Virus record (IMG/VR): IMGVR_UViG_3300021142_000024 | Coordinates: 1 to 64,000 of that record | Source of the DNA: a virus | Length of the DNA: 64,000 nt | Reading direction: 5' to 3' (one strand) | Part shown: piece by piece, positions 1 to 64,000 of the stretch | Layout: each line of letters starts with the position of its first letter | How positions within the stretch are numbered: position 1 is the stretch's first letter | Notes under the pieces: generated by a model | The model's input: the letters and a program-made list of their open reading frames with translations, nothing else | Database searches by the model: none | What the model was told of the DNA's origin: nothing | Translations under genes and position numbers: made by a program

Positions 1-490
1 GCTGTGTAGTATTGATATGAATATTAATAGGATAATATGGAGTAGCGTCTAGACCCATCATATCTAATAATTGGGCATGTCTATTAAGATCTATAATAGT
101 CTTATTTACAACTGCGCTATTTTCACTAGCCAATACATCAAAAGGACCTGGATGGAAACTTACACGAATATTATTAGATTTAATATAATCACCAAGAGAT
201 TTAAGCTTAAATTCTATAGTTTTAAAATTAGGCAATTGACTAAATTCATAAAATCCCATGAATGCAAACATATCACTTGAAAGTCTATATAATTTTATAC
301 CCTTTGATATATTATATTTTAAGACTTTTTGGCAGTCATCTATATTTGCAATTGCAAGTTCAGACACATATGATAGACCTTTTTCTATAAAAGTTCTATG
401 TATCATAGTACGATTAGTAGAAATATAGTCTTTATGGGCTTTTCCAAGATTAATTCCTAGAGAAATACAACAGTAACCTAATTTAGCCAT
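1..490 (-). CDS. uvdE: UV damage endonuclease UvdE (partial, C-terminus beyond left edge)
   Basis: The first ~163 residues of a UV-damage endonuclease (TIM-barrel, endonuclease IV-like fold) that nicks DNA 5' of UV photoproducts. Recognisable family segments are MAKLGYCCISL at the start, GIKLYRLSSDMF near the middle, VSFHPGPFDVLAS with a metal-binding His, and YYPINIHI just before the window ends. The ATG at 488..490 is the only sensible start. It overlaps the end of a small upstream gene by 13 bases. The family call is confident; the catalytic C-terminal half cannot be seen. Confidence 0.9.
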   Translation of the reverse strand, partial: MAKLGYCCISLGINLGKAHKDYISTNRTMIHRTFIEKGLSYVSELAIANIDDCQKVLKYNISKGIKLYRLSSDMFAFMGFYEFSQLPNFKTIEFKLKSLGDYIKSNNIRVSFHPGPFDVLASENSAVVNKTIIDLNRHAQLLDMMGLDATPYYPINIHINTTQ

Positions 491-648
491 GATTTTAAAA
501 TATGATTAACCTTTATTAAGAATATAGAATATGCCAATTTAGCGCTCCAGATCAAATCTGAAAGACTTAATACTGCAAGAGTATCTAATATATCAAGATG
601 ATTATAATGATCTGGACAAAGCCCTATGATATGAAGAATCAATTCCAT
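478..648 (-). CDS. Small hydrophobic protein (56 aa)
   Basis: A 56-codon frame starting at ATG 646..648, whose end overlaps the start of the UvdE gene. The sequence has a hydrophobic N-terminus (MELILHIIGLCPDHYNHLDI) and a second hydrophobic helix near residues 38-50. The LCPDHYNH segment resembles small phage membrane-type proteins. Function unknown. The tight overlap supports it being a gene. Confidence 0.5.
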   Translation of the reverse strand: MELILHIIGLCPDHYNHLDILDTLAVLSLSDLIWSAKLAYSIFLIKVNHILKSWLN

Positions 649-715
649 TGATATAGTATATATTACGCAGTAAAATTAATAAATAAAAAAAGAAAAAGGA
701 AATCGATATTCTAAG

Positions 716-1294
716 TTAATCCCACCAATTATGTATATGATTCTCTAATATATCAAATAAAATTCTATTAGCTTTATTCTCCATATAATGCCCTATATTT
801 ATTGCAATATTAATTTTACTATCATTTTCAAGTATAAATTTTTCATGTTTTGTTACTTCTTTATATGCATGTTTATACTTTTTAAAATAACCATCAAATT
901 TTTCCCATATCTCATTTATTTTAAGTGTACTATAATCTTTATTATCTTCTAAAGGAATCCATAAATATTCGCAATGATGATAATTCATATATTCATGTGC
1001 ATAAAATTCAGATTGAATTTTATCAATAAGTCTTACACATGTCATCATTAATTGAGCATCTCTCTTTGCACTTACATGTCTATTTTTTTCACCTATATAA
1101 TAAGCTTGATGTTTAAGTTTTGTCTTTAGAATATCAAATATATATCTATGATCATAATCTCTGTCCTTCCAGATTATTTTAAACCAGCGAATAAGATTTT
1201 TTATTCCATAATAAAAATCTTTATGTAAAAATCTGTATTCAAATTTCCAATTAAGACAGAATCTGCGCCAAATATTTAATTTAGTTTTTTTCAT
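716..1294 (-). CDS. Hypothetical protein (192 aa)
   Basis: Basic, aromatic- and Lys-rich soluble protein, largely helical, with no domain I recognise. Its start overlaps the end of the upstream membrane protein by 14 bases, so the two are probably co-transcribed. Function unknown. Confidence 0.65.
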   Translation of the reverse strand: MKKTKLNIWRRFCLNWKFEYRFLHKDFYYGIKNLIRWFKIIWKDRDYDHRYIFDILKTKLKHQAYYIGEKNRHVSAKRDAQLMMTCVRLIDKIQSEFYAHEYMNYHHCEYLWIPLEDNKDYSTLKINEIWEKFDGYFKKYKHAYKEVTKHEKFILENDSKINIAINIGHYMENKANRILFDILENHIHNWWD

Positions 1295-1547
1295 ATAAAA
1301 TTTTTATTGCAATTTTAGATCCTGCCCATATAGATAGTAATATTAAACCCAATTGCATAAATATATCTGGCAGTGGAATGGGATTAGTCCAGCCGTATTT
1401 TGCTACATCAAATACAGTAATAGGTATAAACCATGCTAATTGACATGCTACAATACAAAATCCTATAAAATGTTGCCTATTATTAGAAGACTTATCAGTC
1501 CATTTTTTTATTCTTTTAATCATATCTGATTTTCTCAATTTTATCAA
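1281..1547 (-). CDS. Membrane protein, two TM helices (88 aa)
   Basis: Two hydrophobic segments (about residues 27-47 and 62-80) follow a Lys/Arg-rich N-terminus, giving a small inner-membrane hairpin topology. It overlaps the downstream 192-residue gene. It could be holin-like, but nothing beyond topology supports that. Confidence 0.6.
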   Translation of the reverse strand: MIKLRKSDMIKRIKKWTDKSSNNRQHFIGFCIVACQLAWFIPITVFDVAKYGWTNPIPLPDIFMQLGLILLSIWAGSKIAIKILYEKN

Positions 1548-1560
1548 TTTTAAAATAACT

Positions 1561-1807
1561 AAATTTTCTCAAAAAATCCACATAATAACTCAATTAATTC
1601 ACCATTAAAATCAACTTTACACGTCCAGGCCGAACCATTTAAAAATGATGATACAACACAATTAATATCTGTTACAACACCTTGCTTTACTGCTAACTCA
1701 GAATTTGCTGTATTATACATCATCTTATTATATTCATCAAATGCACCTTCCGCAAACTTTACTATATCACCAACTTTAAGATTGAAATCAAATCTATAAT
1801 AATAATC
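1561..1807 (-). CDS. Open frame without an ATG at its head; SH3-like (possible frameshift product)
   Basis: About 82 codons are open from just inside the previous gene to a TAG near 1561. The protein reads like a small beta-barrel/SH3-like domain (FNLKVGDIVKFAEGAFDEY ... GVVTDINCVVSS ... ELIELLCGFF). No ATG, GTG or TTG lies ahead of the conserved-looking N-terminus; the first ATG pair is internal. The preceding gene (1806..2042) ends in the other frame after a run of eight T (minus strand). A +1 slip there, a non-standard start, or a real indel would explain it. Confidence 0.5.
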
Positions 1808-2042
1808 AGTTGGGTCCTCTTTTACTAGTGTAAAAAAAATCTCCAGATATTGGTTTTGGTTGAATTTGTAGGTCCCACTCTCTTAAAGCATTGAATATAA
1901 TATCACTCACTTCCATTTCTGGATTTTCTTTTGCTATAAGTATCGCAGATAAAAATACTTCTATATCTAAAGCAAAATCTATAGCTGTATTTAGAGCATT
2001 TCCTGCTGCTATAAAATCTTTATTTTGGTATGTTCTATCCAT
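1806..2042 (-). CDS. Hypothetical protein (78 aa)
   Basis: Small, mainly helical protein (MDRTYQNKDFIAAGNALNTA...) directly downstream of thyA. Its last codons run through an eight-T homopolymer and overlap the next open frame. Function unknown. Confidence 0.6.
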   Translation of the reverse strand: MDRTYQNKDFIAAGNALNTAIDFALDIEVFLSAILIAKENPEMEVSDIIFNALREWDLQIQPKPISGDFFYTSKRGPN

Positions 2043-2048
2043 ATACTT

Positions 2049-3152
2049 TTAATTTGAAAGTGGCATTTTTATTGCAGGATGACTTTGATAATTCTCTAAA
2101 ATAATATCATCCAAGGTATATTCTGAAATATCATTAATAACCCTATCGGATATTTTTACCGTTGGTAATTCATATGGTTCTCTTGTTAACTGTTCTTTAA
2201 TGCCATCTATTTGATTTTTATAAATATGAGCATCACCTAAATTAGCAATTAGTTCATCAGGCACCATATTAACCATTTTACCTATAATTTCTAATAGAAG
2301 CGCATATGATGCGATATTAAATGGAAGACCTAATGGAACATCACTTGACCTCATATTGAACATTAAAGAGATTGCTCGTTTGGGAACTCCTATGGAATCA
2401 TAATATGCCATTTCATCTCCATACTCTACGTCATATTTTGCCCCATATTTATACTGCCTAAGATGTCGATATCTCTCCAATCTACTCAACTCTCTCGTAT
2501 AAAACTGAAAAAAGTTATGACATGGCCGAAGTACCATCTGGTCGAGTTCCCCCACGTTCCACGCTGATACAATTATACCTCTATCATCTGGATTTGTTTT
2601 GAGTATATGGATTGCATCTGCGATTTGGTCGGTTATACAGGTACCTACTTCATCTCTATTTGTTGTCCTATCAAAGTAAGTAAAGTATGACATCCAACTT
2701 CTCCACTGCTTACCATATATCGGCCCAAGTTCACCCCACTCCTTTGCAAACTCAGCATCCGTTTTAATACGCTCGATAAATTCTTCTTTTGATAGTTCAT
2801 CTTGTACATCTGGAGCATAACCTTCTCTAATTGCTTGAGGGTTCAATGCAACGCAATTATTTAAAGTAATCGATCCCCTGTACTTTTTATAAGCATCTCC
2901 TACCCATATAGTATTATCATTTTCTACGAGATACTCTATTGAAGTATCTCCACGTAAAAACCATAGAAGCTCGGTTACCATAGTTTTGAATGCCATTTTC
3001 TTCGTAGTCAAGAGTGGAAATCCTTCACTCATTTTATGTCGTATCTGTCTACCGAACACTGATATTGTTTGTCCATTTCTTGTTTCTTTTCTAGTACCAT
3101 TCTCTAAAATATCTTTTAAGAGATCTTGATAAGCCATGTCTATTTTATTCAT
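2049..3152 (-). CDS. thyA: Thymidylate synthase ThyA
   Basis: Makes dTMP from dUMP with methylene-tetrahydrofolate. The sequence shows the N-terminal YQDLLKDILENGTRKETRNG region, RGIIVSAWNV, the nucleophile Cys211 in RPCHNFFQFY, RSSD, the dUMP-selecting Asn279 in GLPFNIASYALL, and the C-terminal HPAIKMPL. At 367 residues it is about 100 longer than bacterial ThyA: there are extra stretches near residues 95-135 and an insertion of roughly 40 residues (about 220-262) straight after the Cys motif. All catalytic residues look intact. The start overlaps the stop of the upstream ART-like gene. Confidence 0.95.
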   Translation of the reverse strand: MNKIDMAYQDLLKDILENGTRKETRNGQTISVFGRQIRHKMSEGFPLLTTKKMAFKTMVTELLWFLRGDTSIEYLVENDNTIWVGDAYKKYRGSITLNNCVALNPQAIREGYAPDVQDELSKEEFIERIKTDAEFAKEWGELGPIYGKQWRSWMSYFTYFDRTTNRDEVGTCITDQIADAIHILKTNPDDRGIIVSAWNVGELDQMVLRPCHNFFQFYTRELSRLERYRHLRQYKYGAKYDVEYGDEMAYYDSIGVPKRAISLMFNMRSSDVPLGLPFNIASYALLLEIIGKMVNMVPDELIANLGDAHIYKNQIDGIKEQLTREPYELPTVKISDRVINDISEYTLDDIILENYQSHPAIKMPLSN

Positions 3153-3460
3153 AGTTTTATATATTTAATTTTTTTAATACATTCAGGTGCTATATAATCT
3201 GATATAAATTCATAGTCTGAATTGATTGATTTACCTGTTGATTTATAGATATAAGGAGTATGATTATTAGATTCTATGTATAATATAGCTAATTCTTTCC
3301 AATAATTTCTTCCTAGCTGAGTATCTATTATTTTATGGATATTATTAGTTATAAACACTTTTCCTTGTTTTGTCTTACCAATACCTTTTTTGTAATCTGG
3401 TATTAATCCATTAATTAAAATAGTAGGAATATTTTCAGGTTTAGTAATGTGATATAACAT
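3149..3460 (-). CDS. ADP-ribosyltransferase / RNA 2'-phosphotransferase-like protein (103 aa)
   Basis: The opening MLYHITKPENIPTILINGL, followed by KVFITNN, matches the first strands of ADP-ribosyltransferase-fold proteins (a YH-x-T/x-N-x-I-x-GL pattern as in KptA- and DarT-like families). At 103 residues it is a minimal version and the remaining catalytic positions cannot be assigned. The stop overlaps the thyA start (ATGA type). A second, longer protein with the same opening pattern is at 10885..11583. Confidence 0.6.
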   Translation of the reverse strand: MLYHITKPENIPTILINGLIPDYKKGIGKTKQGKVFITNNIHKIIDTQLGRNYWKELAILYIESNNHTPYIYKSTGKSINSDYEFISDYIAPECIKKIKYIKL

Positions 3461-3466
3461 ATTTTA

Positions 3467-3691
3467 TTATTCTGGTAAATTAATAGATGAAATATCAGCC
3501 CAGTATTCATAATAGCTCAAATCATAATAATCTCCACTATCATTCATACACCACGATGGACTGCAATCACCTCCGGCTGTTTCATAAAATCCAAAAGATA
3601 GATCTAGAGGTATTTCATGTGCATTATGTAATATTACAAGCTTATATTCTTGTGGTAATATTTTAGATGTTTTATTCCATTGTAGATTCAT
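3467..3691 (-). CDS. DUF551-like small protein (74 aa)
   Basis: The pattern W..TS..LP....LVILHN....LDL.FGFYE......W......Y....YWADI..INLP resembles DUF551-type phage proteins, which usually end in a W-x-x-LP motif. Function unknown. Overlaps the upstream gene by about 20 bases. Confidence 0.6.
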   Translation of the reverse strand: MNLQWNKTSKILPQEYKLVILHNAHEIPLDLSFGFYETAGGDCSPSWCMNDSGDYYDLSYYEYWADISSINLPE

Positions 3692-3863
3692 AATGTTCTA
3701 GTTGTGTTTCGTTAAAAATATGCAGCAATCCATATTTATCCATTTCAGCGACTATTCTAATCTCGCCCGCAACTGTTTCAAATACAGATACTATCGTACA
3801 TGGAAATTTATATCCTTTAGGTTTCCACGCCTTATCACCTACTTTAAATTTAGTATTATTCAT
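3672..3863 (-). CDS. Small SH3-like phage protein (63 aa)
   Basis: FKVGDKAWKPKGYKFPCTIV then EIRIVAEMDKYGLLHIF is a compact beta-barrel pattern seen in many small phage and Bacteroidetes proteins. Probably a nucleic-acid or protein interaction module; the role is unknown. It overlaps its neighbour downstream and follows a 99-residue gene by a few bases. Confidence 0.65.
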   Translation of the reverse strand: MNNTKFKVGDKAWKPKGYKFPCTIVSVFETVAGEIRIVAEMDKYGLLHIFNETQLEHYESTME

Positions 3864-3866
3864 AAT

Positions 3867-4166
3867 TTATTTTATCTTTTTTAAATCCTCTTTTAATCTT
3901 TTTCTAAAAGAATCTTCTCCATCATCGCATGCTACTAACCAATCTATTCTTTGAGCATAGACTTGGGCTATTTTTAAATACTTAACTCCATTTTTAAATT
4001 CCTCGATAATATCTTCTGGGTAATTTGAGTATTTTGAATCTTCTGAATCCCAATATCCCAGATCTTCTTTTGATATATTTTTTCCATTTTTTTCTATTAT
4101 ATCCTCAATAGTATCAATAATATTTGATATTTCATATTGCGTATAATTAAAAGTACCCCCTGACAT
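3867..4166 (-). CDS. Hypothetical protein (99 aa)
   Basis: Acidic helical protein with an N-terminal MSGGTFNYTQYEISNIIDTI segment, a pattern shared by short phage proteins of unknown function. Part of the contiguous small-gene run between thyA and the RNA ligase. Confidence 0.65.
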   Translation of the reverse strand: MSGGTFNYTQYEISNIIDTIEDIIEKNGKNISKEDLGYWDSEDSKYSNYPEDIIEEFKNGVKYLKIAQVYAQRIDWLVACDDGEDSFRKRLKEDLKKIK

Positions 4167-4179
4167 ATTATATATTATT

Positions 4180-4431
4180 TTAGCAAGTTAATGAAATTCC
4201 ACTCATCGTACAATTACAAACTCCAGATCCTCCATTTTTAGGATTACATGAGCAAGTATCATAGAAATTTGTAGTATGATAATCATAAACATAATTTGGA
4301 CTTATATTTGTAGGCGGGATTATATTATCTTTTTCATATAAATCAAACATAAAATTGATCCTATCAATAGTCTCTAAATCTGATTTAGGAATTACTGCAA
4401 GTATTAATTTTTTTAATGTTTCTATTGTCAT
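4180..4431 (-). CDS. Cys-rich hypothetical protein (83 aa)
   Basis: The N-terminal half is helical. The C-terminus carries five cysteines in CSCNPKNGGSGVCNCTMSG...C, which could bind a metal, with Gly/Ser spacing. No family recognised. Confidence 0.55.
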   Translation of the reverse strand: MTIETLKKLILAVIPKSDLETIDRINFMFDLYEKDNIIPPTNISPNYVYDYHTTNFYDTCSCNPKNGGSGVCNCTMSGISLTC

Positions 4432-4455
4432 ATAGTATTATTATTTGTATATTTT

Positions 4456-4701
4456 TTATTTAATTTTAATATTATTCCAAATTTTACCATTAGGCTCTAC
4501 AATATTCAATTTACCATTAATAAAATCTTGAAATTCCTCTTCATTAAAAAGTGTAATTTGCAAAGAGTCTTTATTGATAATACTATAAATTGATCTTAGA
4601 AATATCCCATGACCACTATTTTCAATACAGTCCTTACGAATTGCCAATAGCTCTTCCCCTTGTGAATTTATTAATTCTATGCTATTTACATCTTGTTTCA
4701 T
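4456..4701 (-). CDS. Hypothetical protein (81 aa)
   Basis: Short alpha/beta protein with no recognised domain, nine bases upstream of the RNA ligase stop in the same transcription direction. Function unknown. Confidence 0.55.
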   Translation of the reverse strand: MKQDVNSIELINSQGEELLAIRKDCIENSGHGIFLRSIYSIINKDSLQITLFNEEEFQDFINGKLNIVEPNGKIWNNIKIK

Positions 4702-4709
4702 ATTATATT

Positions 4710-5843
4710 TTAATGTGAGTCTCCAATATCATTCTTTTCACCATAAATAAGATAATCAGGATTTATAACTTTTGCCACCTTTTGTCTTTCTCCTGTCTCT
4801 AATTTTATTACTACTCCCTCATGAGGTACTTTTGTGCCTTCAATAAAGTTTTTAAAAGTAAAAGAATCTTGAATTTCTTGTGACCAAGGTCCAAAATATA
4901 AAACTGGAATATGTGGGAGTTCTAAAAGTGCTCGTGTTGTAGCTTCGGTAGATTCTGTGCTATAATACTCTCCATTTTCTTTAATATCAAAAATTGCAAA
5001 TTCAATATCTTTTAAACCATAATCATAATTCTTTTGAATACCTGCCCCATAGATCTCACCATATATTATAAATCCAGATCCAAAATCTTCAGGAGTTGAG
5101 TATTGTCTTGCAAAATTCCAAAGTTTTTCTTTGATCTTATATTTATCAGCTATTTCATACCATACATTAGTATCATAAAACCCTTGAGAATCAGAGCCTC
5201 TTTCTACATTATGAGAACCTATTACAAATTCATATTGATACCACTCATCAGTGATTCTAAGAAATCTTTTTATTTTATCCCAAAGAGTAAATTTATTCTT
5301 TTTTACAATGCCATATCGAGCATTAGTACCGTGAATTTTTCTAGTAATTTGAACAATATCTTCTTGAGTAAACATATTATTCACATTCTTTATATTTGGA
5401 AATTTATAGTAAATAGGGAAATTTGGATTTTCTGAATATCTAATTTTTTTACCAGAAGCAAGCTGAATTTGTTTTGCTGGAGGTTCATACTTTACAATGC
5501 TCATATATGACATTACATCCATGCCCTCTTTCAGTTTTGAAATTTCCATTTCAGTATACATAAAAGGTATGATCAAACATTCTGAATACACACCACGAAG
5601 CTTGATAGTTCGAACACGATTGCCAGAACGTAGATAATTTGTTACATTCATTTTTTCAGCCAATGTTTCTGGTATTACCGCGTCTGTGGTTGCACATACT
5701 ATTAAATCACCTTCTGCATATTGATCTTTCTTGATAATACAAGACCAATTACCTACCATGGCCTGCTCGATGTTATCGGCGCCTGGTATAGGTATAATTT
5801 GATTAATTCGAGCAATGAATGCTACAGAGTTTAAATTTTCCAT
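4710..5843 (-). CDS. RNA ligase, DraRnl/Rnl5-like
   Basis: ATP-dependent RNA ligase that seals nicks with a 3'-OH and 5'-phosphate. An N-terminal OB-like domain (INQIIPIPGADNIEQAMVGNW ... GDLIVCATTD) precedes the nucleotidyltransferase domain. Motif I is KIHGTNARYG with the adenylated Lys at about residue 169; later come IIYGEIYGAG (motif III), EFAIFDI (IIIa), HEGVVIKL (IV) and QKVAKVI (V). I chose the ATG at 5841..5843, just after the upstream stop, rather than one 11 codons earlier that overlaps it; the product then begins MENLNSVAF. Alongside a tRNA array and tmRNA, repair of cut tRNA is a reasonable role, but this is inference. Confidence 0.88.
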   Translation of the reverse strand: MENLNSVAFIARINQIIPIPGADNIEQAMVGNWSCIIKKDQYAEGDLIVCATTDAVIPETLAEKMNVTNYLRSGNRVRTIKLRGVYSECLIIPFMYTEMEISKLKEGMDVMSYMSIVKYEPPAKQIQLASGKKIRYSENPNFPIYYKFPNIKNVNNMFTQEDIVQITRKIHGTNARYGIVKKNKFTLWDKIKRFLRITDEWYQYEFVIGSHNVERGSDSQGFYDTNVWYEIADKYKIKEKLWNFARQYSTPEDFGSGFIIYGEIYGAGIQKNYDYGLKDIEFAIFDIKENGEYYSTESTEATTRALLELPHIPVLYFGPWSQEIQDSFTFKNFIEGTKVPHEGVVIKLETGERQKVAKVINPDYLIYGEKNDIGDSH

Positions 5844-5844
5844 A

Positions 5845-6045
5845 TTAATATATGTCTTTAAAAATTTGAATTCCAAAATCCCAAATAAGAAAATCGAAAC
5901 CGATTATAAAAATATCTGTATAAATACCAGATTCTATAAAATGAGATTGCTTAGAGTGAGTTATATAAAATCCTGGAAGTAGTGCTATTTGAATAAAACT
6001 ATTTTGTATAGTCTTATACATATAAAATTTATAAACTTTTTTCAT
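5845..6045 (-). CDS. Small hydrophobic protein (66 aa)
   Basis: Begins MKKVYKFYMYK and contains a hydrophobic aromatic C-terminal half (YTDIFIIGFDFLIWDFGIQI). It may associate with the membrane. One base separates its stop from the ligase start. No family recognised. Confidence 0.45.
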   Translation of the reverse strand: MKKVYKFYMYKTIQNSFIQIALLPGFYITHSKQSHFIESGIYTDIFIIGFDFLIWDFGIQIFKDIY

Positions 6046-6049
6046 ATCT

Positions 6050-6277
6050 TTATTTTAATTTATCTAGTTCTCTAATTATGTTTTCTAAAATATTAATTAT
6101 ACTATATAATTCACTAGTAGGTGCAACTGAATATAACTCTTCAGATTCTGAGATCAAAGAAGAAGTCTTTTTTTGCAAAGACGCTACTTTTTTTTGTACT
6201 TCTTCTTTAGATATAGACTTAGATTCGGTGATATGAGCAGTCAAATCTGAGGTCATCCAGTTAGTTTTCTTTATCAT
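6050..6277 (-). CDS. Coiled-coil hypothetical protein (75 aa)
   Basis: Mostly heptad-like helix (SKEEVQKKVASLQKKTSSLI ... IINILENIIRELDKLK). Unknown function; part of a run of very short co-directional genes. Confidence 0.55.
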   Translation of the reverse strand: MIKKTNWMTSDLTAHITESKSISKEEVQKKVASLQKKTSSLISESEELYSVAPTSELYSIINILENIIRELDKLK

Positions 6278-6287
6278 TATTTTATTA

Positions 6288-6470
6288 CTATTTAGTAGTT
6301 ACTCCAGGAATAGGATATAGGGGGTTTTTAAGTCGATTAATTTGAGTATCAGATAATTTCTTTTTTGCAGAATAATACTCAATAATGCTTTTATGAAATT
6401 TAACTTTTTCTGGGTAGAGAGATACATTATACTTTAATTCGATCTCTAATTTGATATTTGAATCTTGCAT
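6288..6470 (-). CDS. Hypothetical protein (60 aa)
   Basis: Short charged protein with a C-terminal NPLYPIPGVTTK. A TTACTTTTAC promoter element lies just upstream (6483..6492), which supports it as a transcribed gene. Function unknown. Confidence 0.55.
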   Translation of the reverse strand: MQDSNIKLEIELKYNVSLYPEKVKFHKSIIEYYSAKKKLSDTQINRLKNPLYPIPGVTTK

Positions 6471-6482
6471 AAATTTGTTTTT

Positions 6483-6492
6483 GTAAAAGTAA
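6483..6492 (-). promoter_or_regulatory. Promoter -7 element TTACTTTTAC
   Basis: Minus-strand TTACTTTTAC a short distance before the ATG of the 60-residue gene. It is the same element that recurs before many genes at 17..36 kb and is a variant of the Bacteroidetes TAnnTTTG box. Confidence 0.5.
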
Positions 6493-6516
6493 AAAATAAG
6501 ATTAAGAAATTATAAT

Positions 6517-6747
6517 TTAATTATCAAGTAAATCATATGGCAAATCTGCATTTTCTAGAATAAATTCTATTAATTTTTCCTCTAATCGACCTTGTATTTC
6601 ATCACCATTATCATCATAAATTTCCCAAGATGAATATCCGCTCTGATGATTATTATCTTCGCAATGAACTACTGTATAAAATTTATTATTAAATTCAACT
6701 TCATACATAGTTTCTGTTTGTACTTTTTTTATTTTTTGATTTTCCAT
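6517..6747 (-). CDS. Hypothetical protein (76 aa)
   Basis: Small alpha/beta protein: strands in the N-terminal half (TMYEVEFNNKFYTVVHC), SSWEIYDDNGDEI, then a C-terminal helix. The layout is common among phage orphan proteins. Unknown function. Confidence 0.6.
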   Translation of the reverse strand: MENQKIKKVQTETMYEVEFNNKFYTVVHCEDNNHQSGYSSWEIYDDNGDEIQGRLEEKLIEFILENADLPYDLLDN

Positions 6748-6770
6748 AATTATATTATTTATTTTAAATT

Positions 6771-6953
6771 TTAATTATTTTTATTTTTTAATGCAATAAG
6801 CATTTCACAATCAATAAGTGAGCCGATCATTAATGGAGATCCGAGCTCTGAATCTATTTCGCCATATTCGCTTTCTTCTACTTCAAATACAGCAAAATCA
6901 TTATCTGCCCAGTATAAGATTTTATATTTCTTTTCCATATTTATCTCGTTCAT
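6771..6953 (-). CDS. Hypothetical protein (60 aa)
   Basis: Acidic small protein (KKYKILYWADNDFAVFEVEE...). No recognised family. Sits between two similar-sized orphan genes. Confidence 0.55.
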   Translation of the reverse strand: MNEINMEKKYKILYWADNDFAVFEVEESEYGEIDSELGSPLMIGSLIDCEMLIALKNKNN

Positions 6954-6970
6954 GTTTGTATGTTTTTAGA

Positions 6971-7222
6971 TTACCACTTTATTTGAAATCTGTCTTCAAC
7001 AATAGTTATTTTATATCCCATCTTCTCTAATTCAATTTTCATAGTATCAACTATATCTCTTGATAGACCAGATGATGTAAGATCCTTTTTTATGTCAATA
7101 TTATAAGAAAAATGACCATTACCTGCAACAGTATCTATCCATCTTAATATTATTTGAAGTGAGGATTCTAATGCTTTTTTCCTCATTGCTTCTGAGTGTG
7201 TTTGCTTTTTAAATAGTATCAT
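6971..7222 (-). CDS. Hypothetical protein (83 aa), winged-helix-like pattern
   Basis: Basic N-terminus, two helices, then MKIELEKMGYKITIVEDRFQIKW, which looks like the recognition helix and hairpin of a small winged-helix or sensor-type module. No clear homologue recognised. Confidence 0.55.
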   Translation of the reverse strand: MILFKKQTHSEAMRKKALESSLQIILRWIDTVAGNGHFSYNIDIKKDLTSSGLSRDIVDTMKIELEKMGYKITIVEDRFQIKW

Positions 7223-7225
7223 GTT

Positions 7226-7324
7226 TTACGGTTTCATTTTAAATTTTTTAAGTACATTTAATACACTATCTATTTCTTGCATTCTATTATCAGGTAAAAT
7301 TATCACTCCACATTTCTTTTTCAT
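7226..7324 (-). CDS. Micro-ORF (32 aa)
   Basis: A 33-codon frame with ATG at 7322..7324, product beginning MKKKCGVIILPDNRM and ending in a basic helix. It fills the gap between two larger genes exactly, ending just before the next start. Plausible but unproven. Confidence 0.4.
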   Translation of the reverse strand: MKKKCGVIILPDNRMQEIDSVLNVLKKFKMKP

Positions 7325-7349
7325 TCTTATATTTTATTTTTATATTTGA

Positions 7350-7637
7350 TTATTCTACTTCAAAACAAAGATCCGGTTTTTCTTTTAAAAAAGAAATATC
7401 CATAATTATAAATGAATCCATAACTGAACATTCTAAAATAGATCCATAGACAGTTTTACCTCGTACTGCATCATAGTCTATTATGTCGCCTCTAAAATCA
7501 AATTGACGTTTTACAATTTCACATTCTGAAAGTACTATAGTAGTATGAGAATTTACATGCGCTTCTACTTTTCTATTTTTTGAAATTTTATCATTTATTT
7601 TAAGATATGTACTTAATGGTACTTTAAAAGTGCTCAT
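7350..7637 (-). CDS. Hypothetical protein (95 aa)
   Basis: Beta-rich small protein with no recognised family. It is preceded by a near-perfect Bacteroidetes promoter (TACATTTG at 7669..7676 with TTG 21 bases further upstream), so it probably heads the operon that runs down to the ligase. Confidence 0.6.
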   Translation of the reverse strand: MSTFKVPLSTYLKINDKISKNRKVEAHVNSHTTIVLSECEIVKRQFDFRGDIIDYDAVRGKTVYGSILECSVMDSFIIMDISFLKEKPDLCFEVE

Positions 7638-7668
7638 TATTAAATTAGATTAGCTGTTTTGTATAATA

Positions 7669-7700
7669 CAAATGTACGATTAATTTTTGAGATTTTACAA
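7669..7700 (-). promoter_or_regulatory. Canonical Bacteroidetes promoter (-33 TTG, -7 TACATTTG)
   Basis: On the minus strand TTG (7698..7700) is followed after 21 bases by TACATTTG (7669..7676). This matches the TTG / TAnnTTTG promoter of Bacteroidetes and lies upstream of the gene at 7350..7637, just past a terminator. Confidence 0.7.
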
Positions 7701-7735
7701 CTTTTCAATGTATATTTGTTTTTTTGCTGTATAAA

Positions 7736-7772
7736 TAAAAAACCCTAAGCTATTACTAACTTAGGGTTTTAA
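7736..7772 (-). terminator. Rho-independent terminator
   Basis: AACCCTAAG (7741..7749) pairs with CTTAGGGTT (7760..7768) around a 10-base loop, flanked by A and T runs. It ends transcripts of the holin-like gene on the minus strand and is immediately followed by a promoter. Confidence 0.85.
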
Positions 7773-7792
7773 TATTATATTTTATAGAATTA

Positions 7793-8092
7793 TTAGGCTT
7801 GAATATCTTTTGAATCTGAATTAGAATCTGAAGATGGACTAGATTGATTAGGTTTAAAACTAAATTTATCTAAAGTATCTGCACCCATACCTATTGCAGT
7901 TATAATTGTAACAGCTTGTACAAGACCATCTGAAGGCTTCATATTTTCATGAGTATAGCTATTTAGCATCATAGTTATACATAAAAATAAAGCGCCTACA
8001 AAAGCAATTACTGGTTTAATTGAAGTAGAACCTCTTTCATCTTTAAAAAGATCTTGAATCCAGGAAATAAATCCATTTTTTGAAGTACTCAT
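7793..8092 (-). CDS. Two-TM membrane protein, holin-like (99 aa)
   Basis: An N-terminal helix (FISWIQDLFKDERGSTSIKP) leads into two hydrophobic segments (PVIAFVGALFLCITMML and LVQAVTIITAIGMG), then a Ser/Asp-rich tail. This arrangement is common in phage proteins annotated as holins or holin-like. It is followed downstream by a terminator. A pore function is inferred from topology and from the spanin-like genes nearby. Confidence 0.6.
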   Translation of the reverse strand: MSTSKNGFISWIQDLFKDERGSTSIKPVIAFVGALFLCITMMLNSYTHENMKPSDGLVQAVTIITAIGMGADTLDKFSFKPNQSSPSSDSNSDSKDIQA

Positions 8093-8117
8093 AGCGATAT
8101 TTTATAATAAATATCAT

Positions 8118-8822
8118 CTAAATGAATTCAATACTATTAGTATTTTTATCCCAAATAAAAGTAATTGGTTTATTTCTATAATTATAATCTTCTCCTAATA
8201 TCGAAGCATTAAAATAATGAGTATCACCATCATAATAATAACCATGACCAGAGTGAATATGACCGCAAACATGAATTTTAGGTTTAATTTCCTTAATTCT
8301 GTCAGCCAATAACTCACAACCAAGATGATCTGATCTACCGATAACCTGGTCAACATAACCCCAAGCAGGACCGTGTGTAACCAATATATCCGTATCAGCT
8401 GGAATCAATGACCATTTATATCTAATTTCCTCACCACGTCTTGGCAAATTAAACGCCCAATTATAGAACTCAGGTTGCCAAGGACTACCCCAAATTTTAA
8501 CCCTATCCTTATAATTATCATATTCCTCACCAGTAAGATATAAATCATCCTGTAGGTAGTTTATATTCTTATAAAAATCCAGAATTTCTTTTGTTTTCTC
8601 AACATTATCCTGAAAACCCCAATCATGGTTACCAGCAATGAATACCTTATGATCGTATATAGCCAGTTTATTATACCAACCACAAAACTCTCTTATCTCA
8701 TGCTCATACCCCATAGAAGAAATATCACCAGCATGAATTATTATATTACCTCCAGGTAAATCAAAATGACATTGTTTGTGTTTACAATGAGTATCACTAA
8801 TAAGAGTAATTTTTTGGGGCAT
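8118..8822 (-). CDS. Calcineurin-like metallophosphoesterase
   Basis: Shows all metal-binding blocks in order: ISDTH (residues 8-12), HAGDIS, AGNHDWG, VTHGPAWG and CGHIHSGHG. The family hydrolyses phosphomono- or diesters with two metal ions, and the substrate cannot be told from sequence. At 234 residues it is a bare catalytic domain. Its position between holin-like and spanin-like genes is unusual for such an enzyme. Confidence 0.88.
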   Translation of the reverse strand: MPQKITLISDTHCKHKQCHFDLPGGNIIIHAGDISSMGYEHEIREFCGWYNKLAIYDHKVFIAGNHDWGFQDNVEKTKEILDFYKNINYLQDDLYLTGEEYDNYKDRVKIWGSPWQPEFYNWAFNLPRRGEEIRYKWSLIPADTDILVTHGPAWGYVDQVIGRSDHLGCELLADRIKEIKPKIHVCGHIHSGHGYYYDGDTHYFNASILGEDYNYRNKPITFIWDKNTNSIEFI

Positions 8823-8829
8823 TATAATA

Positions 8830-9237
8830 TCAATGATGTATTAAAGAAAAAAGAATATAACTTAGACCAATAAGGCAACCAATACTTGTAATTTTAATAC
8901 CAGATGTGAGTTTTTTATTATTCTTTGATAAATTATCAATATAAATTCTAGATATGCTATCTTTAGATTTATAAAGTTGAATTTGATTTTTAAAAGTCTC
9001 ATTATCAGTCTTAAAAGTTTTAATTACTGTGTCTTTATATTGTGACTCTTTTACAGTCAAATTTAGAATACTTAAAGTTAAGCTATCTTGCCTTTTTAGA
9101 CTATCATATGAAACTAGATCGTATGCTACTAATTTACCTACTTTATGAGAAAGATGTAGACTACTGTCCGTACCTGGATAAGAAAAAGCTGTCAAGCTCA
9201 GTAGGAGTGTAGTGAGAAATATGATTGTGAATTTCAT
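8830..9237 (-). CDS. Exported or anchored coiled-coil protein, spanin-like (135 aa)
   Basis: Has an N-terminal signal-like segment (MKFTIIFLTTLLLSLTAFSYP), a helical Ser/Asp/Lys-rich middle and a C-terminal hydrophobic helix (GCLIGLSYILFSLI). The start lies about 77 bases inside the preceding gene in another frame, an architecture often seen in Rz/Rz1-type pairs. The spanin assignment is inference. Confidence 0.55.
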   Translation of the reverse strand: MKFTIIFLTTLLLSLTAFSYPGTDSSLHLSHKVGKLVAYDLVSYDSLKRQDSLTLSILNLTVKESQYKDTVIKTFKTDNETFKNQIQLYKSKDSISRIYIDNLSKNNKKLTSGIKITSIGCLIGLSYILFSLIHH

Positions 9238-9496
9238 TATACTTATTTTTAATGTAAATGTATTTTATTGTTTGTTTTTGAATTAGACTATCGACATATA
9301 CAATACTATCTTTGTAAATGTATATAACACTGTCTTGTTTTTTATGAACTGAGTCTAATTTAGAAATTTTATAATTTAAACTATCTATTTTATGATTAAA
9401 CTCAAATTCCCGTTTATTATGTAATTCTCTTTGATAATTTGTATAATAACCAAATATAATTACAATAATAATACAAAATCCTAGTACTTTACTCAT
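9161..9496 (-). CDS. TM plus coiled-coil protein, i-spanin-like (111 aa)
   Basis: One N-terminal transmembrane helix (VLGFCIIIVIIFGYY) is followed by a long charged coiled coil, the topology of an inner-membrane spanin subunit. The gene end overlaps the next gene out of frame. No endolysin was found nearby, so the lysis assignment is tentative. Confidence 0.55.
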   Translation of the reverse strand: MSKVLGFCIIIVIIFGYYTNYQRELHNKREFEFNHKIDSLNYKISKLDSVHKKQDSVIYIYKDSIVYVDSLIQKQTIKYIYIKNKYNEIHNHISHYTPTELDSFFLSRYGQ

Positions 9497-9504
9497 AGTA
9501 TTAT

Positions 9505-9705
9505 TTACTTATTTTTTAGTTTAGTAGTGTCTTTATTAGTTTTAGCTGAATCAACCTTGGTTTTTGAAGAATCTGATACTGCCATTTTAACTGTATCTAC
9601 TTTTGAAATTTTAGTTGAATCTGATTTAGCTAGAGAGCTAGATGTTACTGAATTACAGCTTACAATTGTCATTGCTGTAATAAGTGAAAGCATGATTTTT
9701 TTCAT
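9505..9705 (-). CDS. Small lipoprotein (66 aa)
   Basis: MKKIMLSLITAMTIVSC is a lipoprotein signal with lipobox TIVSC, followed by a Ser/Thr/Lys/Asp-rich tail. The frame is open further upstream, but that extension runs into tRNA-Glu, so the ATG at 9703..9705 is the correct start. It may be an outer-membrane partner (o-spanin-like) of the adjacent TM/coiled-coil proteins; that is inference. Confidence 0.65.
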   Translation of the reverse strand: MKKIMLSLITAMTIVSCNSVTSSSLAKSDSTKISKVDTVKMAVSDSSKTKVDSAKTNKDTTKLKNK

Positions 9706-9731
9706 TTTGTTTTTATTTAAAAATTGGTTAG

Positions 9732-9804
9732 TATTCCTGATGGGTATCGATCCCACTCCTCTGCCTTGAAAGGGCAGCGACTCAACCATTTTGTCCTCAG
9801 GAAC
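9732..9804 (-). tRNA. tRNA-Glu(TTC)
   Basis: Acceptor GTTCCTG pairs with CAGGAAT (one G-U). The anticodon stem CTGCC/GGCAG encloses CTTTCAA, so the anticodon is TTC. The T-loop is the variant ATCGATA. No CCA is encoded. Confidence 0.85.
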
Positions 9805-9838
9805 GATTAATTAAATTAATCTTTAAAGGAAAATACTT

Positions 9839-10024
9839 TTATGCAGTATAATATCCAGTAAAAGCGGGTTCTAAATAAGATGCCAGTTTTTTGATCTCAC
9901 TGTCTATAGGAGATCCACTCTTACTAAATCCAATAAATAGACTTGATGGCTTAATAGCCCTAAGTATAGAGCGTACCTTTTTACCATCTACTTCATGATC
10001 TTTAAAAATTACAATTTTCTTCAT
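9839..10024 (-). CDS. Hypothetical protein (61 aa)
   Basis: Small alpha/beta protein starting MKKIVIFKDHEVDGKKVR. No recognised family. It lies between tRNA-Glu and the tmRNA gene. Confidence 0.5.
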   Translation of the reverse strand: MKKIVIFKDHEVDGKKVRSILRAIKPSSLFIGFSKSGSPIDSEIKKLASYLEPAFTGYYTA

Positions 10025-10057
10025 AGATTTTATTTTATTAATTTATTATTAAAATAG

Positions 10058-10457
10058 TGGACATGTTGGGATTCGAACCCAAGTCTAACAATTAATCCTA
10101 TAAAACTCATTCACAAGCTTATTCTCGTTTTCTAACTAGACAAAATATATAAATCACTATTTATCGTGGTATTCAGTGCTGATTTAAACATCGTATTTAT
10201 AATGCTGGGTGTTCAATCATTTAAACCACTCACACTTTTGCAGGCACTTCTGTTTCTAGGGTATCATGCGACCCCACTGGACTAAGCCGCCATTGCGAAC
10301 TCACCATCAGCGAACGCCATAGCGTCCTCGAAAGTCCATGTAGATAATTCTACGTTTGCATTTATTTTTTATATAGGTTATTAAAGTGTTTCCAATACTA
10401 ACACTGCCTGCATCATTTTAAAGAACTACATTGCCATCAATTACCAATCTCATGCCC
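10058..10457 (-). ncRNA. ssrA: tmRNA (SsrA)
   Basis: About 400 nt. The 5' end GGGCATG (from 10457) pairs over 7 bp with CATGTCC (10059..10065), followed by discriminator A; CCA is not encoded. The T-arm is a perfect TTGGG-TTCGAAT-CCCAA. About 100 nt in, a reading frame GCA ... TAG (10282..10359) encodes a 25-residue tag, ANVELSTWTFEDAMAFADGE followed by FAMAA; the AMAA ending is typical of proteolysis tags. The rest can form the usual chain of hairpins. It would rescue stalled ribosomes together with host SmpB; no smpB is in the window. The tag start is inferred from position. Confidence 0.88.
10282..10359 (-). other. tmRNA tag-peptide reading frame (25 codons + TAG)
   Basis: The resume codon is placed at GCA (10357..10359), about nt 99 of the RNA, close to the usual position in tmRNAs. 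The tag ends EFAMAA. A much later start (GCT GAT GGT GAG ...) would give a nine-residue tag and cannot be excluded. Confidence 0.7.
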
Positions 10458-10564
10458 GATTATTATCATTGATTATTATACTATAAATATACATACATAA
10501 ATTTAATTTAAAAAATTGATTTTTAAAGTCTTGTATTATTATGATTTATTTTTAGTATATATGA

Positions 10565-10888
10565 TTAATTATTTTTTCTTCTTTTTTGTCTTTTCTCATT
10601 TATTTTTTGAATCTGAGAACATAATTCATACTCTTCAAGTTCTATTAATTTTGGCATTTGAAGATTTAGGGTTTTTAAATATTCTTTTCTTTCAAGTGAA
10701 AAAGTAATTTCTTTAGATTCAGAAAATACAACTTGGAATATTTCAATTTTTGGTTTTTTATTTTTTATTGCCCATAAAATAGTCTTTACCATTTTTAATA
10801 CAAGATCAGAATCTTTATTTTTGATTTTATCAAAAAATTCACTCTGATTCTTAAATGATAATACATGTGCTGCCATTAATACTGTCAT
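10565..10888 (-). CDS. Hypothetical helical protein (107 aa)
   Basis: Lys/Glu-rich helical protein with a strongly basic C-terminus (KINEKRQKRRKNN) that may bind nucleic acid. Four-base overlap with the upstream ART-like gene suggests translational coupling. Function unknown. Confidence 0.6.
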   Translation of the reverse strand: MTVLMAAHVLSFKNQSEFFDKIKNKDSDLVLKMVKTILWAIKNKKPKIEIFQVVFSESKEITFSLERKEYLKTLNLQMPKLIELEEYELCSQIQKINEKRQKRRKNN

Positions 10889-11583
10889 GATTTTAGGTCT
10901 TCTACTCTAGTTATAGCACTAGGAGGTATATTATTTAAAGTGTAACAACCATTTGATTTATAATTTGGATCTTCATATAATTTAAAATAATCTCCAGGTA
11001 TTTTATCAGTATCTATAGAAAAAAGTGTCCAGTTTTTAATTCCAGTTTTATAAGTAAAATTATCAACTAAATATAATGCTGATTCTTTTGAAAGAGCTAA
11101 ATAAACTCTATCTGGATGGTAAGACGCCTTTGATCTAGATTTTGGAACTAGGCCAATTTTTTCTATTTTATTTGAATTTATAGTAGGGGCTATATGATAT
11201 AATATTTTAGGATATTTTTCTATAATTATATCAAATTTTGCCTCAAAAAATATTGAAAAAGTAACTCCGTCTTTTATATAATATTCTGCATATTTTTTCT
11301 CATATTTACCTACATATTCTTTAGATTGCATAAAAGAAGGAAACCAACCTAGATTATTAGCATCTTTAAGAAGATCATTAAATTTTGATAAATCTATTTT
11401 TTGTGAAAATATAACTTTAAAAGTATTATCAATATTATCACTTTTAAAATTTAAAATATTTGAATATTTTCTATGTAAAATAGACACTGTTTTATTTAAT
11501 TGCACAGTCTTTATTTCACCCTCTTTGAGGTTTATAGAATACTCTTCTTTATATAAATCTAAAAGTATATTTAGTAATTTCAC
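10885..11583 (-). CDS. ART-fold-like protein (232 aa)
   Basis: The C-terminal half has KILYHIAPTINSNKIEKIGL, then PDRVYLALSKESALYLVDNF and LFSIDTDKIPGDYFKLYEDP, a pattern like ADP-ribosyltransferase / KptA-type domains (LYH, GL-x-P, rVYL). The N-terminal ~110 residues are unassigned. It may modify host proteins or RNA by ADP-ribosylation, as T4 Alt/Mod do, or act on RNA 2'-phosphate; the catalytic residues are not certain. It forms a coupled pair with the downstream helical protein. Confidence 0.6.
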   Translation of the reverse strand: MKLLNILLDLYKEEYSINLKEGEIKTVQLNKTVSILHRKYSNILNFKSDNIDNTFKVIFSQKIDLSKFNDLLKDANNLGWFPSFMQSKEYVGKYEKKYAEYYIKDGVTFSIFFEAKFDIIIEKYPKILYHIAPTINSNKIEKIGLVPKSRSKASYHPDRVYLALSKESALYLVDNFTYKTGIKNWTLFSIDTDKIPGDYFKLYEDPNYKSNGCYTLNNIPPSAITRVEDLKS

Positions 11584-11596
11584 ATTTATAAATATA

Positions 11597-13324
11597 TTAA
11601 TCTTCTTTAATAATGATTCTTTTTATAAACTCTTCAGGAAAATTATCATCAGATCTAGTTATAAGATCAGTAAGACATCCATCTAAAAAATATGTAATTG
11701 CCCAATCTGACTCTGATCTTACACTTCTACCAACTCCTTGAAGTATAGATGTACAGGTTTTCCAAGTATACCATCCTGGAGAGTATTTCATTTTCTCTGA
11801 AACATACTTATCTCCAATATAGGGATATGGCACTTTAAGGAATATTTGAAGTCTGCTTTTATCGTCTTTTAGATCCAGACCTTCTAGAAGAGAAGGGCCT
11901 ATAAGAATATTACCAGGAGTGGCTATAAATTTAGAAAGAACATCAATTTTCTCATCTGTACCTCTATACACATGAATTCTTCTTTGCTTAGATTTTGGTA
12001 GATTAAATAGTAGTTTTCTACCTAGATCATATGAGCCTGTATGTATTACTCCTGATTCTTTTGGATGAGCATCCATGATCTTTTCAACTGTCTTTACTAG
12101 CCATGATATATTTTTATCTATATCTTTCATGCCCATTCTACGATTAGGATAGTAATATATTGGTGATTTTGAGTAGTCAAATGAAGACTGCATCTTTTTA
12201 TAAAATGATTTACTAACTCCTATAGAATTTTCAAATTCTGATCTAGATCCCATAGTCGCAGTCATCATAAGTTTAAATCCAAATCTATCTAAAAAGTGCT
12301 TTTTCATAAGATACTTTTCATCTAGACAATTAAAAGTAATCTCTTGATCTTTCATACTCTTAATCATAAAATGCAGACCAGACTCTTCAACTATAGTAAT
12401 ATAATCTTCTATTTTACATAGTACATCTTTGACATAATCAAAATATTTAAATACATTTGACCACTCTTTTGAAACTAGATTATCTCCAAAAAGTTCTTTT
12501 GCCTTTTTCTGAACCTCATCTCTGTATGATTGGGCTTTGCCTAAGACAATCATAATGCGCTTCAGGGATGCCAAGAGAGCGCTTTTATCTTCTGTCTTAA
12601 TCATACTATCAATATTCTCTTTCAGTAGCTCTGTATTGACTAGAATACTTTTAAATCCAATATCGCTAAGACTTAAAACTAATTTAAGAACGTTATCATG
12701 TGTTTTATGAGATATTTTTGGGCTAAAATGTGTTTGAACTATATCTACTACTCTATGAGCTTCATCACATATTACAAAATCTCTAGTCTCAAATGCACTA
12801 CCATTTATAGATTTATCTTCTACGTAATTTCTCTGAATCAGTGCATATGAATAGGTTAGTAAACTCACTAGCGCCTCAATTGCCTGTTTTCTAGATTGGA
12901 AATACCCACATTGATTATAGCAATTTAATTTTTCAGAATCTTTATATGAAAGACCCTTATTCTTGCACTCTCCTAAAGAAAATTTTTCATTATTCAAAGA
13001 GCATATATAATTGTCTACACCCTTAATATAACCCCAATTATTAAACTTAAAATTTAAGATGTCTCTAGTATACTGCTCATGAAGACTGAGATCTGAAGTT
13101 AAAATATATCCAGTCTTAGATCTACTGGCCATAAAAGATGCAAAGAGAATGCCTATTATAGACTTTCCAGATCCAGTAGGGGCATCAAGAAGATAGACTC
13201 CATTTTTATCTTTATTGTAAGATTTTATAATATCTTCAACTACCTCTTTTTGGCCAGATCTGTATTTAAAATTAGGAAATTTAGATTTAACAAAACCGTC
13301 GAATTCTTTATAAGATATTGTCAT
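11597..13324 (-). CDS. DinG/XPD-family DNA helicase
   Basis: Superfamily 2 iron-sulfur helicase (usually 5'-3'). Walker A is DAPTGSGKS (residues 47-55 from the chosen start). Four Cys at about 108, 120, 135 and 139 fit a 4Fe-4S cluster. The DEAH box is VICDEAHRVVD, and motif VI is QGVGRSVRSESD near the C-terminus. I chose the ATG at 13322..13324 (MTISYKEF), four bases after the upstream stop, rather than one 16 codons earlier inside that gene. Likely acts in phage replication or recombination. Confidence 0.9.
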   Translation of the reverse strand: MTISYKEFDGFVKSKFPNFKYRSGQKEVVEDIIKSYNKDKNGVYLLDAPTGSGKSIIGILFASFMASRSKTGYILTSDLSLHEQYTRDILNFKFNNWGYIKGVDNYICSLNNEKFSLGECKNKGLSYKDSEKLNCYNQCGYFQSRKQAIEALVSLLTYSYALIQRNYVEDKSINGSAFETRDFVICDEAHRVVDIVQTHFSPKISHKTHDNVLKLVLSLSDIGFKSILVNTELLKENIDSMIKTEDKSALLASLKRIMIVLGKAQSYRDEVQKKAKELFGDNLVSKEWSNVFKYFDYVKDVLCKIEDYITIVEESGLHFMIKSMKDQEITFNCLDEKYLMKKHFLDRFGFKLMMTATMGSRSEFENSIGVSKSFYKKMQSSFDYSKSPIYYYPNRRMGMKDIDKNISWLVKTVEKIMDAHPKESGVIHTGSYDLGRKLLFNLPKSKQRRIHVYRGTDEKIDVLSKFIATPGNILIGPSLLEGLDLKDDKSRLQIFLKVPYPYIGDKYVSEKMKYSPGWYTWKTCTSILQGVGRSVRSESDWAITYFLDGCLTDLITRSDDNFPEEFIKRIIIKED

Positions 13325-13328
13325 AATA

Positions 13329-13814
13329 TTATTTACATAATTTATCAGCCACATAAGTAGCAGATATTGCATCTGGTTTACACCTTACAGTATAGCCCAA
13401 TGATTCTACATACCCTAATGCTGCTCTTAATGCTTGATTTGATTTAAATTGAGGATCTGGATTTAGATCTATGTCTATAAATGCAGGCTTTTTAATATTA
13501 AAAGATTTAAGATATTCAGCAATTTCAATAGATCTTTCTACTTCTGCCCATAGACGAGTAAATTCAACTTCAGTCTTGGCTGTCTGTTTTAGTATTTTAA
13601 TTCTAGGAATCCATTCAGTTGAGTAAAGAACATGACCTCCTCGACCTTTATTATGTAGGACTATTACAGTTGCATAGATAGTTTTACGTCCAATATTTTG
13701 AGAATCACAACCAATGTAAATATCAGTATTCTCATTTTTAAGTAAATAACTTTTTATATATGGAATAATGTCTATCTCTTGATTATCAGTTAAACTCTTA
13801 AATATTCGGTTCAT
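13329..13814 (-). CDS. RNase H-like protein, YkuK/DUF458 family
   Basis: DIYIGCDSQNIGRKTIYATV, then GRGGHVLYSTEW, FIDIDLNPDPQFKSNQALRA, GYVESLGYTVRCKPDAISAT and a final VAD match the YkuK (DUF458) family of predicted RNase H-fold nucleases. Acidic residues in CDSQ and DIDLN are the likely metal ligands. It precedes the DinG-like helicase by four bases, so a joint role in DNA or RNA processing is plausible. Confidence 0.85.
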   Translation of the reverse strand: MNRIFKSLTDNQEIDIIPYIKSYLLKNENTDIYIGCDSQNIGRKTIYATVIVLHNKGRGGHVLYSTEWIPRIKILKQTAKTEVEFTRLWAEVERSIEIAEYLKSFNIKKPAFIDIDLNPDPQFKSNQALRAALGYVESLGYTVRCKPDAISATYVADKLCK

Positions 13815-13850
13815 AAAATTAGATTTGCTTCATGTATAAATATATTTTAG

Positions 13851-13925
13851 AGGGCAATATTGGATTCGAACCAATGATTGTCTAGTTTTGCAGACCAGTG
13901 CCTTTAACCACTCAGCCAATTGCCC
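13851..13925 (-). tRNA. tRNA-Cys(GCA)
   Basis: Acceptor 13919..13925 with 13852..13858 (7 bp). Anticodon loop CTGCAAA on a CTGGT/ACTAG stem gives GCA. The discriminator is U, as expected for Cys. Confidence 0.88.
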
Positions 13926-13938
13926 AAATTGACAAATG

Positions 13939-14020
13939 TGCTCCAGGAGGGAATCGAACCCCCACTCCTTACGGAACCAGATCCTAAGTCTGACGCGGCT
14001 ACCAATTACGCCACTGGAGC
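13939..14020 (-). tRNA. tRNA-Leu(TAG)
   Basis: GCTCCAG/CTGGAGC acceptor, loop CTTAGGA giving anticodon TAG, and a long class II variable arm. Discriminator A. Confidence 0.88.
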
Positions 14021-14033
14021 AAGAAATTATATG

Positions 14034-14120
14034 TGCTTCTGGTCGGAGTCGAACCGACACGGACATTACTGTCCAAGGGATTTTAAGTCCCTCGCGTACT
14101 ACCTATTTCGCCACAGAAGC
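14034..14120 (-). tRNA. tRNA-Leu(TAA)
   Basis: GCTTCTG/CAGAAGC acceptor, loop CTTAAAA giving anticodon TAA, and a paired long variable arm (GGACA...TGTCC). T-stem GTCGG/CCGAC is perfect. Confidence 0.9.
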
Positions 14121-14131
14121 ATTTTTTATTG

Positions 14132-14205
14132 TACTTCGGATTGGATTCGAACCAATGACCCCCAGCTTAGAAGGCTGGTGCTCTATCCAGCTGAGCTACC
14201 GAAGC
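14132..14205 (-). tRNA. tRNA-Arg(TCT)
   Basis: Acceptor GCTTCGG/CCGAAGT (one G-U), anticodon stem CCAGC/GCTGG with loop CTTCTAA, anticodon TCT. Reads AGA, a codon common in AT-rich genes. Confidence 0.9.
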
Positions 14206-14216
14206 ATATTTTAGTG

Positions 14217-14288
14217 AGGACATACCCAGAACTGACCTGGGGACTCATGCTTACAAGGCAAGTATTTTTCCAATTAAACTACACGTCC
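14217..14288 (-). tRNA. tRNA-Thr(TGT)
   Basis: Acceptor GGACGTG/TATGTCC, loop CTTGTAA giving TGT, T-stem CCCAG/CTGGG with an atypical T-loop (GTCAGTT). One mismatch in the anticodon stem. Confidence 0.78.
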
Positions 14289-14446
14289 AAAATGAAGCTT
14301 TTAAATTATCCCCAGAGCTTCTCAACTGTGCTGGCATACGTTATGAATATGTTTCATATTCCTCCAGAGGTTTAGTGGCAGGTAGTGGATGCTATCCACC
14401 TTAACCAGACTTTCCTATCTTCGATCCCTTGGCCTTTGGGCTGTTG
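14289..14446 (-). other. Structured spacer in tRNA array, no gene seen
   Basis: 158 bases with several short perfect hairpins (for example GTGGAT-AGC-ATCCAC and GAATATG-AAA-CATATTC on the minus strand) but no tRNA T-loop and no credible reading frame. Possibly a processing signal or remains of tRNA genes. Confidence 0.35.
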
Positions 14447-14518
14447 TTGCGAGGGCAGGATTCGAACCTGCGACCTTCTGGTTATGAGCCAGGTAAGCTA
14501 CCACTGCTCTACCTCACA
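14447..14518 (-). tRNA. Initiator-like tRNA-fMet(CAT)
   Basis: Loop CTCATAA gives CAT. The body resembles bacterial initiator tRNA: AGAGCAGTGGTAGCTT D-arm, CATAACCAGAAGGTCGCAGG, and a 3' end ...CTCGCAAC. The first pair is U1-A72, weak like the unpaired C1-A72 of E. coli. A second CAT tRNA at 15880 looks like the elongator. Confidence 0.82.
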
Positions 14519-14529
14519 ATATAATTTTA

Positions 14530-14595
14530 AAAAATGATAGTAGGTTATCAACATCTTTCTTGTTGTTATCAGCCCCTTTTTCGCCTATCATTTTT
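14530..14595. terminator. Long hairpin / bidirectional terminator
   Basis: AAAAATGATAG and CTATCATTTTT pair around an inner stem (TATCAACA/TGTTGTTA). It sits just downstream of the homing endonuclease gene and between the two tRNA blocks. Confidence 0.6.
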
Positions 14596-14653
14596 ATTTG
14601 AGTATTATACTATAAAAGTACTAAAAGATTTTGATTATTTATTAGTATATCTT

Positions 14654-15337
14654 CTAAGTTTTATCTATAAAATTTCTTGCATCTTTTATTTTTTCTTTAG
14701 TATTATTAGACATATCAGTCCACTTTAATCTTAAAATAATCCATCCTAATTTTTCACAATATTCATCTTTTCTAATATCTCGTTGTCTATATTCTTCATA
14801 TCTTTGATGTTGTTCACCGTCTATTTCTATAGCTTTTTTTAATTTAGGCCAAGCAAAATCAAGCGAATATATTCCAATTGGATATTCAGACTTATATTCT
14901 TTATTAATAAATTCATTTTCTATAACTCGAGAAAAGAATTTTTCTGGATATGATTTTTCGTTATTCCATCTACTTTTTCCAATATTCCAAGCTCTACCTT
15001 CTTTATGAGCTTTTTTCATAGATATAGATAATTTTTCTATAGTCTCTTTTGAATGCTTTTTACCAATAGAACTTTTTTTAATTTTAGCTAATCTATCTAA
15101 TCTAAAGGGATTCAATTCACAATTAGTAGTATGAGCCCCTATTTTATTTTTGTCAAAATCATTAAAGCAGTATTTGCATACGCTATATAAAAGCTTCTGT
15201 TTTTCTAATCTTAATTTCCTAATACCAGTTTTTTCTCTACCTAATTTATAAGATTCTCCTCTATTGTGAGAAGAACAGTGTCCTATATACGCTTTTCTTT
15301 TTTCAAAGTCTTTATTGCATTTTTCACATCTATACAT
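14654..15337 (-). CDS. Vsr-like (EDxHD-type) homing endonuclease
   Basis: Two Cys pairs near the N-terminus (YRCEKCNKDF and SVCKYCFNDF, each followed by His/Cys) look like zinc fingers. A NUMOD3-like stretch (GKKHSKETIEKLSISM) follows. The C-terminal catalytic domain is YSLDFAWPKLKKAIEIDGEQ, then RDIRKDEYCEKLGWIILRLK, as in Vsr/DUF559-type nucleases. Such free-standing genes spread by cutting unoccupied sites, and this one interrupts the tRNA array. Codon use is similar to the neighbours. Confidence 0.85.
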   Translation of the reverse strand: MYRCEKCNKDFEKRKAYIGHCSSHNRGESYKLGREKTGIRKLRLEKQKLLYSVCKYCFNDFDKNKIGAHTTNCELNPFRLDRLAKIKKSSIGKKHSKETIEKLSISMKKAHKEGRAWNIGKSRWNNEKSYPEKFFSRVIENEFINKEYKSEYPIGIYSLDFAWPKLKKAIEIDGEQHQRYEEYRQRDIRKDEYCEKLGWIILRLKWTDMSNNTKEKIKDARNFIDKT

Positions 15338-15386
15338 ATTTGTATTTTATTATAAATATAGCTCAATTGAAAAGTAGTTAACTGTG

Positions 15387-15471
15387 CGGGTAGGACAGGA
15401 TTCGAACCTGTGATGGTCTTGCGACACTGGATTAACAGTCCAGACTTTTCGGCCTCTAAAGCAACCTACCC
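15387..15471 (-). tRNA. tRNA with anticodon GTT (Asn) and class II variable arm
   Basis: Acceptor GGGTAGG/CCTACCC, discriminator G. Anticodon stem CTGGA/TCCAG with loop CTGTTAA gives GTT. T-arm ACAGG-TTCGAAT-CCTGT. The variable region is 15 nt and forms GTC-GCAA-GAC, a long arm normally found in Leu, Ser and Tyr tRNAs, not Asn. What amino acid it carries is open; G73 plus a long arm would suit SerRS. Confidence 0.82.
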
Positions 15472-15482
15472 GTAATTTTGTG

Positions 15483-15555
15483 TGGAAATACCAGGATTCG
15501 AACCTGAATTAAATGAGTATCAGTCATTTGTGCTAAACCATTCTACTATATTTCC
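15483..15555 (-). tRNA. tRNA-Ile(GAT)
   Basis: Acceptor GGAAATA/TATTTCC, anticodon stem AATGA/TCATT with loop CTGATAC, anticodon GAT. Discriminator A. Confidence 0.88.
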
Positions 15556-15563
15556 AATTTGTG

Positions 15564-15650
15564 CGGAAAGCAGTGTAATCGAAACACAACCAAATTAATG
15601 ATCCACTCGCTTAGCAGGCGGTGACAACAAACCTCATTGCTTTACTTTCC
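15564..15650 (-). tRNA. tRNA-Ser(GCT)
   Basis: Acceptor GGAAAGT/GCTTTCC, loop CTGCTAA giving GCT, long variable arm, discriminator G. The T-arm has one mismatch. Confidence 0.82.
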
Positions 15651-15654
15651 AATG

Positions 15655-15725
15655 TGTGACAGCGGGTAACGATCCCTATCTGACTGCTTCACAAGCAGGT
15701 GTGCTACCATTACACTACAGTCACC
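15655..15725 (-). tRNA. tRNA-His(GTG)
   Basis: Loop TTGTGAA on CTGC/GCAG gives anticodon GTG, and an extra G precedes the acceptor as in tRNA-His. The acceptor has one T-T mismatch and the T-stem is weak, so it may be divergent. Confidence 0.65.
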
Positions 15726-15733
15726 ATATTAAG

Positions 15734-15817
15734 CGGAGAAGTGAGGTATCGATCCCCATACCCGAAGGTACTCGCAGTTTTCAAGACTGGATCTAGCGCC
15801 AGCTAAATTACCTCTCC
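15734..15817 (-). tRNA. tRNA-Ser(TGA)
   Basis: Acceptor GGAGAGG/CTTCTCC, loop CTTGAAA giving TGA, long variable arm, discriminator G. Confidence 0.85.
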
Positions 15818-15830
15818 AAAATTATTTTAC

Positions 15831-15878
15831 TGTCTCCTTTACAGTGGAGACTACTAACAATGTCCTTGTGAATATTAT
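15831..15878 (-). repeat. 48-bp direct repeat with hairpin, copy 1
   Basis: An exact 48-base match to 19219..19266. It contains the perfect inverted repeat GTCTCC...GGAGAC. Found between tRNA-Ser and tRNA-Met. Function unknown; a processing or attenuation hairpin is possible. Confidence 0.8.
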
Positions 15879-15879
15879 G

Positions 15880-15951
15880 TGCACCCTAAGGGGATTGAAC
15901 CCATGACCTCCACATTATGAGTGTGTTGCTCTACCGCTGAGCTAAAGGTGC
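15880..15951 (-). tRNA. tRNA-Met(CAT), elongator-like
   Basis: Acceptor GCACCTT/AGGGTGC, D-arm TAGCTCAGCGGTAGAGCA, anticodon loop CTCATAA. The body resembles elongator tRNA-Met. A CAT anticodon modified to read AUA (Ile) cannot be excluded from sequence. Confidence 0.82.
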
Positions 15952-15952
15952 A

Positions 15953-16040
15953 ATATGTATGTAGCAACTGTCACAAGCTCTTAGAATCTACATACTAATT
16001 CAGGTTGTAAATCGGGCGATACCAATTACGCTTCACCCTT
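15953..16040 (-). other. Possible degenerate tRNA
   Basis: A tRNA-like D-arm (AGCGTAATTGGTATCGC) follows GGGTGA, but the anticodon stem is mismatched and no T-loop or matching acceptor strand is found. The next ~80 bases contain a 9-bp outer stem (AATAACTAT/ATAGTTATT). Probably tRNA remains or a processing structure. Confidence 0.3.
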
Positions 16041-16123
16041 TCAAAATAACTATTACCTATCGGACGTCATCTTTAACCTTTTGGGATCCTAACCTCTCGG
16101 TCTCTAAAGGCTTATAGTTATTG

Positions 16124-16195
16124 TAGTCGCTAATGGAATCGAACCACTATCTTCGGGACCAAAACCCGACGTGTTAGCCTTTATACTAAGTGACT
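16124..16195 (-). tRNA. tRNA-Gln(TTG)
   Basis: Anticodon stem TCGGG/CCCGA with loop TTTTGGT gives TTG. T-arm AGTGG-TTCGATT-CCATT. The acceptor AGTCACT/AGCGACT has one A-C mismatch. Confidence 0.82.
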
Positions 16196-16248
16196 AGGTG
16201 TCCTCGGTTTTTTATAAGAGAACCGTGCACGGGTAAAAACTCTATTGG

Positions 16249-16319
16249 AGTAGAATGTCAGAATCGAACTGACGCCACAGGCTTGGAAGGCTAGTGTACT
16301 ACCGCTATACTAATTCTAC
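16249..16319 (-). tRNA. tRNA-Gly(TCC)
   Basis: Acceptor GTAGAAT/ATTCTAC, loop CTTCCAA giving TCC, T-stem GTCAG/CTGAC, discriminator U. Two mismatches in the anticodon stem. Confidence 0.78.
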
Positions 16320-16400
16320 ATTCAGAAGTGCTTTTGATAAGTGCACTACAATTTCCTCTTAGATGGTTTACAATGTCTACGCCAACCAACAAACCCTACG

Positions 16401-16472
16401 TAGTCCATGTGAATTACGATATCACAACCTCTTGCATGTAAGGCAAGCGCTCTTCCATTGAGCTATGGGACT
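16401..16472 (-). tRNA. tRNA-Val(TAC), weak acceptor
   Basis: D-arm TAGCTCAATGGAAGAGC and anticodon stem CTTGC/GCAAG with loop CTTACAT (TAC) are clear. The acceptor has two mismatches next to the T-arm, so the gene may be decaying or the RNA non-standard. Confidence 0.68.
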
Positions 16473-16554
16473 ATAGGGACGGTTAACTAACGCCCGCCAC
16501 AACTACCACCGCCAAGAATAGTTTTAGTGTGAGTTTTTAACCTCAATGCGTCTG

Positions 16555-16627
16555 TCTAGATGAAAGGTGACGATCCTTCCTAGTCTTGCTCCCAAAGCAA
16601 GTGCCTCACCAACTCGGCCACATCTAG
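16555..16627 (-). tRNA. tRNA-Pro(TGG)
   Basis: Acceptor CTAGATG/CATCTAG, anticodon stem CTTGC/GCAAG with loop TTTGGGA, anticodon TGG. T-loop is the ATCGTCA variant. Confidence 0.85.
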
Positions 16628-16661
16628 ATATTTACTTTCCAATATGTCAAAGAACTAATTG

Positions 16662-16734
16662 TACTCTCAAAGTGATTCGAACACTTATCTCTAGATCCGT
16701 AGTCTAGTATTCTACTCCATTGAACTATAAGAGC
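16662..16734 (-). tRNA. tRNA-Arg(ACG)
   Basis: Acceptor GCTCTTA/TGAGAGT, anticodon stem CTAGA/TCTAG with loop CTACGGA (ACG), T-arm AAGTG-TTCGAAT-CACTT. Wobble reading would need host adenosine deamination of A34. Confidence 0.87.
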
Positions 16735-16741
16735 ATTTTGG

Positions 16742-16814
16742 CACGCACGTAGGGATTCGAACCCTCATCTTTGGTTTTGGAGACCAATACTCTAGCCATT
16801 TGAGCTACGCACGC
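16742..16814 (-). tRNA. tRNA-Trp(CCA)
   Basis: Anticodon stem TTGGT/ACCAA with loop CTCCAAA gives CCA. Discriminator G as in bacterial tRNA-Trp. It reads UGG only, so it is not a UGA suppressor by anticodon. Confidence 0.85.
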
Positions 16815-16822
16815 AATTTATA

Positions 16823-17068
16823 TTATCTATATTTTCTTATGAGTTTAAAAAGTTCTCTTATATCTGTGAATTTTAATTCTTGTCCTGGCTTTATGGGAAT
16901 GAACGCTATTGTAAATCCATGATTGCCACAAAAATAATCTTCCTTTTTTATCCTGTTACCATTCACGCTATCGACATATATCCAAGGAAAGTTACCTGCA
17001 AGTTTTACTTCTATCCCAAGTCGTTTCATCCTGTCTATGAATACCATCAATATATCTTTCTGCTTCAT
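16823..17068 (-). CDS. Small conserved-type phage protein (81 aa)
   Basis: Begins MKQKDILMVFIDRMKRLGIE, continues NFPWIYVDSVNG and NHGFTIAFIPI, and ends DIRELFKLIRKYR. This pattern recurs in small phage proteins of unknown function. A promoter element lies just upstream (17083..17092). Confidence 0.65.
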   Translation of the reverse strand: MKQKDILMVFIDRMKRLGIEVKLAGNFPWIYVDSVNGNRIKKEDYFCGNHGFTIAFIPIKPGQELKFTDIRELFKLIRKYR

Positions 17069-17082
17069 TTCCTATTGATATT

Positions 17083-17092
17083 ATAAAAGTAA
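17083..17092 (-). promoter_or_regulatory. Promoter element TTACTTTTAT
   Basis: Variant of the recurrent TTACTTTTAC box about 15 bases before the ATG at 17066..17068. Read together with the tRNA genes downstream, it could also feed the tRNA array. Confidence 0.5.
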
Positions 17093-17152
17093 AATTAATT
17101 TTTGATATTTTAAAGCTTTTTTAAGTATTTTTATTTTTTTATTATTTAAATT

Positions 17153-17190
17153 AAAAAAGCCCTGAGAGTTTGTATTTCCCAGGGCTTTTA
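17153..17190. terminator. Bidirectional terminator
   Basis: AAAAGCCCTG and CAGGGCTTTT form a strong stem with A and T flanks, downstream of the micro-ORF at 17209..17349. Confidence 0.85.
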
Positions 17191-17208
17191 AAATATAATT
17201 GAGTAAAT

Positions 17209-17349
17209 TTATTTATCCATATTATATTGCCCTGGGCTGTATCTAGATTTATCTTGCATATTATTGAGTGTAATATAACAAGAGCCTAGTGAGGTCGTCG
17301 GTACGCGTCCTAATTGCCAATTATTGATATGTATATTACCTTGTGTCAT
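17209..17349 (-). CDS. Small protein (46 aa)
   Basis: ATG at 17347..17349 to TAA, followed directly by a terminator. The product contains WQLGRVPTTSLGSCYITL and is Asn/Gln-rich. No family recognised, but the discrete transcription unit supports it. Confidence 0.5.
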   Translation of the reverse strand: MTQGNIHINNWQLGRVPTTSLGSCYITLNNMQDKSRYSPGQYNMDK

Positions 17350-17426
17350 TTTCTATAAATATCATACTTTTGAATAAAAAATAGATTTTAATTTTTATTT
17401 TAGTATTAGCATATTAAATCTTGTAT

Positions 17427-17543
17427 TTAGGGGAAATCATAACGTGGAGTAAAATCCAATATTACTTCTCTAAAAAATTTAATAGGTTTCTTTTCCTTTT
17501 TTTCTTGGTTATCCTCACCAATGACAATACATTTTATTTTCAT
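17427..17543 (-). CDS. Micro-ORF (38 aa)
   Basis: MKIKCIVIGEDNQEKKEKKP with a C-terminal FFREVILDFTPRYDFP, ATG at 17541..17543. It follows the 137-residue gene by one base, suggesting an operon. Unknown. Confidence 0.42.
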   Translation of the reverse strand: MKIKCIVIGEDNQEKKEKKPIKFFREVILDFTPRYDFP

Positions 17544-17544
17544 A

Positions 17545-17958
17545 TTATATAAGTGATAATGCGTGTTCAATTGCTTTTTGTCTTACTTCTTCATAATTAT
17601 TAGACCAGTCTTGGGTTGAATCGTCATTTTCTATGCCATACTCTTCTCCAACCCACACAGTAAAAATATATTGAGCTGTTTCTTTAGTTAACCCACCTAA
17701 AAACTGCACTTCAATTATAATATTATACTTCTTCCTAAACCAGTCTATGACTTGCTGCCACAAGGGTAATGAGTAGGACATATCGTACTTATTCCAGTCA
17801 TCACACTTAATTTTGCCTTCAGGAGTACTAGATCCATATATATACCGATCTACATTATTACCAGTATCTCCAGTATAAACGTAGGCCATACAAGGTTCAT
17901 CAAAACCTCTTTGCTTTAGTACTTCTGCTATTGATAGTGGCACAAATTGTTCTTTCAT
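17545..17958 (-). CDS. Hypothetical protein (137 aa)
   Basis: Soluble alpha/beta protein with VPLSIAEVLKQRGFDEPCMA, SLPLWQQVIDWFRKKYNI and a C-terminal YEEVRQKAIEHAL helix. This layout is common in Bacteroidetes accessory and phage proteins; the function is unknown. Confidence 0.65.
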   Translation of the reverse strand: MKEQFVPLSIAEVLKQRGFDEPCMAYVYTGDTGNNVDRYIYGSSTPEGKIKCDDWNKYDMSYSLPLWQQVIDWFRKKYNIIIEVQFLGGLTKETAQYIFTVWVGEEYGIENDDSTQDWSNNYEEVRQKAIEHALSLI

Positions 17959-17961
17959 TTT

Positions 17962-18177
17962 TTACTTTTTAAGTGGATAGATTACATCTACGAGTTTGCT
18001 TGCCATACTTGATTTTACTTCAAAATCCTTAATATATAGGGATTCAAAATGCGCATGGACTCTAGCTTCACTCTCTGTTACTGATTCCGCATCGACTAGA
18101 TATTTCACTGTCTCTTTTCTTACTTTTTCTGAATTAGGATCAATAGTCCTAAATTCTACTTTTACTTCAAAAAACAT
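17962..18177 (-). CDS. DUF4494-like small protein (71 aa)
   Basis: FFEVKVEFRTIDPNSEKVRK, then KYLVDAESVTESEARVHAHF and DFEVKSSMASKLVDVIYP, resembles a short Bacteroidetes family usually given as DUF4494 (from memory, unverified). Beta-alpha fold, unknown role. Confidence 0.6.
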   Translation of the reverse strand: MFFEVKVEFRTIDPNSEKVRKETVKYLVDAESVTESEARVHAHFESLYIKDFEVKSSMASKLVDVIYPLKK

Positions 18178-18180
18178 ATT

Positions 18181-18381
18181 TTATTTTTTAGTTTTATTTA
18201 AATAACGAATTAATAATTCTATTGGAATACCTACTGATAATGTAAGTAAAATTATACCAGATAAAAAATAAAGAATGCCTGTTTTATTTATTAACCAAAA
18301 AGAAATATTACATAGTACTATTATAATTGATAATAATATTACAAATATTGCTATCTTTTTAAGTGGATATTGCTTTATCAT
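18181..18381 (-). CDS. Small membrane protein, two TM helices (66 aa)
   Basis: Basic start MIKQYPLKK followed by two hydrophobic helices (residues ~10-29 and ~34-56). A promoter box precedes it at 18398..18407. Function unknown. Confidence 0.55.
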   Translation of the reverse strand: MIKQYPLKKIAIFVILLSIIIVLCNISFWLINKTGILYFLSGIILLTLSVGIPIELLIRYLNKTKK

Positions 18382-18397
18382 ATCGATTTATTACAGT

Positions 18398-18407
18398 GTA
18401 AAAGTAA
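18398..18407 (-). promoter_or_regulatory. Promoter element TTACTTTTAC
   Basis: Minus-strand TTACTTTTAC upstream of the two-TM gene at 18181..18381. Confidence 0.5.
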
Positions 18408-18438
18408 TTAAAAAAAGTGATCTTATAGTATTTTATTT

Positions 18439-18924
18439 CTAAGTAGTAGTATATTTTTTTCCTAAACTTGTAATAGCTTCTATTGCTGTAGGTAAATCAA
18501 TATTGAAAAATTCTCTATTATTAGAAACTCGGTATTGATCTAGATATTTATGTATTTCACTTTCTAAAAATTCACCCTCATTACATCTGAAAATATACTC
18601 TACAATAAAAGGAGTAGCCACGCCAGTAGCAGATGATATTTGCTGAGCTCTGTCTTTAGGATCTTGTTTTGTATAACCTATTTTTAGCAGATTTGGCATA
18701 GATTGATTTGACAGCACATATATCCAATATCTTCCAGAGCCTAGATCATTAGAATATGATTTACGTCTAGAGGTATAATATGTGACATCATCCCAGTCTT
18801 CCATACCTGGAATAGTACATGGCGTTATAGTAAAATATGCAGCTGGATAATCCAATACATCATCAGTTTTAGATATATATTGATCTGCCTCTTGAGGAGT
18901 TAATCTTATTATAGATTTTTTCAT
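18439..18924 (-). CDS. T5orf172 / GIY-YIG-like nuclease-domain protein
   Basis: After ~65 residues of unassigned sequence comes YWIYVLSNQSMPNLLKIGYT, DRAQQISSATGVATPF, ESEIHKYLDQYRVSNNREFF, typical of the T5orf172/MUG113 branch of GIY-YIG nucleases. Phages use such proteins as DNA-cutting or DNA-binding accessory factors. No NUMOD or zinc module is seen, so it may not be a homing enzyme. Confidence 0.8.
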   Translation of the reverse strand: MKKSIIRLTPQEADQYISKTDDVLDYPAAYFTITPCTIPGMEDWDDVTYYTSRRKSYSNDLGSGRYWIYVLSNQSMPNLLKIGYTKQDPKDRAQQISSATGVATPFIVEYIFRCNEGEFLESEIHKYLDQYRVSNNREFFNIDLPTAIEAITSLGKKYTTT

Positions 18925-18925
18925 A

Positions 18926-19132
18926 CTATAGCATCATTATGATTAAGGCAAAAAGACCAATGCTCCACCATGGCATAAAAATAAAAATAATCATTTCTAC
19001 TAAAAGACTGAATTTAAACATCTGTAATAAAGTCAATCCTAAATCATTTGCAAATAGTAGTGAGATTAATGGTACTGCAAATATGATCAATATAGTAAAT
19101 ATGATCTTCCTTAAAATATGTAATGCCTTCAT
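18926..19132 (-). CDS. Small membrane protein (68 aa)
   Basis: Two or three hydrophobic helices cover most of the protein (KIIFTILIIFAVPLISLLFA; FIFMPWWSIGLFALIIMML). The stop is one base before the next start. Unknown function. Confidence 0.5.
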   Translation of the reverse strand: MKALHILRKIIFTILIIFAVPLISLLFANDLGLTLLQMFKFSLLVEMIIFIFMPWWSIGLFALIIMML

Positions 19133-19149
19133 TTTAATTAAATTAAAAA

Positions 19150-19500
19150 GAGAGTTCCACTTACTGCTATAGAGCTTGATTCAGCACAGCCAGTCACTCA
19201 CAACCAATATCTTACTTCTGTCTCCTTTACAGTGGAGACTACTAACAATGTCCTTGTGAATATTATTGCTTTAATTCACTAACCCCAAGCTTGCAATTAG
19301 CTATATGGACTCTCAGGGGCCACGAGTTTAGTATCTCTTTCATTGAATAACGCTACTGTAATAGCTGTAATGCTGTTATGTTTTAAAACGGTAGCGGGAT
19401 TAGTGCCTCAGATAATTTCCACCGTTGGAAATTCCTACCTGTACTTATCAGGCCATTACTATTCAACTTCAAAGCAGAAGTAAATGATTATAAAGAATTT
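19150..19500 (-). other. Structured noncoding region, possible RNA
   Basis: About 350 bases without a credible gene. It holds GAGAGTTCCAC and AGTCACTCACAACCA (both shared with 28225..28292), the 48-bp repeat, an ATTTCCA/TTGGAAAT hairpin and a longer CGCTAC...GTAGCG stem. This looks like one or more structured RNAs on the minus strand, similar in style to the spacers of the tRNA array. Confidence 0.4.
19219..19266 (-). repeat. 48-bp direct repeat with hairpin, copy 2
   Basis: Exact copy of 15831..15878, including the GTCTCC/GGAGAC hairpin, but here not next to a recognisable tRNA. Confidence 0.8.
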
Positions 19501-19512
19501 TAATCTGCTAGA

Positions 19513-20028
19513 TTATTTATTTCTAAATGCCACCCATTGAGCAGCTGTAAAATCTTTTGGTGTTTTATTTTGGCCATCTACCTCAATGGTAATTTTTATT
19601 TGTTTGGGCTTACGAATATAGGGCCAAGTGGCTATGTGAAAACCACTAATAAATTGACCAGATTTATATCTTTCTTCCCATTCATTACTAATACACATAT
19701 GTGAAGAAGCTTTATTCTTAGTTGAATATAGGAATATACGATTATCCCAATTAATACCATCATTTGATACTTCTACCAAATCTCCCTCTTGTGGCGCCCA
19801 ATCTTCATATAATTCAAAGCAATCTACTGGATGATCATAAACATACCCTTTAATGATTATAAACATATTATCCCAATCAAGATTACCATTATTAGAAATT
19901 CCACTTACTTGATAGATTTCTCCAAGTCGAAGATTATCATGATCGATATATAGTGATCCGTCTTTATAAAATTTACTTTGCTTTGTTACTAGCTTTACCT
20001 TGTCTCCTACTTTAAATTTTGGTGTCAT
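19513..20028 (-). CDS. Hypothetical SH3-like protein, full-length paralogue (171 aa)
   Basis: MTPKFKVGDKVKLVTKQSKF, GEIYQVSGISNNGNL and ECFELYEDW-type blocks point to a beta-barrel KOW/SH3-like N-terminus. It shares most of its first 105 residues with the gene at 21132..21467. The C-terminal part (IKITIEVDGQNKTPKDFTAA) is not shared. Function unknown. Confidence 0.65.
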   Translation of the reverse strand: MTPKFKVGDKVKLVTKQSKFYKDGSLYIDHDNLRLGEIYQVSGISNNGNLDWDNMFIIIKGYVYDHPVDCFELYEDWAPQEGDLVEVSNDGINWDNRIFLYSTKNKASSHMCISNEWEERYKSGQFISGFHIATWPYIRKPKQIKITIEVDGQNKTPKDFTAAQWVAFRNK

Positions 20029-20050
20029 ATTTTTTTTGATTTTTTATTTA

Positions 20051-20060
20051 TATAAAAGTA
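20051..20060 (-). promoter_or_regulatory. Promoter element TACTTTTATA
   Basis: Variant box upstream of the gene at 19513..20028. Confidence 0.45.
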
Positions 20061-20271
20061 CTACAAAACCTCTAAATAATTTAATTTTTTCCCAAAGTCA
20101 ACACGTATATATATATATTTTTATCACACATTTAGGATCAATAGCAATCACCATATATATTTTTTGTAGATCTTTTCAATTTTTTCTAAATTTGGAAATT
20201 TGAATTTTTGACTTTTGGATCAAAAGCCGTGAAATCAATTTGAATTGTATAAAATAATCACACTCTCTCCA

Positions 20272-20523
20272 CTAATTGATTCTTATCAGGTGATCGACAG
20301 TACTCGCATCGTAGAAGAACATTCCGCCTTTAAAGTAAACTTTGTAGATGATGTTTGGACGCTTTGAGGTGTCTTGTGCGTAGTATTCTCCTTCTGATGT
20401 GACAAAGGTGCAAGTTGGACACACTTTTCGTACTCCAGTAGAACGAGATTCATAGTCGGCTGACATTCATTTACATGAGGCGGCGCTTATTATCATACAT
20501 ACCGCGATTAGTGCTCTTTTCAT
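20272..20523 (-). pseudogene. Lipoprotein gene with in-frame TGA after the lipobox
   Basis: The frame opens with MKRALIAVCMIISAASCK (signal peptide, lipobox SAASC), then TGA at 20467..20469, then continues in the same frame from an immediate ATG for 64 codons (MSADYESRSTGVRKVC...). The stop directly after the lipid-attachment Cys separates signal and body. It is a broken lipoprotein, a readthrough case, or two short genes; the arrangement favours one ancestral lipoprotein like its neighbour. Confidence 0.6.
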
Positions 20524-20532
20524 ATTGTTTGA

Positions 20533-20781
20533 TTATTTTATTTCAACATATTCTTGAATGCTAGTAATTTTAGCCTCTGAGGTGCTGCCATAGACAAGTT
20601 TTTTAACATTACCTGCAGAGTCCACAACTAAGTACTCATAGTGAGGTTGAATGACATATATTCTACACCTCGGATATGTACCCCTTGCATTTTTGGCACA
20701 TGCAGCATCATCGAAACCGAGCGCGGGTCCACAGGAAGTTATTAAAATGGTGCTTAAAGCGATTAAGATTAGGCTTTTCAT
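20533..20781 (-). CDS. Small lipoprotein (82 aa)
   Basis: MKSLILIALSTILITSC is a lipoprotein signal with lipobox LITSC; the ATG at 20779..20781 is chosen over one ten codons earlier. The mature part has two further Cys and a C-terminal strand-rich segment (YEYLVVDSAGNVKKLVYG). Unknown function; envelope-located. Confidence 0.65.
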   Translation of the reverse strand: MKSLILIALSTILITSCGPALGFDDAACAKNARGTYPRCRIYVIQPHYEYLVVDSAGNVKKLVYGSTSEAKITSIQEYVEIK

Positions 20782-20925
20782 ATTGTTTGTAGAAATTGAT
20801 TTTATATGCATTGTATATATTTTTATTGGGTAGGTGGAAAATTGCCGGGTGTGTAAATTTAGTATAGCGCACCCCTCCGCGCTAACATTGTCCTAGCTAC
20901 GTAAATGTGCACCCCCAGCAAAACG

Positions 20926-21151
20926 CTAGTACTCTGCTAGCACCTGCTTAATACTTGCCACCAGGTCGCTCATAGAGAATTTGCCTTCTATAGCATGGAG
21001 ATATGCATTATTTATATCACCTAGTAATTTTTCAGCGGTAGGCACCTCTTTAACTTTAAGTTGTCGTATATACTTCCAATAAGACGTATTATGATCTTTA
21101 CTTGCTTTATAATCTGATTCATCATCTTCTATTACACTGTCCAGTGTAAAT
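20926..21151 (-). CDS. Downstream frame of a possible -1 frameshift gene
   Basis: About 75 codons are open without an ATG until near the end. The product (TLDSVIEDDESDYKASKDHN ... LAEY) looks like real protein. It lies in the -1 frame relative to the gene at 21132..21467, entered at AAATTTA. See that gene. Confidence 0.5.
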
Positions 21152-21467
21152 TTCTATTTGGTGTTGAGTAGAGATATATTCTTTCCAGCCAAGTTATTTT
21201 ATTATTTGATACTTCTACCAGTTCTCCAGTCTTTGGTACCCAATCTTCATATAATTCAAAGCAATCTACTGGATGATTATAATCATATCCTTTGAGTAGT
21301 ATAAAATCATCAGATTGACCTACGCCATTATTATTAACATGGTCCACTTCATAGATTTCTCCAAGTTGAAGGCAGTCGAGATCTATAAAATCCAATGAAT
21401 AATTATAAAATTTACTTTGCTTTGTTACTAGCTTTACACTATCTCCGATTTTAAATTTTGGCGTCAT
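21132..21467 (-). CDS. SH3-like paralogue; 0-frame of a possible -1 frameshift
   Basis: 111 residues, paralogous to the N-terminal ~105 of the protein at 19513..20028 (MTPKFKIGDSVKLVTKQSKF; NHPVDCFELYEDW). It ends early, at LYSTPNRNLHWTV. The last codons contain AGA AAT TTA, that is the heptamer A.AAT.TTA in the zero frame, followed at once by a perfect hairpin (TACACT-GGAC-AGTGTA). A -1 slip would continue for ~70 residues. A simple gene truncation is the alternative. Confidence 0.6.
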   Translation of the reverse strand: MTPKFKIGDSVKLVTKQSKFYNYSLDFIDLDCLQLGEIYEVDHVNNNGVGQSDDFILLKGYDYNHPVDCFELYEDWVPKTGELVEVSNNKITWLERIYLYSTPNRNLHWTV

Positions 21468-21490
21468 ATCTTCTAGTTATTTATTATACT

Positions 21491-21500
21491 ATAAAAGTAA
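21491..21500 (-). promoter_or_regulatory. Promoter element TTACTTTTAT
   Basis: Box and leader upstream of 21132..21467, with ATAATAAATAACTAGAAG before the ATG. Confidence 0.55.
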
Positions 21501-21546
21501 GTGATTATTTTGACTTAATAAAACTTTTTAGAGGATATTTTTTCCC

Positions 21547-22251
21547 TTAATTTATTGAATTAAACAGGGCTTCTATATACTGTATTGTTGGGTAATAATT
21601 ACCTCTGCCTTGATATTTTTTATCAACAGCGGCTTTAAGTTCTTCGAGTGTGCCTCTAAAACAGCCAGCCGATATCATTTTATTGGAGAATGTGATGGTG
21701 ATTATCCTACTTATTTCTCCTAAAGATGATATTGTCATATAATCTGATGTCTTCTCAACCTTAGCATTACCATATACCAGAGCATTACCAGATACATGAG
21801 CATTACCAGATACATGAGCATTACCAGATACTTTAGCATCACCAGATACTTTAGCATTACCAGATACTTTAGCATCACCAGATACATGAGCATTACCAAA
21901 TACCAGAGCATTACCAGATACTTTAGCATTACCAGATACCCAAGTATTACCAGATACATAAGCATTACCAGATACTTTAGCATTACCATATACCTGAGCA
22001 TTACCAAATACCCAAGCATTACCAGATACTTTAGCATTACCAGATACATGAGCATTACCAGATACTTTAGCATCACCAAATACCTGAGCATTACCAGATA
22101 CCCAGGCATTTTCGGTTAAGTTATTTATCGTCTCGATAAAGCCGCCTTTTGTTCCAGCTTTGCCCCATTTACAATCTTCAGTTAGTTCAATACGGTAGAG
22201 TGGTTTATCATTAAATTGTATTGATTCGTCAGTTAATTTATACGGTGTCAT
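21547..22251 (-). CDS. Left-handed beta-helix repeat protein (234 aa)
   Basis: After an N-terminal cap (YRIELTEDCKWGKAGTKGGF) come about 19 hexapeptide units of the form [KHQWY]V[SFY]GNA/DA (residues ~48-160), predicted to stack as a left-handed beta-helix. The C-terminal ~70 residues (ISRIITITFSNKMISAGCFR...) form a separate cap. Similar proteins occur in phages and Bacteroidetes without a firm function. At DNA level it is an 18-bp tandem repeat. Confidence 0.8.
   Translation of the reverse strand: MTPYKLTDESIQFNDKPLYRIELTEDCKWGKAGTKGGFIETINNLTENAWVSGNAQVFGDAKVSGNAHVSGNAKVSGNAWVFGNAQVYGNAKVSGNAYVSGNTWVSGNAKVSGNALVFGNAHVSGDAKVSGNAKVSGDAKVSGNAHVSGNAHVSGNALVYGNAKVEKTSDYMTISSLGEISRIITITFSNKMISAGCFRGTLEELKAAVDKKYQGRGNYYPTIQYIEALFNSIN
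21775..22110 (-). repeat. 18-bp coding tandem repeat (about 19 units)
   Basis: The unit ATTACCAGATACxxxxGC (plus-strand view) recurs without interruption. Because its length is a multiple of three and it avoids stops, two other frames are also open across it. Expansion or contraction would change helix length without a frameshift. Confidence 0.9.
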
Positions 22252-22274
22252 ATCTTTTAGTTATTTAGTATGAT

Positions 22275-22284
22275 GTAAAAGTAA
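22275..22284 (-). promoter_or_regulatory. Promoter element TTACTTTTAC
   Basis: Box before 21547..22251 with leader ATCATACTAAATAACTAAAAGAT to the ATG. Confidence 0.65.
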
Positions 22285-22401
22285 GTGATTATTTTGAGAT
22301 TATAAAGCTTCTAGTCAAATATTTATTTTTGTACTATGATATTCTATATATCAAAAAGGCCCACTATTATGTGAGCCTCTTCTACAACTAAACAACACAA
22401 C

Positions 22402-23235
22402 TTATTTTATAATTTCATATTTTTCAGCCAAAGTCCATAGGTCCTGGTTGATATTAAGCTCTGCGATTGGATTTTTAATGGCACGCGCCTCACGATTATT
22501 GAGTGAAAAACCGCCTTTAACCAGGCCTTCCTGTATAACATTATAGGTTAGCCACAAAGATTTGCCAGTGTCTTCTTTACGTCTAGGCTGCAGCAAATCA
22601 AGTATTTCATATTGCTCTGGAAGACGATCATCTGACAGTCTTAGGGCCAGAGCCTCTGTTGCAAATTGAAAACGCTGCTTGTCTGTCATTTCAATCATAT
22701 TCCAGGTATTGATCTTATTTACAGCCTGCTCCATATCTACTATCTTATGGCTGACTATATCCTTAATCTCTGCCTGAGTGTATTTGATATGACGCTCTTT
22801 CATTGAGCCAAAGTCTTGAGTCTTGATTACCAACCCGTTACTACATACCAACCTAAAAATGCCGGCTTCAATCTGAAGAGGACGATCACCATTAGAATTG
22901 TTAATTACAACTATCTCTGGACGACCTTCAATACCTCCGCGATCATCTTTCATATAGAGATCTTGATTTTGGAAATGCATGATATGAGTGCCATAGGTAG
23001 TGTAGAGAGAGCTGTCATTTTTGCTCTTTGACTGCTTTACATTTGTAAGCTGCCAGCCTTGACTATCGAGATGTTCTATCAAGTCCTTAGAAGATACAAA
23101 CTTATAATTTGAGCTAAGGCGTGGATGTGGACCTGGAGCTGAGATACCAGGTGCTCGTTGGATTGCTGACTCGAGTGACATTACTGAGATCTGATTGTTC
23201 TTGTTGCCTTGCGCTAAAACTGTTTGATTTTCCAT
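22402..23235 (-). CDS. DUF932 (phage/plasmid-related) protein
   Basis: The segment IEAGIFRLVCSNGLVI followed by helices (QAVNKINTWNMIEMTDKQRF ... ALRLSDDRLP) and SLWLTYNVIQEGLVKGGF is characteristic of DUF932, found widely on phages and plasmids. Its role is unknown. At 277 residues it is of normal length. Confidence 0.78.
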   Translation of the reverse strand: MENQTVLAQGNKNNQISVMSLESAIQRAPGISAPGPHPRLSSNYKFVSSKDLIEHLDSQGWQLTNVKQSKSKNDSSLYTTYGTHIMHFQNQDLYMKDDRGGIEGRPEIVVINNSNGDRPLQIEAGIFRLVCSNGLVIKTQDFGSMKERHIKYTQAEIKDIVSHKIVDMEQAVNKINTWNMIEMTDKQRFQFATEALALRLSDDRLPEQYEILDLLQPRRKEDTGKSLWLTYNVIQEGLVKGGFSLNNREARAIKNPIAELNINQDLWTLAEKYEIIK

Positions 23236-23266
23236 AACTGTTATTTTTTTAGTTGTTTAGTGTGAT

Positions 23267-23276
23267 GTAAAAGTAA
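23267..23276 (-). promoter_or_regulatory. Promoter element TTACTTTTAC
   Basis: Box upstream of the DUF932 gene with the leader ATCACACTAAACAACTAAAA. Confidence 0.65.
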
Positions 23277-23318
23277 GAGATTGTTTTGACTTAAAAAAAC
23301 TTTTTAGAGGATATTTTT

Positions 23319-23519
23319 TTACTCCATATCTTTTTCTTTGCCTGGTATAGACAAGTCATATTCTTCAAAAGTATCTACCATAGCCTGATAAGCTGTTGAG
23401 CCACTCATCCAGTTATACACTAGATATTCTAATATTTCTTTGTCGCTCATATCCCACTCATCTCTGAGTATATCAAGAAGTTTAAATGCTCCATTGCGAT
23501 CTGCTGTTATATTTGCCAT
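23319..23519 (-). CDS. Hypothetical protein (66 aa)
   Basis: Acidic helical protein (KLLDILRDEWDMSDKEILEY; DTFEEYDLSIPGKEKD). It has its own promoter box. Unknown function. Confidence 0.65.
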   Translation of the reverse strand: MANITADRNGAFKLLDILRDEWDMSDKEILEYLVYNWMSGSTAYQAMVDTFEEYDLSIPGKEKDME

Positions 23520-23542
23520 ATCTTTTAGTTGTTTAGTGTAGT

Positions 23543-23552
23543 GTAAAAGTAA
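23543..23552 (-). promoter_or_regulatory. Promoter element TTACTTTTAC abutting a terminator
   Basis: The box lies four bases from the terminator hairpin of the upstream gene, so the upstream promoter region is formed by the terminator itself. Confidence 0.65.
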
Positions 23553-23553
23553 G

Positions 23554-23594
23554 AAAAATACCTGAGACTTTATAATTTTATCTCAGGTATTTAT
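23554..23594 (-). terminator. Terminator of the RecA-like gene
   Basis: AAATACCTGAGA and TCTCAGGTATTT form a 12-bp stem around a 13-base loop. The same stem recurs at 26825..26868 and 29183..29224 and, shorter, at 30604..30648. Confidence 0.8.
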
Positions 23595-23598
23595 TTCT

Positions 23599-24573
23599 TT
23601 AATTTAATATGCCTAATTCCAAATCTGCACCACTACGATTAATTATAAATTGGATTGGGATATTGTCTGTAGCGTCTGAGGCATCATTCTCGGCTTCATC
23701 TACTATATAGCCATAATGTATGTCGTTATTTGATAATTGATAGCTCCATTTATTATCTGATTGACCATTCCTATTTTTCGTGAATACTATATATGTGCCA
23801 CCACCATCAGACATTTTCTCTCTCTTCATTTCCATGTGTGCATCAACTAAATGTTTTACTTTATTACTACCTACAAAAGTACCGTTTTTAGTAACTTGTT
23901 GGATAAGTAAAAATGATGTGTAGGCTTTGCGATCATTCTGGCCCTCATTATGATTAATGCACAAATCAATTATCCACTTCTCAGCCTCTTTAATACTCAT
24001 ACTAGTATTCTCTTTTACTGACTCAAGAACTTCTGCGAGAGAGTCAATAAGCACATAGTCATAACCTTCTTTAAGCAGGCCCTCGATCACATCTTTCATA
24101 TTATCATTAAGATAATCGGCTGCAATCAAAGTCTTAACACAACCAAATACAGGAAATCTTTGCATATATTTGAAAAGTTGTATTTTGCCCATTTCACATG
24201 ATATAAACAGGCATTTCAGATCTGGATTATTTTTTTGCATATGTGCTAAGGTGTGCAATAGAACAGTTGTTTTCCCAACACCTGGATCTCCGGTACACAT
24301 TATATTTGTACCAACTGGCAGGCCACCTTCATATGAGATAAGTTTATCAATTGCCAATCCACTCTTATATGTTTTTAGCATATTATCATTTACATTGATA
24401 GCATCAAGTGACTTGACTTTATCAAATGATATTGGCTTCTTATCTACTACTTTAATTTCACCATTTACTAGTAAACGACCTCTTGATGTAAGGTACTCAT
24501 CTACTGAGATACCAAGTTGTTTAGCTTTTAGCTGTGCATAATACCTTTGAGAATAACTTAGTTGATTTGACAT
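23599..24573 (-). CDS. RecA/RadA-like ATPase
   Basis: A single RecA-type core: Walker A GDPGVGKTT (residues 95-103), CLFISCEMGKIQLFKYM, Walker B YDYVLIDSLAEVL, FLLIQQVTKNGTFVGSNKVK, LVDAHMEMKRE and VFTKNRNGQSD (compare the KNRFG motif of RadA/Sms). The N-terminal ~80 residues include a short helical SQRYYAQLKAKQLGISVDEY segment. Likely acts in recombination or replication; no DnaB-type N-domain is present. It has its own promoter and terminator. Confidence 0.85.
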   Translation of the reverse strand: MSNQLSYSQRYYAQLKAKQLGISVDEYLTSRGRLLVNGEIKVVDKKPISFDKVKSLDAINVNDNMLKTYKSGLAIDKLISYEGGLPVGTNIMCTGDPGVGKTTVLLHTLAHMQKNNPDLKCLFISCEMGKIQLFKYMQRFPVFGCVKTLIAADYLNDNMKDVIEGLLKEGYDYVLIDSLAEVLESVKENTSMSIKEAEKWIIDLCINHNEGQNDRKAYTSFLLIQQVTKNGTFVGSNKVKHLVDAHMEMKREKMSDGGGTYIVFTKNRNGQSDNKWSYQLSNNDIHYGYIVDEAENDASDATDNIPIQFIINRSGADLELGILN

Positions 24574-24596
24574 TTCTTTTAGTTGTTTAGTGTAGT

Positions 24597-24606
24597 GTAA
24601 AAGTAA
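24597..24606 (-). promoter_or_regulatory. Promoter element TTACTTTTAC
   Basis: Box upstream of the RecA-like gene with the leader ACTACACTAAACAACTAAAAG. Confidence 0.65.
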
Positions 24607-24609
24607 GAG

Positions 24610-25620
24610 ATACTTTTCAAATAATAAAGTCCTAAATTAGATATTTGTTCTTATAATATGGGGGGAGTCCCCTATAACCCCCTAATACTATATTAGTTTT
24701 CTGGAGTAGATTTATATTTCTTAGTCTTCTTTTTATTATACTTTGTAGTTATTTCTTTTTATTATCTGGAGTAGGTAGGATTAACTTTAAATTTTCTATT
24801 AGTCAAGTTTTTTTAGTATATTCTCCAGAATTCTCTCTGTTAGAGTCAGCCTATATTATAGAATATAATTAAATATATCACCCGCCCTTATAGATGAATA
24901 ATTTAATAGTAATTATATGTGATCTTACAATATTGATAAAAATCAGATTGCATTCACGACTTACCGATGGGCGTCCTAGCGCGGGCATGCGTTCAGTCCG
25001 AAATTATTCAAAAGGTAACCAGGGCCATCACTGTAAGATTTAATTGACCAGATCCAACAATCATTTACAATTGAAGTCTAGTAGTTTATATTTACCAGGT
25101 ATTCTACCACCACCTGTGAATTGAGGCATAAAAAAAGCGCCTCTAAAGAGAAGCGCTGTAATTTTTTCAGGTGGCTTTTAAGCCCTATGGTGACGACCCT
25201 GAATATTGAATGTAAAAAATTTAAACTAAATTATAGTATTGAGTATTTTGGTCGTCACACCTTACATGCTCTCGTACTGTAATAAATATCATGATTTTTC
25301 TCTCGTTTCGTTCAAAGTAGAAATTTTATATATAAAAGTTTAGAAGAATATCCAAATTTTTCTATAACCATCTCCTGTGCCAATAATGAACTAGACGCGG
25401 ATATTATCTCTGTCTGTTTTTTAATTCTATAGTACACTCAAAGATAAAATCCATAATACAATTATATATAATATAGAATAGAAAATAAAATCTATTTAGC
25501 AAGTTTAGAAAAAATCCCCTATTTCTAGAGGACTCTCAATGCCAAGGGAGGAATTATTTTGCATTAAAGTGAGCAGAGGAGAGAATATTATACTCACTTT
25601 ATTATCTATTCTGTAAAATT
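24610..25620. other. One-kilobase noncoding region
   Basis: No credible gene on either strand. It contains a GGGGGAGTCCCC-type palindrome near 24660, a GC-rich patch around 24965..25000, a hairpin AGCGC-CTCT...AGAG-GCGCT (25136..25157), and an inverted repeat GTGACGACC (25190..25198) / GGTCGTCAC (25250..25258) flanking 50 very AT-rich bases. This could be a replication origin, an RNA gene or a regulatory hub; the sequence does not decide. Confidence 0.45.
25130..25172. terminator. Hairpin with A/T flanks
   Basis: AGCGCCTCT and AGAGAAGCGCT pair with a short loop, preceded by a run of A and followed by TTTTTT. Terminator-like inside the noncoding region, which implies some transcript crosses it. 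Confidence 0.55.
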
Positions 25621-25621
25621 A

Positions 25622-26065
25622 CTATTCATATTGATGATCTGCAGTGATGTCTTCAAGAGTGATCAGTTTATATGTCATAGCTGCTTTTATCACTTCAAGA
25701 AATGCTGGGATAATTACATCTTGACAGCCAACTTTGATACCATTACTATCTATTTCTGCAGTGTAATTAGATGAGGTTACGTGTTCAATTTTAATTGATT
25801 TATGACCTTCAAATAGGGCTACAAATTCCTCTACTGTATTTACAGATTTGCAATCATTATTATTAATCCAATTTTCATTAGTCTGAGTCATCAAAATTCT
25901 ATCAAACATGATATAAGGATATTCAGAATCATATTCTCTAGTATTATTATAGACTGGTACACCAAGTAGTCGCAAATATTTAATTGCGAGAGTGATTTTT
26001 GCTGGATCTACCTCTTTACAGAATACTTGTGTATTAGGTAGTGTAAATGATTGTGCTGTGCTCAT
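25622..26065 (-). CDS. Hypothetical protein (147 aa)
   Basis: Soluble alpha/beta protein (ITLAIKYLRLLGVPVYNNTR; YPYIMFDRILMTQT; TVEEFVALFEG). No named family recognised; the pattern is frequent in accessory regions of Bacteroidetes phages. It has the recurrent promoter plus a hairpin leader. Confidence 0.65.
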   Translation of the reverse strand: MSTAQSFTLPNTQVFCKEVDPAKITLAIKYLRLLGVPVYNNTREYDSEYPYIMFDRILMTQTNENWINNNDCKSVNTVEEFVALFEGHKSIKIEHVTSSNYTAEIDSNGIKVGCQDVIIPAFLEVIKAAMTYKLITLEDITADHQYE

Positions 26066-26081
26066 ATCTTTTAGTTGTTTT

Positions 26082-26116
26082 GAGAGGCAAATTCATTTAG
26101 CCTCAAGTAAAAGTAA
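26082..26116 (-). promoter_or_regulatory. Promoter TTACTTTTAC plus GAGGC/GCCTC leader hairpin
   Basis: Minus strand: TTACTTTTAC, then CTTGAGGCTAAATGAATTTG and CCTCTCAA before the ATG. The leader can fold on TTGAGGC/GCCTCTCAA. The same leader precedes the genes ending at 26412 and 26773. Confidence 0.65.
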
Positions 26117-26166
26117 GAGATTATTTTGAGAATATAAAGCTTTTATCTCAGGTATTTGTTTTTCTA

Positions 26167-26412
26167 CTATGATATTTTTCCTATGAGTGTAATTGCTATT
26201 TGCCAATATTCATAAAACTCATCCTGGTCCATATCATCTCCATATTTATAAAACACATCATCATATATCTCATCTTCGCTATCAGCTTTTATCAGAGTTA
26301 TAACGGAATCTCCAAAATCATCATCAATATTAGATACTGATACTGCATACAAATTTTTTCCATTTCCGTGTACTTGTGCTTTTGGATCGAGCGTGATTAT
26401 TGTCTTTGCCAT
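26167..26412 (-). CDS. Hypothetical protein (81 aa)
   Basis: Beta-strand N-terminus (NLYAVSVSNIDDDFGDSVIT) and acidic C-terminal helix. Small orphan, expressed from its own promoter with the GAGGC leader. Confidence 0.65.
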   Translation of the reverse strand: MAKTIITLDPKAQVHGNGKNLYAVSVSNIDDDFGDSVITLIKADSEDEIYDDVFYKYGDDMDQDEFYEYWQIAITLIGKIS

Positions 26413-26428
26413 TGTATTTAGTTATTTT

Positions 26429-26463
26429 GAGAGGCAAATTCATTTAGCCTCAAGTAAAAGTAA
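26429..26463 (-). promoter_or_regulatory. Promoter TTACTTTTAC plus GAGGC/GCCTC leader hairpin
   Basis: Second copy of the hairpin leader, identical over the segment from the box through CTCAAAATAACTAAA. Confidence 0.65.
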
Positions 26464-26509
26464 GAAATTATTTTGAGAATATAAAGCTTTTAGTCAGATA
26501 TTTTTTATA

Positions 26510-26773
26510 TTAATCCCTCTTTGGATTTAATCTAAGATCGCAGCCAGCAAGGTGTAAATTAGTAATAGAAAACATAAGAGCTATTTTGCTTTTACATTTT
26601 GAGATCTCATTAATCCAGTAAGCTCTAGTCTTATCACTTACTGAAGTTTCTTGATCATTTAGAACAGAAATGAATTCAGATTTAATATCCACCTCTGTCA
26701 TCTTGTCCATACGACCTATTAAGCTTTCTACTTTGGCTGTGATTGAGCTTTGTGATTTTGAAAGATTATACAT
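26510..26773 (-). CDS. Hypothetical helical protein (87 aa)
   Basis: Mainly helical; contains SSITAKVESLIGRMDKMTEV and a C-terminal NLHLAGCDLRLNPKRD. Unknown function. Confidence 0.65.
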   Translation of the reverse strand: MYNLSKSQSSITAKVESLIGRMDKMTEVDIKSEFISVLNDQETSVSDKTRAYWINEISKCKSKIALMFSITNLHLAGCDLRLNPKRD

Positions 26774-26789
26774 ATGTTTTAGTTATTTT

Positions 26790-26824
26790 GAGAGGCAAAT
26801 TCATTTAGCCTCAAGTAAAAGTAT
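26790..26824 (-). promoter_or_regulatory. Promoter ATACTTTTAC plus GAGGC/GCCTC leader hairpin
   Basis: Third copy of the hairpin leader, next to the terminator of the upstream gene. Confidence 0.65.
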
Positions 26825-26868
26825 AAAAAATACCTGAGACTTTGCACTTTTATCTCAGGTATTTGTTT
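26825..26868 (-). terminator. Terminator (AAATACCTGAGA stem)
   Basis: AAATACCTGAGA (26828..26839) pairs with TCTCAGGTATTT (26853..26864), downstream of the gene at 26877..27287. Confidence 0.8.
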
Positions 26869-26876
26869 TTCTACTA

Positions 26877-27287
26877 TCATGCCTCATCATCTACATCATA
26901 CCACTCCTCTTCATCCTCGTCCTCGTCCTCATAAAAATAACCTTGATTTGGGCAAGACTCTGGATAGTCATTCTTCCATTCCCAATTAGGATCTTCTACT
27001 AGATTTGGATGTTTGCAATTTGGATTATCTCCTTCTGGAGAATCTTTAAAGGCAAGATCTATGCCCGCATCTCTGTCTTTGTCCAGATCTCCTATTGCGA
27101 TACCATTCATCTCAGCAAGAAGTTGAAAATAATCCTTGCCACCGAATACTCCGTATCCTTCATAGTCATCTTCTCTCCATTTATTCCCCTTATCATCTAC
27201 CATAAATACAGTAAATGTTGGTCTGGATGAGTAGTTATTGGCGATTGATTCGCCTGTGTCTTGTGTGTACCAGCTGAAAAATCCCAT
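26877..27287 (-). CDS. Conserved phage/Bacteroidetes protein (136 aa)
   Basis: MGFFSWYTQDTGESIANNYS, TVFMVDDKGNKW and YEGYGVFGGKDYFQLLAEMN form a pattern I recognise from phages and mobile DNA, always of unknown function. The C-terminus is extremely acidic (EDEDEDEEEW). Own promoter and terminator. Confidence 0.72.
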   Translation of the reverse strand: MGFFSWYTQDTGESIANNYSSRPTFTVFMVDDKGNKWREDDYEGYGVFGGKDYFQLLAEMNGIAIGDLDKDRDAGIDLAFKDSPEGDNPNCKHPNLVEDPNWEWKNDYPESCPNQGYFYEDEDEDEEEWYDVDDEA

Positions 27288-27312
27288 GTTGCTATTAGTT
27301 ATTTAGTATGCT

Positions 27313-27322
27313 GTAAAAGTAA
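27313..27322 (-). promoter_or_regulatory. Promoter element TTACTTTTAC
   Basis: Box upstream of 26877..27287 with leader AGCATACTAAATAACTAATAG. Confidence 0.65.
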
Positions 27323-27363
27323 GAAATTATTTTGAGAATATAAAGATTTTAGTCAGATATTTT

Positions 27364-27459
27364 TTATCCAACTACGGCAATAATAAACATTGCCAACCAA
27401 ATAAGAAACGCGCAGATAGCGCCTCCTGCTAATAATAATGCTATTTCTTTAATATTCAT
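27364..27459 (-). CDS. Single-TM micropeptide (31 aa)
   Basis: MNIKEIALLLAGGAICAFLI followed by WLAMFIIAVVG is one hydrophobic helix. A full promoter box and the conserved CTAAACATCTAAAAGATATG leader precede it, so it is a genuine transcription unit despite its size. Membrane-located, unknown role. Confidence 0.6.
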   Translation of the reverse strand: MNIKEIALLLAGGAICAFLIWLAMFIIAVVG

Positions 27460-27482
27460 ATCTTTTAGATGTTTAGTGTGAT

Positions 27483-27492
27483 GTAAAAGTAT
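27483..27492 (-). promoter_or_regulatory. Promoter element ATACTTTTAC
   Basis: Box before the 31-residue membrane peptide gene. Confidence 0.6.
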
Positions 27493-27541
27493 AACTAATT
27501 TTTGATATTTTGTACTTTTATCTCAGGTATTTGTTTTTCTA

Positions 27542-28045
27542 CTATAAAGCTTTTAATTGGTATTTTTTTCCGTCTATCTCCACTATTTTATTTTCACAAC
27601 AATCTTCTTTTGGCAATCCAGTCTCAATTAGCTCGCCATAACATATTTTACCTTCTACTAATTTGCCTACTTTTATTTGCATTTCTTCTCGAGTGGGTAT
27701 TTTCCAAGTGGTTAATCCTGCAAATATTCTCAATTTACTTGATAGATCTCCTTTACAAATAATACTCCCACCAGCTTGAATACTCCCACCAGCTTGAATA
27801 CTCCAACCAGCTTGAATAATCCCATCAGCTTGAATATTCCAACCAGCTTTAATACTCCCATCAGCTTGAATACCACTGCCAAATCCAAAATTTATATAAC
27901 CAGTAGCCTTTAAAGTATTGTAGAATTTTATTATTCCAAGATACTTATCTGATTCTATATTTCCTTGATAATTACTTAAATCCTCTTTACCAATATAGTA
28001 ATTTTCTGTATTTAAGTGTTCTTTTTTAATTACAAATGTGTTCAT
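27542..28045 (-). CDS. Second beta-helix-type repeat protein (167 aa)
   Basis: An N-terminal ~65 residues, then six-residue repeats of the form [SNI]IQA[DG]G / AGW (about residues 58-94), then a cap with LTTWKIPTREEMQIKVGKLV. The repeats are encoded by 18-bp tandem units (27766..27880). The arrangement is analogous to 21547..22251 but the repeat chemistry differs. Function unknown. Confidence 0.7.
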   Translation of the reverse strand: MNTFVIKKEHLNTENYYIGKEDLSNYQGNIESDKYLGIIKFYNTLKATGYINFGFGSGIQADGSIKAGWNIQADGIIQAGWSIQAGGSIQAGGSIICKGDLSSKLRIFAGLTTWKIPTREEMQIKVGKLVEGKICYGELIETGLPKEDCCENKIVEIDGKKYQLKAL

Positions 28046-28068
28046 ATCTTTTAGATGTTTATTGTAGT

Positions 28069-28078
28069 GTAAAAGTAT
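28069..28078 (-). promoter_or_regulatory. Promoter element ATACTTTTAC
   Basis: Box before 27542..28045 with leader ACTACAATAAACATCTAAAAG. Confidence 0.65.
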
Positions 28079-28132
28079 AAAATAAAGTTGAAAATAAAAA
28101 GTTTTTAATCAGATATTTATTTTCTTATTAAG

Positions 28133-28218
28133 TAGTCGGGGTAGGATTCGAACCTACATACCTACTGTAATGGATTCGAACCCATCTACCAGTTGTCTAC
28201 CAATTGCACCACCTGACC
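28133..28218 (-). tRNA. tRNA-like gene with two T-arm motifs (degenerate or unusual)
   Basis: Acceptor GGTCAGG/CCCGACT (one mismatch), D-region GTGCAATTGGTAGACA and a perfect T-arm GTAGG-TTCGAAT-CCTAC are present. Where the anticodon arm belongs there is ATGGGTTCGAATCCAT, a second T-arm-like hairpin, nested inside an ACTG/CAGT stem. No normal 7-base anticodon loop exists, so decoding ability is doubtful. Confidence 0.55.
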
Positions 28219-28224
28219 AAATTT

Positions 28225-28292
28225 GAGAGTTCCACAATATACTATATGTCTTTCCCTATAGCGGTACCTTGTATATTAGTCACTCACAACCA
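28225..28292 (-). other. Short noncoding element sharing motifs with 19150..19206
   Basis: GAGAGTTCCAC (28225..28235) and AGTCACTCACAACCA (28278..28292) recur in the same order and similar spacing as at 19150..19206. Lies just upstream (minus strand) of the tRNA-like gene. Role unknown. Confidence 0.45.
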
Positions 28293-28300
28293 CTAGTTCT

Positions 28301-28540
28301 TTATTTTACGGCTATCTCCGTACCCATAAATCCAGGTATTAAATTAAGCGGAGTCTCTTGCTCTGGATAGAGAATTTTATATACATGAGGAGCATATATT
28401 GATAACATAGATTTCCTACCTTCTTCCCAGCCCCCCATATTAGCTGCAGAGATTATGTCATAAATTTTAAATATCTCCTCGGTAGTGAGTTTGTCCGCTG
28501 CAATAGCTCTAAATGCCTTGAATGCTTCTGTAGTTGTCAT
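28301..28540 (-). CDS. Hypothetical protein (79 aa)
   Basis: Helical N-terminal two thirds (TTEAFKAFRAIAADKLTTEE) and a Pro/Gly-containing tail. Own promoter. Unknown function. Confidence 0.62.
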   Translation of the reverse strand: MTTTEAFKAFRAIAADKLTTEEIFKIYDIISAANMGGWEEGRKSMLSIYAPHVYKILYPEQETPLNLIPGFMGTEIAVK

Positions 28541-28563
28541 ATCTTTTAGTTGTTTAGTGTGAT

Positions 28564-28573
28564 GTAAAAGTAC
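28564..28573 (-). promoter_or_regulatory. Promoter element GTACTTTTAC
   Basis: Box with the leader ATCACACTAAACAACTAAAAGAT before the gene at 28301..28540. Confidence 0.65.
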
Positions 28574-28614
28574 AACTAATTTTTGATAATTTGCACTTTT
28601 TTATTACATTTATT

Positions 28615-29154
28615 TTAAGATAATAAAAAGCTCAGTTTTTGCCTTGATTTTGCAACATGCCATTTAATTGTGCCTTCGGCTGTATTTAGCATATCTGCTA
28701 TCTCTCGATATTTATATCCAATAGATGCAAGTCTCATCACCTTTTCAGAGGATTTAGGCAGCAATGATATAGCAATCTCAAACTGCTTTGCCGCTTCATA
28801 TTCCCCATTGTCATTATAAGCCACTGATCTCCACATATTTTTAATCTCAGCAAGTACTACCCTATCATTAGTAATATCTTTATGCTTTGGAGACTTAATA
28901 GTATTGAGAGCCGTATTCTTAATCACCACTCTCACCCAGCCCTCAAAAGAGCCAATACCTTGGTATGAATCTATCTTCTTGAATACTTTGAGAAACCCAT
29001 CATTGATTACCTCATCTAAGTCTCTAATATCTTTAAAGTATTTATAGAGCATCTGGCGCATATTTGGATAGTAGTATTTATACACCTCCTCCTGGCACTG
29101 CCTATCGTTGTTTTTACAGCCGGCAATTAGTTCGTGTATATGTTTGTGGTCCAT
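28615..29154 (-). CDS. ECF-type RNA polymerase sigma factor
   Basis: Directs RNA polymerase to specific promoters. Region 2: QCQEEVYKYYYPNMRQMLYK, RDLDEVINDGFLKVFKKIDS, GSFEGWVRVVIKNTALNTIK. Region 4: LPKSSEKVMRLASIGYKYRE, IADMLNTAEGTIKWHVAKSR. Length (179) is normal for the group. No anti-sigma gene is adjacent. Its own leader (TATCTTTACA box, CTCAAAATAATAACATG) departs from the array consensus. It could serve the phage promoter array around it, but this is untested. Confidence 0.88.
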   Translation of the reverse strand: MDHKHIHELIAGCKNNDRQCQEEVYKYYYPNMRQMLYKYFKDIRDLDEVINDGFLKVFKKIDSYQGIGSFEGWVRVVIKNTALNTIKSPKHKDITNDRVVLAEIKNMWRSVAYNDNGEYEAAKQFEIAISLLPKSSEKVMRLASIGYKYREIADMLNTAEGTIKWHVAKSRQKLSFLLS

Positions 29155-29170
29155 GTTATTATTTTGAGAT

Positions 29171-29180
29171 TGTAAAGATA
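29171..29180 (-). promoter_or_regulatory. Divergent promoter box TATCTTTACA of the sigma gene
   Basis: The box is closer to TAnnTTTa than to TTACTTTTAC and the leader is much shorter. It abuts a terminator hairpin. Confidence 0.45.
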
Positions 29181-29182
29181 AG

Positions 29183-29224
29183 AAAAATACCTGAGACTTT
29201 GTACTTTTATCTCAGGTATTTATT
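29183..29224 (-). terminator. Terminator (AAATACCTGAGA stem)
   Basis: AAATACCTGAGA (29185..29196) with TCTCAGGTATTT (29210..29221), downstream of the gene at 29228..29455. Confidence 0.8.
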
Positions 29225-29227
29225 TTC

Positions 29228-29455
29228 TTAATACTCCATTGTGATTCTGATTGACTCCATCGTCTGGAAGTAGTAGTCTGGATGTATCATTGACCTTTTG
29301 CCTTCTGATTCCATAGACTTACGAATCTCCTGTTCATTCTCTAATATATTCTCTGTCATCGCGAGTATCCTCTCTCTAAGTATTCCTAACTGGATAGGGT
29401 CGAGTGAGTTAATCATCTTTGTAAGTGTCTGTTTATTTGTGAGTGTCTTTGCCAT
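29228..29455 (-). CDS. Hypothetical helical protein (75 aa)
   Basis: Helical, begins MAKTLTNKQTLTKMINSLDP; an acidic stretch is followed by SIRITMEY. Complete promoter-gene-terminator unit. Unknown function. Confidence 0.65.
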   Translation of the reverse strand: MAKTLTNKQTLTKMINSLDPIQLGILRERILAMTENILENEQEIRKSMESEGKRSMIHPDYYFQTMESIRITMEY

Positions 29456-29478
29456 TGTATTTAGTTGTTTAGTGTGAT

Positions 29479-29488
29479 GTAAAAGTAA
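29479..29488 (-). promoter_or_regulatory. Promoter element TTACTTTTAC
   Basis: Typical box and ATCACACTAAACAACTAAAT leader before 29228..29455. Confidence 0.65.
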
Positions 29489-29529
29489 GAGATTATTTTG
29501 AGAATATAAAGCTTTTAGTCAGATATTTT

Positions 29530-29778
29530 TTAGTTTAAAGTGGGTATTGAATCCACTCCATGAGCAGCGCACATTTGCAACACTACCCTATTAAATTCAT
29601 CAGCATTAACTCGATTCATTATCCATCCACCATCTATATTATTAAGATGTTTGGCGGTAGTACGACTCCAAATGTTTTTATGTACTACTCGAATAGATGA
29701 ATCTTCTATTGCCACTAATGTAGTGTAAGAGAAATGGAATGTAAGTCCATTTACTGTGATTTTTGATGTGTTATTCAT
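29530..29778 (-). CDS. Hypothetical protein (82 aa)
   Basis: Beta-rich N-terminus (ITVNGLTFHFSYTTLVAIED) and a C-terminal helix. Orphan with its own promoter. Confidence 0.65.
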   Translation of the reverse strand: MNNTSKITVNGLTFHFSYTTLVAIEDSSIRVVHKNIWSRTTAKHLNNIDGGWIMNRVNADEFNRVVLQMCAAHGVDSIPTLN

Positions 29779-29801
29779 ATCTTTTAGTTGTTTATTGTAG
29801 T

Positions 29802-29811
29802 GTAAAAGTAT
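29802..29811 (-). promoter_or_regulatory. Promoter element ATACTTTTAC
   Basis: Box and ACTACAATAAACAACTAAAAG leader before 29530..29778. Confidence 0.65.
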
Positions 29812-29862
29812 AAAATAAAGTTGAAAGTAGGTGGCTTTTTTACAAGTATTTGTTTTTGTAAT

Positions 29863-30129
29863 TTATTCCTCTCCCATATACATTGCAATATCATTCTCAT
29901 CAGCATAGAATATCTCAGCCAATATATAACGCAGATCTTCATCTGATCCTGTAAATTCTACTACTGGACATCCTCCTCCTGGACCATTCCAAGTTATAAT
30001 ATTCAGCAATATATTCTTTTGCTTTAAAATGCCCCAGAATTTTTGATCTTCCTTTTGATTGTCTGTGAATGGAATGCAATCCATTTCGATTGTTTTTATC
30101 ATATCTTTTAGTTGTTTTGTGTAGGGCAA
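29863..30129 (-). CDS. Hypothetical protein (88 aa)
   Basis: Small protein with KFWGILKQKNILLNIITWNG and an acidic C-terminus. Preceded by a canonical TATATTTG box rather than the variant. Unknown function. Confidence 0.62.
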   Translation of the reverse strand: MPYTKQLKDMIKTIEMDCIPFTDNQKEDQKFWGILKQKNILLNIITWNGPGGGCPVVEFTGSDEDLRYILAEIFYADENDIAMYMGEE

Positions 30130-30134
30130 ATATA
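30127..30134 (-). promoter_or_regulatory. Canonical -7 box TATATTTG
   Basis: Matches Bacteroidetes TAnnTTTG exactly and is followed by the same ACAAAACAACTAAAAGATATG leader used with the TTACTTTTAC boxes. This helps align the variant box to the -7 position. Confidence 0.65.
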
Positions 30135-30187
30135 CAACACATAATCTAAAGTAGGTAGTTTTTTTACAAGTATTTGTTTTGCTAATT

Positions 30188-30246
30188 TATAAAAACAAAT
30201 ATACGATAATTTTCTTTCAAGTGTCAAATCATTGTCTTACTTTTAC
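30188..30246 (+). promoter_or_regulatory. Plus-strand promoter region, copy 1
   Basis: TATAAAAACAAATATAC (30188..30204), CAAGTGTCAAAT and TTACTTTTAC (30237..30246) precede the only plus-strand gene. A related block lies at 30751..30810. The CAAATATA inside it is also a minus-strand TATATTTG. Confidence 0.6.
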
Positions 30247-30269
30247 ATCATAATAAACAACTAAAAATT

Positions 30270-30593
30270 ATGGCAAAGCTAACAAACAAATCTACAGGCG
30301 GAACAACATTCGGCGGTCACACAGTGACATGCTCAGTAAATGATCTTATACATATTATAGGAGAGCCTCAAGGCCAATACAATACTGGCAAGGATAAAAC
30401 CAACTTTGACTGGGATTGTGAAAATGATCTTGGCGAGGTATTCACAATATATGACTGGAAAGAGGGCAGAGTGTTGGATAAGAATGAGCCTATAGAGTTT
30501 CACATAGGAGCCCACTCAAAATCAGCGGCCTATCAGGCAATGATCGAGCTCAATGATCTGCTATTTCTCGCTACTAGGTCAGGACAGATCTAG
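30270..30593 (+). CDS. Hypothetical protein (107 aa), only plus-strand gene
   Basis: Alpha/beta protein: DLIHIIGEPQGQYNTGKDKT, FDWDCENDLGEVFTIYDWKE, IEFHIGAHSKSAAYQAMIEL. It has the array-type promoter and leader in plus orientation and a terminator after the stop, so it is an inverted member of the same set. Function unknown. Confidence 0.72.
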   Translation: MAKLTNKSTGGTTFGGHTVTCSVNDLIHIIGEPQGQYNTGKDKTNFDWDCENDLGEVFTIYDWKEGRVLDKNEPIEFHIGAHSKSAAYQAMIELNDLLFLATRSGQI

Positions 30594-30603
30594 ACATTAA
30601 AAA

Positions 30604-30648
30604 AAGAAATACCTGATAAATAATTTCTAAGTGTCAGGTATTTCTTTT
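30604..30648 (+). terminator. Terminator of the plus-strand gene
   Basis: GAAATACCTGA (30606..30616) with TCAGGTATTTC (30634..30644), related to the minus-strand array terminators. Confidence 0.75.
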
Positions 30649-30750
30649 ACTTTTACCCTATCAAATTGCAACGCCAGCAATCACTGAAAGGTTCGGAGCT
30701 ACTTACCGAGGATGGGTATACTCCGCTCTGCGACTGACTTTAGACGATAT

Positions 30751-30840
30751 TATAAAAACAAATATACTAGAAAATAGTGTCAAGTGTCAAAAATAAGGTG
30801 TACTTTTACATTGTGATTATGAGGAATTAGGAGGTATATG
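30751..30840 (+). promoter_or_regulatory. Plus-strand promoter region, copy 2, with Shine-Dalgarno
   Basis: TATAAAAACAAATATAC, GTCAAGTGTCAAAA and TACTTTTACA (30801..30810) repeat the layout of copy 1. Downstream is AGGAGG (30829..30834), then ATG (30838..30840), opening only a 15-codon frame to 30885. The transcript would run antisense into the gene at 30852..31097. Confidence 0.5.
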
Positions 30841-30851
30841 AGTAGGTTATA

Positions 30852-31097
30852 TTATTCTAAGATGATTATGTCCGAGCTCTTTTGAAAGCATCTCCACCCG
30901 TCTGCAATAAAATCATAAAAATTTACCACGCCCGTTTTTGGAGTTTTACGATCTCCACCCCTTTTGGCCTCTAATGGTAGTAGTTCTGGATTTGTTGTGC
31001 CTAGAGCCTCACGTAAAGTGCCGTCTACCTTTGTGAATTTAAAGTGCACCTTTTCAGAGCCTAGCCTATCGATTAGTATTTCAATTGTGTTTTTCAT
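30852..31097 (-). CDS. Hypothetical protein (81 aa)
   Basis: FTKVDGTLREALGTTNPELL and KTGVVNFYDFIADGWRCFQK resemble a short family of SH3-like phage/mobilome proteins (KxDGTxREAxGT ... YFDxExxxWRSF). Function unknown. A promoter box lies four bases before its ATG, hence a very short leader. Confidence 0.65.
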   Translation of the reverse strand: MKNTIEILIDRLGSEKVHFKFTKVDGTLREALGTTNPELLPLEAKRGGDRKTPKTGVVNFYDFIADGWRCFQKSSDIIILE

Positions 31098-31100
31098 ATA

Positions 31101-31110
31101 GTAAAAGTAA
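31101..31110 (-). promoter_or_regulatory. Promoter element TTACTTTTAC
   Basis: Box immediately before the ATG of 30852..31097. Spacing implies a leaderless or near-leaderless transcript. Confidence 0.5.
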
Positions 31111-31289
31111 AAAGTAATTTTGATATTTAAAAGCTCTTTAGAATATATTTCTTTTTATAATATCAAATCTATTTTAGATTTACTCATTCCATTACCCCCT
31201 TCTACTTTCTTTTCACGTGCGTATAATCTAGAGATGATTATTATAATAGAGGATTTTAATTCAATTTAATTTTTATTTCTTTTTATTTT

Positions 31290-31340
31290 AAAAAAATACC
31301 TTTTTTATTTTCTGGTCTACCCAGATACCTTTTTTGTTTT
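31290..31340. repeat. 51-bp direct repeat, copy 1
   Basis: Poly-A, then ATACCTTTTTTATTTTCTGG, TCTACCCAGA, TACCTTTTTTGTTTT; identical to 31637..31687. Two degenerate units of the same pattern (ATACTTTTTTTGTTTTCTGG) follow directly. Confidence 0.85.
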
Positions 31341-31636
31341 TATAGTAAAAAATACTTTTTTTGTTTTCTGGATACTTTTTTTGTTTTTTCTCCAAAACTA
31401 GTATATTTATGAATGTAAGAGCAGTTGATTTATTATATAGTCTGCGTAGCAATTAGGCCACTGGTCCAGAGTAGCATAGCCCTAGCGCTTGGAAATGGAT
31501 GACACAGAAAAAAATAAATAGACCTCTCTTATAGACATTATATCACTGCAGGCCCACAAGGTGTATCTGATCTAGCTTCAGATCTCGTTGATGTCAATGA
31601 TCCTTGCTAAATAGGAAGTCAATCGGTAGAGACTAT

Positions 31637-31687
31637 AAAAAAATACCTTTTTTATTTTCTGGTCTACCCAGATACCTTTTTTGTTTT
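31637..31687. repeat. 51-bp direct repeat, copy 2
   Basis: Exact match to 31290..31340, about 350 bases apart. Confidence 0.85.
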
Positions 31688-31714
31688 ACCTTTGCAGGAG
31701 ACCTCCGGTGCCTG

Positions 31715-31927
31715 TTAAAAATTTTTTTTTACTAATACTAGATAGTATACATCATATCCAAATAACAGCATAGCTAATAGTGATATTACTATAATCATAT
31801 AGACTAATCGCTTTTCATCTCTGCGAAAGTACGTATACGCTGGAGTAAATAGTGTCGCTATACTTGCAAATAGAGTTATAAAATTAAAAATTAATATTAT
31901 TGTATTAATCGTGATAAGTAGTCCCAT
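31715..31927 (-). CDS. Membrane protein (70 aa)
   Basis: Two hydrophobic helices (residues ~4-28 and ~42-65) around a charged YFRRDEKR loop. Function unknown. Confidence 0.5.
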   Translation of the reverse strand: MGLLITINTIILIFNFITLFASIATLFTPAYTYFRRDEKRLVYMIIVISLLAMLLFGYDVYYLVLVKKNF

Positions 31928-32214
31928 ATTGATTTACGTGTTTTTTCTATAAAAATAATAAAAATTTTTTAAAAAAATAATAATTTTCGCAAGTTTACGC
32001 ATATTTATAGATAGAGAAGATTTATTAATTCACTCGAAAGATTAATTTTTTCCTGTGAGTTTCAAAGTCCTGGAACCCTCCCTCCCAGTTTCACTAAAAT
32101 CGCCTCTCTATAATCCCCTTCTTTATACCGATATTTTACACCTATTTACCTAATTTTTAAGAGATCGCCTCTTATACCTACTTTACTACTATTTCTATAG
32201 GATTTACCACGCCC
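31928..32214. other. Intergenic, no gene seen
   Basis: AT-rich at the left, then a segment with GGGAGGGAGGG (minus strand, near 32080) and repeated GAGGCGAT. No credible open frame. Confidence 0.4.
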
Positions 32215-32338
32215 CTATTTTTTTATTCTAAAAAATCTGTTATAATTAAATTTCTTTGATTTCTTTGGTTCTGCTAATGGACTTTCAAATAGAGTAATGC
32301 GGGCAGCTATTGTATTTGCAATGTCAAATATAACGTAT
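32215..32338 (-). CDS. Downstream frame of a probably frameshifted gene
   Basis: An open frame without a start (VIFDIANTIAARITLFESPL, basic tail) that continues where the gene at 32307..32465 stops, in another frame. It reads as the C-terminus of the same protein. Confidence 0.4.
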
Positions 32339-32465
32339 CAGCACTAATCTCTAATACTTGAAATCTACCTCCTATAGAGTAGGCCTTTCTTATCCATCTA
32401 TATACTCTGATTGCACTTATTATATAAATTCCTATTAGGATCATTCTTGCTATTAATGGTGTCAT
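32307..32465 (-). CDS. Small membrane-anchored protein, probably truncated by frameshift (52 aa)
   Basis: An N-terminal hydrophobic helix (LIARMILIGIYIISAI) then GGRFQVLEISADT, after which this frame runs into a TAG while the neighbouring frame carries on sensibly. Either a frameshift mutation, a recoding site or a sequence error. Confidence 0.45.
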   Translation of the reverse strand: MTPLIARMILIGIYIISAIRVYRWIRKAYSIGGRFQVLEISADTLYLTLQIQ

Positions 32466-32628
32466 GCCTTGTTTTTTTATTATAAATTATATTATTATAC
32501 TTCTTTTATAAACTCTCTGCTTTATTTATATCCTGGAGTGTTATTCTCTATACTAGTGATCTTATCTATATTATTCTTATAGTTATTGTTATAGATCTAT
32601 TTTAATTATGCTCTCCTTCTTTATTGTC

Positions 32629-32787
32629 TTACTCCTTGATTATTAATTCTGGATATGTCTCTATTATATTCACTATCTTATTTACTATTTCTTTTGGTCC
32701 AAATGTGGTTTTCCAATCAAACTCATCACTGACTTTATTAACCCACTCCATATACAATTTATATACCTTCTTTTCATCTATTTTCAT
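32629..32787 (-). CDS. Hypothetical protein (52 aa)
   Basis: MKIDEKKVYKLYMEWVNKVS, then DWKTTFGPKEIVNKIVNI; helical. The start overlaps the stop of the upstream gene by four bases (ATGA), the pattern used throughout this island. Confidence 0.6.
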   Translation of the reverse strand: MKIDEKKVYKLYMEWVNKVSDEFDWKTTFGPKEIVNKIVNIIETYPELIIKE

Positions 32788-33032
32788 TTCATACTATTTT
32801 TTAGGTTCTCGATGGCTTGCGAGTTGGCTGAAAGTTCAGGGTATTCACCGCCTTCTACATAAGTAGGACACATTTCTACGGTAAAGTATTTATCTAAGTT
32901 ACTCACCACTTCGTCAATAGCCTCTTTTCGGGCTGCGTTGATGGCTTGCTCAAAGAAATAATCAAGTCCTTTTATCGGCTGTAAAATTGATTTGTTTCTT
33001 GCATCTTTTACGTATTCTTCTGCTGTTCTCAT
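32784..33032 (-). CDS. Hypothetical protein (82 aa)
   Basis: MRTAEEYVKDARNKSILQP, EQAINAARKEAIDEVVSNL: helical, resembling short phage proteins of unknown function. ATGA overlaps at both ends. Confidence 0.65.
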   Translation of the reverse strand: MRTAEEYVKDARNKSILQPIKGLDYFFEQAINAARKEAIDEVVSNLDKYFTVEMCPTYVEGGEYPELSANSQAIENLKNSMK

Positions 33033-33325
33033 ATCTTCTCCATTTTAGTTTTAACAATCTCCACCGCTCGTTTAGATTGTTTCTCTTGAATGAATAATGA
33101 GAAAAGTTCGGTGGTTGATGGCTCTAAACCCGACTTTGGATTAACCCACATTACCTTAAAATCTACATAAACCCACCCGTTCATACTACACCACTCTGCG
33201 AAGTATTGGCAGTCTGTCAGGGCTTGGGCGTAACCAATACGGTTGTCTTTAATTGATATTTCAGAAAGTATATATTCGCTCCCATCTAATGGGTACGCCT
33301 TATCGGCAAGCTGTTCATTGGTCAT
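33029..33325 (-). CDS. Hypothetical protein (98 aa)
   Basis: MTNEQLADKAYP with IGYAQALTDCQYFAEWCSMN and GWVYVDFKVMWVNP: the combination of a YxxAL/C-x-YFxxW pattern occurs in many phage orphan proteins. Function unknown. Confidence 0.65.
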   Translation of the reverse strand: MTNEQLADKAYPLDGSEYILSEISIKDNRIGYAQALTDCQYFAEWCSMNGWVYVDFKVMWVNPKSGLEPSTTELFSLFIQEKQSKRAVEIVKTKMEKI

Positions 33326-33492
33326 AACTTGTGTTGGTTTTTGAGGTTATGGCGTCTGTTCCTTTTTAGGTGACGCATGTACTTTATGTTATAGTTCCTA
33401 TGCCTGTTAAACCTGTTACAAATAAGACGCCCGTATTCTTTGTCTTGCTCGATGCAGTAAATCAATAGTTCATATGCTTGCTCTGAGTTCAT
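33322..33492 (-). CDS. Basic hypothetical protein (56 aa)
   Basis: ATG at 33490..33492 overlaps the upstream stop (ATGA) and its stop overlaps the next start. An acidic helix is followed by an Arg/His/Asn-rich tail (RFNRHRNYNIKYMRHLKRNR) that may bind nucleic acid. Confidence 0.55.
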   Translation of the reverse strand: MNSEQAYELLIYCIEQDKEYGRLICNRFNRHRNYNIKYMRHLKRNRRHNLKNQHKL

Positions 33493-33791
33493 CACTTTTG
33501 TTTTGCGGGTATAATCCCTCGTGATTGTAAATAGTTTCCTATGTCTGTATAGTTAAGTTCGGAATCGTTATTTTGCCAACCTTTTATGTAGCATTCATGT
33601 GCTTCGTTATAAGCCTCTCGTAGTGCTAGCTCCGCAAGGGGGAGCATTCGGTTGACTTCTTTTACTTTTACCCATTTAGGTAACTTATCCCAATCCTCAT
33701 TTATGAACCCAACCAAATAACTTGATCTTGAATATTCGCATTTTGCCATCTTCTCCGCCATTGATTTTAAACGTTCTGTGTGCTTATCCAT
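33492..33791 (-). CDS. Hypothetical protein (99 aa)
   Basis: The ATG at 33789..33791 (MDKHTERLKSM) is preferred over one 18 codons upstream that lies inside the preceding gene. Helical with WDKLPKWVKVKEVNRMLPLA. Unknown function. Confidence 0.6.
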   Translation of the reverse strand: MDKHTERLKSMAEKMAKCEYSRSSYLVGFINEDWDKLPKWVKVKEVNRMLPLAELALREAYNEAHECYIKGWQNNDSELNYTDIGNYLQSRGIIPAKQK

Positions 33792-33984
33792 TGTTAGACA
33801 TTTTATTTTGATAGTAAACAATTGCGGGAGATATACATAAAACAATTAAGCAACAAACGAATAGACATATATTTATGGTTTTATGTGTATAAAAATCTAT
33901 AGTGCTGAATAGTACAATAACAAATGAAAATATCGTTGCTACTATAAAAATAGATGCGATAATGTATCTGCCTTTCTTATCCAT
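33784..33984 (-). CDS. Small membrane protein (66 aa)
   Basis: Basic start MDKKGRY, then two hydrophobic helices (residues ~8-28 and ~36-57). Overlaps both neighbours by 8 bases. Unknown function. Confidence 0.55.
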   Translation of the reverse strand: MDKKGRYIIASIFIVATIFSFVIVLFSTIDFYTHKTINICLFVCCLIVLCISPAIVYYQNKMSNNG

Positions 33985-34678
33985 TTGCCCCTCCTTTGGT
34001 TTGTAGGTCTGATAATGCTTGCTTGTAACCTGCTACGTAAAAACTTTGAGGATATTTATATACGCTGTGCTCTTTAAAATATTCTTGAGACTTATTGTAT
34101 ATCTCTTCATCAGTAGGAATAGATGGTACACTTGACTTTAATTTACTATTGTAATAGTCTTTACAATGCTCACATTGTTCTTGACATGGTGCTTTACCTT
34201 CTATCTCCATTTGGCAATCAAATGATTTTTCGGACTTCTCTTGCAGTTGGACATCGCTCTGCTCTACCTGCTCTGTCCCGTATGTCGTGGCGAAGTACAT
34301 AGATGAATCATTTATATGACCATATACGCACCCTAACTTATTACGCAGGTCGGCTACTAAACCATGTAATGAAGGCTCGTATTGTTTGGGCTGCTCCATC
34401 GGTATCATCGGGTCGGGGGAAATACATGTTGACATTTCTTCTACAAGAACGCTATTCCCCGTTTCTGCATGTAGTTTTCTTATATCGGCATGATATTCAG
34501 AAAACGATTTGTTGGTCATATACTCCATGGGGCATGTAGCAAATGGCTTACCAACGGTTTCCCATTTTTCATTACACTCATAAGATACAATGCCACTTGT
34601 TGATGTGTAGACTATAATGCGTCTGCCATCGTTAAATTGAAATGCGCTTTGCATTATTGATAGTTCTTTTTGTTCCAT
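33977..34678 (-). CDS. Hypothetical phage protein (233 aa)
   Basis: The N-terminal part is beta-rich (RRIIVYTSTSGIVSYECNEK); the middle has a C-x4-C-x2-C cluster (CQEQCEHC); the end reads DEEIYNKSQEYFKEH ... FYVAGYKQALSDL, a C-terminal pattern common in phage accessory proteins. Function unknown. Confidence 0.62.
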   Translation of the reverse strand: MEQKELSIMQSAFQFNDGRRIIVYTSTSGIVSYECNEKWETVGKPFATCPMEYMTNKSFSEYHADIRKLHAETGNSVLVEEMSTCISPDPMIPMEQPKQYEPSLHGLVADLRNKLGCVYGHINDSSMYFATTYGTEQVEQSDVQLQEKSEKSFDCQMEIEGKAPCQEQCEHCKDYYNSKLKSSVPSIPTDEEIYNKSQEYFKEHSVYKYPQSFYVAGYKQALSDLQTKGGANG

Positions 34679-34704
34679 TAGTTTGTGTGTTTTATGTGTG
34701 ATGA

Positions 34705-35016
34705 TTATACTTCTTCGTATGTACCTTTAAATATATCGGGCTTGCACGGATAAAATTCTCCTGCTATCCCTTTTATTACATAGTCTCCAAATGATGCCAA
34801 GTGAGTACCTTCTAGTGTTTTTATTTCGATACCCCCACGAGCACGAACAATATCAAGATACATATCCCATGCATCGGATGCAGAAGCGCATGAATTTTTA
34901 TCAAGCACGCCATTCTGTATAAATTTTTGCACACTCGCTATTGATTCTGCGGTATGCGTTAGCAATATCGCCTCAATTACTACGGGCTTTTTTCTGTACT
35001 GTTTTGCTACTGTCAT
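34705..35016 (-). CDS. PGDYG-domain-like phage protein (103 aa)
   Basis: KQYRKKPVVIEAILLT at the start and FGDYVIKGIAGEFYPCKPDI followed by FKGTYEEV at the end match the small phage protein family with a PGDYG-type signature (here FGDYV). Function unknown. Confidence 0.75.
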   Translation of the reverse strand: MTVAKQYRKKPVVIEAILLTHTAESIASVQKFIQNGVLDKNSCASASDAWDMYLDIVRARGGIEIKTLEGTHLASFGDYVIKGIAGEFYPCKPDIFKGTYEEV

Positions 35017-35060
35017 ATTCCCTATTTTTTATCCGCTACTTGCGGGTTACTTACCTTGTT

Positions 35061-35174
35061 TTAGCTGTTCACGAATACGGTTTGCTGCGGTTTAACCACC
35101 TCATAAAAAGCGGTCATCTTACCTTTCATTATCGAATGGACTTCATCCGTGGTGAATATCTTAGAGTGGCGCAT
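35061..35174 (-). CDS. Small protein (37 aa)
   Basis: MRHSKIFTTDEVHSIMKGKM followed by TAFYEVVKPQ. A promoter box 25 bases upstream supports it as the first gene of the 32.6..35.2 kb island. Confidence 0.5.
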   Translation of the reverse strand: MRHSKIFTTDEVHSIMKGKMTAFYEVVKPQQTVFVNS

Positions 35175-35198
35175 GGGTGGTGAGTTAATTATTATGAT

Positions 35199-35208
35199 GT
35201 AAAAGTAC
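35199..35208 (-). promoter_or_regulatory. Promoter element GTACTTTTAC
   Basis: Array-type box heading the overlapping-gene island, probably its main promoter. Confidence 0.6.
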
Positions 35209-35247
35209 AACTATTTTTTGATAAAAAAAACTTTTTATAAAATATTT

Positions 35248-35934
35248 TTATGACAAATATTCAGAAAGATTAATAGCTGCCCGTTTTGCCTCTTCTAAAG
35301 TCTCTATTATTTTACTACCTCGTTTTCTAAATGGAATATAATCACATATATTTTTATCATCACTATCACTATTATTCATATCATACTCAAATCCAGCCCA
35401 CTCCCACTCTTCGAAATCTTCTTCTTTTGGAATATATGTCTCTTCAAATAATTTATCTCCTATATAAAATGGCGCACCTCCTCTATGTGTAAATCCATAA
35501 TATGCCTCAAGTTTTTCATTATCATATATCTCTGCTACTCCAATAGGGTAATCTTGGCAAACTTTAAAATTATTTTTATAATAAAACCAACCAATAGTGG
35601 CATCGCCTATATAATTACCATCTGCAGTTACAAAACTATCATATAAGTAAAATATTTCTGGATTAGTCGAATGAGACAAAAATGGATCTTCAATTTTATA
35701 ATCCCTAATAAATCCACCAGTTTTAGTCTCTATTAAATGTACTTTTTCTTTATTAAGAATCATTTTACTAGTTGTCTTAGAGAGTTTTGTGGGCATTATT
35801 CTACTTACAAGTTTAGTAAATCCAAGATCTAAATGAATTTTATTTAGCACACCATCTGAAATACTCGTATAATGTGGATATTTTTCAAATTTCAATACTA
35901 TTCTACCTTGATAAACTGTTTGGTTTTTAATCAT
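35248..35934 (-). CDS. Hypothetical protein (228 aa)
   Basis: Begins with a strand-rich region (RIVLKFEKYPHYTSISDGVL), a central FYLYDSFVTADGNYIGDATI segment and an acidic linker before a C-terminal helix. No family recognised. Confidence 0.62.
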   Translation of the reverse strand: MIKNQTVYQGRIVLKFEKYPHYTSISDGVLNKIHLDLGFTKLVSRIMPTKLSKTTSKMILNKEKVHLIETKTGGFIRDYKIEDPFLSHSTNPEIFYLYDSFVTADGNYIGDATIGWFYYKNNFKVCQDYPIGVAEIYDNEKLEAYYGFTHRGGAPFYIGDKLFEETYIPKEEDFEEWEWAGFEYDMNNSDSDDKNICDYIPFRKRGSKIIETLEEAKRAAINLSEYLS

Positions 35935-35961
35935 CTTTTTTTATTTTATTTATTATTAATA

Positions 35962-36030
35962 TTATTTTATATGTGTCTCTGAAATAACTTCAAAATCACT
36001 ATCTGAAATTTTTCTAATATCTAAATTCAT
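35962..36030 (-). CDS. Micro-ORF (22 aa)
   Basis: MNLDIRKISDSDFEVISETH between two genes. Could be a short leader peptide or chance; listed because the region otherwise holds nothing. Confidence 0.25.
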   Translation of the reverse strand: MNLDIRKISDSDFEVISETHIK

Positions 36031-36179
36031 ATATTTTTATTTATAGATTCACTTGAAATTTAAATTAAATTTAGATGCTATTCTTGATCATCTAATACTC
36101 TATAATATAATACTTTGATTTTATTATTTAAATAGCAAATTTAATAATCTGGATAGCTTTAATTTAGTTTAAGAGTATA

Positions 36180-36437
36180 TTATAATGACAATTTACTAAT
36201 AAAAGTACTTATTGGTACACATTTTATTTTATTATCATTTTGAATTGTATAATTTACAAAAACACTCGTATGACCAACAAATATAGAAGTAACTGTCTTA
36301 TCTTTATAAATAGAGCCAATTTTAATCAAAATCATGGTTTTATTATTATGATCTGGATAATATACTCTTTCATACTGATCAGTTTTATGTTTAAGTGGCC
36401 AATAGATCGGTGTAGATTGGTATTTAATATTGCTCAT
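36180..36437 (-). CDS. Hypothetical protein (85 aa)
   Basis: Beta-rich small protein (TMILIKIGSIYKDKTVTSIF). Its promoter box lies four bases before the ATG. Unknown function. Confidence 0.58.
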   Translation of the reverse strand: MSNIKYQSTPIYWPLKHKTDQYERVYYPDHNNKTMILIKIGSIYKDKTVTSIFVGHTSVFVNYTIQNDNKIKCVPISTFISKLSL

Positions 36438-36440
36438 AAA

Positions 36441-36450
36441 GTAAAAGTAT
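36441..36450 (-). promoter_or_regulatory. Promoter element ATACTTTTAC
   Basis: Box immediately upstream of the gene at 36180..36437, near-leaderless spacing. Confidence 0.5.
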
Positions 36451-36488
36451 TATATTATTGATTAGAGATAAAGTCTAAATTTTAAGTA

Positions 36489-36523
36489 TAAAAAAAAGAC
36501 CTACTTTTTTTGTAGGTCTTTTA
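36489..36523 (-). terminator. Terminator of the HTH gene
   Basis: AAAGACCTAC (36495..36504) with GTAGGTCTTT (36512..36521), seven-base T loop, A and T flanks. Confidence 0.82.
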
Positions 36524-36548
36524 ATAAGTATTGTCTCTTTTTTATTAA

Positions 36549-36794
36549 TTAGTTAATCTCAGAGACTATTTCAGCATTTTGCTTACGATTACGAGCCATA
36601 TTAAAAATATGATTCATAATGCGAGTATTAAACTGCTTACCACTTACTACATCACTCACATGTGTAATAGAATAACCAGTACGCTCTGCTGTAAGAGTAA
36701 TATCACCATTACGGAGACGGCGATTAGCGATGATCGCTTTTTGAATGTAAGAACGAGTCTTGTACTGCTTTGGACGATTTGTTTGATTCCTCAT
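36549..36794 (-). CDS. Small DNA-binding protein (81 aa)
   Basis: Arg/Lys-rich with a helix-turn-helix-like core (ITLTAERTGYSITHVSDVVS) and basic flanks; probably a DNA-binding regulator. It forms its own promoter-gene-terminator unit, as expected for a regulator expressed separately. Confidence 0.65.
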   Translation of the reverse strand: MRNQTNRPKQYKTRSYIQKAIIANRRLRNGDITLTAERTGYSITHVSDVVSGKQFNTRIMNHIFNMARNRKQNAEIVSEIN

Positions 36795-36832
36795 TTTTTT
36801 GAGTTTTTATGTGTTAAAAATAGATTACAATA

Positions 36833-36840
36833 CAAAAGTA
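36833..36840 (-). promoter_or_regulatory. Canonical -7 box TACTTTTG
   Basis: Exact TAnnTTTG upstream of the HTH gene. Together with TTACTTTTAC boxes elsewhere it shows the two forms coexist. Confidence 0.6.
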
Positions 36841-36884
36841 AAAATAATAGATGAGATATAAAAACTTATTTTCTAAGTATAGTA

Positions 36885-37100
36885 TTAATTTACTACTCTT
36901 TTATTTTTATAAAATTTCATATTTTCTACAAGATCATCCAAAAATTTTTCAAATTTAGACCTTAATGCATCATTTGGATCTCCTTCAGTAGATTCAATAA
37001 ATTGTTTAAATGAATAAATGTCTACTTCAAATCTGGCTATTCCATTTTCACTAAAAAATGTGGAGACTGTTTCTTGTGGAAATTCGATGTGATTGTTCAT
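36885..37100 (-). CDS. Hypothetical protein (71 aa)
   Basis: Acidic N-terminal half and basic C-terminus (ENMKFYKNKRVVN). Unknown function. Confidence 0.58.
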   Translation of the reverse strand: MNNHIEFPQETVSTFFSENGIARFEVDIYSFKQFIESTEGDPNDALRSKFEKFLDDLVENMKFYKNKRVVN

Positions 37101-37117
37101 AACTTTTAATTTTTAGT

Positions 37118-37321
37118 TTATTGGTTTAAAATACCGTATTTTATTTTTAGGGTATCTATATAATATTTTATAGCCCTGTCTGGATTAGAAGATTTTATAT
37201 TCGATCCTGAATTTGTATTATTAAGACACTCAGAATATCCTAATAGATATGCATATTCCATAGATATTCTTATTTGATCTATTAATTCTTCAGGAGAAAT
37301 TACCTTATTATTATCTTCCAT
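37118..37321 (-). CDS. Hypothetical protein (67 aa)
   Basis: Helical small protein (PEELIDQIRISMEYAYLLGY). Unknown function; co-directional with close neighbours. Confidence 0.55.
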   Translation of the reverse strand: MEDNNKVISPEELIDQIRISMEYAYLLGYSECLNNTNSGSNIKSSNPDRAIKYYIDTLKIKYGILNQ

Positions 37322-37332
37322 AAAATATAATT

Positions 37333-37518
37333 TTATTCTTCATCATGTAATATTAAATTATTACTCATATTACCTCCAGACTCTTCAAGATTTTTTTTAC
37401 CCTTATTAATAAGTTCTATAATTTTTTTCTTGATCTCTTTTAGAGAAGTTGCATATTGTTTTACTTGCTCTTGTTCGTAGTCTGGTAATGTGCTTATAGC
37501 TTCTTTAATATTTGACAT
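37333..37518 (-). CDS. Hypothetical helical protein (61 aa)
   Basis: Helix-rich (EQEQVKQYATSLKEIKKKII), acidic C-terminus. Unknown function. Confidence 0.52.
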   Translation of the reverse strand: MSNIKEAISTLPDYEQEQVKQYATSLKEIKKKIIELINKGKKNLEESGGNMSNNLILHDEE

Positions 37519-37534
37519 ACAGATAAATTATTTT

Positions 37535-37783
37535 TTAATAAATATCTGAATTTGATGATATAGATTTAAGTCTCTGTATTTCTTGAGCTATTTTAGGATC
37601 TCTTATGATCTCTATTGAAGAGACTTCATTGCTCTCTGTGCCTTCTATAACTATTAATCCTGTAAATTTAGATGTTTCTGAGTGATTTACGCATGTGGTT
37701 TTATATCCCAATGCTGCTCTTTTTGGATGTATTTCTACATTACAAACTTTACAATAGTACTTATTCTCTAATTCTTGCTGCAT
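37535..37783 (-). CDS. Zinc-finger-like protein (82 aa)
   Basis: Contains YYCKVCNVEIHPKRAALGYK, then CVNHS, a C-x2-C-x(n)-C/H arrangement similar to the DksA/TraR-type zinc finger core. The remainder is a helix and strand region of unknown role. Confidence 0.58.
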   Translation of the reverse strand: MQQELENKYYCKVCNVEIHPKRAALGYKTTCVNHSETSKFTGLIVIEGTESNEVSSIEIIRDPKIAQEIQRLKSISSNSDIY

Positions 37784-37841
37784 ACTTATTCAAAACTGAT
37801 TTAAAATATAAAATTAAATAAAAATTTTGTAAATAAAAAAT

Positions 37842-37961
37842 TTAACTTTTGTGTTTATTTTGATAATACTTTAATATTTTTTTATTTTTACGTGATATTG
37901 AAAGTATAATTATTGTTAAAATGAATATTATATATACAAAATAAGACATAATGAATTCCAT
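37842..37961 (-). CDS. Single-TM micropeptide (39 aa)
   Basis: MEFIMSYFVYIIFILTIIIL then a basic tail (SRKNKKILKYY). Fits neatly between two genes. Membrane-located if made. Confidence 0.42.
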   Translation of the reverse strand: MEFIMSYFVYIIFILTIIILSISRKNKKILKYYQNKHKS

Positions 37962-37969
37962 ATTTAATA

Positions 37970-38275
37970 TTATTTATGGTTTATCATAAAAGTTAAGATA
38001 GATTTCTGTAATTCTGTTAATGCTCTTGTATTATCTTCTATAAGTTTAGCTAATCTATCACGCTCTTCTATAAGTAAATTCGTCATATCTAATTGTACTT
38101 TGTCTATCTTTTGCTCTAATTGCGCATTTCTCTCTACTAATTTTTGATATTGATGAAATGCAACCCAGGCAAGTATAACAGTAATTATCCCTAATATTCC
38201 ATATTGTAATACATAGTTCTGATAAGAACTAAGTGGATTAGGCATCGGTGTTATATTAGATTGTAATATTATCAT
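37970..38275 (-). CDS. TM plus coiled-coil protein (101 aa)
   Basis: One N-terminal transmembrane helix (YGILGIITVILAWVAFHQYQ) followed by a coiled coil to the end. The topology resembles XhlA/holin-associated or spanin-like proteins, but no specific family is evident. Confidence 0.6.
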   Translation of the reverse strand: MIILQSNITPMPNPLSSYQNYVLQYGILGIITVILAWVAFHQYQKLVERNAQLEQKIDKVQLDMTNLLIEERDRLAKLIEDNTRALTELQKSILTFMINHK

Positions 38276-38335
38276 GGTAAATTCTTATAATAATAAATAT
38301 TATCATTATTTAGAAAAAACCAAAATGTACTACTT

Positions 38336-38482
38336 TTATTTAGGAATTTCACTCTTTAAAAGACCATTAACATAAAATTTAAAATTTCCAATATCTATCT
38401 TTATTCCATTAAAAGTTATATATAAAGAAAATAAAATATACGCTAAGAGTCTTAAAAGATTTCCCTTATTGATCTTTTTCAA
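38336..38482 (-). CDS. Possible small protein with TTG start (48 aa)
   Basis: Open frame from TTG (38480..38482) with product (M)KKINKGNLLRLLAYILFSLY; hydrophobic first half. The lack of ATG lowers confidence. Confidence 0.32.
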   Translation of the reverse strand: MKKINKGNLLRLLAYILFSLYITFNGIKIDIGNFKFYVNGLLKSEIPK

Positions 38483-38484
38483 AT

Positions 38485-38679
38485 CTATCGTATTTTATGA
38501 GTCATTGCTAATTGCCTAAATGTAATAGGCACTCTTGAACTTACATTATAATCAATAGCCCATTTATTAAAATCTGGTCTATTTTCTGGTTCACATGTCC
38601 TAAACCCAATTGAATTTGATAAAATTGATTGACCTTTTGCTGGAATTCCAAAGAAAAATTCTGTGATTTTATATTTCAT
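38485..38679 (-). CDS. Hypothetical protein (64 aa)
   Basis: ATG at 38677..38679 (MKYKITEFFFGIPAKGQSIL) is favoured over one six codons upstream. Followed by RTCEPENRPDFNKWAIDY. Preceded by a canonical TACTTTTG box at 38695..38702. Unknown function. Confidence 0.55.
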   Translation of the reverse strand: MKYKITEFFFGIPAKGQSILSNSIGFRTCEPENRPDFNKWAIDYNVSSRVPITFRQLAMTHKIR

Positions 38680-38694
38680 AACCTTAATTTTTAA

Positions 38695-38702
38695 CAAAAG
38701 TA
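38695..38702 (-). promoter_or_regulatory. Canonical -7 box TACTTTTG
   Basis: Exact TAnnTTTG upstream of the 64-residue gene. Confidence 0.55.
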
Positions 38703-38743
38703 CAAATTAAAATTGAAGAATAGAAATCTATCTTTTAAGTAGA

Positions 38744-40039
38744 CTATTGGTAATCTATAAGATCTTCTGGTAGTGGATTTTTATCATCTTTTATAGGCTC
38801 TTGAACTTTTTCTGCTAATTGTCCAATTCCCAAACTTTTAAGATGTTCTAAATAAAAATCATCTATTTTATAAAAGCTTTCAGATTCTTGTGGTGCATCT
38901 GGAGACTCTGGAGCAGTACCTTGTAATATTTGTCGTTTATTTCTATTAGTAAAATCTAAAGCTAGTATAAAAGCACAATTATAACATACCCATCTTAAAT
39001 TACTTTCAGTCCAATCAGAACGATCTCCATTGATAAAATTTATCATTAGGGGCATCTTCATATCAATAGGTCTTTTAGAACAATATCCGCACTCACTACA
39101 AGAATATCCAAGTCTACCATCTTTCATAAGTCTTGAGGCTAATTGATCAATTCTTTTAGGAGTGGCAGTTTGACCTTTAATTAATTGATATCCTAATTCT
39201 ACAAATTGAAAACTATTTTTAGTCTTTTTAGTTCTTGCTTTTGGTATACCTGTACCATTTGATAAATGCAAATTAAATAAAGATCTACCCGTCTGTTGAT
39301 CAATATACATTTTTGCATACTTTTTCCAAGTCTTATATGATACTCTCAGCCATTGAGCCGCCTCTTTATTAGACCTAGTATTACGCATAGCGCCTCGAAT
39401 AATCTCTTCAGATAATTCAAGTCCTTTATATTTCCAATTATCTGGGCGCTCGCTCATTGGTGGGAGATTTTCAGATGTGAATTTCTGCTTTTCCCATTTC
39501 TCTTTTATTTCAGCCGCCTTTTGAGGATCGTAATTTTTAAATTTCTCTTTTCTTAGTTTATACTTTTCAAATGAGTATTTCTTCCACTTTTGATATTGTA
39601 TTTCAAAAAGACTTAATTTAGTCTCTTCATCTATAATAGCAGATGCACATTTCTTATATACATATGGTGAAGCCCCTAAAATTTCTGCAGCCTGTTTATT
39701 ACATAAAGTAACAGACATCGCATATCTTATCTCCTCTTCAGTAAACTCATTCTTATCATGATAGCTTTTATAGGTTCTTATTGGTTTTTTACCTATTTCT
39801 TGAGCTTTAGCTAAAAGTAAATTTCTATTTTGTAATTCTAAAAGATTTAACCCAGTATCTGGATCTAAATATTTTTTTGCGTAATTTTTAAATCTATCTG
39901 TAGATACATTAAGATATGCAGCGGCTTTATAAATATAATTACTATGATTTATAGCCTCTCTTATTTTAGATTCTGGAATAACTAATTTAGCATTACGATC
40001 CTTAAGAGCCTGTCTAGGATCTTGGAATAAGTCTGCCAT
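38744..40039 (-). CDS. Triple helix-turn-helix repeat protein with Cys4 finger (431 aa)
   Basis: Three ~45-residue repeats of one motif at about 24-69, 98-145 and 206-251: IREAINHSNYIYKAAAYLNV, IRYAMSVTLCNKQAAEILGA, IRGAMRNTRSNKEAAQWLRV, each ending YxDxxTGxxLxxLQ-like. Then comes a C-x2-C ... C-x2-C module (YSCSECGYC ... LRWVCYNC) framed like an HNH finger (INFINGDRSDWTESNLRWV) but without the catalytic His pair. Probably a sequence-specific DNA-binding protein; a domesticated homing protein or packaging factor is possible. Confidence 0.7.
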   Translation of the reverse strand: MADLFQDPRQALKDRNAKLVIPESKIREAINHSNYIYKAAAYLNVSTDRFKNYAKKYLDPDTGLNLLELQNRNLLLAKAQEIGKKPIRTYKSYHDKNEFTEEEIRYAMSVTLCNKQAAEILGASPYVYKKCASAIIDEETKLSLFEIQYQKWKKYSFEKYKLRKEKFKNYDPQKAAEIKEKWEKQKFTSENLPPMSERPDNWKYKGLELSEEIIRGAMRNTRSNKEAAQWLRVSYKTWKKYAKMYIDQQTGRSLFNLHLSNGTGIPKARTKKTKNSFQFVELGYQLIKGQTATPKRIDQLASRLMKDGRLGYSCSECGYCSKRPIDMKMPLMINFINGDRSDWTESNLRWVCYNCAFILALDFTNRNKRQILQGTAPESPDAPQESESFYKIDDFYLEHLKSLGIGQLAEKVQEPIKDDKNPLPEDLIDYQ

Positions 40040-40046
40040 AAAATCT

Positions 40047-40454
40047 CTATTTATTTATTTTAGGATTAATTTTTATCATTAAATCCCAAAGATCATAAGG
40101 ACTTTTAAATTCTATATGATTACCAAATGTGTCTACTAACGCTAGAGAATTACCATCTTCATCCATACGTTCCCAAAGATAAAAGCTAATTAGATCATAA
40201 CATTCAGGTCCATAACTCATAAGAAGTAGATAATCAATAATACTATAAAACTTTTCATCATATTTAGCAGTATCTATTTCTAGATCTGAGTATGCTATAT
40301 TTGATCTTACTATAGCCTCATCTATCATATTTATGATCATTACAAAGATCTCCCTCTTCTTTTCAATCCCACCTCTTTGCGCCTTTCTTTTAATAAATGA
40401 TTGTATATTCAATATAGAATTTACTGCCTCTTGTATTTGCTTATATTCTTCCAT
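40047..40454 (-). CDS. Hypothetical protein (135 aa)
   Basis: Helical, with acidic stretches and ECYDLISFYLWERMDEDGNS near the C-terminus. Lies between the HTH-repeat gene and a further helical protein; possibly an operon reaching the ClpP-like gene. Function unknown. Confidence 0.6.
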   Translation of the reverse strand: MEEYKQIQEAVNSILNIQSFIKRKAQRGGIEKKREIFVMIINMIDEAIVRSNIAYSDLEIDTAKYDEKFYSIIDYLLLMSYGPECYDLISFYLWERMDEDGNSLALVDTFGNHIEFKSPYDLWDLMIKINPKINK

Positions 40455-40460
40455 GACCTT

Positions 40461-40805
40461 TTACTTTTTTAACGGGATTTTTTTCTGCTTGTCTTTTATC
40501 TCTTGTATCAACCATGCTATTTTTTTACAAGTATCATAGTCCTCTTGAGTAACATACATAGCTAATATTGATTCTAATGCAGAGATCCAATTATTTTTAT
40601 GAATTTCTATATAAGATGTAGAGTCATTTATTTCAAATAAAGTTGCAAATATTTTATTAGACTTATGAGCATCTTCTATTGCTATAGGAGTTCTCTCTTT
40701 AAGCATATCTAAAAATTGCTGAGATTTTACTATATCTTCCGCAGTCAATTCCTGTATATTGTCAAATATTGCCCTAATTATTTTATCTTTTTTTGCTAAA
40801 GCCAT
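40461..40805 (-). CDS. Hypothetical protein (114 aa)
   Basis: All-helical with a basic C-terminus (KDKQKKIPLKK). Unknown function; closely spaced with its neighbours. Confidence 0.6.
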   Translation of the reverse strand: MALAKKDKIIRAIFDNIQELTAEDIVKSQQFLDMLKERTPIAIEDAHKSNKIFATLFEINDSTSYIEIHKNNWISALESILAMYVTQEDYDTCKKIAWLIQEIKDKQKKIPLKK

Positions 40806-40822
40806 AACTAATACTATTTGAT

Positions 40823-41140
40823 TTATTTTGAACCTTTAAGTATATTAATCAACATATTAGTGATTGAATTTAATGGCACAATAAATCCTATAACATTTTT
40901 ATAAGGAGTTCTGTCATCAAAATCCACCATTAATCCAGCATCACCAAATCTTTTTTGAAGAGCTGTTGATATTTTCTCAGTTAAATCTTGTTTTTCTTTT
41001 GGATCCATTTCATCTGAATCTAATATGAATTGCATCTTAACTCCTCTCTTAGTCTCATTAGTATTTAAATCAAACTGAAGACCTAATTTTTTACCAGCTA
41101 TATTTACTGATGTTCTTGGTTTTGGTATTATATTATCCAT
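40823..41140 (-). CDS. Hypothetical protein (105 aa)
   Basis: Alpha/beta protein with a C-terminal hydrophobic stretch (NVIGFIVPLNSITNMLINIL). Sits next to the ClpP-like protease gene. Function unknown. Confidence 0.58.
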   Translation of the reverse strand: MDNIIPKPRTSVNIAGKKLGLQFDLNTNETKRGVKMQFILDSDEMDPKEKQDLTEKISTALQKRFGDAGLMVDFDDRTPYKNVIGFIVPLNSITNMLINILKGSK

Positions 41141-41160
41141 GTAATTTTTATTATAAATAT

Positions 41161-41712
41161 TTAAATTATCTCATCAATCAATCCTAATTTAAGAGCCTCT
41201 TTTGGAGATATATACCACTCTTCTTTTCTGAGTTTAATATCATCAAGTTTCTTCTTTGGTATTTTAGAGCGTTCTAAAATAATAGAATCATACATATCTT
41301 GTAATCTATGACCCTCTTCAACTTCTTTATGATGAGTACTAAGTTTTGTGTCAGATCCTATTCCCCAAGAGACTTCATGATACATTAAAGTAGATCTTTT
41401 TGACATTGATCTATGATGTCCTACACATAATATTGGTAGTGCCATAGATTGAGCTTGACCTAATATAGTAATATGTACTGGTATTTTTGAAAGTTCAATA
41501 CAATCTATAAGTCCAAATCCTCTATAGACTTCTCCACCCTGTGAATTTATTATTAATTTTATAGGTTCTAATTTTTCAATAGGTACATTAGAATCTAATT
41601 CATTAATTTCTAATATTTGAGATATACAGTCATTTACATTCTCATCATCAATATCTCCTAAAACCACTATTCTACTTTGAGGTTTTTCCTCTTTTTTATT
41701 TTTAGAACTCAT
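41161..41712 (-). CDS. ClpP-like serine protease
   Basis: ClpP/crotonase-fold peptidase (183 aa). It has LIINSQGGEVYRGFGLIDCI, the nucleophile Ser89 in GQAQSMALPI, the general-base His112 in LMYHEVSWG, and the C-terminal YISPKEALKLGLIDEI typical of ClpP. In phages such proteins process heads or degrade host proteins. No ClpX/ClpA partner is in the window. Confidence 0.88.
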   Translation of the reverse strand: MSSKNKKEEKPQSRIVVLGDIDDENVNDCISQILEINELDSNVPIEKLEPIKLIINSQGGEVYRGFGLIDCIELSKIPVHITILGQAQSMALPILCVGHHRSMSKRSTLMYHEVSWGIGSDTKLSTHHKEVEEGHRLQDMYDSIILERSKIPKKKLDDIKLRKEEWYISPKEALKLGLIDEII

Positions 41713-41759
41713 ATGATATTAATTTAGATAATAAGAACATATTAAATAATAATGAAATT

Positions 41760-42887
41760 TTAAAATAAATGTATTAAGTCACTCTGTCTTTCTATAATTT
41801 GATTTATTGTAATTTTTAAGTCTTCTAATTCAAAATATCCAGGTTCTCCTGATTCTTTTATTATAGCAGGAAGAGATTGTAATAATTCAAATGTTCTTTG
41901 GTTAAATTTTAAACAATCAAATTCTACTATAATATCATTATCTTGAATAGGATTTGAATTTATGAGTGGCAATATTCTTTTTGTCAAATCATATTTAGTA
42001 TTTGGTTGTTCTTTTTCTATATAATTAAATAGATCATTGATATATATTTTATCGCACCACGGTTCTAAAGTTTCTAATGCGTGAATATTACAATTATGAG
42101 CTACATATGCTATATTATATTTTAGATAATTTCCTCTTGATCCCCATTTTCTGATATAATTTCTATTTGATTTAATCTCTAGTATTTGAGTTTGTATTTT
42201 ATATTCTTCTGAAAATCTAGAAGTCTTACTTACAAAATGATAACATATTGCATCTAAAGAAGTTATTAATTCTAAACCATATAATTTAAGTCTATTTATT
42301 ATATCATCATCTTCACAAAAAAAAGGATTAAATAGATTATCCATACCACCTATTTCTAATAAAACTTTTCTAGGCATACACATAAAAAATGTTACCCCTG
42401 GTTCTAGCATATTAGATTTATTATGAGCCTCTTCATTTGCAAACTTATACATATCAGAAGTCCTAAAGCTATTTATATCAATACCAAAATCTCTTATAAT
42501 CTTACCAAGTCTTTCATGTCCTGAGAATATAGGTGGTTCTATCGTAGTATATGATACAGCTCTAGAGTGAGTCATATGCTTTAATATATTTTCTATAAAG
42601 TTTGGAGCTAAAACAATATCATTATGTAAATATGCTACATAATCTTTAGTAGCTATTTGTGTTGCCTTATTAAATGTATCTGATAATGTTTTAGAATCTT
42701 TTTCATAGTAATACTTTAGATTAATATCAGATAATGAGTCTAGCCATTCATGTGTACCATCTGTAGATCCATAACTTACAAAGCATATCTCAATTTCTGG
42801 ATATAATTTTCTAGTTGTGAAGTAGAAATTTTTTGAGTAGTCTAGATTATTTTTAAGACCAACTAAAAGAGATATATTATTCTTCAT
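41760..42887 (-). CDS. GT2-type glycosyltransferase (375 aa)
   Basis: GT-A fold: ISLLVGLKNNLDYSKNFYF at the start, EICFVSYGSTDGTHEWLDSL (nucleotide site), YVAYLHNDIVLAPNFIENIL (DxD-like HND), GGMDNLFNPFFCEDDDIINR (acceptor/ED motif). Transfers a sugar from an activated donor; donor and acceptor unknown. First of a run of glycan genes transcribed together; overlaps the upstream gene by 11 bases. Confidence 0.82.
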   Translation of the reverse strand: MKNNISLLVGLKNNLDYSKNFYFTTRKLYPEIEICFVSYGSTDGTHEWLDSLSDINLKYYYEKDSKTLSDTFNKATQIATKDYVAYLHNDIVLAPNFIENILKHMTHSRAVSYTTIEPPIFSGHERLGKIIRDFGIDINSFRTSDMYKFANEEAHNKSNMLEPGVTFFMCMPRKVLLEIGGMDNLFNPFFCEDDDIINRLKLYGLELITSLDAICYHFVSKTSRFSEEYKIQTQILEIKSNRNYIRKWGSRGNYLKYNIAYVAHNCNIHALETLEPWCDKIYINDLFNYIEKEQPNTKYDLTKRILPLINSNPIQDNDIIVEFDCLKFNQRTFELLQSLPAIIKESGEPGYFELEDLKITINQIIERQSDLIHLF

Positions 42888-43758
42888 ATATAAATTTATT
42901 TAAGCTACGTTTACTTTTTTCTGCCATTTGTTTATATTCTATATCTTCTCTTGTTGATATAGTATTTACTCTTTTATTAGGATGATAATAATTATGACCT
43001 TTTATTCTAGTAGCTAAATGATATTGTGGAATTTGATACTTTTGAAAAAATAAAGCTGCGCATGTATCTTCTTGTATAAAATTCATATCAGGTGCAATAA
43101 ATGGAGTAGGTAAATTTCCTGATAAAGCAAGTAATGATCCATCTATTTTATTATTGTCTAATTTTATAATTGATATATCATATTTATCATTAAATTCATT
43201 AAGTTGATCTAGAGTTATTCTGTCATAATAACGAAATGGTTTTAATTCTTCATTACTAGGTTTTTGATTATCTAAATTTGGATATTGTTTTAAGTCATTA
43301 TGTTCAACACAAGTCCATGAATCATCCCACATTATTCTAGAAGCACAACTTAATGTATGCGGTTCTGAAATATCTAAATTAGATAAAATGTAAAAATAAT
43401 CATTAGGTATTAAACAATCACTTTCACCCCATACTGTATATTTTGCATTAGTATTATATATTTCTCTGCGCCAATCTCCTATATTATAAAATGGATGATC
43501 ATCTGTTTTATGTATTATTTTTGCATCTTTTAATATTGGATGAGATAAAAATTCATTAAACATATCTTCAGATTTTCCATCAATAGGCTTTTCTAAATAT
43601 GTTTGGGAATTAAGGCAAATTACTAATTCTACTGGTACAGAACTATAGATTAGCGCTGCTTGTAATGAATCTAATATTTCATTTACTATCTTAGACTCAT
43701 ACCACATTATGTGTTGTTGATAAAGGACCATATTTAGTATTTTAAAGGAGAATTCCAA
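42877..43758 (-). CDS. Glycosyltransferase-like protein (293 aa)
   Basis: A strand-rich start (LNMVLYQQHIMWYESKIVNE), VELVICLNSQ, and AKYTVWGESDCLIPNDYFYI (an acidic ESD at the place of the DxD motif) point to a GT-A domain. The rest (PHTLSCASRIMWDD...) is not assignable to a numbered family. Overlaps the downstream glycosyltransferase gene. Confidence 0.65.
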   Translation of the reverse strand: MEFSFKILNMVLYQQHIMWYESKIVNEILDSLQAALIYSSVPVELVICLNSQTYLEKPIDGKSEDMFNEFLSHPILKDAKIIHKTDDHPFYNIGDWRREIYNTNAKYTVWGESDCLIPNDYFYILSNLDISEPHTLSCASRIMWDDSWTCVEHNDLKQYPNLDNQKPSNEELKPFRYYDRITLDQLNEFNDKYDISIIKLDNNKIDGSLLALSGNLPTPFIAPDMNFIQEDTCAALFFQKYQIPQYHLATRIKGHNYYHPNKRVNTISTREDIEYKQMAEKSKRSLNKFIYEE

Positions 43759-43853
43759 TTAGACTGCATTATTATACCTAAATAATTTTTGGTTATCATT
43801 TTTTTATTATATTTTACTGTTATATATACTCAATATACTACTAAATAAGATTA

Positions 43854-44594
43854 TTATCCATAATACGTGTAATTTTTTGTTTTTTCTCTTAATTCATATA
43901 ATTTTGAAGAAAGATTTTTATCTTCAAAGTACTTTATCATTTCTTTATATGCATTATTATTATAATCTGCTATATGAGCTTTATCAGAATTATCTTTAAT
44001 ACTCCCCCCTCCATAATGTATTACTGGAAGCCAATCACATACACCTATTTTCCAATTTTTTTCTTCACATACTATACCACTCATGACATCTTGCACCCAT
44101 CCATATTGACTTCCAAAAGCTTTTACTTCTTCTATAAATTCTCTTTTTAATAATACACATTGATAATCTACCCATGGGACATATCTTATTTCTTGAGAAT
44201 TCCAACAATGCATTTGTGGCCAATAACATTGATCTTTTCCTGGTTGTATAATACAAGCTGAGCACATCATCAATTCGGGAATTGAAAAAAGTTGGTTTCT
44301 TAAATTTTTAATAAAATTATATCCGTGGATTATTAAATCTGAATTTAAGAAAAGAAGTGAATCATATTGGGGATTTTCTAAAAAAAACTGAAATCCTATA
44401 TCTAATCCGCCTCCATAATAACAGTTTTCTTCTATTTTATGTGTTGTATATTTACTTTCTTTTCCTTTATCGCTTCCATTATCAAAAACTAATAAATCAT
44501 AATCATTATTTTCATATGGTTTTAATATTTCAAATAAAGTATCTGTATATTGGATTGAATTATAGTGTAGTATTATTGCTAGTGTTTTATTCAT
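43854..44594 (-). CDS. GT2-type glycosyltransferase (246 aa)
   Basis: LAIILHYNSIQYTDTLFEIL, DLLVFDNGSDKGKE, YYGGGLDIGFQFFLENPQYD, SLLFLNSDLIIHGYNF (NSD metal motif) and WLPVIHYGGGSI define a rhamnosyltransferase-like GT2 enzyme. Overlaps the upstream gene by 8 bases. Confidence 0.85.
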   Translation of the reverse strand: MNKTLAIILHYNSIQYTDTLFEILKPYENNDYDLLVFDNGSDKGKESKYTTHKIEENCYYGGGLDIGFQFFLENPQYDSLLFLNSDLIIHGYNFIKNLRNQLFSIPELMMCSACIIQPGKDQCYWPQMHCWNSQEIRYVPWVDYQCVLLKREFIEEVKAFGSQYGWVQDVMSGIVCEEKNWKIGVCDWLPVIHYGGGSIKDNSDKAHIADYNNNAYKEMIKYFEDKNLSSKLYELREKTKNYTYYG

Positions 44595-45237
44595 ATATAT
44601 ATTCGTTTATCGTGTACTCTTTAATATCTGCTTCAGCAACAAAAGTATGTATACATTTTAATTTAGCATTAGGGTTAGAACCTATCCAAAATTCTGCTCC
44701 CATTCTTTTATGTATATAATTTTCATCTAAATATGAATTATCTAAAGACATTATATGTTTATATTTAGACCACCAAAAATTTCCACTAAAATGAGGAAAA
44801 TATCCTAAAAATGTATCTTCTCTATACAATGGACCTACACTATCATATTCATGTAATATTTCTATACATTTTTTCCATTCATAAATAACTTTATATTGTA
44901 CTAATCTTCTCCATAAATTTTGAGATATAGAGTTATGAGTTATTCCTTTAGTATGAAAATATAATACATAATCATTTGGTTTTATTATTAATGGTATTAA
45001 TCTTAAAGTATGCTTTTCATCTCCATTATCAAAAAAATGTAATTTTATTTTTGAATATTTTCCTACTAAGTTAATTATCCACTTTTTTTCTTCTTCTCCA
45101 CCTACAATACCTATATGGAATTCTTGACAATATTTGTATAATCCTGAATTAAAAATATTAGTTAATTGTTCTGTTATAATATCTTTATAGTTATTAATTA
45201 GATAGGCGTGATAAAATAATTTTATATCTTTTTCCAT
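44587..45237 (-). CDS. Glycosyltransferase-like protein (216 aa)
   Basis: DIKLFYHAYLINNYKDIITE, GIVGGEEEKKWIINLV, DYVLYFHTKGITHNSISQNL, GPLYREDTFLGYFPHFSGNF. The YFHTKG motif is seen in WcaK/rhamnan-type sugar transferases and related phage proteins. I prefer the ATG at 45235..45237 (MEKDIKLFYH). Role within the glycan cluster inferred from context. Confidence 0.7.
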   Translation of the reverse strand: MEKDIKLFYHAYLINNYKDIITEQLTNIFNSGLYKYCQEFHIGIVGGEEEKKWIINLVGKYSKIKLHFFDNGDEKHTLRLIPLIIKPNDYVLYFHTKGITHNSISQNLWRRLVQYKVIYEWKKCIEILHEYDSVGPLYREDTFLGYFPHFSGNFWWSKYKHIMSLDNSYLDENYIHKRMGAEFWIGSNPNAKLKCIHTFVAEADIKEYTINEYIYE

Positions 45238-45851
45238 ATACCAATTCCACATGTTGTTTTATAAATAAATTCTAAACATTCACTATGTTTTATATCTTGC
45301 CATAATTTAACTACACCTGGACATGCAGTGCTAGCTATATCATGTAAAACTATATACCCGTTTTCTTCTAGTAAAGGTAAAGCATTATTATAATCAGTTT
45401 TAACACCTTCATATGAATGATCTCCATCAATAAAAATAATATCATATTTTTTATTACATTTAGTTAACCATTCATTACTATCAGTATCATAAAATTCTAT
45501 TGTATTAGTTAAATTATTTTTCAACCATTTTATTTTTTCTACAATAGATTCTCTTTGATCTTGATGCCAATAAGAAGAGTTATCTATGGCTGTTGAAGAT
45601 TCTAAATTTTCTTGAATAAAAGTTTCAATTAAAAATGATCCACCTTTACCAATTCCTATATTTAAATAATTTTTAAATTTTTTATTTTTTAAGAACCATA
45701 AATATTCAATATATTCTTCAGGTACTTGTTGTATTTCTAGTCCACCTACATATAAATGATCACCAAACCAACTATGATGATTAACTCCAGCTTCATTACA
45801 TAACCAATAAAAAAGTTCATCTTTTGTAATTTTTTTTATATTTGGTATCAT
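45222..45851 (-). CDS. SAM-dependent methyltransferase (Methyltransf_24 type)
   Basis: NYLNIGIGKGGSFLIETFIQ (SAM-binding loop), ESSTAIDNSSYW, YDIIFIDGDHSYEGVKTDYN and GYIVLHDI are the core of class I methyltransferases with the DGDH-SY signature. Probably methylates a sugar or glycan in this cluster. 209 aa, standard size. Confidence 0.85.
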   Translation of the reverse strand: MIPNIKKITKDELFYWLCNEAGVNHHSWFGDHLYVGGLEIQQVPEEYIEYLWFLKNKKFKNYLNIGIGKGGSFLIETFIQENLESSTAIDNSSYWHQDQRESIVEKIKWLKNNLTNTIEFYDTDSNEWLTKCNKKYDIIFIDGDHSYEGVKTDYNNALPLLEENGYIVLHDIASTACPGVVKLWQDIKHSECLEFIYKTTCGIGIWKKI

Positions 45852-45854
45852 ATT

Positions 45855-47081
45855 TTAAATAGTTTTTATGTTTGGTATTAAAATAATAAATTTTCCTTTA
45901 TATTCTAAATTTAAAGATTTAATAATATAATCTGCAAAATTATGTGCTAAAATTAATATATAATCTGGTTGTTTTTGTTTTAAAATACTTCTATTTACTA
46001 TTTGAATACCTGTACCAGGAATAAATTTTCCTTGTTTAATATCAGTATCATCAATAACAACATCAATATCATTATAGTCTAAATTCATTGCATTTAAATA
46101 AATGCACCCTTTAGCAGCTGCTCCAAATCCATAGATAGTTTTCCCTTCAGATTTTAATTGTTTAATAAAGTTTTTAGAATTAATAATATGTTTTTGGACT
46201 TCTTCTCCCCATTTAATATGATAATCTAAATCATACTTTTTTTCTAATTGAATATATTCTTCAATGGTGTTATCTACAGTATATTTAGAATTAAATTTAG
46301 CTATTATAAGTCTTAGAGTACCACCATGTATATCTTGTTTAGTAATATTAATAATTTTCATTCCATATTTTTCCATCATCATTTTCATAGGAGTTATAGA
46401 ATGATAAAATACATGCTCATGATATATTTGATCAAATTGATTAGTTTCCATTCCGCTAATCCAATATGGAAATTCTAAAATCCAAATACCATTTTCAGTT
46501 AATAAATGTTCAACTCCTTTTGCAAAAGAATTTATATCTAATAAATGTTGAAATACGTTAGTAGAAATAATCACATCAGATTTTTTATCTAATTCTATAG
46601 CTATTTTATATGAAAAAAATTTAGTTAAACATGGAATATTTTTTTCTTTACACGCTAAAGATAAATTTTGTGATGGATCTATATTTAATAAATCTAATAC
46701 TTTATCACTTACACTTCTAAATGAATTAAGTAATGTACCGTCGTTACCACCAATATCAATTATACTTGTATTATCTTCTATATTAATATACTCTTGAATA
46801 TTTTTAAACATTTCTTGACAATGTTTAGAATATGGCTTATTTACTTCTGATTTAAATAGATAATATGAAAACAATAATTCCCCATCTACAGCTATACTTA
46901 ATGAAGATTCTCCTGATTTAGGATAATAATTTATATTTAACGGAAATTTTTGAGCATTAATAGAGTCTTCTCTAGTATCACACAAATTATTAACTAATGG
47001 AATATTTCCTAAATCAAAATATTTTATTTGTTTATTATGCTCGGTTATTGGACATTTACTAATCACTGAGTAATTTTTCAT
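45855..47081 (-). CDS. Sugar C-methyltransferase-like protein (408 aa)
   Basis: Three-part architecture of NDP-hexose C-methyltransferases: an N-terminal ~60 residues (FDLGNIPLVNNLCDTREDS) where the usual zinc cysteines are mostly missing, a central SAM domain (SIIDIGGNDGTLLNSF, VIISTNVFQHLLDINSF, QIYHEHVFYHSITPM) and a C-terminal NAD-like domain (TIYGFGAAAKGCIYLN, VIDDTDIKQGKFIPG). It makes branched or methylated deoxysugars in this family; the substrate here is unknown. Confidence 0.82.
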   Translation of the reverse strand: MKNYSVISKCPITEHNKQIKYFDLGNIPLVNNLCDTREDSINAQKFPLNINYYPKSGESSLSIAVDGELLFSYYLFKSEVNKPYSKHCQEMFKNIQEYINIEDNTSIIDIGGNDGTLLNSFRSVSDKVLDLLNIDPSQNLSLACKEKNIPCLTKFFSYKIAIELDKKSDVIISTNVFQHLLDINSFAKGVEHLLTENGIWILEFPYWISGMETNQFDQIYHEHVFYHSITPMKMMMEKYGMKIINITKQDIHGGTLRLIIAKFNSKYTVDNTIEEYIQLEKKYDLDYHIKWGEEVQKHIINSKNFIKQLKSEGKTIYGFGAAAKGCIYLNAMNLDYNDIDVVIDDTDIKQGKFIPGTGIQIVNRSILKQKQPDYILILAHNFADYIIKSLNLEYKGKFIILIPNIKTI

Positions 47082-47736
47082 ATTTACTAATATTTAAACT
47101 AAAATTATTATTTGTTGGTTTTTTAATTGATTCAACTTTATTATACTTAGATGCATATTCAAATATAGTTTTAGCATGCGTTCCTATATTTAATATTCCA
47201 GTAATATCAGATTTTATCGCTTTTAATATCATTGGAGCTATAATATCAATATAATCTTTACTAACTATTTGATTAGTCCATGCTTTTGTATATGGAAATT
47301 TATTTGAACCAAAACTAGTTCTAATTATTAAATGATTTGGATTCAATCTAACTGAGCACTCTCCTCCTAATTTTGTCCATGCATAATTATTATATGGCAG
47401 TATATGATCTATTTCTTTATAATTTCCACGTATTCCTGGATATATATAATCAGTAGATATATAGATTAATCTTTTATTATTCTCAATGCAATATTCAGAT
47501 ATATATCCAGTACCTATTATATTAGTTTTTATAGCAAGTATTGGATTTATATCTATATCATGTGAATTAGTTATAGCTGCTGCATGAATTATAATATCTG
47601 GATTTATTGATTTTAATTTTAATTTTATATCATCTTTTGTAATATCAAAATCATTGCTAGATAGTCCTATAATATTTGGATCTATTTTTTGTAATTCTCT
47701 ACTTAACAATCCATTCTTCCCAGTAATTACTATCAT
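47059..47736 (-). CDS. RmlD-like NAD(P)-dependent sugar reductase
   Basis: Short-chain dehydrogenase of the dTDP-4-dehydrorhamnose reductase group: IVITGKNGLLSRELQ (GxxGxxG), DFDIT, PDIIIHAAAITNS, RLIYISTDYIY, YAWTKLGGE (YxxxK). At 225 residues it is shorter than bacterial RmlD (~290-300) and lacks most of the substrate domain. Overlaps the downstream methyltransferase gene by 23 bases. Confidence 0.82.
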   Translation of the reverse strand: MIVITGKNGLLSRELQKIDPNIIGLSSNDFDITKDDIKLKLKSINPDIIIHAAAITNSHDIDINPILAIKTNIIGTGYISEYCIENNKRLIYISTDYIYPGIRGNYKEIDHILPYNNYAWTKLGGECSVRLNPNHLIIRTSFGSNKFPYTKAWTNQIVSKDYIDIIAPMILKAIKSDITGILNIGTHAKTIFEYASKYNKVESIKKPTNNNFSLNISKYEKLLSD

Positions 47737-48350
47737 ATTGTGTCGTATAATTTATTTTGTTTCTCTTGTCTTTCTATTGTCTTTGGATGTATCAAATAAA
47801 ATTGATCTGGTAATCTTGATACTCCTTTATATCCCACTAATCTTTCGTGGACTTTACCGATCCATTGTATTTCTGGAACGTTCTTACAAATTCTGCCTTG
47901 TAAATCTGGCCAATTAATTCTACTCTGATCATCTAGATTCCAACCCCATTTAGATATATGCTCCTTTGTTAAACCTTCTACTGTATTCCATCTTGGTATA
48001 TAGTACAGATCTACTTCAGGATTCATTTCTAATATCATTGGTAGATATTCAATAATATCCTCATTTAAGTATTCATCAGCATCTATATAAATAATATAAT
48101 CCTTTTTACAAAAATTCTTTATATTGTTCTTGAAAGTGGCAAAATCTTTATTTAATGGAAATTCAATTAGAGTTTCTATGTGATTTTTAAAACCAAACAC
48201 TATCATCTTAACCTCATCTGATGCATTAGTATCTAATTGGATTATTATTTCATCTTTTTCAGATTTATAATCACATAGCTTGGTAAGTAACCTATTTAAT
48301 TCTTCATGTTCATTACATGCTGTTATAGCATAACTAATTGTAGGAGTCAT
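47733..48350 (-). CDS. GT2-type glycosyltransferase (205 aa)
   Basis: ISYAITACNEHEELNRLLTK, DEIIIQLDTNASDEV, KDYIIYIDADEYLNEDII (DxD motif) and IGKVHERLVGYKGVSRLPDQ are typical of family 2 glycosyltransferases acting on lipid or surface glycans. Four-base overlap with the reductase gene indicates an operon. Confidence 0.85.
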   Translation of the reverse strand: MTPTISYAITACNEHEELNRLLTKLCDYKSEKDEIIIQLDTNASDEVKMIVFGFKNHIETLIEFPLNKDFATFKNNIKNFCKKDYIIYIDADEYLNEDIIEYLPMILEMNPEVDLYYIPRWNTVEGLTKEHISKWGWNLDDQSRINWPDLQGRICKNVPEIQWIGKVHERLVGYKGVSRLPDQFYLIHPKTIERQEKQNKLYDTI

Positions 48351-48811
48351 TACTCTTCTATATTTTCAATTTCAAAAAATCCTATATAATTACAAGCATC
48401 AAAAAATCCGTCTATTCCAAAATGTTGCATAGTCTGTGAGTCAGATTTATGCGTTTGATTTTTAAAACGTGGAGATTGCGCCTCCTCTTTAGTCAATTCT
48501 TTTGTTTTAATTCCAGAAAAATAGCAATCATCTTTTGAAGTACCATTTAAAAATACAGTGCCTTTTGTAGGAATATTTATAGTAGCTGGGTACCAAACTC
48601 TACCACTTTCTTCTACATATGCACATTCTTTATGAAGTTCTGGAAGTGTGGACTCAAATTCTTCAAAATCAAATTCTCCTTCTATCATTAAATCAGATGT
48701 TTGATACCCACATTGAAAACAAATATAGGAGTTCATAGTCTCATTTATAGGAGTAGTATAGCAAGATTCTAGTGCTCCACATTTTGGACAAGTAGTTAAT
48801 TTATCTATCAT
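48350..48811 (-). CDS. Zinc-ribbon phage protein (153 aa)
   Basis: The N-terminal CPKCGALESC ... CFQCGYQTS forms a zinc ribbon. An acidic middle is followed by strand-rich VFLNGTSKDDCYFSGI. It sits inside the glycan cluster, stop-to-start contact on both sides. Function unknown. Confidence 0.7.
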   Translation of the reverse strand: MIDKLTTCPKCGALESCYTTPINETMNSYICFQCGYQTSDLMIEGEFDFEEFESTLPELHKECAYVEESGRVWYPATINIPTKGTVFLNGTSKDDCYFSGIKTKELTKEEAQSPRFKNQTHKSDSQTMQHFGIDGFFDACNYIGFFEIENIEE

Positions 48812-50119
48812 TTACATTTTTTTTAAAGCGGGTAATTCTATTTTTTTGAGTTGGGGTAATTTTAAAGCTACGTGTTTAGGGAATTTATCTAAAGTCTCAT
48901 TGAGTTTTTCTTTCATTTTATCATATGTAAAATTCTCAAATACATATCTAGATTGACGTTTAGCATTAACCTCATAATTCTTATAATTCTGCCACATATC
49001 TAGCATCTTCTTAGCTGCAAAGTCCATATTTGGATAAAACCATTGTGATCCTTGTATAAGCATATTCTGTGCTTGAGCTGAGGGGTGTATCTCTTTAAGT
49101 TCTCCTGGGACAAAATTACAAAATTCATCATTACAAAAATCAAGATGACCTGACCAATATGATACTAATGCTGGCTTTTTAGACATAAAGAACTCTGAAA
49201 GTGGTCTAAAATACCCTTCGCCTTTTACTAGACCTAACATAACCTTAATTTTATCATGATTATATAGATCATTCATGTCATTATCTCCAAATTCACCATG
49301 AAGTAAATACACATTTGGAAGTGTTTTAGCTATCACAGTCTTTCTAATTGAATCTATTTTATTAAGAATATCATCTCTATCCATTATACTATTTGTGCCT
49401 CTTGCTGTCTTTAATATCAGAGCCGGTGGATTAGTCTTATTCTTAAATGTCTCAAGGAAAGTTTTTATAGTTAATCCCACATTTTTTCTATCTTCTCCGA
49501 TATCTCCATTCATCCAATGACCTACAAATAAAAAGCAGAAATTTTCTTTGATCTCATCAAGAGAATCTACTAAATCAGAACCTTTGATATTATTATCATC
49601 AATATAAAAATATTTAGATGTATCAATACCCTCAAATAGAACTTCTACTGGTTTCTCAAGTTTTATATGTGCTATTATCTGACCAGTATTATTATCTTTT
49701 TGATCAAATTTTGAATTCTCAAATACCTGTTTAGCATGTTCAGATGATACTAAAGTTAAATTCATTTTATTCACTCCTTGAATCCAACTAGGATCGCATA
49801 TAGTAGTCTCTATACCCGCAGTTACGCCTAAATTATATAGTTTACCTATAGGTTGAAATTCATTTGGTACTGTGATCTGGCACCAATAATCTGGTTGTTG
49901 ATTAAGTTGATAAATTAATAGAGTATTCATCCAACCCATAGTCTCCTGATGATCATTAATAAAACCCCATGGGCAATTACCCCAACGCTGAGGCAGTACT
50001 TTAATATCCCACTCATCTTTTTTTGACTCATAAAGAGCTTTAATAAAATCTCTACTTCTTGCACCATATCCTGAATAAGTGTCAATAGGACATGATATTA
50101 CACATAACGGCTTTATCAT
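48812..50119 (-). CDS. GT-B glycosyltransferase, GT4-like (435 aa)
   Basis: CVISCPIDTYSGYGARSRDF (N-terminal Rossmann with the SGYGA loop), FCFLFVGHWMNGDIGEDRKN, ALILKTARGTNSIM, VYLLHGEFGDNDMNDLYNHD and a GLVKGEGYFRPLSEF segment (E-x7-E donor site) match GT4-type enzymes. Pairs with the next, larger GT4-like gene two bases upstream. Confidence 0.85.
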   Translation of the reverse strand: MIKPLCVISCPIDTYSGYGARSRDFIKALYESKKDEWDIKVLPQRWGNCPWGFINDHQETMGWMNTLLIYQLNQQPDYWCQITVPNEFQPIGKLYNLGVTAGIETTICDPSWIQGVNKMNLTLVSSEHAKQVFENSKFDQKDNNTGQIIAHIKLEKPVEVLFEGIDTSKYFYIDDNNIKGSDLVDSLDEIKENFCFLFVGHWMNGDIGEDRKNVGLTIKTFLETFKNKTNPPALILKTARGTNSIMDRDDILNKIDSIRKTVIAKTLPNVYLLHGEFGDNDMNDLYNHDKIKVMLGLVKGEGYFRPLSEFFMSKKPALVSYWSGHLDFCNDEFCNFVPGELKEIHPSAQAQNMLIQGSQWFYPNMDFAAKKMLDMWQNYKNYEVNAKRQSRYVFENFTYDKMKEKLNETLDKFPKHVALKLPQLKKIELPALKKM

Positions 50120-50120
50120 A

Positions 50121-51563
50121 TTAGTATGTTAATTTATGTTTAATCCTTTTAGGCTTGATTGATTCAATTTTTATCAATTGAAATTTCTTTCTTGGCTCAA
50201 AATTATCAATTGTCTTATTTATCGTATTTATTACATTCTTACACATCCATCTTGCACTCATCATAGACTCATCACCTGTAACCCATTTTCTAGCGCTCAG
50301 ACCAATTCTCTGACGATCTTCTAGGCCTATGTTATATAGATAATGGATTGCGGTAGAAATGTCCCTAAAATCGCACCTATCATCCCAAATATATGGAGTA
50401 GGCAGACTACCTACTAGACTTAAATTAGAAGGGAATACTGGAATTGCCCATGCGCCATGATCTTTTAAAGCGCCTTGATGATTAGATGGTAGTTCTGTAG
50501 AAGGAGTAAACCACTGACCTTGATCATCTACAAATCTCATTTGATCTTGCATACCTCCAGTAACGTTTGCAATTATCATTTTACCTGCCATCATAGACTC
50601 TGTCAAAGATAGACCCCAACCCTCATTAGAACTTACTAGAGCAGTTCCGTCTGCAATATTATATAGCAAATTCATTTGATCTGGACTATATGCACCATCT
50701 GCAAAATATACTTTCTGATACTCTGGATCACATAGTAATTCTATAACTACAGGTAGATCAGTACCATTCTCATCAGTTTTATGAGTATGCAGTAGTAGTG
50801 CACATTTCTTTGCATTCTCTTTGCCTATAGAATCCGTAAAGTGAGACCAGGCTGCAATCAGATCTGAAGTAGATTTTCTACGAATATTACGAGCATTGTA
50901 TAAAAGTACAAATTCTGGATCGAAATCACCAAATATAGATTTTTTAAGTGTTATCATATCATTATACTCAGGAGAATATTCTGTGATTGGTTTAAAGATA
51001 TTCTCATTAATTCCATGTGGTATATATTCTATTATCTTCTCTTTTGCAAGAGAATCAAGCACCATCTCTGTTATTAATTTTGTCTGCTTTGAAATGCACA
51101 TGAAAGTATCACATGATTCATAATATGATTTATTATATAGAGGAGCTGGAAAATTATCCCATATACTTAGATATATTAGGGGGGTGGTTTTTCTAATCTC
51201 AGCTTCCATATCAAAAAGCCAAGTATAATATCTAGGATCAGTAAATATTAATATAGCATCTGGCTTTTCTATTTGTAATATTTGACGTATTAGATCTGGA
51301 TTTCCATATCCATCAGTAGGATATAATATTACAGAAGAATTATCAATTCCTAAAATACTATCTGTATCTGTTGAAAGATCGAGTCTCTTACCTTTGTCTG
51401 GATGGTTCATTCCTCCAGCTATTTGAACCCAGTTAAATATATGAGCAGTACCTAAAACTATTTCTTTAGACATAGTAGCAATACCGCTAAAAAATCTAAG
51501 ATCATCACCTAAAAATAGGATCTTTTTCCTATCTTCTTTTTTAATGTAACCTGTATTTGTCAT
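50121..51563 (-). CDS. GT-B glycosyltransferase, GT4-like (480 aa)
   Basis: ILFLGDDLRFFSGIATMSKE, a donor-binding C-domain with FVLLYNARNIRRKSTSDLIA, KVYFADGAYSPDQMNLLYNI and ALVSSNEGWGLSLTESMMAG (EGWGLSLTE, the classic GT4 signature). Likely cytoplasmic, using an NDP-sugar. At the upstream end of the cluster. Confidence 0.9.
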   Translation of the reverse strand: MTNTGYIKKEDRKKILFLGDDLRFFSGIATMSKEIVLGTAHIFNWVQIAGGMNHPDKGKRLDLSTDTDSILGIDNSSVILYPTDGYGNPDLIRQILQIEKPDAILIFTDPRYYTWLFDMEAEIRKTTPLIYLSIWDNFPAPLYNKSYYESCDTFMCISKQTKLITEMVLDSLAKEKIIEYIPHGINENIFKPITEYSPEYNDMITLKKSIFGDFDPEFVLLYNARNIRRKSTSDLIAAWSHFTDSIGKENAKKCALLLHTHKTDENGTDLPVVIELLCDPEYQKVYFADGAYSPDQMNLLYNIADGTALVSSNEGWGLSLTESMMAGKMIIANVTGGMQDQMRFVDDQGQWFTPSTELPSNHQGALKDHGAWAIPVFPSNLSLVGSLPTPYIWDDRCDFRDISTAIHYLYNIGLEDRQRIGLSARKWVTGDESMMSARWMCKNVINTINKTIDNFEPRKKFQLIKIESIKPKRIKHKLTY

Positions 51564-51565
51564 AA

Positions 51566-51799
51566 TTATAAACTTTTTAATTTTTTAATGTCATCTACGA
51601 ATTGACTTCCTGTATAGTATGTACTGTATGTACTATGCATTTTATGTCTAAATTCTGGATCTGTAATATATAAAAATACAGATCTTTCTGCTAAATCTTG
51701 TAAATACATTTTATTGATCTTAGTCAATACTTTAAAATCTTCATAAATACCCTTTGGGAGTTTAATTGATGTAAGTACTCTTTGCTGTTCTTGTGTCAT
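51566..51799 (-). CDS. Ribbon-helix-helix-like protein (77 aa)
   Basis: VLTSIKLPKGIYEDFKVLTK, NKMYLQDLAERSVFLYI fits a strand-helix-helix DNA-binding pattern (CopG/Arc type). It starts the glycan operon and could regulate it; that is inference. Confidence 0.6.
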   Translation of the reverse strand: MTQEQQRVLTSIKLPKGIYEDFKVLTKINKMYLQDLAERSVFLYITDPEFRHKMHSTYSTYYTGSQFVDDIKKLKSL

Positions 51800-51860
51800 A
51801 TTTCTTTATCTATAAATATACATAAAATATTTATGATGTATATTTTAAGAATATTTTTTA

Positions 51861-52763
51861 TTATTTTTTACTGCAAAGTTGATCATTATCCTTAAATGGA
51901 CACCACTTACATGAATCAAAATTCTTAGGGTATTCTTTATCTATGTATTGACCATCTGAAGTAAATGCATCTTTTACAAATGATTTAAGATCTTCTATTG
52001 CTTTTTTTACTGATGGTTTACCTTGAGAAGGCTTGAATTCTTGCACTCGCTTTATAGGAAATTCTGCATCTTCATAAATCTTACGACGAACGATAAAGAA
52101 TTCTACATCAACCATTTCTGGATCAATGTTTAATTTTTTTGAATAAAAGTGCTTATAGAAAAGAACTTGATTTATTTTATTCTTATCAGATTTATCTTTA
52201 TCTTTCCACCCTGATGTACTAGTTTTAATATCATAGATAGTATATTTCCCCGTATTCTTATTCTTCATAATAAGATCTATACTACCAATCATTAGCACAT
52301 TGGGTATTTCATCTACTACCTGTTCAGTAATAGGTATTTCTATACCTACTAAAGTATTATTTTTAAGACTAAAATACTCAGTTCTCTTCTTTTTAATATA
52401 CTCAAGTATTGTATTACCGTCTTCTAAAAATTCTTGTAATTCTGTAGGATTAGAAAAATGATTTCCATTATTAGAAGTGAGCGCCTCTTTATAATTTTCT
52501 ATCATTCTCTGTTTAAAAAAACCTAGTAAATCAATTTTATCTGCAGCAGTTCCAGATTCTGTATACATTATCTCTATATACTTTTGCAGAGCCTCATGTA
52601 TAGAAGTTCCAAAAGTTAGATGAATACTTTGCTCAAATTTTTTATTCTTCTTTACATATTGCAAATACCAATTATGAGGACATGATTTATACATGCTATA
52701 TTGCGAATATGATATAGCTTTTTGACCTAAATCATATCTAACTCCATAATTCTGATTAGGCAT
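51861..52763 (-). CDS. Cas4/RecB-family PD-(D/E)XK nuclease
   Basis: SYSQYSMYKSCPHNWYLQYV, GTSIHEALQKYIEI (His motif), VLMIGSIDLIMKNKNTGKYT (motif with Asp), IYDIKTSTSGWKD (D-x-K) and a C-terminal CKWCPFKDNDQLC. The four Cys (one near the N-terminus, three at the end) fit an iron-sulfur cluster as in Cas4/AddB. Acts as a DNA exonuclease in replication or recombination. No CRISPR array is nearby. Confidence 0.88.
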   Translation of the reverse strand: MPNQNYGVRYDLGQKAISYSQYSMYKSCPHNWYLQYVKKNKKFEQSIHLTFGTSIHEALQKYIEIMYTESGTAADKIDLLGFFKQRMIENYKEALTSNNGNHFSNPTELQEFLEDGNTILEYIKKKRTEYFSLKNNTLVGIEIPITEQVVDEIPNVLMIGSIDLIMKNKNTGKYTIYDIKTSTSGWKDKDKSDKNKINQVLFYKHFYSKKLNIDPEMVDVEFFIVRRKIYEDAEFPIKRVQEFKPSQGKPSVKKAIEDLKSFVKDAFTSDGQYIDKEYPKNFDSCKWCPFKDNDQLCSKK

Positions 52764-52989
52764 CTAGCTGAGTTTTTTGTAATTCTTTAGGCATGAAATC
52801 ATCATTAGTATGTCCACACACTGCACAGCAAAATACTTGAATAGGCACAAGTGCATCTTGAGGAGTGCCAGTTAGAAATTTAGAAGCTTTACGGATTAAA
52901 AGCCCATCTCTAAATACATTTCCACCACATTTTTCACATACTACTACTGTAGTCTTATCTAATGATATGTTTAATTTCTGATTGTTCAT
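52756..52989 (-). CDS. Zinc-ribbon phage protein (77 aa)
   Basis: VVVCEKCGGNVFRDGLLIRK followed by IQVFCCAVCGHTNDDFMP gives a C-x2-C ... C-x2-C zinc ribbon common in small phage proteins. Overlaps the nuclease start by 8 bases. Confidence 0.75.
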   Translation of the reverse strand: MNNQKLNISLDKTTVVVCEKCGGNVFRDGLLIRKASKFLTGTPQDALVPIQVFCCAVCGHTNDDFMPKELQKTQLDA

Positions 52990-53025
52990 AATATAATATG
53001 ATTATAAATGTTATTAAATTTAAAT

Positions 53026-53277
53026 TTATCCTTTAAGTAGATTAATTAATTGAGGTTTAGACATTGCACCTACTGCCTTATTTACTGTTATGCCATTTTC
53101 CATTACTACGATTGTGGGTACTGATGTAACTGAATGTGCTTGGGCCATAGATGGATTTTGTTGTGCATCTATATAATTTACATTAATGCCTAGTTCTAGT
53201 GCAGTAGATTGTACTAGTGGTTTAAACATTTTACAAGGTGTACATGTCTGTGTTGAAAAATAAAGTACGCTTCTCAT
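53026..53277 (-). CDS. Thioredoxin-like protein (83 aa)
   Basis: Active site CTPC at residues 12-15 and the cis-Pro TSVPTIVV make this a compact thioredoxin/glutaredoxin-fold reductant, shorter than the usual ~105. It may supply electrons to a ribonucleotide reductase (not seen here). Confidence 0.88.
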   Translation of the reverse strand: MRSVLYFSTQTCTPCKMFKPLVQSTALELGINVNYIDAQQNPSMAQAHSVTSVPTIVVMENGITVNKAVGAMSKPQLINLLKG

Positions 53278-53283
53278 TTTATA

Positions 53284-53751
53284 TTAAAAGTTTGATGTTG
53301 AAAGATTTTTCATATAATCTAAAGTATTCTGATTTGTTATAGTATGAATATGCTTTATAGCCTCTTGATCTATAGGAATACATGTATTATTAGTAACTAA
53401 GTGTTCTATTAAACTATCCTGAGTAATCATATTAGTAGGATCTAGTTCATACACTTTTCCAGAATATGGATTATTTAATTTATTAAGAGGTACTGCAATA
53501 AAATAAGTTCTATAACTATTTCTAATCTTATTTAATTGATTTCTTTTAATCATAAAAGATTTATCTTTAATCATAGGTACTAGAGTTTTTACTTCTACAT
53601 TTTTTCCATCTATAGTCATATCCTTTTCATGATCAAATGGATTTTCAGATAGTATTGTAATTATACCTCTTGAGTTAAAGTAGTTTGCTATGATCTTTTC
53701 TCCTAATGTACCTAATTCCTTATTCTTGTATTCTACTGATTTTGCATACAT
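53284..53751 (-). CDS. PD-(D/E)XK-fold endonuclease-like protein (155 aa)
   Basis: LGTLGEKIIANYFNSRGIIT (helix with conserved Glu), FDHEKDMTIDGKNVEVKT (D ... E-x-K catalytic core). This arrangement is typical of restriction-like phage nucleases. Target unknown. Stop-to-start contact with the hydroxymethylase gene suggests a joint operon. Confidence 0.7.
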   Translation of the reverse strand: MYAKSVEYKNKELGTLGEKIIANYFNSRGIITILSENPFDHEKDMTIDGKNVEVKTLVPMIKDKSFMIKRNQLNKIRNSYRTYFIAVPLNKLNNPYSGKVYELDPTNMITQDSLIEHLVTNNTCIPIDQEAIKHIHTITNQNTLDYMKNLSTSNF

Positions 53752-53753
53752 TC

Positions 53754-55556
53754 TTATTGAAAATTTAATTTATGTTTATAGTATGATTTATGCTTTTCTA
53801 CTCCTGGTATATTCCAACCATTTTCAAAATCACTCATAGTATGATGCGGCTTTACATAATATTCCCAAATTGGGTTTTTTATATATTTTAAAAAAACACA
53901 TAACAAATCCTCTAAATCCATAGGTTTCATATTATATCTCTCTGCTAATTTTATAAAATCCCCATATTTAAATCCAGGCTTTAGTATTTTCATTGAGGCT
54001 GTAGCAGTAGGACCTAATTTACAGTGTGTCCACTCATTTATTTCAAATAGACCATTTAGTTTAGTGTCAAGATTTACATAATTTGCAAGATCTCCCGCCA
54101 TTAAAAGATAGTGGAAATTAAATGCATGGAGTTTATTATCTCTATTATACTCATTCATTATATCTACTATACCATCAAGACTAGTACCTGGTTTTATTTT
54201 ATCAATAATATGATCTGCCCAAGGTCTAAAATGATTTATTACTAGATCTTTTAGTGGATAACGTGGAGGTTGATTTACACAGCAGCTTACAAAATTTCCA
54301 GTATCTGCTTTCATAAAAGGATAAAAATCTTCATAAGAATTAAATCTTTGGAAATTCAATAATATAGTATTATTATATCCATGATTATATTGATTTGAAG
54401 TACCTGATCCAAATATTCTATGTGAGTAGATCAAGAAGAGATAATCATAAATTCCCCAATTAGGATTTGCTACTGGTTTATATAGATCCCAAGTGAGTGA
54501 ATTTTCTTGCATAAAATAATCTTCAAGCAAGAATATAAAGCCCTCATATCTTCTATCAATATTATGAAATAAATTTACATTATCTATATATTTATCTCCA
54601 GTATTAAATTCTCTTTTCTTAGTATCTATAAAAACTTTTTCTGTCTTTCGATTAATATCTATATAATAGTCAAGACATTCTAGAGCTATTGGATTAAATC
54701 CCTGTTCATTTAATATCACACTCTTCTTTGTAATTTTTTCTGTATCTTCAAGTTTATATACACTCTGAGATCCTTTAGACTCCTCTTGCTCTACTGATAT
54801 ATTATCTTCTATTTTACATTGATATTCTTGAGTCTCTTCATTTTTAAATGATACATAGCTTTGAGATACTGTAGTTTCCATATCTGGAATATCAGAGAAT
54901 TTCATATAGCTAGTTTGAGGTTTGATCTTATCATAATGTCTCTTATAGATATGGAGATTTGTAATAAACCAATGCATTTCACCCATTGAAGTATTTGTAT
55001 CAAAACAAATCTTACTCATAAGCTTTGCAAAAGTATATTGATCATTGCAGAATCCCAGCCATAAATCAATACTTCTTGCGAATACTGTAAGATTAAGTCG
55101 ACCATCAACTATTGTGAAGTTTAATACAACATTACATGGAGTGTCTGAGGCATATCTGTCTAGCTCATTTATATCGTAATGAACTACTATCGCTCTTCTT
55201 GTATTCGGGTTGCTCTTGAGCTCCTGGATAGCACGATCTAACTGTCCATTTTTATTCCAAAAAAATCCATAATTACTATTCACTTCTGTAGTGCCTGGAA
55301 TCATCATGTTCTTCCATATCTTAGCACGTTCAGAAATTTCAGATGCGTCTCTATTTCCTGTTAAATACCAATGCCACTCATATTCTGCATAGTCTACATT
55401 AAACTTACGTTCTGGTTCTGTGATAATCATCTGCATTGGATTATCTAAAGTAAAAGAGGCATTAAATTTTGCTTTAGTACTAGCAAAATCTACCCCCGTA
55501 GACATTATATCTAAGTAAAGACTTTTAAATGCTTCATTTGCGTTTTTAAATCTCAT
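53754..55556 (-). CDS. Thymidylate-synthase-family hydroxymethylase fused to a C-terminal domain (600 aa)
   Basis: Residues 1-~215 are a dNMP methylase/hydroxymethylase: TRRAIVVHYDINELDR, the nucleophile Cys141 in DTPCNVVLNF, DGRLNLTVFARSIDLWLGFC and NDQYTFAKL, NLHIYKRHY. The residue aligning with the dUMP-selecting Asn of ThyA is Asp172, as in dCMP hydroxymethylases. After a charged linker (~225-290), residues ~310-600 are a mostly helical domain (NVNLFHNIDRRYEGFIFLLE ... HCKLGPTATASMKIL) that resembles, loosely, the DNA-base hypermodification glycosylase-like proteins. Predicted to make a hydroxymethylated pyrimidine nucleotide. Overlaps the dCMP deaminase gene by 11 bases. Confidence 0.78.
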   Translation of the reverse strand: MRFKNANEAFKSLYLDIMSTGVDFASTKAKFNASFTLDNPMQMIITEPERKFNVDYAEYEWHWYLTGNRDASEISERAKIWKNMMIPGTTEVNSNYGFFWNKNGQLDRAIQELKSNPNTRRAIVVHYDINELDRYASDTPCNVVLNFTIVDGRLNLTVFARSIDLWLGFCNDQYTFAKLMSKICFDTNTSMGEMHWFITNLHIYKRHYDKIKPQTSYMKFSDIPDMETTVSQSYVSFKNEETQEYQCKIEDNISVEQEESKGSQSVYKLEDTEKITKKSVILNEQGFNPIALECLDYYIDINRKTEKVFIDTKKREFNTGDKYIDNVNLFHNIDRRYEGFIFLLEDYFMQENSLTWDLYKPVANPNWGIYDYLFLIYSHRIFGSGTSNQYNHGYNNTILLNFQRFNSYEDFYPFMKADTGNFVSCCVNQPPRYPLKDLVINHFRPWADHIIDKIKPGTSLDGIVDIMNEYNRDNKLHAFNFHYLLMAGDLANYVNLDTKLNGLFEINEWTHCKLGPTATASMKILKPGFKYGDFIKLAERYNMKPMDLEDLLCVFLKYIKNPIWEYYVKPHHTMSDFENGWNIPGVEKHKSYYKHKLNFQ

Positions 55557-55947
55557 ATTTGGAAATTTCTATAAATTGTTTTAAAAAATCTATACCATCA
55601 GTTTTTCTATACTGCTCTAGATATAGTACTCTTTTTATTCCAGATTGTAATATTAATTTTGCACATTCAATACAAGGACTAAGAGTCAAATATAAAATGG
55701 CATTATTTATTGAATATCCTGATTTTGCAGCTTTAAGAATAGCATTCATTTCAGCATGTACAACATACGGGAGTGTAATATTGTCTCTTTCACAGCAATT
55801 ATCCATTCCAGAAGGAGTACCATTATACCCAAATGCTATAATATTTCCATCTTTTATTAAAAGTGCACCTACTTTATTTCTCTCACAATGAGAAAGGGTG
55901 GCTATCTCTTTTGCAATATTAAGATAAACTTTATCTAATTTTGACAC
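55546..55947 (-). CDS. dCMP deaminase
   Basis: Zinc-dependent cytidine/deoxycytidylate deaminase, dCMP to dUMP. HAE at residues 64-66 supplies a zinc ligand and proton shuttle, PCIEC (Cys92, Cys95) the other ligands. The N-terminal VGALLIKDGNIIAFGYNGTP matches the dCMP branch. It competes with a dCMP hydroxymethylase for substrate, so the coupled arrangement is meaningful. Confidence 0.92.
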   Translation of the reverse strand: MSKLDKVYLNIAKEIATLSHCERNKVGALLIKDGNIIAFGYNGTPSGMDNCCERDNITLPYVVHAEMNAILKAAKSGYSINNAILYLTLSPCIECAKLILQSGIKRVLYLEQYRKTDGIDFLKQFIEISKYEI

Positions 55948-55965
55948 AACCTTTATTTTATTTTT

Positions 55966-56397
55966 TTAGTTAATTCCAGTACTTCCAAATCCACTTTCAC
56001 CTCTTTGAGTCTCTATAGAATCTAATTGATCTACTACTTCAACTTCTTCATAATTTACTGGTACGAGTATAAACTGAATAATTTTTTTACCTGCTTCAAG
56101 TATATCATTTGCTTTACCTGCATTGAATACGTGAATATGAATTTCTCCGGTATAATCCTCATCTACTATTTCAGCTCCTTTAATGAGCTTATTTTTTGTA
56201 GCTATTCCACTTTTATTTGCTGCCATTAACATATATCCAGTAGGAATATTTGCTTTAATACCTGATGGAATTAGAATATCTTCTCCTGGTCTAAGTATTG
56301 TACATTCAAAATCATTTGGAATATAAAAGTCTATACCTGCACTTTTATTAGTGCCTCTGGTTGGAGTTTTTACTGGTCTTGTTTTAATTATCTTCAT
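55966..56397 (-). CDS. dut: dUTPase (trimeric)
   Basis: All five motifs of trimeric dUTPase: SAGIDFYIP (I), AANKSGIATKN (II, with K for the usual R), GAEIVDEDYTGEI (III), KIIQFILVPV (IV) and RGESGFGSTG (V). Converts dUTP to dUMP, keeping uracil out of DNA and feeding ThyA. 143 aa, normal length. Confidence 0.93.
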   Translation of the reverse strand: MKIIKTRPVKTPTRGTNKSAGIDFYIPNDFECTILRPGEDILIPSGIKANIPTGYMLMAANKSGIATKNKLIKGAEIVDEDYTGEIHIHVFNAGKANDILEAGKKIIQFILVPVNYEEVEVVDQLDSIETQRGESGFGSTGIN

Positions 56398-56400
56398 ATC

Positions 56401-56682
56401 TTATTTTGTTTTATTATAATCTTCTTTATAATGATCTACCATTGCTGCCATATAAGATATAGCATCTAGTATATTATCATACTTTTTACTATAAGATTCT
56501 CTAGACATTTTTAATGCTACCATACAAAGATACATGTCTTTTGCTGTAATTTCTTTATTGCACATAGTAGAAGCTAATAGAGCGGCTTTTTCCATACTCT
56601 CTTTCATAGGACCATATTGTCTAGATCCCTCTTCACCTCTTTTAAAAACTATATTATTTGCTTGTTCTAATATATTACTCAT
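56401..56682 (-). CDS. DUF6378-like phage protein (93 aa)
   Basis: ILEQANNIVFKRGEEGSRQYGP, ITAKDMYLCMVALKMSRESY and DNILDAISYMAAM match a small helical family common in phages near nucleotide-metabolism genes (DUF6378 from memory). Perhaps related to nucleotide pyrophosphohydrolases; no catalytic residues are obvious. Confidence 0.65.
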   Translation of the reverse strand: MSNILEQANNIVFKRGEEGSRQYGPMKESMEKAALLASTMCNKEITAKDMYLCMVALKMSRESYSKKYDNILDAISYMAAMVDHYKEDYNKTK

Positions 56683-56708
56683 AATAGAATTTAATCATAT
56701 TATTATTA

Positions 56709-57632
56709 TTAAGACAATATATCCTGTAAGTATGGATAATATTTAGGTTTGAGATGTACACTTTGCCTAGATTCTAAAATATCTAACATCGCAGTACCAT
56801 CATCATCAATCCAGCTATCTGGCCATGATATAAATTTAAGTCCAGAATTAGCGATAATATCATTTGCTATTTGTCTTAATTCCATTCTTTGCTGTCTAGA
56901 TCCAAAAAATGGTTGCTTTTTATATAATCCAGTTCCTGGTATTTTACGAGATTCATGTTCTATTGGAAGTAATTGAACTAGTATAGGATTATTTAATTCT
57001 TTTGCAAAATTTACATATTTTGTAAATAATTCTTTTGTGGCAGTAATTGGATCTACTTGACGAGCTAGATGGAATCTGGTATCAATATTTCCAAAGTAAA
57101 GTACTACATTACCTGATCTAGTTGCATTTATAGCTTGTGCATTTGCATGTTTAAGCCAACCATATAGCGTTTTACCTGGATTAAAACTAAGAGCGTACCC
57201 TGGTCTCCAGACTGAGAGAGAATGTGAATCTCCTATTACAATATTAGGATTTGGTTTAGAAAAATAATCTACAGCACTGCTTATAGGCCAATTATGACTA
57301 TCGACTTTTATCCTCTGGTTAAATTTTCTAAAATCAAAAGTTTTATTAACAAATTCAAATTCGCCTTCAAATTCAGATATTGCCTGCATCTTCTCAGTAT
57401 GAATTGACTGAGGTCCTCCTGGGATATTAAAACTACCATCAGTAAAATTTACACCTTCACATATATAAAGTTTTTCATATTGACTCCAAGTACTAGGATC
57501 TGGATTGACATCTATTACATCTTGTGGATTTTGATCTTTGACCATTTTTGCGCATATGAGACCATATCCAGATCCTTGAGAATTCATCCCAGTTCCTACA
57601 TTACTCATTATTGATATTAATGCAGCTTTCAT
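56709..57632 (-). CDS. SGNH-like hydrolase-fold protein (307 aa)
   Basis: NIVIGDSHSLSVWRPGYALS (Ser in a GDSH block), GNVVLYFGNIDTRFHL (Asn block) and SRQSVHLKPKYYPYL (His block) are the ordered SGNH-type motifs. The first ~130 residues are unassigned. Could be an esterase on glycan or DNA modifications; substrate unknown. Its position beside dUTPase and GroEL does not clarify the role. Confidence 0.65.
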   Translation of the reverse strand: MKAALISIMSNVGTGMNSQGSGYGLICAKMVKDQNPQDVIDVNPDPSTWSQYEKLYICEGVNFTDGSFNIPGGPQSIHTEKMQAISEFEGEFEFVNKTFDFRKFNQRIKVDSHNWPISSAVDYFSKPNPNIVIGDSHSLSVWRPGYALSFNPGKTLYGWLKHANAQAINATRSGNVVLYFGNIDTRFHLARQVDPITATKELFTKYVNFAKELNNPILVQLLPIEHESRKIPGTGLYKKQPFFGSRQQRMELRQIANDIIANSGLKFISWPDSWIDDDGTAMLDILESRQSVHLKPKYYPYLQDILS

Positions 57633-57654
57633 AAATCTTTATTTTTTATTTGCA

Positions 57655-57725
57655 GAAATAATAATAAAAGCTTTTATAATCCATATCTAGAAATAAAAGC
57701 TTTTATTACATATATTATGGTTTAA
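57655..57725. other. Palindromic TAAAAGCTTTTA pair downstream of groEL
   Basis: Two copies of AATAAAAGCTTTTAT about 30 bases apart. Each can form a small hairpin. May be a weak terminator or RNA-stability element after groEL. Confidence 0.35.
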
Positions 57726-57769
57726 AATTGAATTATAATCAAATAATTATATAATATCCTTAGTAGAGA

Positions 57770-59419
57770 TTACATACCCATGCCCATCATAGGATCTGGA
57801 GTGTCTTGCTCTTTATCTGATTTTTTTTCAAGTACCACTGCATCTACTGTGAGTATTGTACCAGCTACACTCGCTGCATTTTTTATAGAAGATATTACTA
57901 CTTTTGTAGGATCAAGTAGACCAGCTTCAATACCATTTACTACTGCTCTATTTTTAGCATCAAATGTTGTAAATACATCGTCTTTAGAATTTACATTATA
58001 TAAAATTTCATACCAATTCTCAATACCTGAATTTGATAGAATTGTTTTAAATGGCGCATAGCAGGCAGTTTCTACTATAGAAAGAGCAATCTTTTCATTT
58101 GAATTCCAATTTATAGTATTATTCTTTATAGACATAAATGCTTTGATAAGTGCAATACCACCGCCTGGAAGTATACCTTCTGCAAGTGCGGCTTTAGTCG
58201 CCAGAAGTGCATCTTCTACTCTGTCTTTCTTTTCTTTGATCTCAATTTCAGAATTTCCACCTACATTTATAATAGCAACTCCACCTACAAGTTTACCAAG
58301 ACGCTCTTGAAGTTTCTCTTTTTCAAAAAATGATGTTGCACTTTCTATCTGCTCTTTAATCTCATTTGCTCTATTAGAAATTGCTGTCTCATCCCCTTTA
58401 CCATCTACTATTGTAGTAGTCTCTTTAGCTACTGTGGCAAGACGTGATTTACCTAGATATTTATCTAATTCTGAAGATGAGAGTTTATCAAGTTTATGTC
58501 CTTTGCTTTTTGACATTACTGTACCTCCAGTAAGAATTGCCATATCTTCAAGAATCAAAGTTCTTCTATCTCCAAAGTCTGGTGCTTTTACTGCACATAC
58601 TTTTACTACATTTCGCATTTTATTTACGATCATTAGTGCGAGTGCCTCATCTCCAAAGTCTTCTGCAATTACTAGAAGTGATCTATTTTCAGTATTTGCT
58701 TTCTGTAGAAATGGAATCATCTCAGCTGCAGTTTGAATACGACCATCATAGAGCATAATATAGCAATCATCTAGTACTGCATTCATTGTGGTATTATTAG
58801 TCACAAAATATGGACTCTTATATCCACGATCAAATTGCATACCTTCAACTACTTCAAGAGTAGTTTCACCGGTCTTAGATTCTTCAATAGTCACAATACC
58901 TTCACGACCAACTTTATCTATAGCAGCAGAAATCAGCTCTCCTACTTCAATATCATTATTACCTGAGATAGTTGCCACTTGTTTAATTTGATCTTCTGTG
59001 CTGACATCTACTGATAGTGATTTAAGTTGATCTATAATCATAGAGACTGTCTTATCAATACCGTGCTTAACTTCTACTGCATTAACTCCTTGACGTATAG
59101 TCTTCATTCCCCCTTGAATCATCTTTGTTGCAAGTAATGTAGATGTTGTTGTACCATCACCGGCCTCATTTGCTGATTTAATTGATACTTGTTTTACCAT
59201 CTGTGCTCCAAGATCTTCTATATCATTTTCAAGTCTATTAAAGGCCTTTGAGCAAGTTACTCCGTCTTTTGTGGCTTTTACTTCACCATAAGGTTCACGT
59301 ATTAATACTGTGCGACCTCCTGGACCGAGTGTTGATGATACTATATCATTGAGTTTATTAATTCCAGCAAGAAGTTGCTCTTTAAGTTCTGTCCCTATTA
59401 AATGTTTTGTTTCGCTCAT
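57770..59419 (-). CDS. groEL: GroEL chaperonin
   Basis: Full-length Hsp60 (549 aa). [10 protein letters not shown] near residue 31, [10 protein letters not shown] (Asp52 position), [14 protein letters not shown] (~87-100, ATP site), [37 protein letters not shown], and a C-terminal GMGM tail. Folds proteins with the co-chaperonin encoded at 60410..60700. A whole phage-encoded GroEL/GroES pair is uncommon and usually reflects a special need, such as folding phage structural proteins. Confidence 0.96.
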
Positions 59420-60030
59420 AATCTATTTTGATTGTTTTTTAATTTGCTTTTTCCACCCAAAGACCATCCAATATGGATATAGTCTTCTAAATTTTGTTTT
59501 TGAATATACTTATTTTTACCGTCTTTATTAATACAAATAGAATTTGAATTATGAGAAATTCTGCCTTTATTCTGAATTCCAAATCTAGATAAATCTCCAG
59601 AATGTTTTTTGCCCTTCATCCAAGTAGTTCTACCTTTATTCTGAATTCCAAATCTAGATAAATCTCCAAAATGTTTTTTGCCATAAAAGGAATTTAATTC
59701 TCCAAATTTTCCCTTTTGAGAAGCCATTTTAACTCTAGATTCCTCAGATAAATTTGGAGCGCCATCTCCTCCATCTGTAAGATTTACTAATGGACCTAAT
59801 CCTAAATCTCTACGACCTATTTCTTTTATTAATTTCTTTTCTATCTCACAAGCCTCTTCCCAAGAAATATTATTATATAAAATTTTTATAGCGTATTCAT
59901 GATTTTTTATATAATCTCTCCAAGTTTTTCCTCTACTTTTTTTATCAAAAGCTCTCTTTTCACTTTTACCTATTCCTATATAAAATATCTGATTTGTATC
60001 AATCCTGTGATGTTGGTATACTATAGCCAT
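59416..60030 (-). CDS. GIY-YIG homing endonuclease with NUMOD3 repeats
   Basis: IVYQHHRIDTNQIFYIGIG is the GIY-YIG core (Tyr, Tyr, Gly). WRDYIKNHEYAIKILYNNIS, LINEIGRR-like helix (KLIKEIGRRDLGLGPLVNLT), then NUMOD3 units: GKFGELNSFYGKKHFGDLSR and GKKHSGDLSRFGIQNKGR, a duplicated segment. I chose the ATG at 60028..60030 (MAIVYQHHR) instead of one 11 codons upstream. Its stop overlaps the groEL start, splitting groEL from groES. Confidence 0.88.
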   Translation of the reverse strand: MAIVYQHHRIDTNQIFYIGIGKSEKRAFDKKSRGKTWRDYIKNHEYAIKILYNNISWEEACEIEKKLIKEIGRRDLGLGPLVNLTDGGDGAPNLSEESRVKMASQKGKFGELNSFYGKKHFGDLSRFGIQNKGRTTWMKGKKHSGDLSRFGIQNKGRISHNSNSICINKDGKNKYIQKQNLEDYIHIGWSLGGKSKLKNNQNRL

Positions 60031-60160
60031 CTTTTTGTAATTTATCTTTAATAAGTTTTTCAACTAATGCTCCAAGAATCAAACAATTAGCCTTACAGTG
60101 TTTTTTTAAAATGCTGTGAAGAGTTTTATCTATCTGTATTGATGCGCGTTGATTTTCCAT
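59999..60160 (-). CDS. Small ribbon-helix-helix-like protein (53 aa)
   Basis: MENQRASIQIDKTLHSILKK, HCKANCLILGALVEKLIKDK: strand then two helices, as in Arc/CopG-type DNA-binding proteins. ATG at 60158..60160; it overlaps the start of the homing endonuclease. It may regulate that gene, which is inference. Confidence 0.6.
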   Translation of the reverse strand: MENQRASIQIDKTLHSILKKHCKANCLILGALVEKLIKDKLQKDGYSIPTSQD

Positions 60161-60198
60161 TTATAATAAATATACGAAAAATTGTATAAAATTGTATA

Positions 60199-60408
60199 CT
60201 ATTCTGTGATGTGTGATTTTAAAAAGTTATCTATATCTTGACCAGTTACTGATGATCCAAGATGACTAAAATTCTCAATATACAAATCTTTAAGATGCTC
60301 TGGAATGTATTTATGTTTAAGTTGCATACTTACTACGTCTACACCATTCTCATCTTTAGAAGATTTTGTTTCTGTATAAAATGCCATGTAATGTGTTGGA
60401 TTGTTCAT
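60199..60408 (-). CDS. Hypothetical protein (69 aa)
   Basis: Begins MNNPTHYMAFYTETKSSKDE, ends with a short helix. One base separates its start from the groES stop, so it is co-transcribed. Unknown function. Confidence 0.6.
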   Translation of the reverse strand: MNNPTHYMAFYTETKSSKDENGVDVVSMQLKHKYIPEHLKDLYIENFSHLGSSVTGQDIDNFLKSHITE

Positions 60409-60409
60409 A

Positions 60410-60700
60410 TTAATTTATTATTGCTAAAATTTCTGTTTCTCTTGTTATATAATAATCTTGTCCTTCTAGTTTTACTGACATTGATCCAAGTTTTGGAATA
60501 AGTACAATGTCTCCTACATTTAGATTTGAAGGGACTTCTTTATCAGTGTGATAGTTCCAAGCATTTGAGATTGCTACTACTTCACCTGATTCTGGACGCT
60601 CTTTGCCCATGTCTGGAAGGATAATATTTCCTACCATCTCTTCCGATGTTTCTACTGGTCGCAGTACTACATGACCATTTAGTGGTTTTAATTTTGACAT
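60410..60700 (-). CDS. groES: GroES co-chaperonin
   Basis: 96 aa. KPLNGHVVLRPVETSEEMVG (mobile loop region), NIILPDMGKERPESGEVVAI, NVGDIVLIPKLGSMSVKLEG, YYITRETEILAII: the complete GroES domain. Forms the heptameric lid of GroEL. Confidence 0.94.
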   Translation of the reverse strand: MSKLKPLNGHVVLRPVETSEEMVGNIILPDMGKERPESGEVVAISNAWNYHTDKEVPSNLNVGDIVLIPKLGSMSVKLEGQDYYITRETEILAIIN

Positions 60701-60714
60701 AACGATTTATTTAA

Positions 60715-60993
60715 TTAAAGTTTGTTTGCTATTTTTAAAATTACGTGTTCATCTTCTACACTCAGTCTCCATTTATTTTCAACTAGTTTTGAACAGGCAT
60801 TTATAAATGTACTAGGTTCTGATAAATGCCCTATATGAGGCATTACTATCACATCACTTGATTGAGTGATATTATATCCTCTAATTTCTTCATCAATTAG
60901 GCCTCTAAATTCTAATAATTCTGGACCTGTCATTGATTCAATTATATCATAAACATCTACTTCAACTTCTGTGTCTATTTGAATGTATCTCAT
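60715..60993 (-). CDS. Hypothetical protein (92 aa)
   Basis: Acidic alpha/beta protein (YIQIDTEVEVDVYDIIESMT; LLEFRGLIDEEIRGYNITQS). The first strand and helix recall a short family of phage proteins next to replication genes. Function unknown. Confidence 0.6.
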   Translation of the reverse strand: MRYIQIDTEVEVDVYDIIESMTGPELLEFRGLIDEEIRGYNITQSSDVIVMPHIGHLSEPSTFINACSKLVENKWRLSVEDEHVILKIANKL

Positions 60994-61078
60994 AACTGTA
61001 TATTATTAAATTGATTTGATATTAAAAAACTTATTTTTAAAGTGTGAAATTCTATAATAAATACTCTAAATTTATATT

Positions 61079-63388
61079 TTAGTGGCCATCTTTCCAATTG
61101 TAGGCAATAGCTGGAGGTGCTTTAAGATCTATGCTTATTTTAGTAGTATTTTCCATACAATCTTGTACTATCTTAGCACAGATTTCTGCATCTTTTGCTG
61201 GCACTTCTGTAATAATCTGATCATGAATTTGTGCACATACCCAGCCATTTATACCTAAATCTTTGAGTCGTCTATTAATTGCAATGGCAGCACGGTTTAC
61301 TATAGATGCAGATAACCCCTGAATCTGTACATTTCTGGCATTATTAATACCATTAATATAGTCTCTATACAGCTTAGTAACTTTATCTTTACCGTATTGT
61401 TTAATTAATAATTGTCTAACTTGCCAATCAGTAATAGCCTCTCCTAGAGTATCATGTATCTTTTTAACCTTGTCTAAGTGACGTATACGACCTACTTGAG
61501 TTTTTACATACCCTAGATTTTGTGCATCATATTTAGATCTGTCCATCCACTCTTTTAGTGCAGGAAATCCATTAAGATAACCATCTACTAAAACTTGTGC
61601 CTGTTTTGCTGGTATACCTAGATTCATACCAAGTGCATAAGCTCCCATACCATAAGGAATACCTAGAGCATAGGCTTTGGCTTTATTTCTAAGTTTTGGC
61701 GCCTGCTTTCTTAAGAAATTTTCTGCTTTTTTATCAGGGGAGTATTGATCTAATTTTTCTGTTTTTATTGCGATAGTAGAGTAGAAGTCCCAGTTATTCC
61801 TAAAGATGTCCTTGAGTCCATCATCTCCAGATACATGTGCGAATACATGTGGCTCAAGAGACTCATAGTCACAATCTATAAATTTATTATCTGTATCTGG
61901 AATAAAGAATGCTCTTACTAGATTTGTATATTCTACTACTATAGGATCATCATCGCCTTCTTCTTTAGGTCTAGGTAATTGCTGAGAGTCTGAACCATAT
62001 CTTCCAGAGACTGTGCCATGCTGTTTATAATAAAAGAAATATCGACCATCTTCATGTGCTTCTAAGAATCTATCCATATAAGTAGATCTTATTTTTAGTA
62101 ACTTACCATATATCCTTAGATTTTTAGCCCATTCATATTTATCTGAAATACTTTGAATAAGTTCATCATCAAATTGTGGTTTGCCTCCTGGTGTACTTGA
62201 TAGTGATTTTATACCTAGTGCATTGAATGCAATATCTCCCATTTGATCTTTAGACTGTATATTAAAAAATAGTCCATCATTATCGTCTTTCCATAGTTTA
62301 AGACTAATTGCTTGAATATCAGAATCTTCTAATAAAAAATCATGACCTTCAATTAAAAATCTCTGTGCTGGTGAAGCGGGCAATAAAGTTAGATTTGATC
62401 TTGTAATATTATATTTTCCAGTTTTTTCAGATTTTGGAAGTGGTAATTTATAATAATCTGCAATAGCTTGAGCAAATTTGCCTTTATTACTTACTGGCCA
62501 CTCTTGTTGAGCCTTATTTAATATCCAAGTTTTAACTTGTTGTTTTGATAGTAGATCTTTAGTAATTATATCTATATACTTGCTCATCTCCACATTTATC
62601 TTTTCTCTTGAAGATTTAATGAGTTCAATATCTAATTTTACCCCCTTATCTTCCATAGGTATAGTTACTTCTTTATAAAGAGGCATAACCTCATCATTAA
62701 AAAAGAAATTAGTCAAACCCTGTTCTTCAATCTTAGTAAGATAGTAATCATATATCCTAAGAGTTAAGTCAACGTCAGCACAGGCGTATTTTGAGAGTAT
62801 ATCAAGATCAGCTTTCCAAATCTCATAATTGTCTTTTGTAATACTGCCCCCATTTCTTTTTATAGACTCTTTAAGTTCTATCTGCTCTTGATTAGCCTCA
62901 CTAGATACATCAATGCCAATTTCAGATTGTATGCTTTTAGCCACCTCTTTAAGTGCAAAAGACCCACCTCCATTTTCTGAATTTACACCCTCTTCTTGAA
63001 TAGTATGCACCATAAGTATAGTATCTGCATGAATACTATTAATAAGATCTACTCCATAAAAATTCTTAACGAATCTGGCATCGAAAGATAAGTTATGCCC
63101 TATAATTTTTTTATCAATTAATAGTGCAATAATTCTCTTAGCTATATCATGGCATAGCACACCCTCTATCTTAGAGTCTATAAGCAGACCATCTTGAAGG
63201 ATCATAGTAGGCATATAGTAACCATGATCCCTTTCTCCAGTAATAGAGAATCCTATAATTTTACCTTTTCTGGGATTTAGAGAGTTTGTTTCAGTATCAA
63301 ATGCAATTATATCATGCTTTTGAATGTGAGCTATCATCTCCTTGACGCTCGCTAAAGTATTTACTGTTAAATATTGTCTCTGAGTCAT
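61079..63388 (-). CDS. polA: DNA polymerase I (family A) with 3'-5' exonuclease
   Basis: 769 aa. Exonuclease domain: IAFDTETNSLNP (Asp31, Glu33), HNLSFDARFVK, YACADVDLTLRIYDYYL. Polymerase domain: GTVSGRYGSDSQ, motif A FIDCDYESLEPHVFAHVSGD (~505), motif B RNKAKAYALGIPYGMGAYAL, motif C CAQIHDQIITEVP (His722, Asp723). Motif C has Gln724 where most family A enzymes have Glu. There is no 5'-3' exonuclease domain, as in other phage PolA. Replicates the genome. Confidence 0.95.
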   Translation of the reverse strand: MTQRQYLTVNTLASVKEMIAHIQKHDIIAFDTETNSLNPRKGKIIGFSITGERDHGYYMPTMILQDGLLIDSKIEGVLCHDIAKRIIALLIDKKIIGHNLSFDARFVKNFYGVDLINSIHADTILMVHTIQEEGVNSENGGGSFALKEVAKSIQSEIGIDVSSEANQEQIELKESIKRNGGSITKDNYEIWKADLDILSKYACADVDLTLRIYDYYLTKIEEQGLTNFFFNDEVMPLYKEVTIPMEDKGVKLDIELIKSSREKINVEMSKYIDIITKDLLSKQQVKTWILNKAQQEWPVSNKGKFAQAIADYYKLPLPKSEKTGKYNITRSNLTLLPASPAQRFLIEGHDFLLEDSDIQAISLKLWKDDNDGLFFNIQSKDQMGDIAFNALGIKSLSSTPGGKPQFDDELIQSISDKYEWAKNLRIYGKLLKIRSTYMDRFLEAHEDGRYFFYYKQHGTVSGRYGSDSQQLPRPKEEGDDDPIVVEYTNLVRAFFIPDTDNKFIDCDYESLEPHVFAHVSGDDGLKDIFRNNWDFYSTIAIKTEKLDQYSPDKKAENFLRKQAPKLRNKAKAYALGIPYGMGAYALGMNLGIPAKQAQVLVDGYLNGFPALKEWMDRSKYDAQNLGYVKTQVGRIRHLDKVKKIHDTLGEAITDWQVRQLLIKQYGKDKVTKLYRDYINGINNARNVQIQGLSASIVNRAAIAINRRLKDLGINGWVCAQIHDQIITEVPAKDAEICAKIVQDCMENTTKISIDLKAPPAIAYNWKDGH

Positions 63389-63566
63389 GACTTTTATTTT
63401 TATAGGGAAGTAATCTATTTAGTGCACCTTGTCGTCTTTGGCATCCACAGTCCTGTAAACCTAGTATTTTTTTAGCAAACCATGAAGAAAATTTATCAAG
63501 TCCAAAGAAATGCGTAAATTTAGCTACAGTGTCTCCAAAACCTCTACTGCTTATCTTGTTTTTCAT
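63312..63566 (-). CDS. Small conserved phage protein (84 aa)
   Basis: GFGDTVAKFTHFFGLDKFSS, WFAKKILGLQDCGCQRRQGA, LNRLLPYK form a pattern I know from many phages (GxGDTIxK ... DCGCxxRxxxLN). Function unknown. It overlaps the start of the polymerase gene by 77 bases. Confidence 0.72.
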   Translation of the reverse strand: MKNKISSRGFGDTVAKFTHFFGLDKFSSWFAKKILGLQDCGCQRRQGALNRLLPYKNKSHDSETIFNSKYFSERQGDDSSHSKA

Positions 63567-63741
63567 CTATCTTTTTTTCTAATACAGTCAATGCACTTGC
63601 TACACCTATTACTATATTGTGTATTTGTAATTCTAATTGAACTTTAAGTGATTTTATTTTAGACCACTGATACACTTGCAATATTATCAGCAATAAGATA
63701 ATTGATAAATAAATATTCTCTGTTGTTATAGTAAATGTCAT
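63544..63741 (-). CDS. Small TM plus coiled-coil protein (65 aa)
   Basis: One TM helix (IYLSIILLLIILQVYQW) followed by a helix to the end. Overlaps the next gene by 23 bases. May be membrane-anchored; unknown role. Confidence 0.55.
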   Translation of the reverse strand: MTFTITTENIYLSIILLLIILQVYQWSKIKSLKVQLELQIHNIVIGVASALTVLEKKIDEKQDKQ

Positions 63742-63791
63742 ATTTAAATCTATGATTTTTTTATAACATTATTAAATATTTCTTATGAGTA

Positions 63792-64000
63792 TTATAATTC
63801 TATACTCAATCTTTTAAGAAATCTCTTATATAATTGCTCATCAGTTGACCAAGCCTTAATCTTGACCAGCTCAGAATAAAAATTATCTCTTGCTGTCTCA
63901 ATTCTGTCTTTTATCCACGGTCCTCTTAGGAATAAAAAAGGAACTGCTGTATTTTTATACTTATTATATACCTCATCGTAGCTCTTAGTCTTTATGTCAG
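63792..64000 (-). CDS. C-terminal part of a protein cut by the right edge
   Basis: 69 codons to the TAA at 63792..63794, with ...FLFLRGPWIKDRIETARDNF, KAWSTDEQLYKRFLKRLSI; helical and basic. The N-terminus is outside the window, so no family can be assigned. Confidence 0.6.
   Translation of the reverse strand, partial: DIKTKSYDEVYNKYKNTAVPFLFLRGPWIKDRIETARDNFYSELVKIKAWSTDEQLYKRFLKRLSIEL

Follow-up and report, generated by a model that had tools for sequence, protein, structure and literature searches.

A 64,000-nucleotide stretch of phage DNA (the window), which comes from a 75,622-base virus record that is itself a fragment, encodes a tmRNA whose 25-residue tag belongs to a family of tags restricted to viruses within the sets that we searched, with about 116 viral loci (118 counted, two of them being the window itself). 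What is new here is the tag, a previously undescribed family; phage tmRNAs as such were already known. From sequence comparison we propose, at slightly better than even odds (about 0.52), that the gene serves a working phage trans-translation system, in which the tag would combine an AA-ending degron with a motif that docks onto a conserved protease or adaptor, probably one of the host.

The tmRNA gene and its phage setting

The element is a tmRNA, an RNA that releases stalled ribosomes and marks the incomplete protein for degradation, and is called by two programs (Table 1). The Rfam model RF00023 matches over its full length at positions 10055-10457 (-) with 62.2 bits and E=6.7e-22, above its gathering cut-off of 47 bits, thereby passing the covariance-model search that the preliminary description had proposed as a check, and ARAGORN reads the tag ANVELSTWTFEDAMAFADGEFAMAA followed by a stop, with the coding part at 99-176 of the gene. 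That description had placed a phage-encoded ssrA gene at 10058-10457, one base off the present boundaries, and had left out the strand, which is minus; the GCA resume codon, the TAG stop, the length of about 400 nt and the 25-codon tag are all as first described, and the acceptor and T-arm are both present. The acceptor, GGGCAUG/CAUGUCC, contains G3.U70, a pair that is the mark of alanine tRNAs. Nearly all tmRNAs have an A at position -4 of the resume codon, and the window gene has one as well, in the context UAAAU followed by GCA. Both G3.U70 and A(-4) are found in 20 of 20 aligned tmRNAs of the family. In E. coli, the equivalent A86 sets the tag frame, and its mutation dramatically reduces or abolishes activity (PMC2481249).

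The minimum free energy fold of the window tmRNA has a z of -2.15. A PK1 candidate that we placed by hand ends 12 nt 5' of the resume codon. An automated search for H-type pseudoknots returned candidates in 19 of the 20 family tmRNAs, with p=0.08 for the window, where the pairing differs from the hand-placed PK1, and 0.00-0.19 in 18 of the 19 relatives, the other one giving no candidate. Promoter and terminator scans around the gene scored no better than shuffles.

Table 1. Features of the tmRNA locus and of possible partner genes in the window
Feature	Position	Strand	Basis or remark
Phage tmRNA (ssrA), one-piece, 401 nt	10057..10457	-	ARAGORN and Rfam; same gene in contigs G018 and G044
tRNA-like domain, 3' half (T-arm and acceptor strand with U70)	10058..10090	-	CCA not encoded
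PK1 candidate, AGUGUU/AACACU and UAUUGG/CCUAUA, one U.U mismatch	10372..10405	-	Placed by hand
A at -4 of the resume codon, equivalent of E. coli A86	10363..10363	-	Invariant; A95 of the 20-sequence alignment
Tag frame GCA...GCT TAG, 25 codons and stop (ANVELSTWTFEDAMAFADGEFAMAA)	10282..10359	-	ARAGORN; frame and stop position kept in relatives
RNA hairpin GUAGA-AUUA-UCUAC in codons VELST, just after the resume codon	10340..10353	-	Folding and compensatory changes
Conserved tag core ELSTWTFEDAMAF	10312..10350	-	About 116 viral loci
Degron-like C-terminal AMAA and stop codon	10282..10296	-	Sequence; nearly all relatives retain the AA end
107-aa protein directly upstream of the tmRNA	10565..10888	-	Kept adjacent in five related lineages
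61-aa protein directly downstream of the tmRNA	9839..10024	-	Kept near the tmRNA in six lineages
ClpP-type serine protease, possible partner	41161..41712	-	PF00574, E=4.8e-22

The phage shares replication genes and gene order with immutovirus-like Bacteroidota phages. Its DNA polymerase, GroEL, ThyA and DnaB are 50%, 53%, 48% and 50% identical to those of Flavobacterium phage immuto, and the order of the polymerase, GroEL and glycosyltransferase genes is similar in the two. Since both the replication genes and the gene order resemble this one relative, we infer a Bacteroidota host. There is no tmRNA in immuto. A phage GroEL gene lies at 57770-59419 (-) of the window and is also found in immuto and in several tag-bearing relatives. 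Two contigs are close kin of the window: G018 is 99.997% identical to it over 33 kb, and G044, about 98% identical, extends 27 kb past its left edge.

Like other phage tmRNAs, this one sits in a tailed phage, here with many tRNAs. Viral tmRNAs have been described in mycobacteriophages Bxz1 and Wildcat, Bacillus phage G and Melnitz (PMC4131195, PMC9004378), and the view that phage tmRNAs are known but rare agrees with their presence in 402 of 18,146 phage genomes (PMC9004378). In the window, ARAGORN found 15 tRNAs and Rfam matched three more; among those that ARAGORN missed at default settings are tRNAs at 9732-9804 and 14217-14288 (-), read as Glu-UUC and Thr-UGU. A reading of the tag's TAG stop through a suppressor tRNA was rejected, the tRNA at 14217 being tRNA-Thr(UGU) and no suppressor. 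Three related contigs (G005, at L083:12188-12263, and also G014 and G035) carry a phage tRNA with an 8-base anticodon loop (CTCCTATA) to which ARAGORN gave no assignment, and which could be of frameshift type.

The genes next to the tmRNA encode small proteins. The 107-aa protein matched no Pfam or PHROG family, and its AlphaFold model (pLDDT 86) had no PDB match with E<0.4; the 61-aa protein (pLDDT 94) had no significant PDB match. The C terminus of the former, EEYELCAxIKK, looks UVR-like and might mark an adaptor, but no Pfam model or fold match supports this. Ends of the EEYExCA type, with a UVR (McsA-like) look and no Pfam support, were seen at L216:1103-1429 (+), L090:5175-5630 (-) and 10565-10888 (-) of the window, and the small phage proteins that bear them are located near ClpP or tmRNA. 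Two genes upstream of the tmRNA, a 232-aa protein (10885-11583, -) has a faint RNA 2'-phosphotransferase-like match (phrog_5470, E=0.028) and may be an enzyme of the ADP-ribosyl-transfer type. Farther away, at 21547-22251 (-), lies a gene for a protein of short GNAxVSGNA repeats with matching DNA repeats, which is probably a beta-solenoid.

A tag family confined to viruses in the sets searched

Using a degenerate DNA pattern for WTFEDAM, we matched 44 viral contigs, with 42 of the 44 matches lying in tmRNA-type tag frames, and a variant pattern with Met in place of Trp gave 53 viral matches, 51 of which are tags, on contigs of up to 271 kb. Looser core patterns added further variants. The family is defined by a core, ELS[TSD][WM]TFEDAM[AS]F, in the tag frame, and by the consensus [AD]-x-V-E-L-S-[TSD]-[WM]-[TNS]-F-[EG]-D-A-M-[AS]-[FW]-[VAM]-G-A-D-x-A-V-A-A, of about 22-26 residues. 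Occurrence of the same tag family in G018, G044 and about 115 other viral loci indicates that the long tag is more than chance. We also scanned viral contigs independently of the tag, with the tRNA-like domain as the only query, and obtained at least 120 matches. Among the matches listed, ELSTMTF[EG]DAM was recovered in 4 of 96 viral tmRNAs, whereas 77 of the 96 have tags of at most 16 aa (8-16), so the family is real and recurrent, and long viral tags such as the 25-aa tag of the window are exceptional. Long tags of 21-31 aa unrelated to the family occur in other viral tmRNAs (L293, L294, L255, L326, L349 and others).

Neither the tag nor its core, in either variant, matched any of the named phages, and a query with an approximate Bxz1 tag gave no match. 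The literature that we searched contained no text with WTFEDAM or FEDAMAF and no report of a shared tag family. Among solved structures, the sole core match, to a designed protein, scored 4 bits per repeat and was set aside as chance.

Several tmRNAs of the family are misread by ARAGORN, which assigns them wrong tags (APVSLMGL, VKADLEHL..., VNKPEHYLSAP; loci L009, L013, L014, L024, L026, L027, L038 and L155-L201), the conserved tag frame being located elsewhere in these genes; databases built on ARAGORN will therefore carry wrong phage tags. In several lineages (contigs G008, G013, G015, G019, G040, G197, G199 and G216), a tmRNA with the same tag family lies within the late tail/baseplate block and not in the early tRNA region.

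The family was then sought in bacteria. A scan of 84,980 prokaryote species, one genome each, for the exact WTFEDAM pattern, the Trp form of the core, gave 20 matches, none of them in an ARAGORN-called tmRNA, and the broader core patterns, applied to Bacteroidota only, found nothing in 396 genomes. We read 32 Bacteroidia tags: all 32 are 8-10 aa long and of the GENNYALAA type, ending in YALAA or YAMAA, and none contains the core. A host origin of the tag is thus ruled out for Bacteroidia (32 tags) and for the sampled Bacteroidota (396 genomes). These lengths, together with a commonest bacterial tag length of 10 aa (PMC11915505), bear out the preliminary remark that a 25-residue tag is unusually long. 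In its G3.U70 tRNA-like domain, its A at -4, its length of about 400 nt and its AA-ending tag, the window gene resembles the one-piece tmRNA of Bacteroidota (RF00023), and it differs from it by a tag of 25 rather than 8-10 aa, by the 13-residue core and by the hairpin just after the resume codon. That the tag family is viral and occurs in no bacterial tmRNA examined suggests that these viruses keep their own “destroy me” label for a purpose.

Selection on the tag peptide and on RNA structure

Aligning 20 tmRNAs of the family shows a diverged backbone, with a mean column identity of 47% and an unalignable middle, and nearly invariant core columns, an invariance that is biased upward as most relatives were recruited via the conserved core. 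Codon positions give a second view. Across 41 distinct 15-codon cores, diversity at positions 1/2/3 is.157/.124/.371 (permutation p=4.5e-4); in codons +7 to +10, which lie outside every search pattern, it is.269/.189/.606; and pN/pS is 0.39 for codons that the first pattern left free. All these values are descriptive because related sequences are treated as independent, but the dependence on reading frame is plain. As diversity at third positions is about three times that at second positions, the tag peptide is under selection.

The RNA itself is also constrained. The hairpin in codons VELST folds below the mean of its own synonymous recodings in 22 of 22 distinct leaders (singly at p<=0.05 in 3), and its stem changes in a compensatory manner (GAAGA/UCUUC, UCUGA/UCAGA, GUUGA/UCAAC), the GUUGA/UCAAC double change in locus L193 being synonymous on both sides. 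Part of the ELST conservation may thus be structural. One could go further and suppose that all core nucleotides are kept for the structure of the mRNA-like domain, namely the hairpin and a helix around the stop codon, and not for the peptide; the presence of the hairpin in every distinct leader, with compensatory and even synonymous changes, and a TGGAC that can pair with GTCCA 3' of the stop codon in many members speak for such a constraint. We nevertheless consider it improbable as the explanation of the core, given that diversity concentrates at third positions downstream of the hairpin too, and that W/M, T/N/S and stem changes alter the RNA and leave the peptide core in place. The conservation of WTFEDAMAF is not explained by the VELST hairpin.

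Ribosome rescue, the other role put forward in the preliminary description, is the default function of any tmRNA, and proposals for why phages carry one are likewise general: to keep ribosomes free and to recycle host proteins. The gene could accordingly be a plain backup that only frees ribosomes when host mRNA is degraded, with a usual ClpXP degron as its tag; the additional residues would then have no function of their own and be retained through common ancestry. The AA-ending degron does resemble host tags, many phages have a tmRNA with an ordinary short tag, and rescue in E. coli tolerates changes of the tag. Yet a freely replaceable core should drift, and this one has been kept while synonymous sites and the backbone diverged, making a backup of this kind unlikely. 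Rescue leaves the conservation of the tag unexplained, because in E. coli an altered tag template hardly affects rescue (PMC2481249).

Possible partners and the fate of tagged proteins

The tag ends in -AMAA in the window and in -AVAA or -ALAA in most relatives. A terminal AA is the classical ClpX signal, and the window tag has the small or hydrophobic residues and the AA end of a ClpX-type ssrA degron. In the mechanism that we favor, the phage tmRNA would be charged with alanine and, together with SmpB (the host's or the phage's own), would enter stalled ribosomes, where a 25-residue, two-part tag would be added to the unfinished protein. The final residues would act as a ClpX-type degron, like that of the presumed Bacteroidota host. 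The core ELSTWTFEDAMAF, probably folded as a short amphipathic helix, would be a docking motif peculiar to viruses and would recruit tagged proteins to a single conserved partner, for which an AAA+ protease of the host or its adaptor (Lon, ClpC or ClpX type) is the best candidate. Unfinished proteins would in this way be broken down faster, or by another route, while host mRNA is being cleared. The earlier suggestion that tagged proteins may be redirected to another protease fits these data, and conservation of the core speaks for a dedicated partner. By contrast, the core might protect or divert, with a protein of phage or host binding, storing or marking the tagged chains; its hydrophobic and acidic residues are suited to binding, but the AA end that is conserved is what ClpX classically recognizes, and stabilized truncated proteins would have no simple role, so that we regard this fate as very improbable.

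We searched the phage sequences for partners of the favored docking mechanism. The 75.6-kb record contains no SmpB, and SmpB for the window tmRNA is presumed to be the host's; a complete SmpB gene is present in the sister contig G044 (G044:5594-6019), and in G005, G014 and G035 one lies about 4 kb downstream of the tmRNA. Huge phages are reported to carry tmRNA and SmpB together (PMC7162821), and G044 similarly unites both trans-translation partners in one phage genome; unlike in that report, whose searched text gives no tag peptides, the tag is described here, and just 4 of 94 tag-bearing records, which are mostly fragments, show an SmpB. ClpP is found in 8 of the same 94. These counts indicate that neither ClpP nor SmpB is a universal partner; a protein of the host is the likelier candidate for a general one. 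The E. coli adaptor SspB is not expected in this role, as it occurs only in certain proteobacteria (PMC8138137).

The ClpP-type gene in the window nonetheless raises the possibility of a private pathway, in which the tag would feed a phage-run protease made of phage ClpP and host ClpX or ClpC, perhaps aided by a small protein encoded next to the tmRNA. ClpP genes are found 3-4 kb from the tmRNA in G004, G016 and G222. A T4-type prohead protease adjoins the capsid gene in immuto and in the related 170-kb contig G222, which suggests that the window ClpP is probably not the head protease and implies that the ClpP of G222, with its separate head protease, does not serve head maturation. However, no ClpP turns up in the majority of tag-bearing records, contigs of >200 kb among them, the best PHROG match of the gene is labelled head maturation protease, and a search for an adaptor among the tmRNA neighbors gave none; we thus think a phage-run protease quite improbable.

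The favored reading, in which the core directs tagged proteins to a conserved and probably host partner, has a parallel outside phages. Mesoplasma florum has a long tag, with a sequence that is presumably unrelated to that of the phage tag. As in the phage, residues lie ahead of the C-terminal end, and there they are specific for another protease: the tag is degraded by Lon because ClpXP is missing (PMC8138137). Unlike the phage tag, it belongs to a cellular system, in a host without ClpXP (PMC8138137). Handling by Lon in M. florum shows that extensions of the tag can switch the protease (PMC8138137).

The conserved core provides a concrete bait for the partner, and a new tag for orthogonal protein degradation could come out of it. 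A phage that needed nothing but rescue could let its tag drift or adopt the host's. That the core is instead kept across very diverged phage tmRNAs, and is missing from the tags of the presumed host group, argues that what becomes of the tagged protein is important to the virus. It is possible, and we advance it tentatively, that a widespread group of large phages has its own rescue tag, whose 13-residue signal, not seen in the bacterial tmRNAs examined, would deliver tagged proteins during infection to one particular degradation factor of the host or the phage; trans-translation would then have been rewired by viruses.
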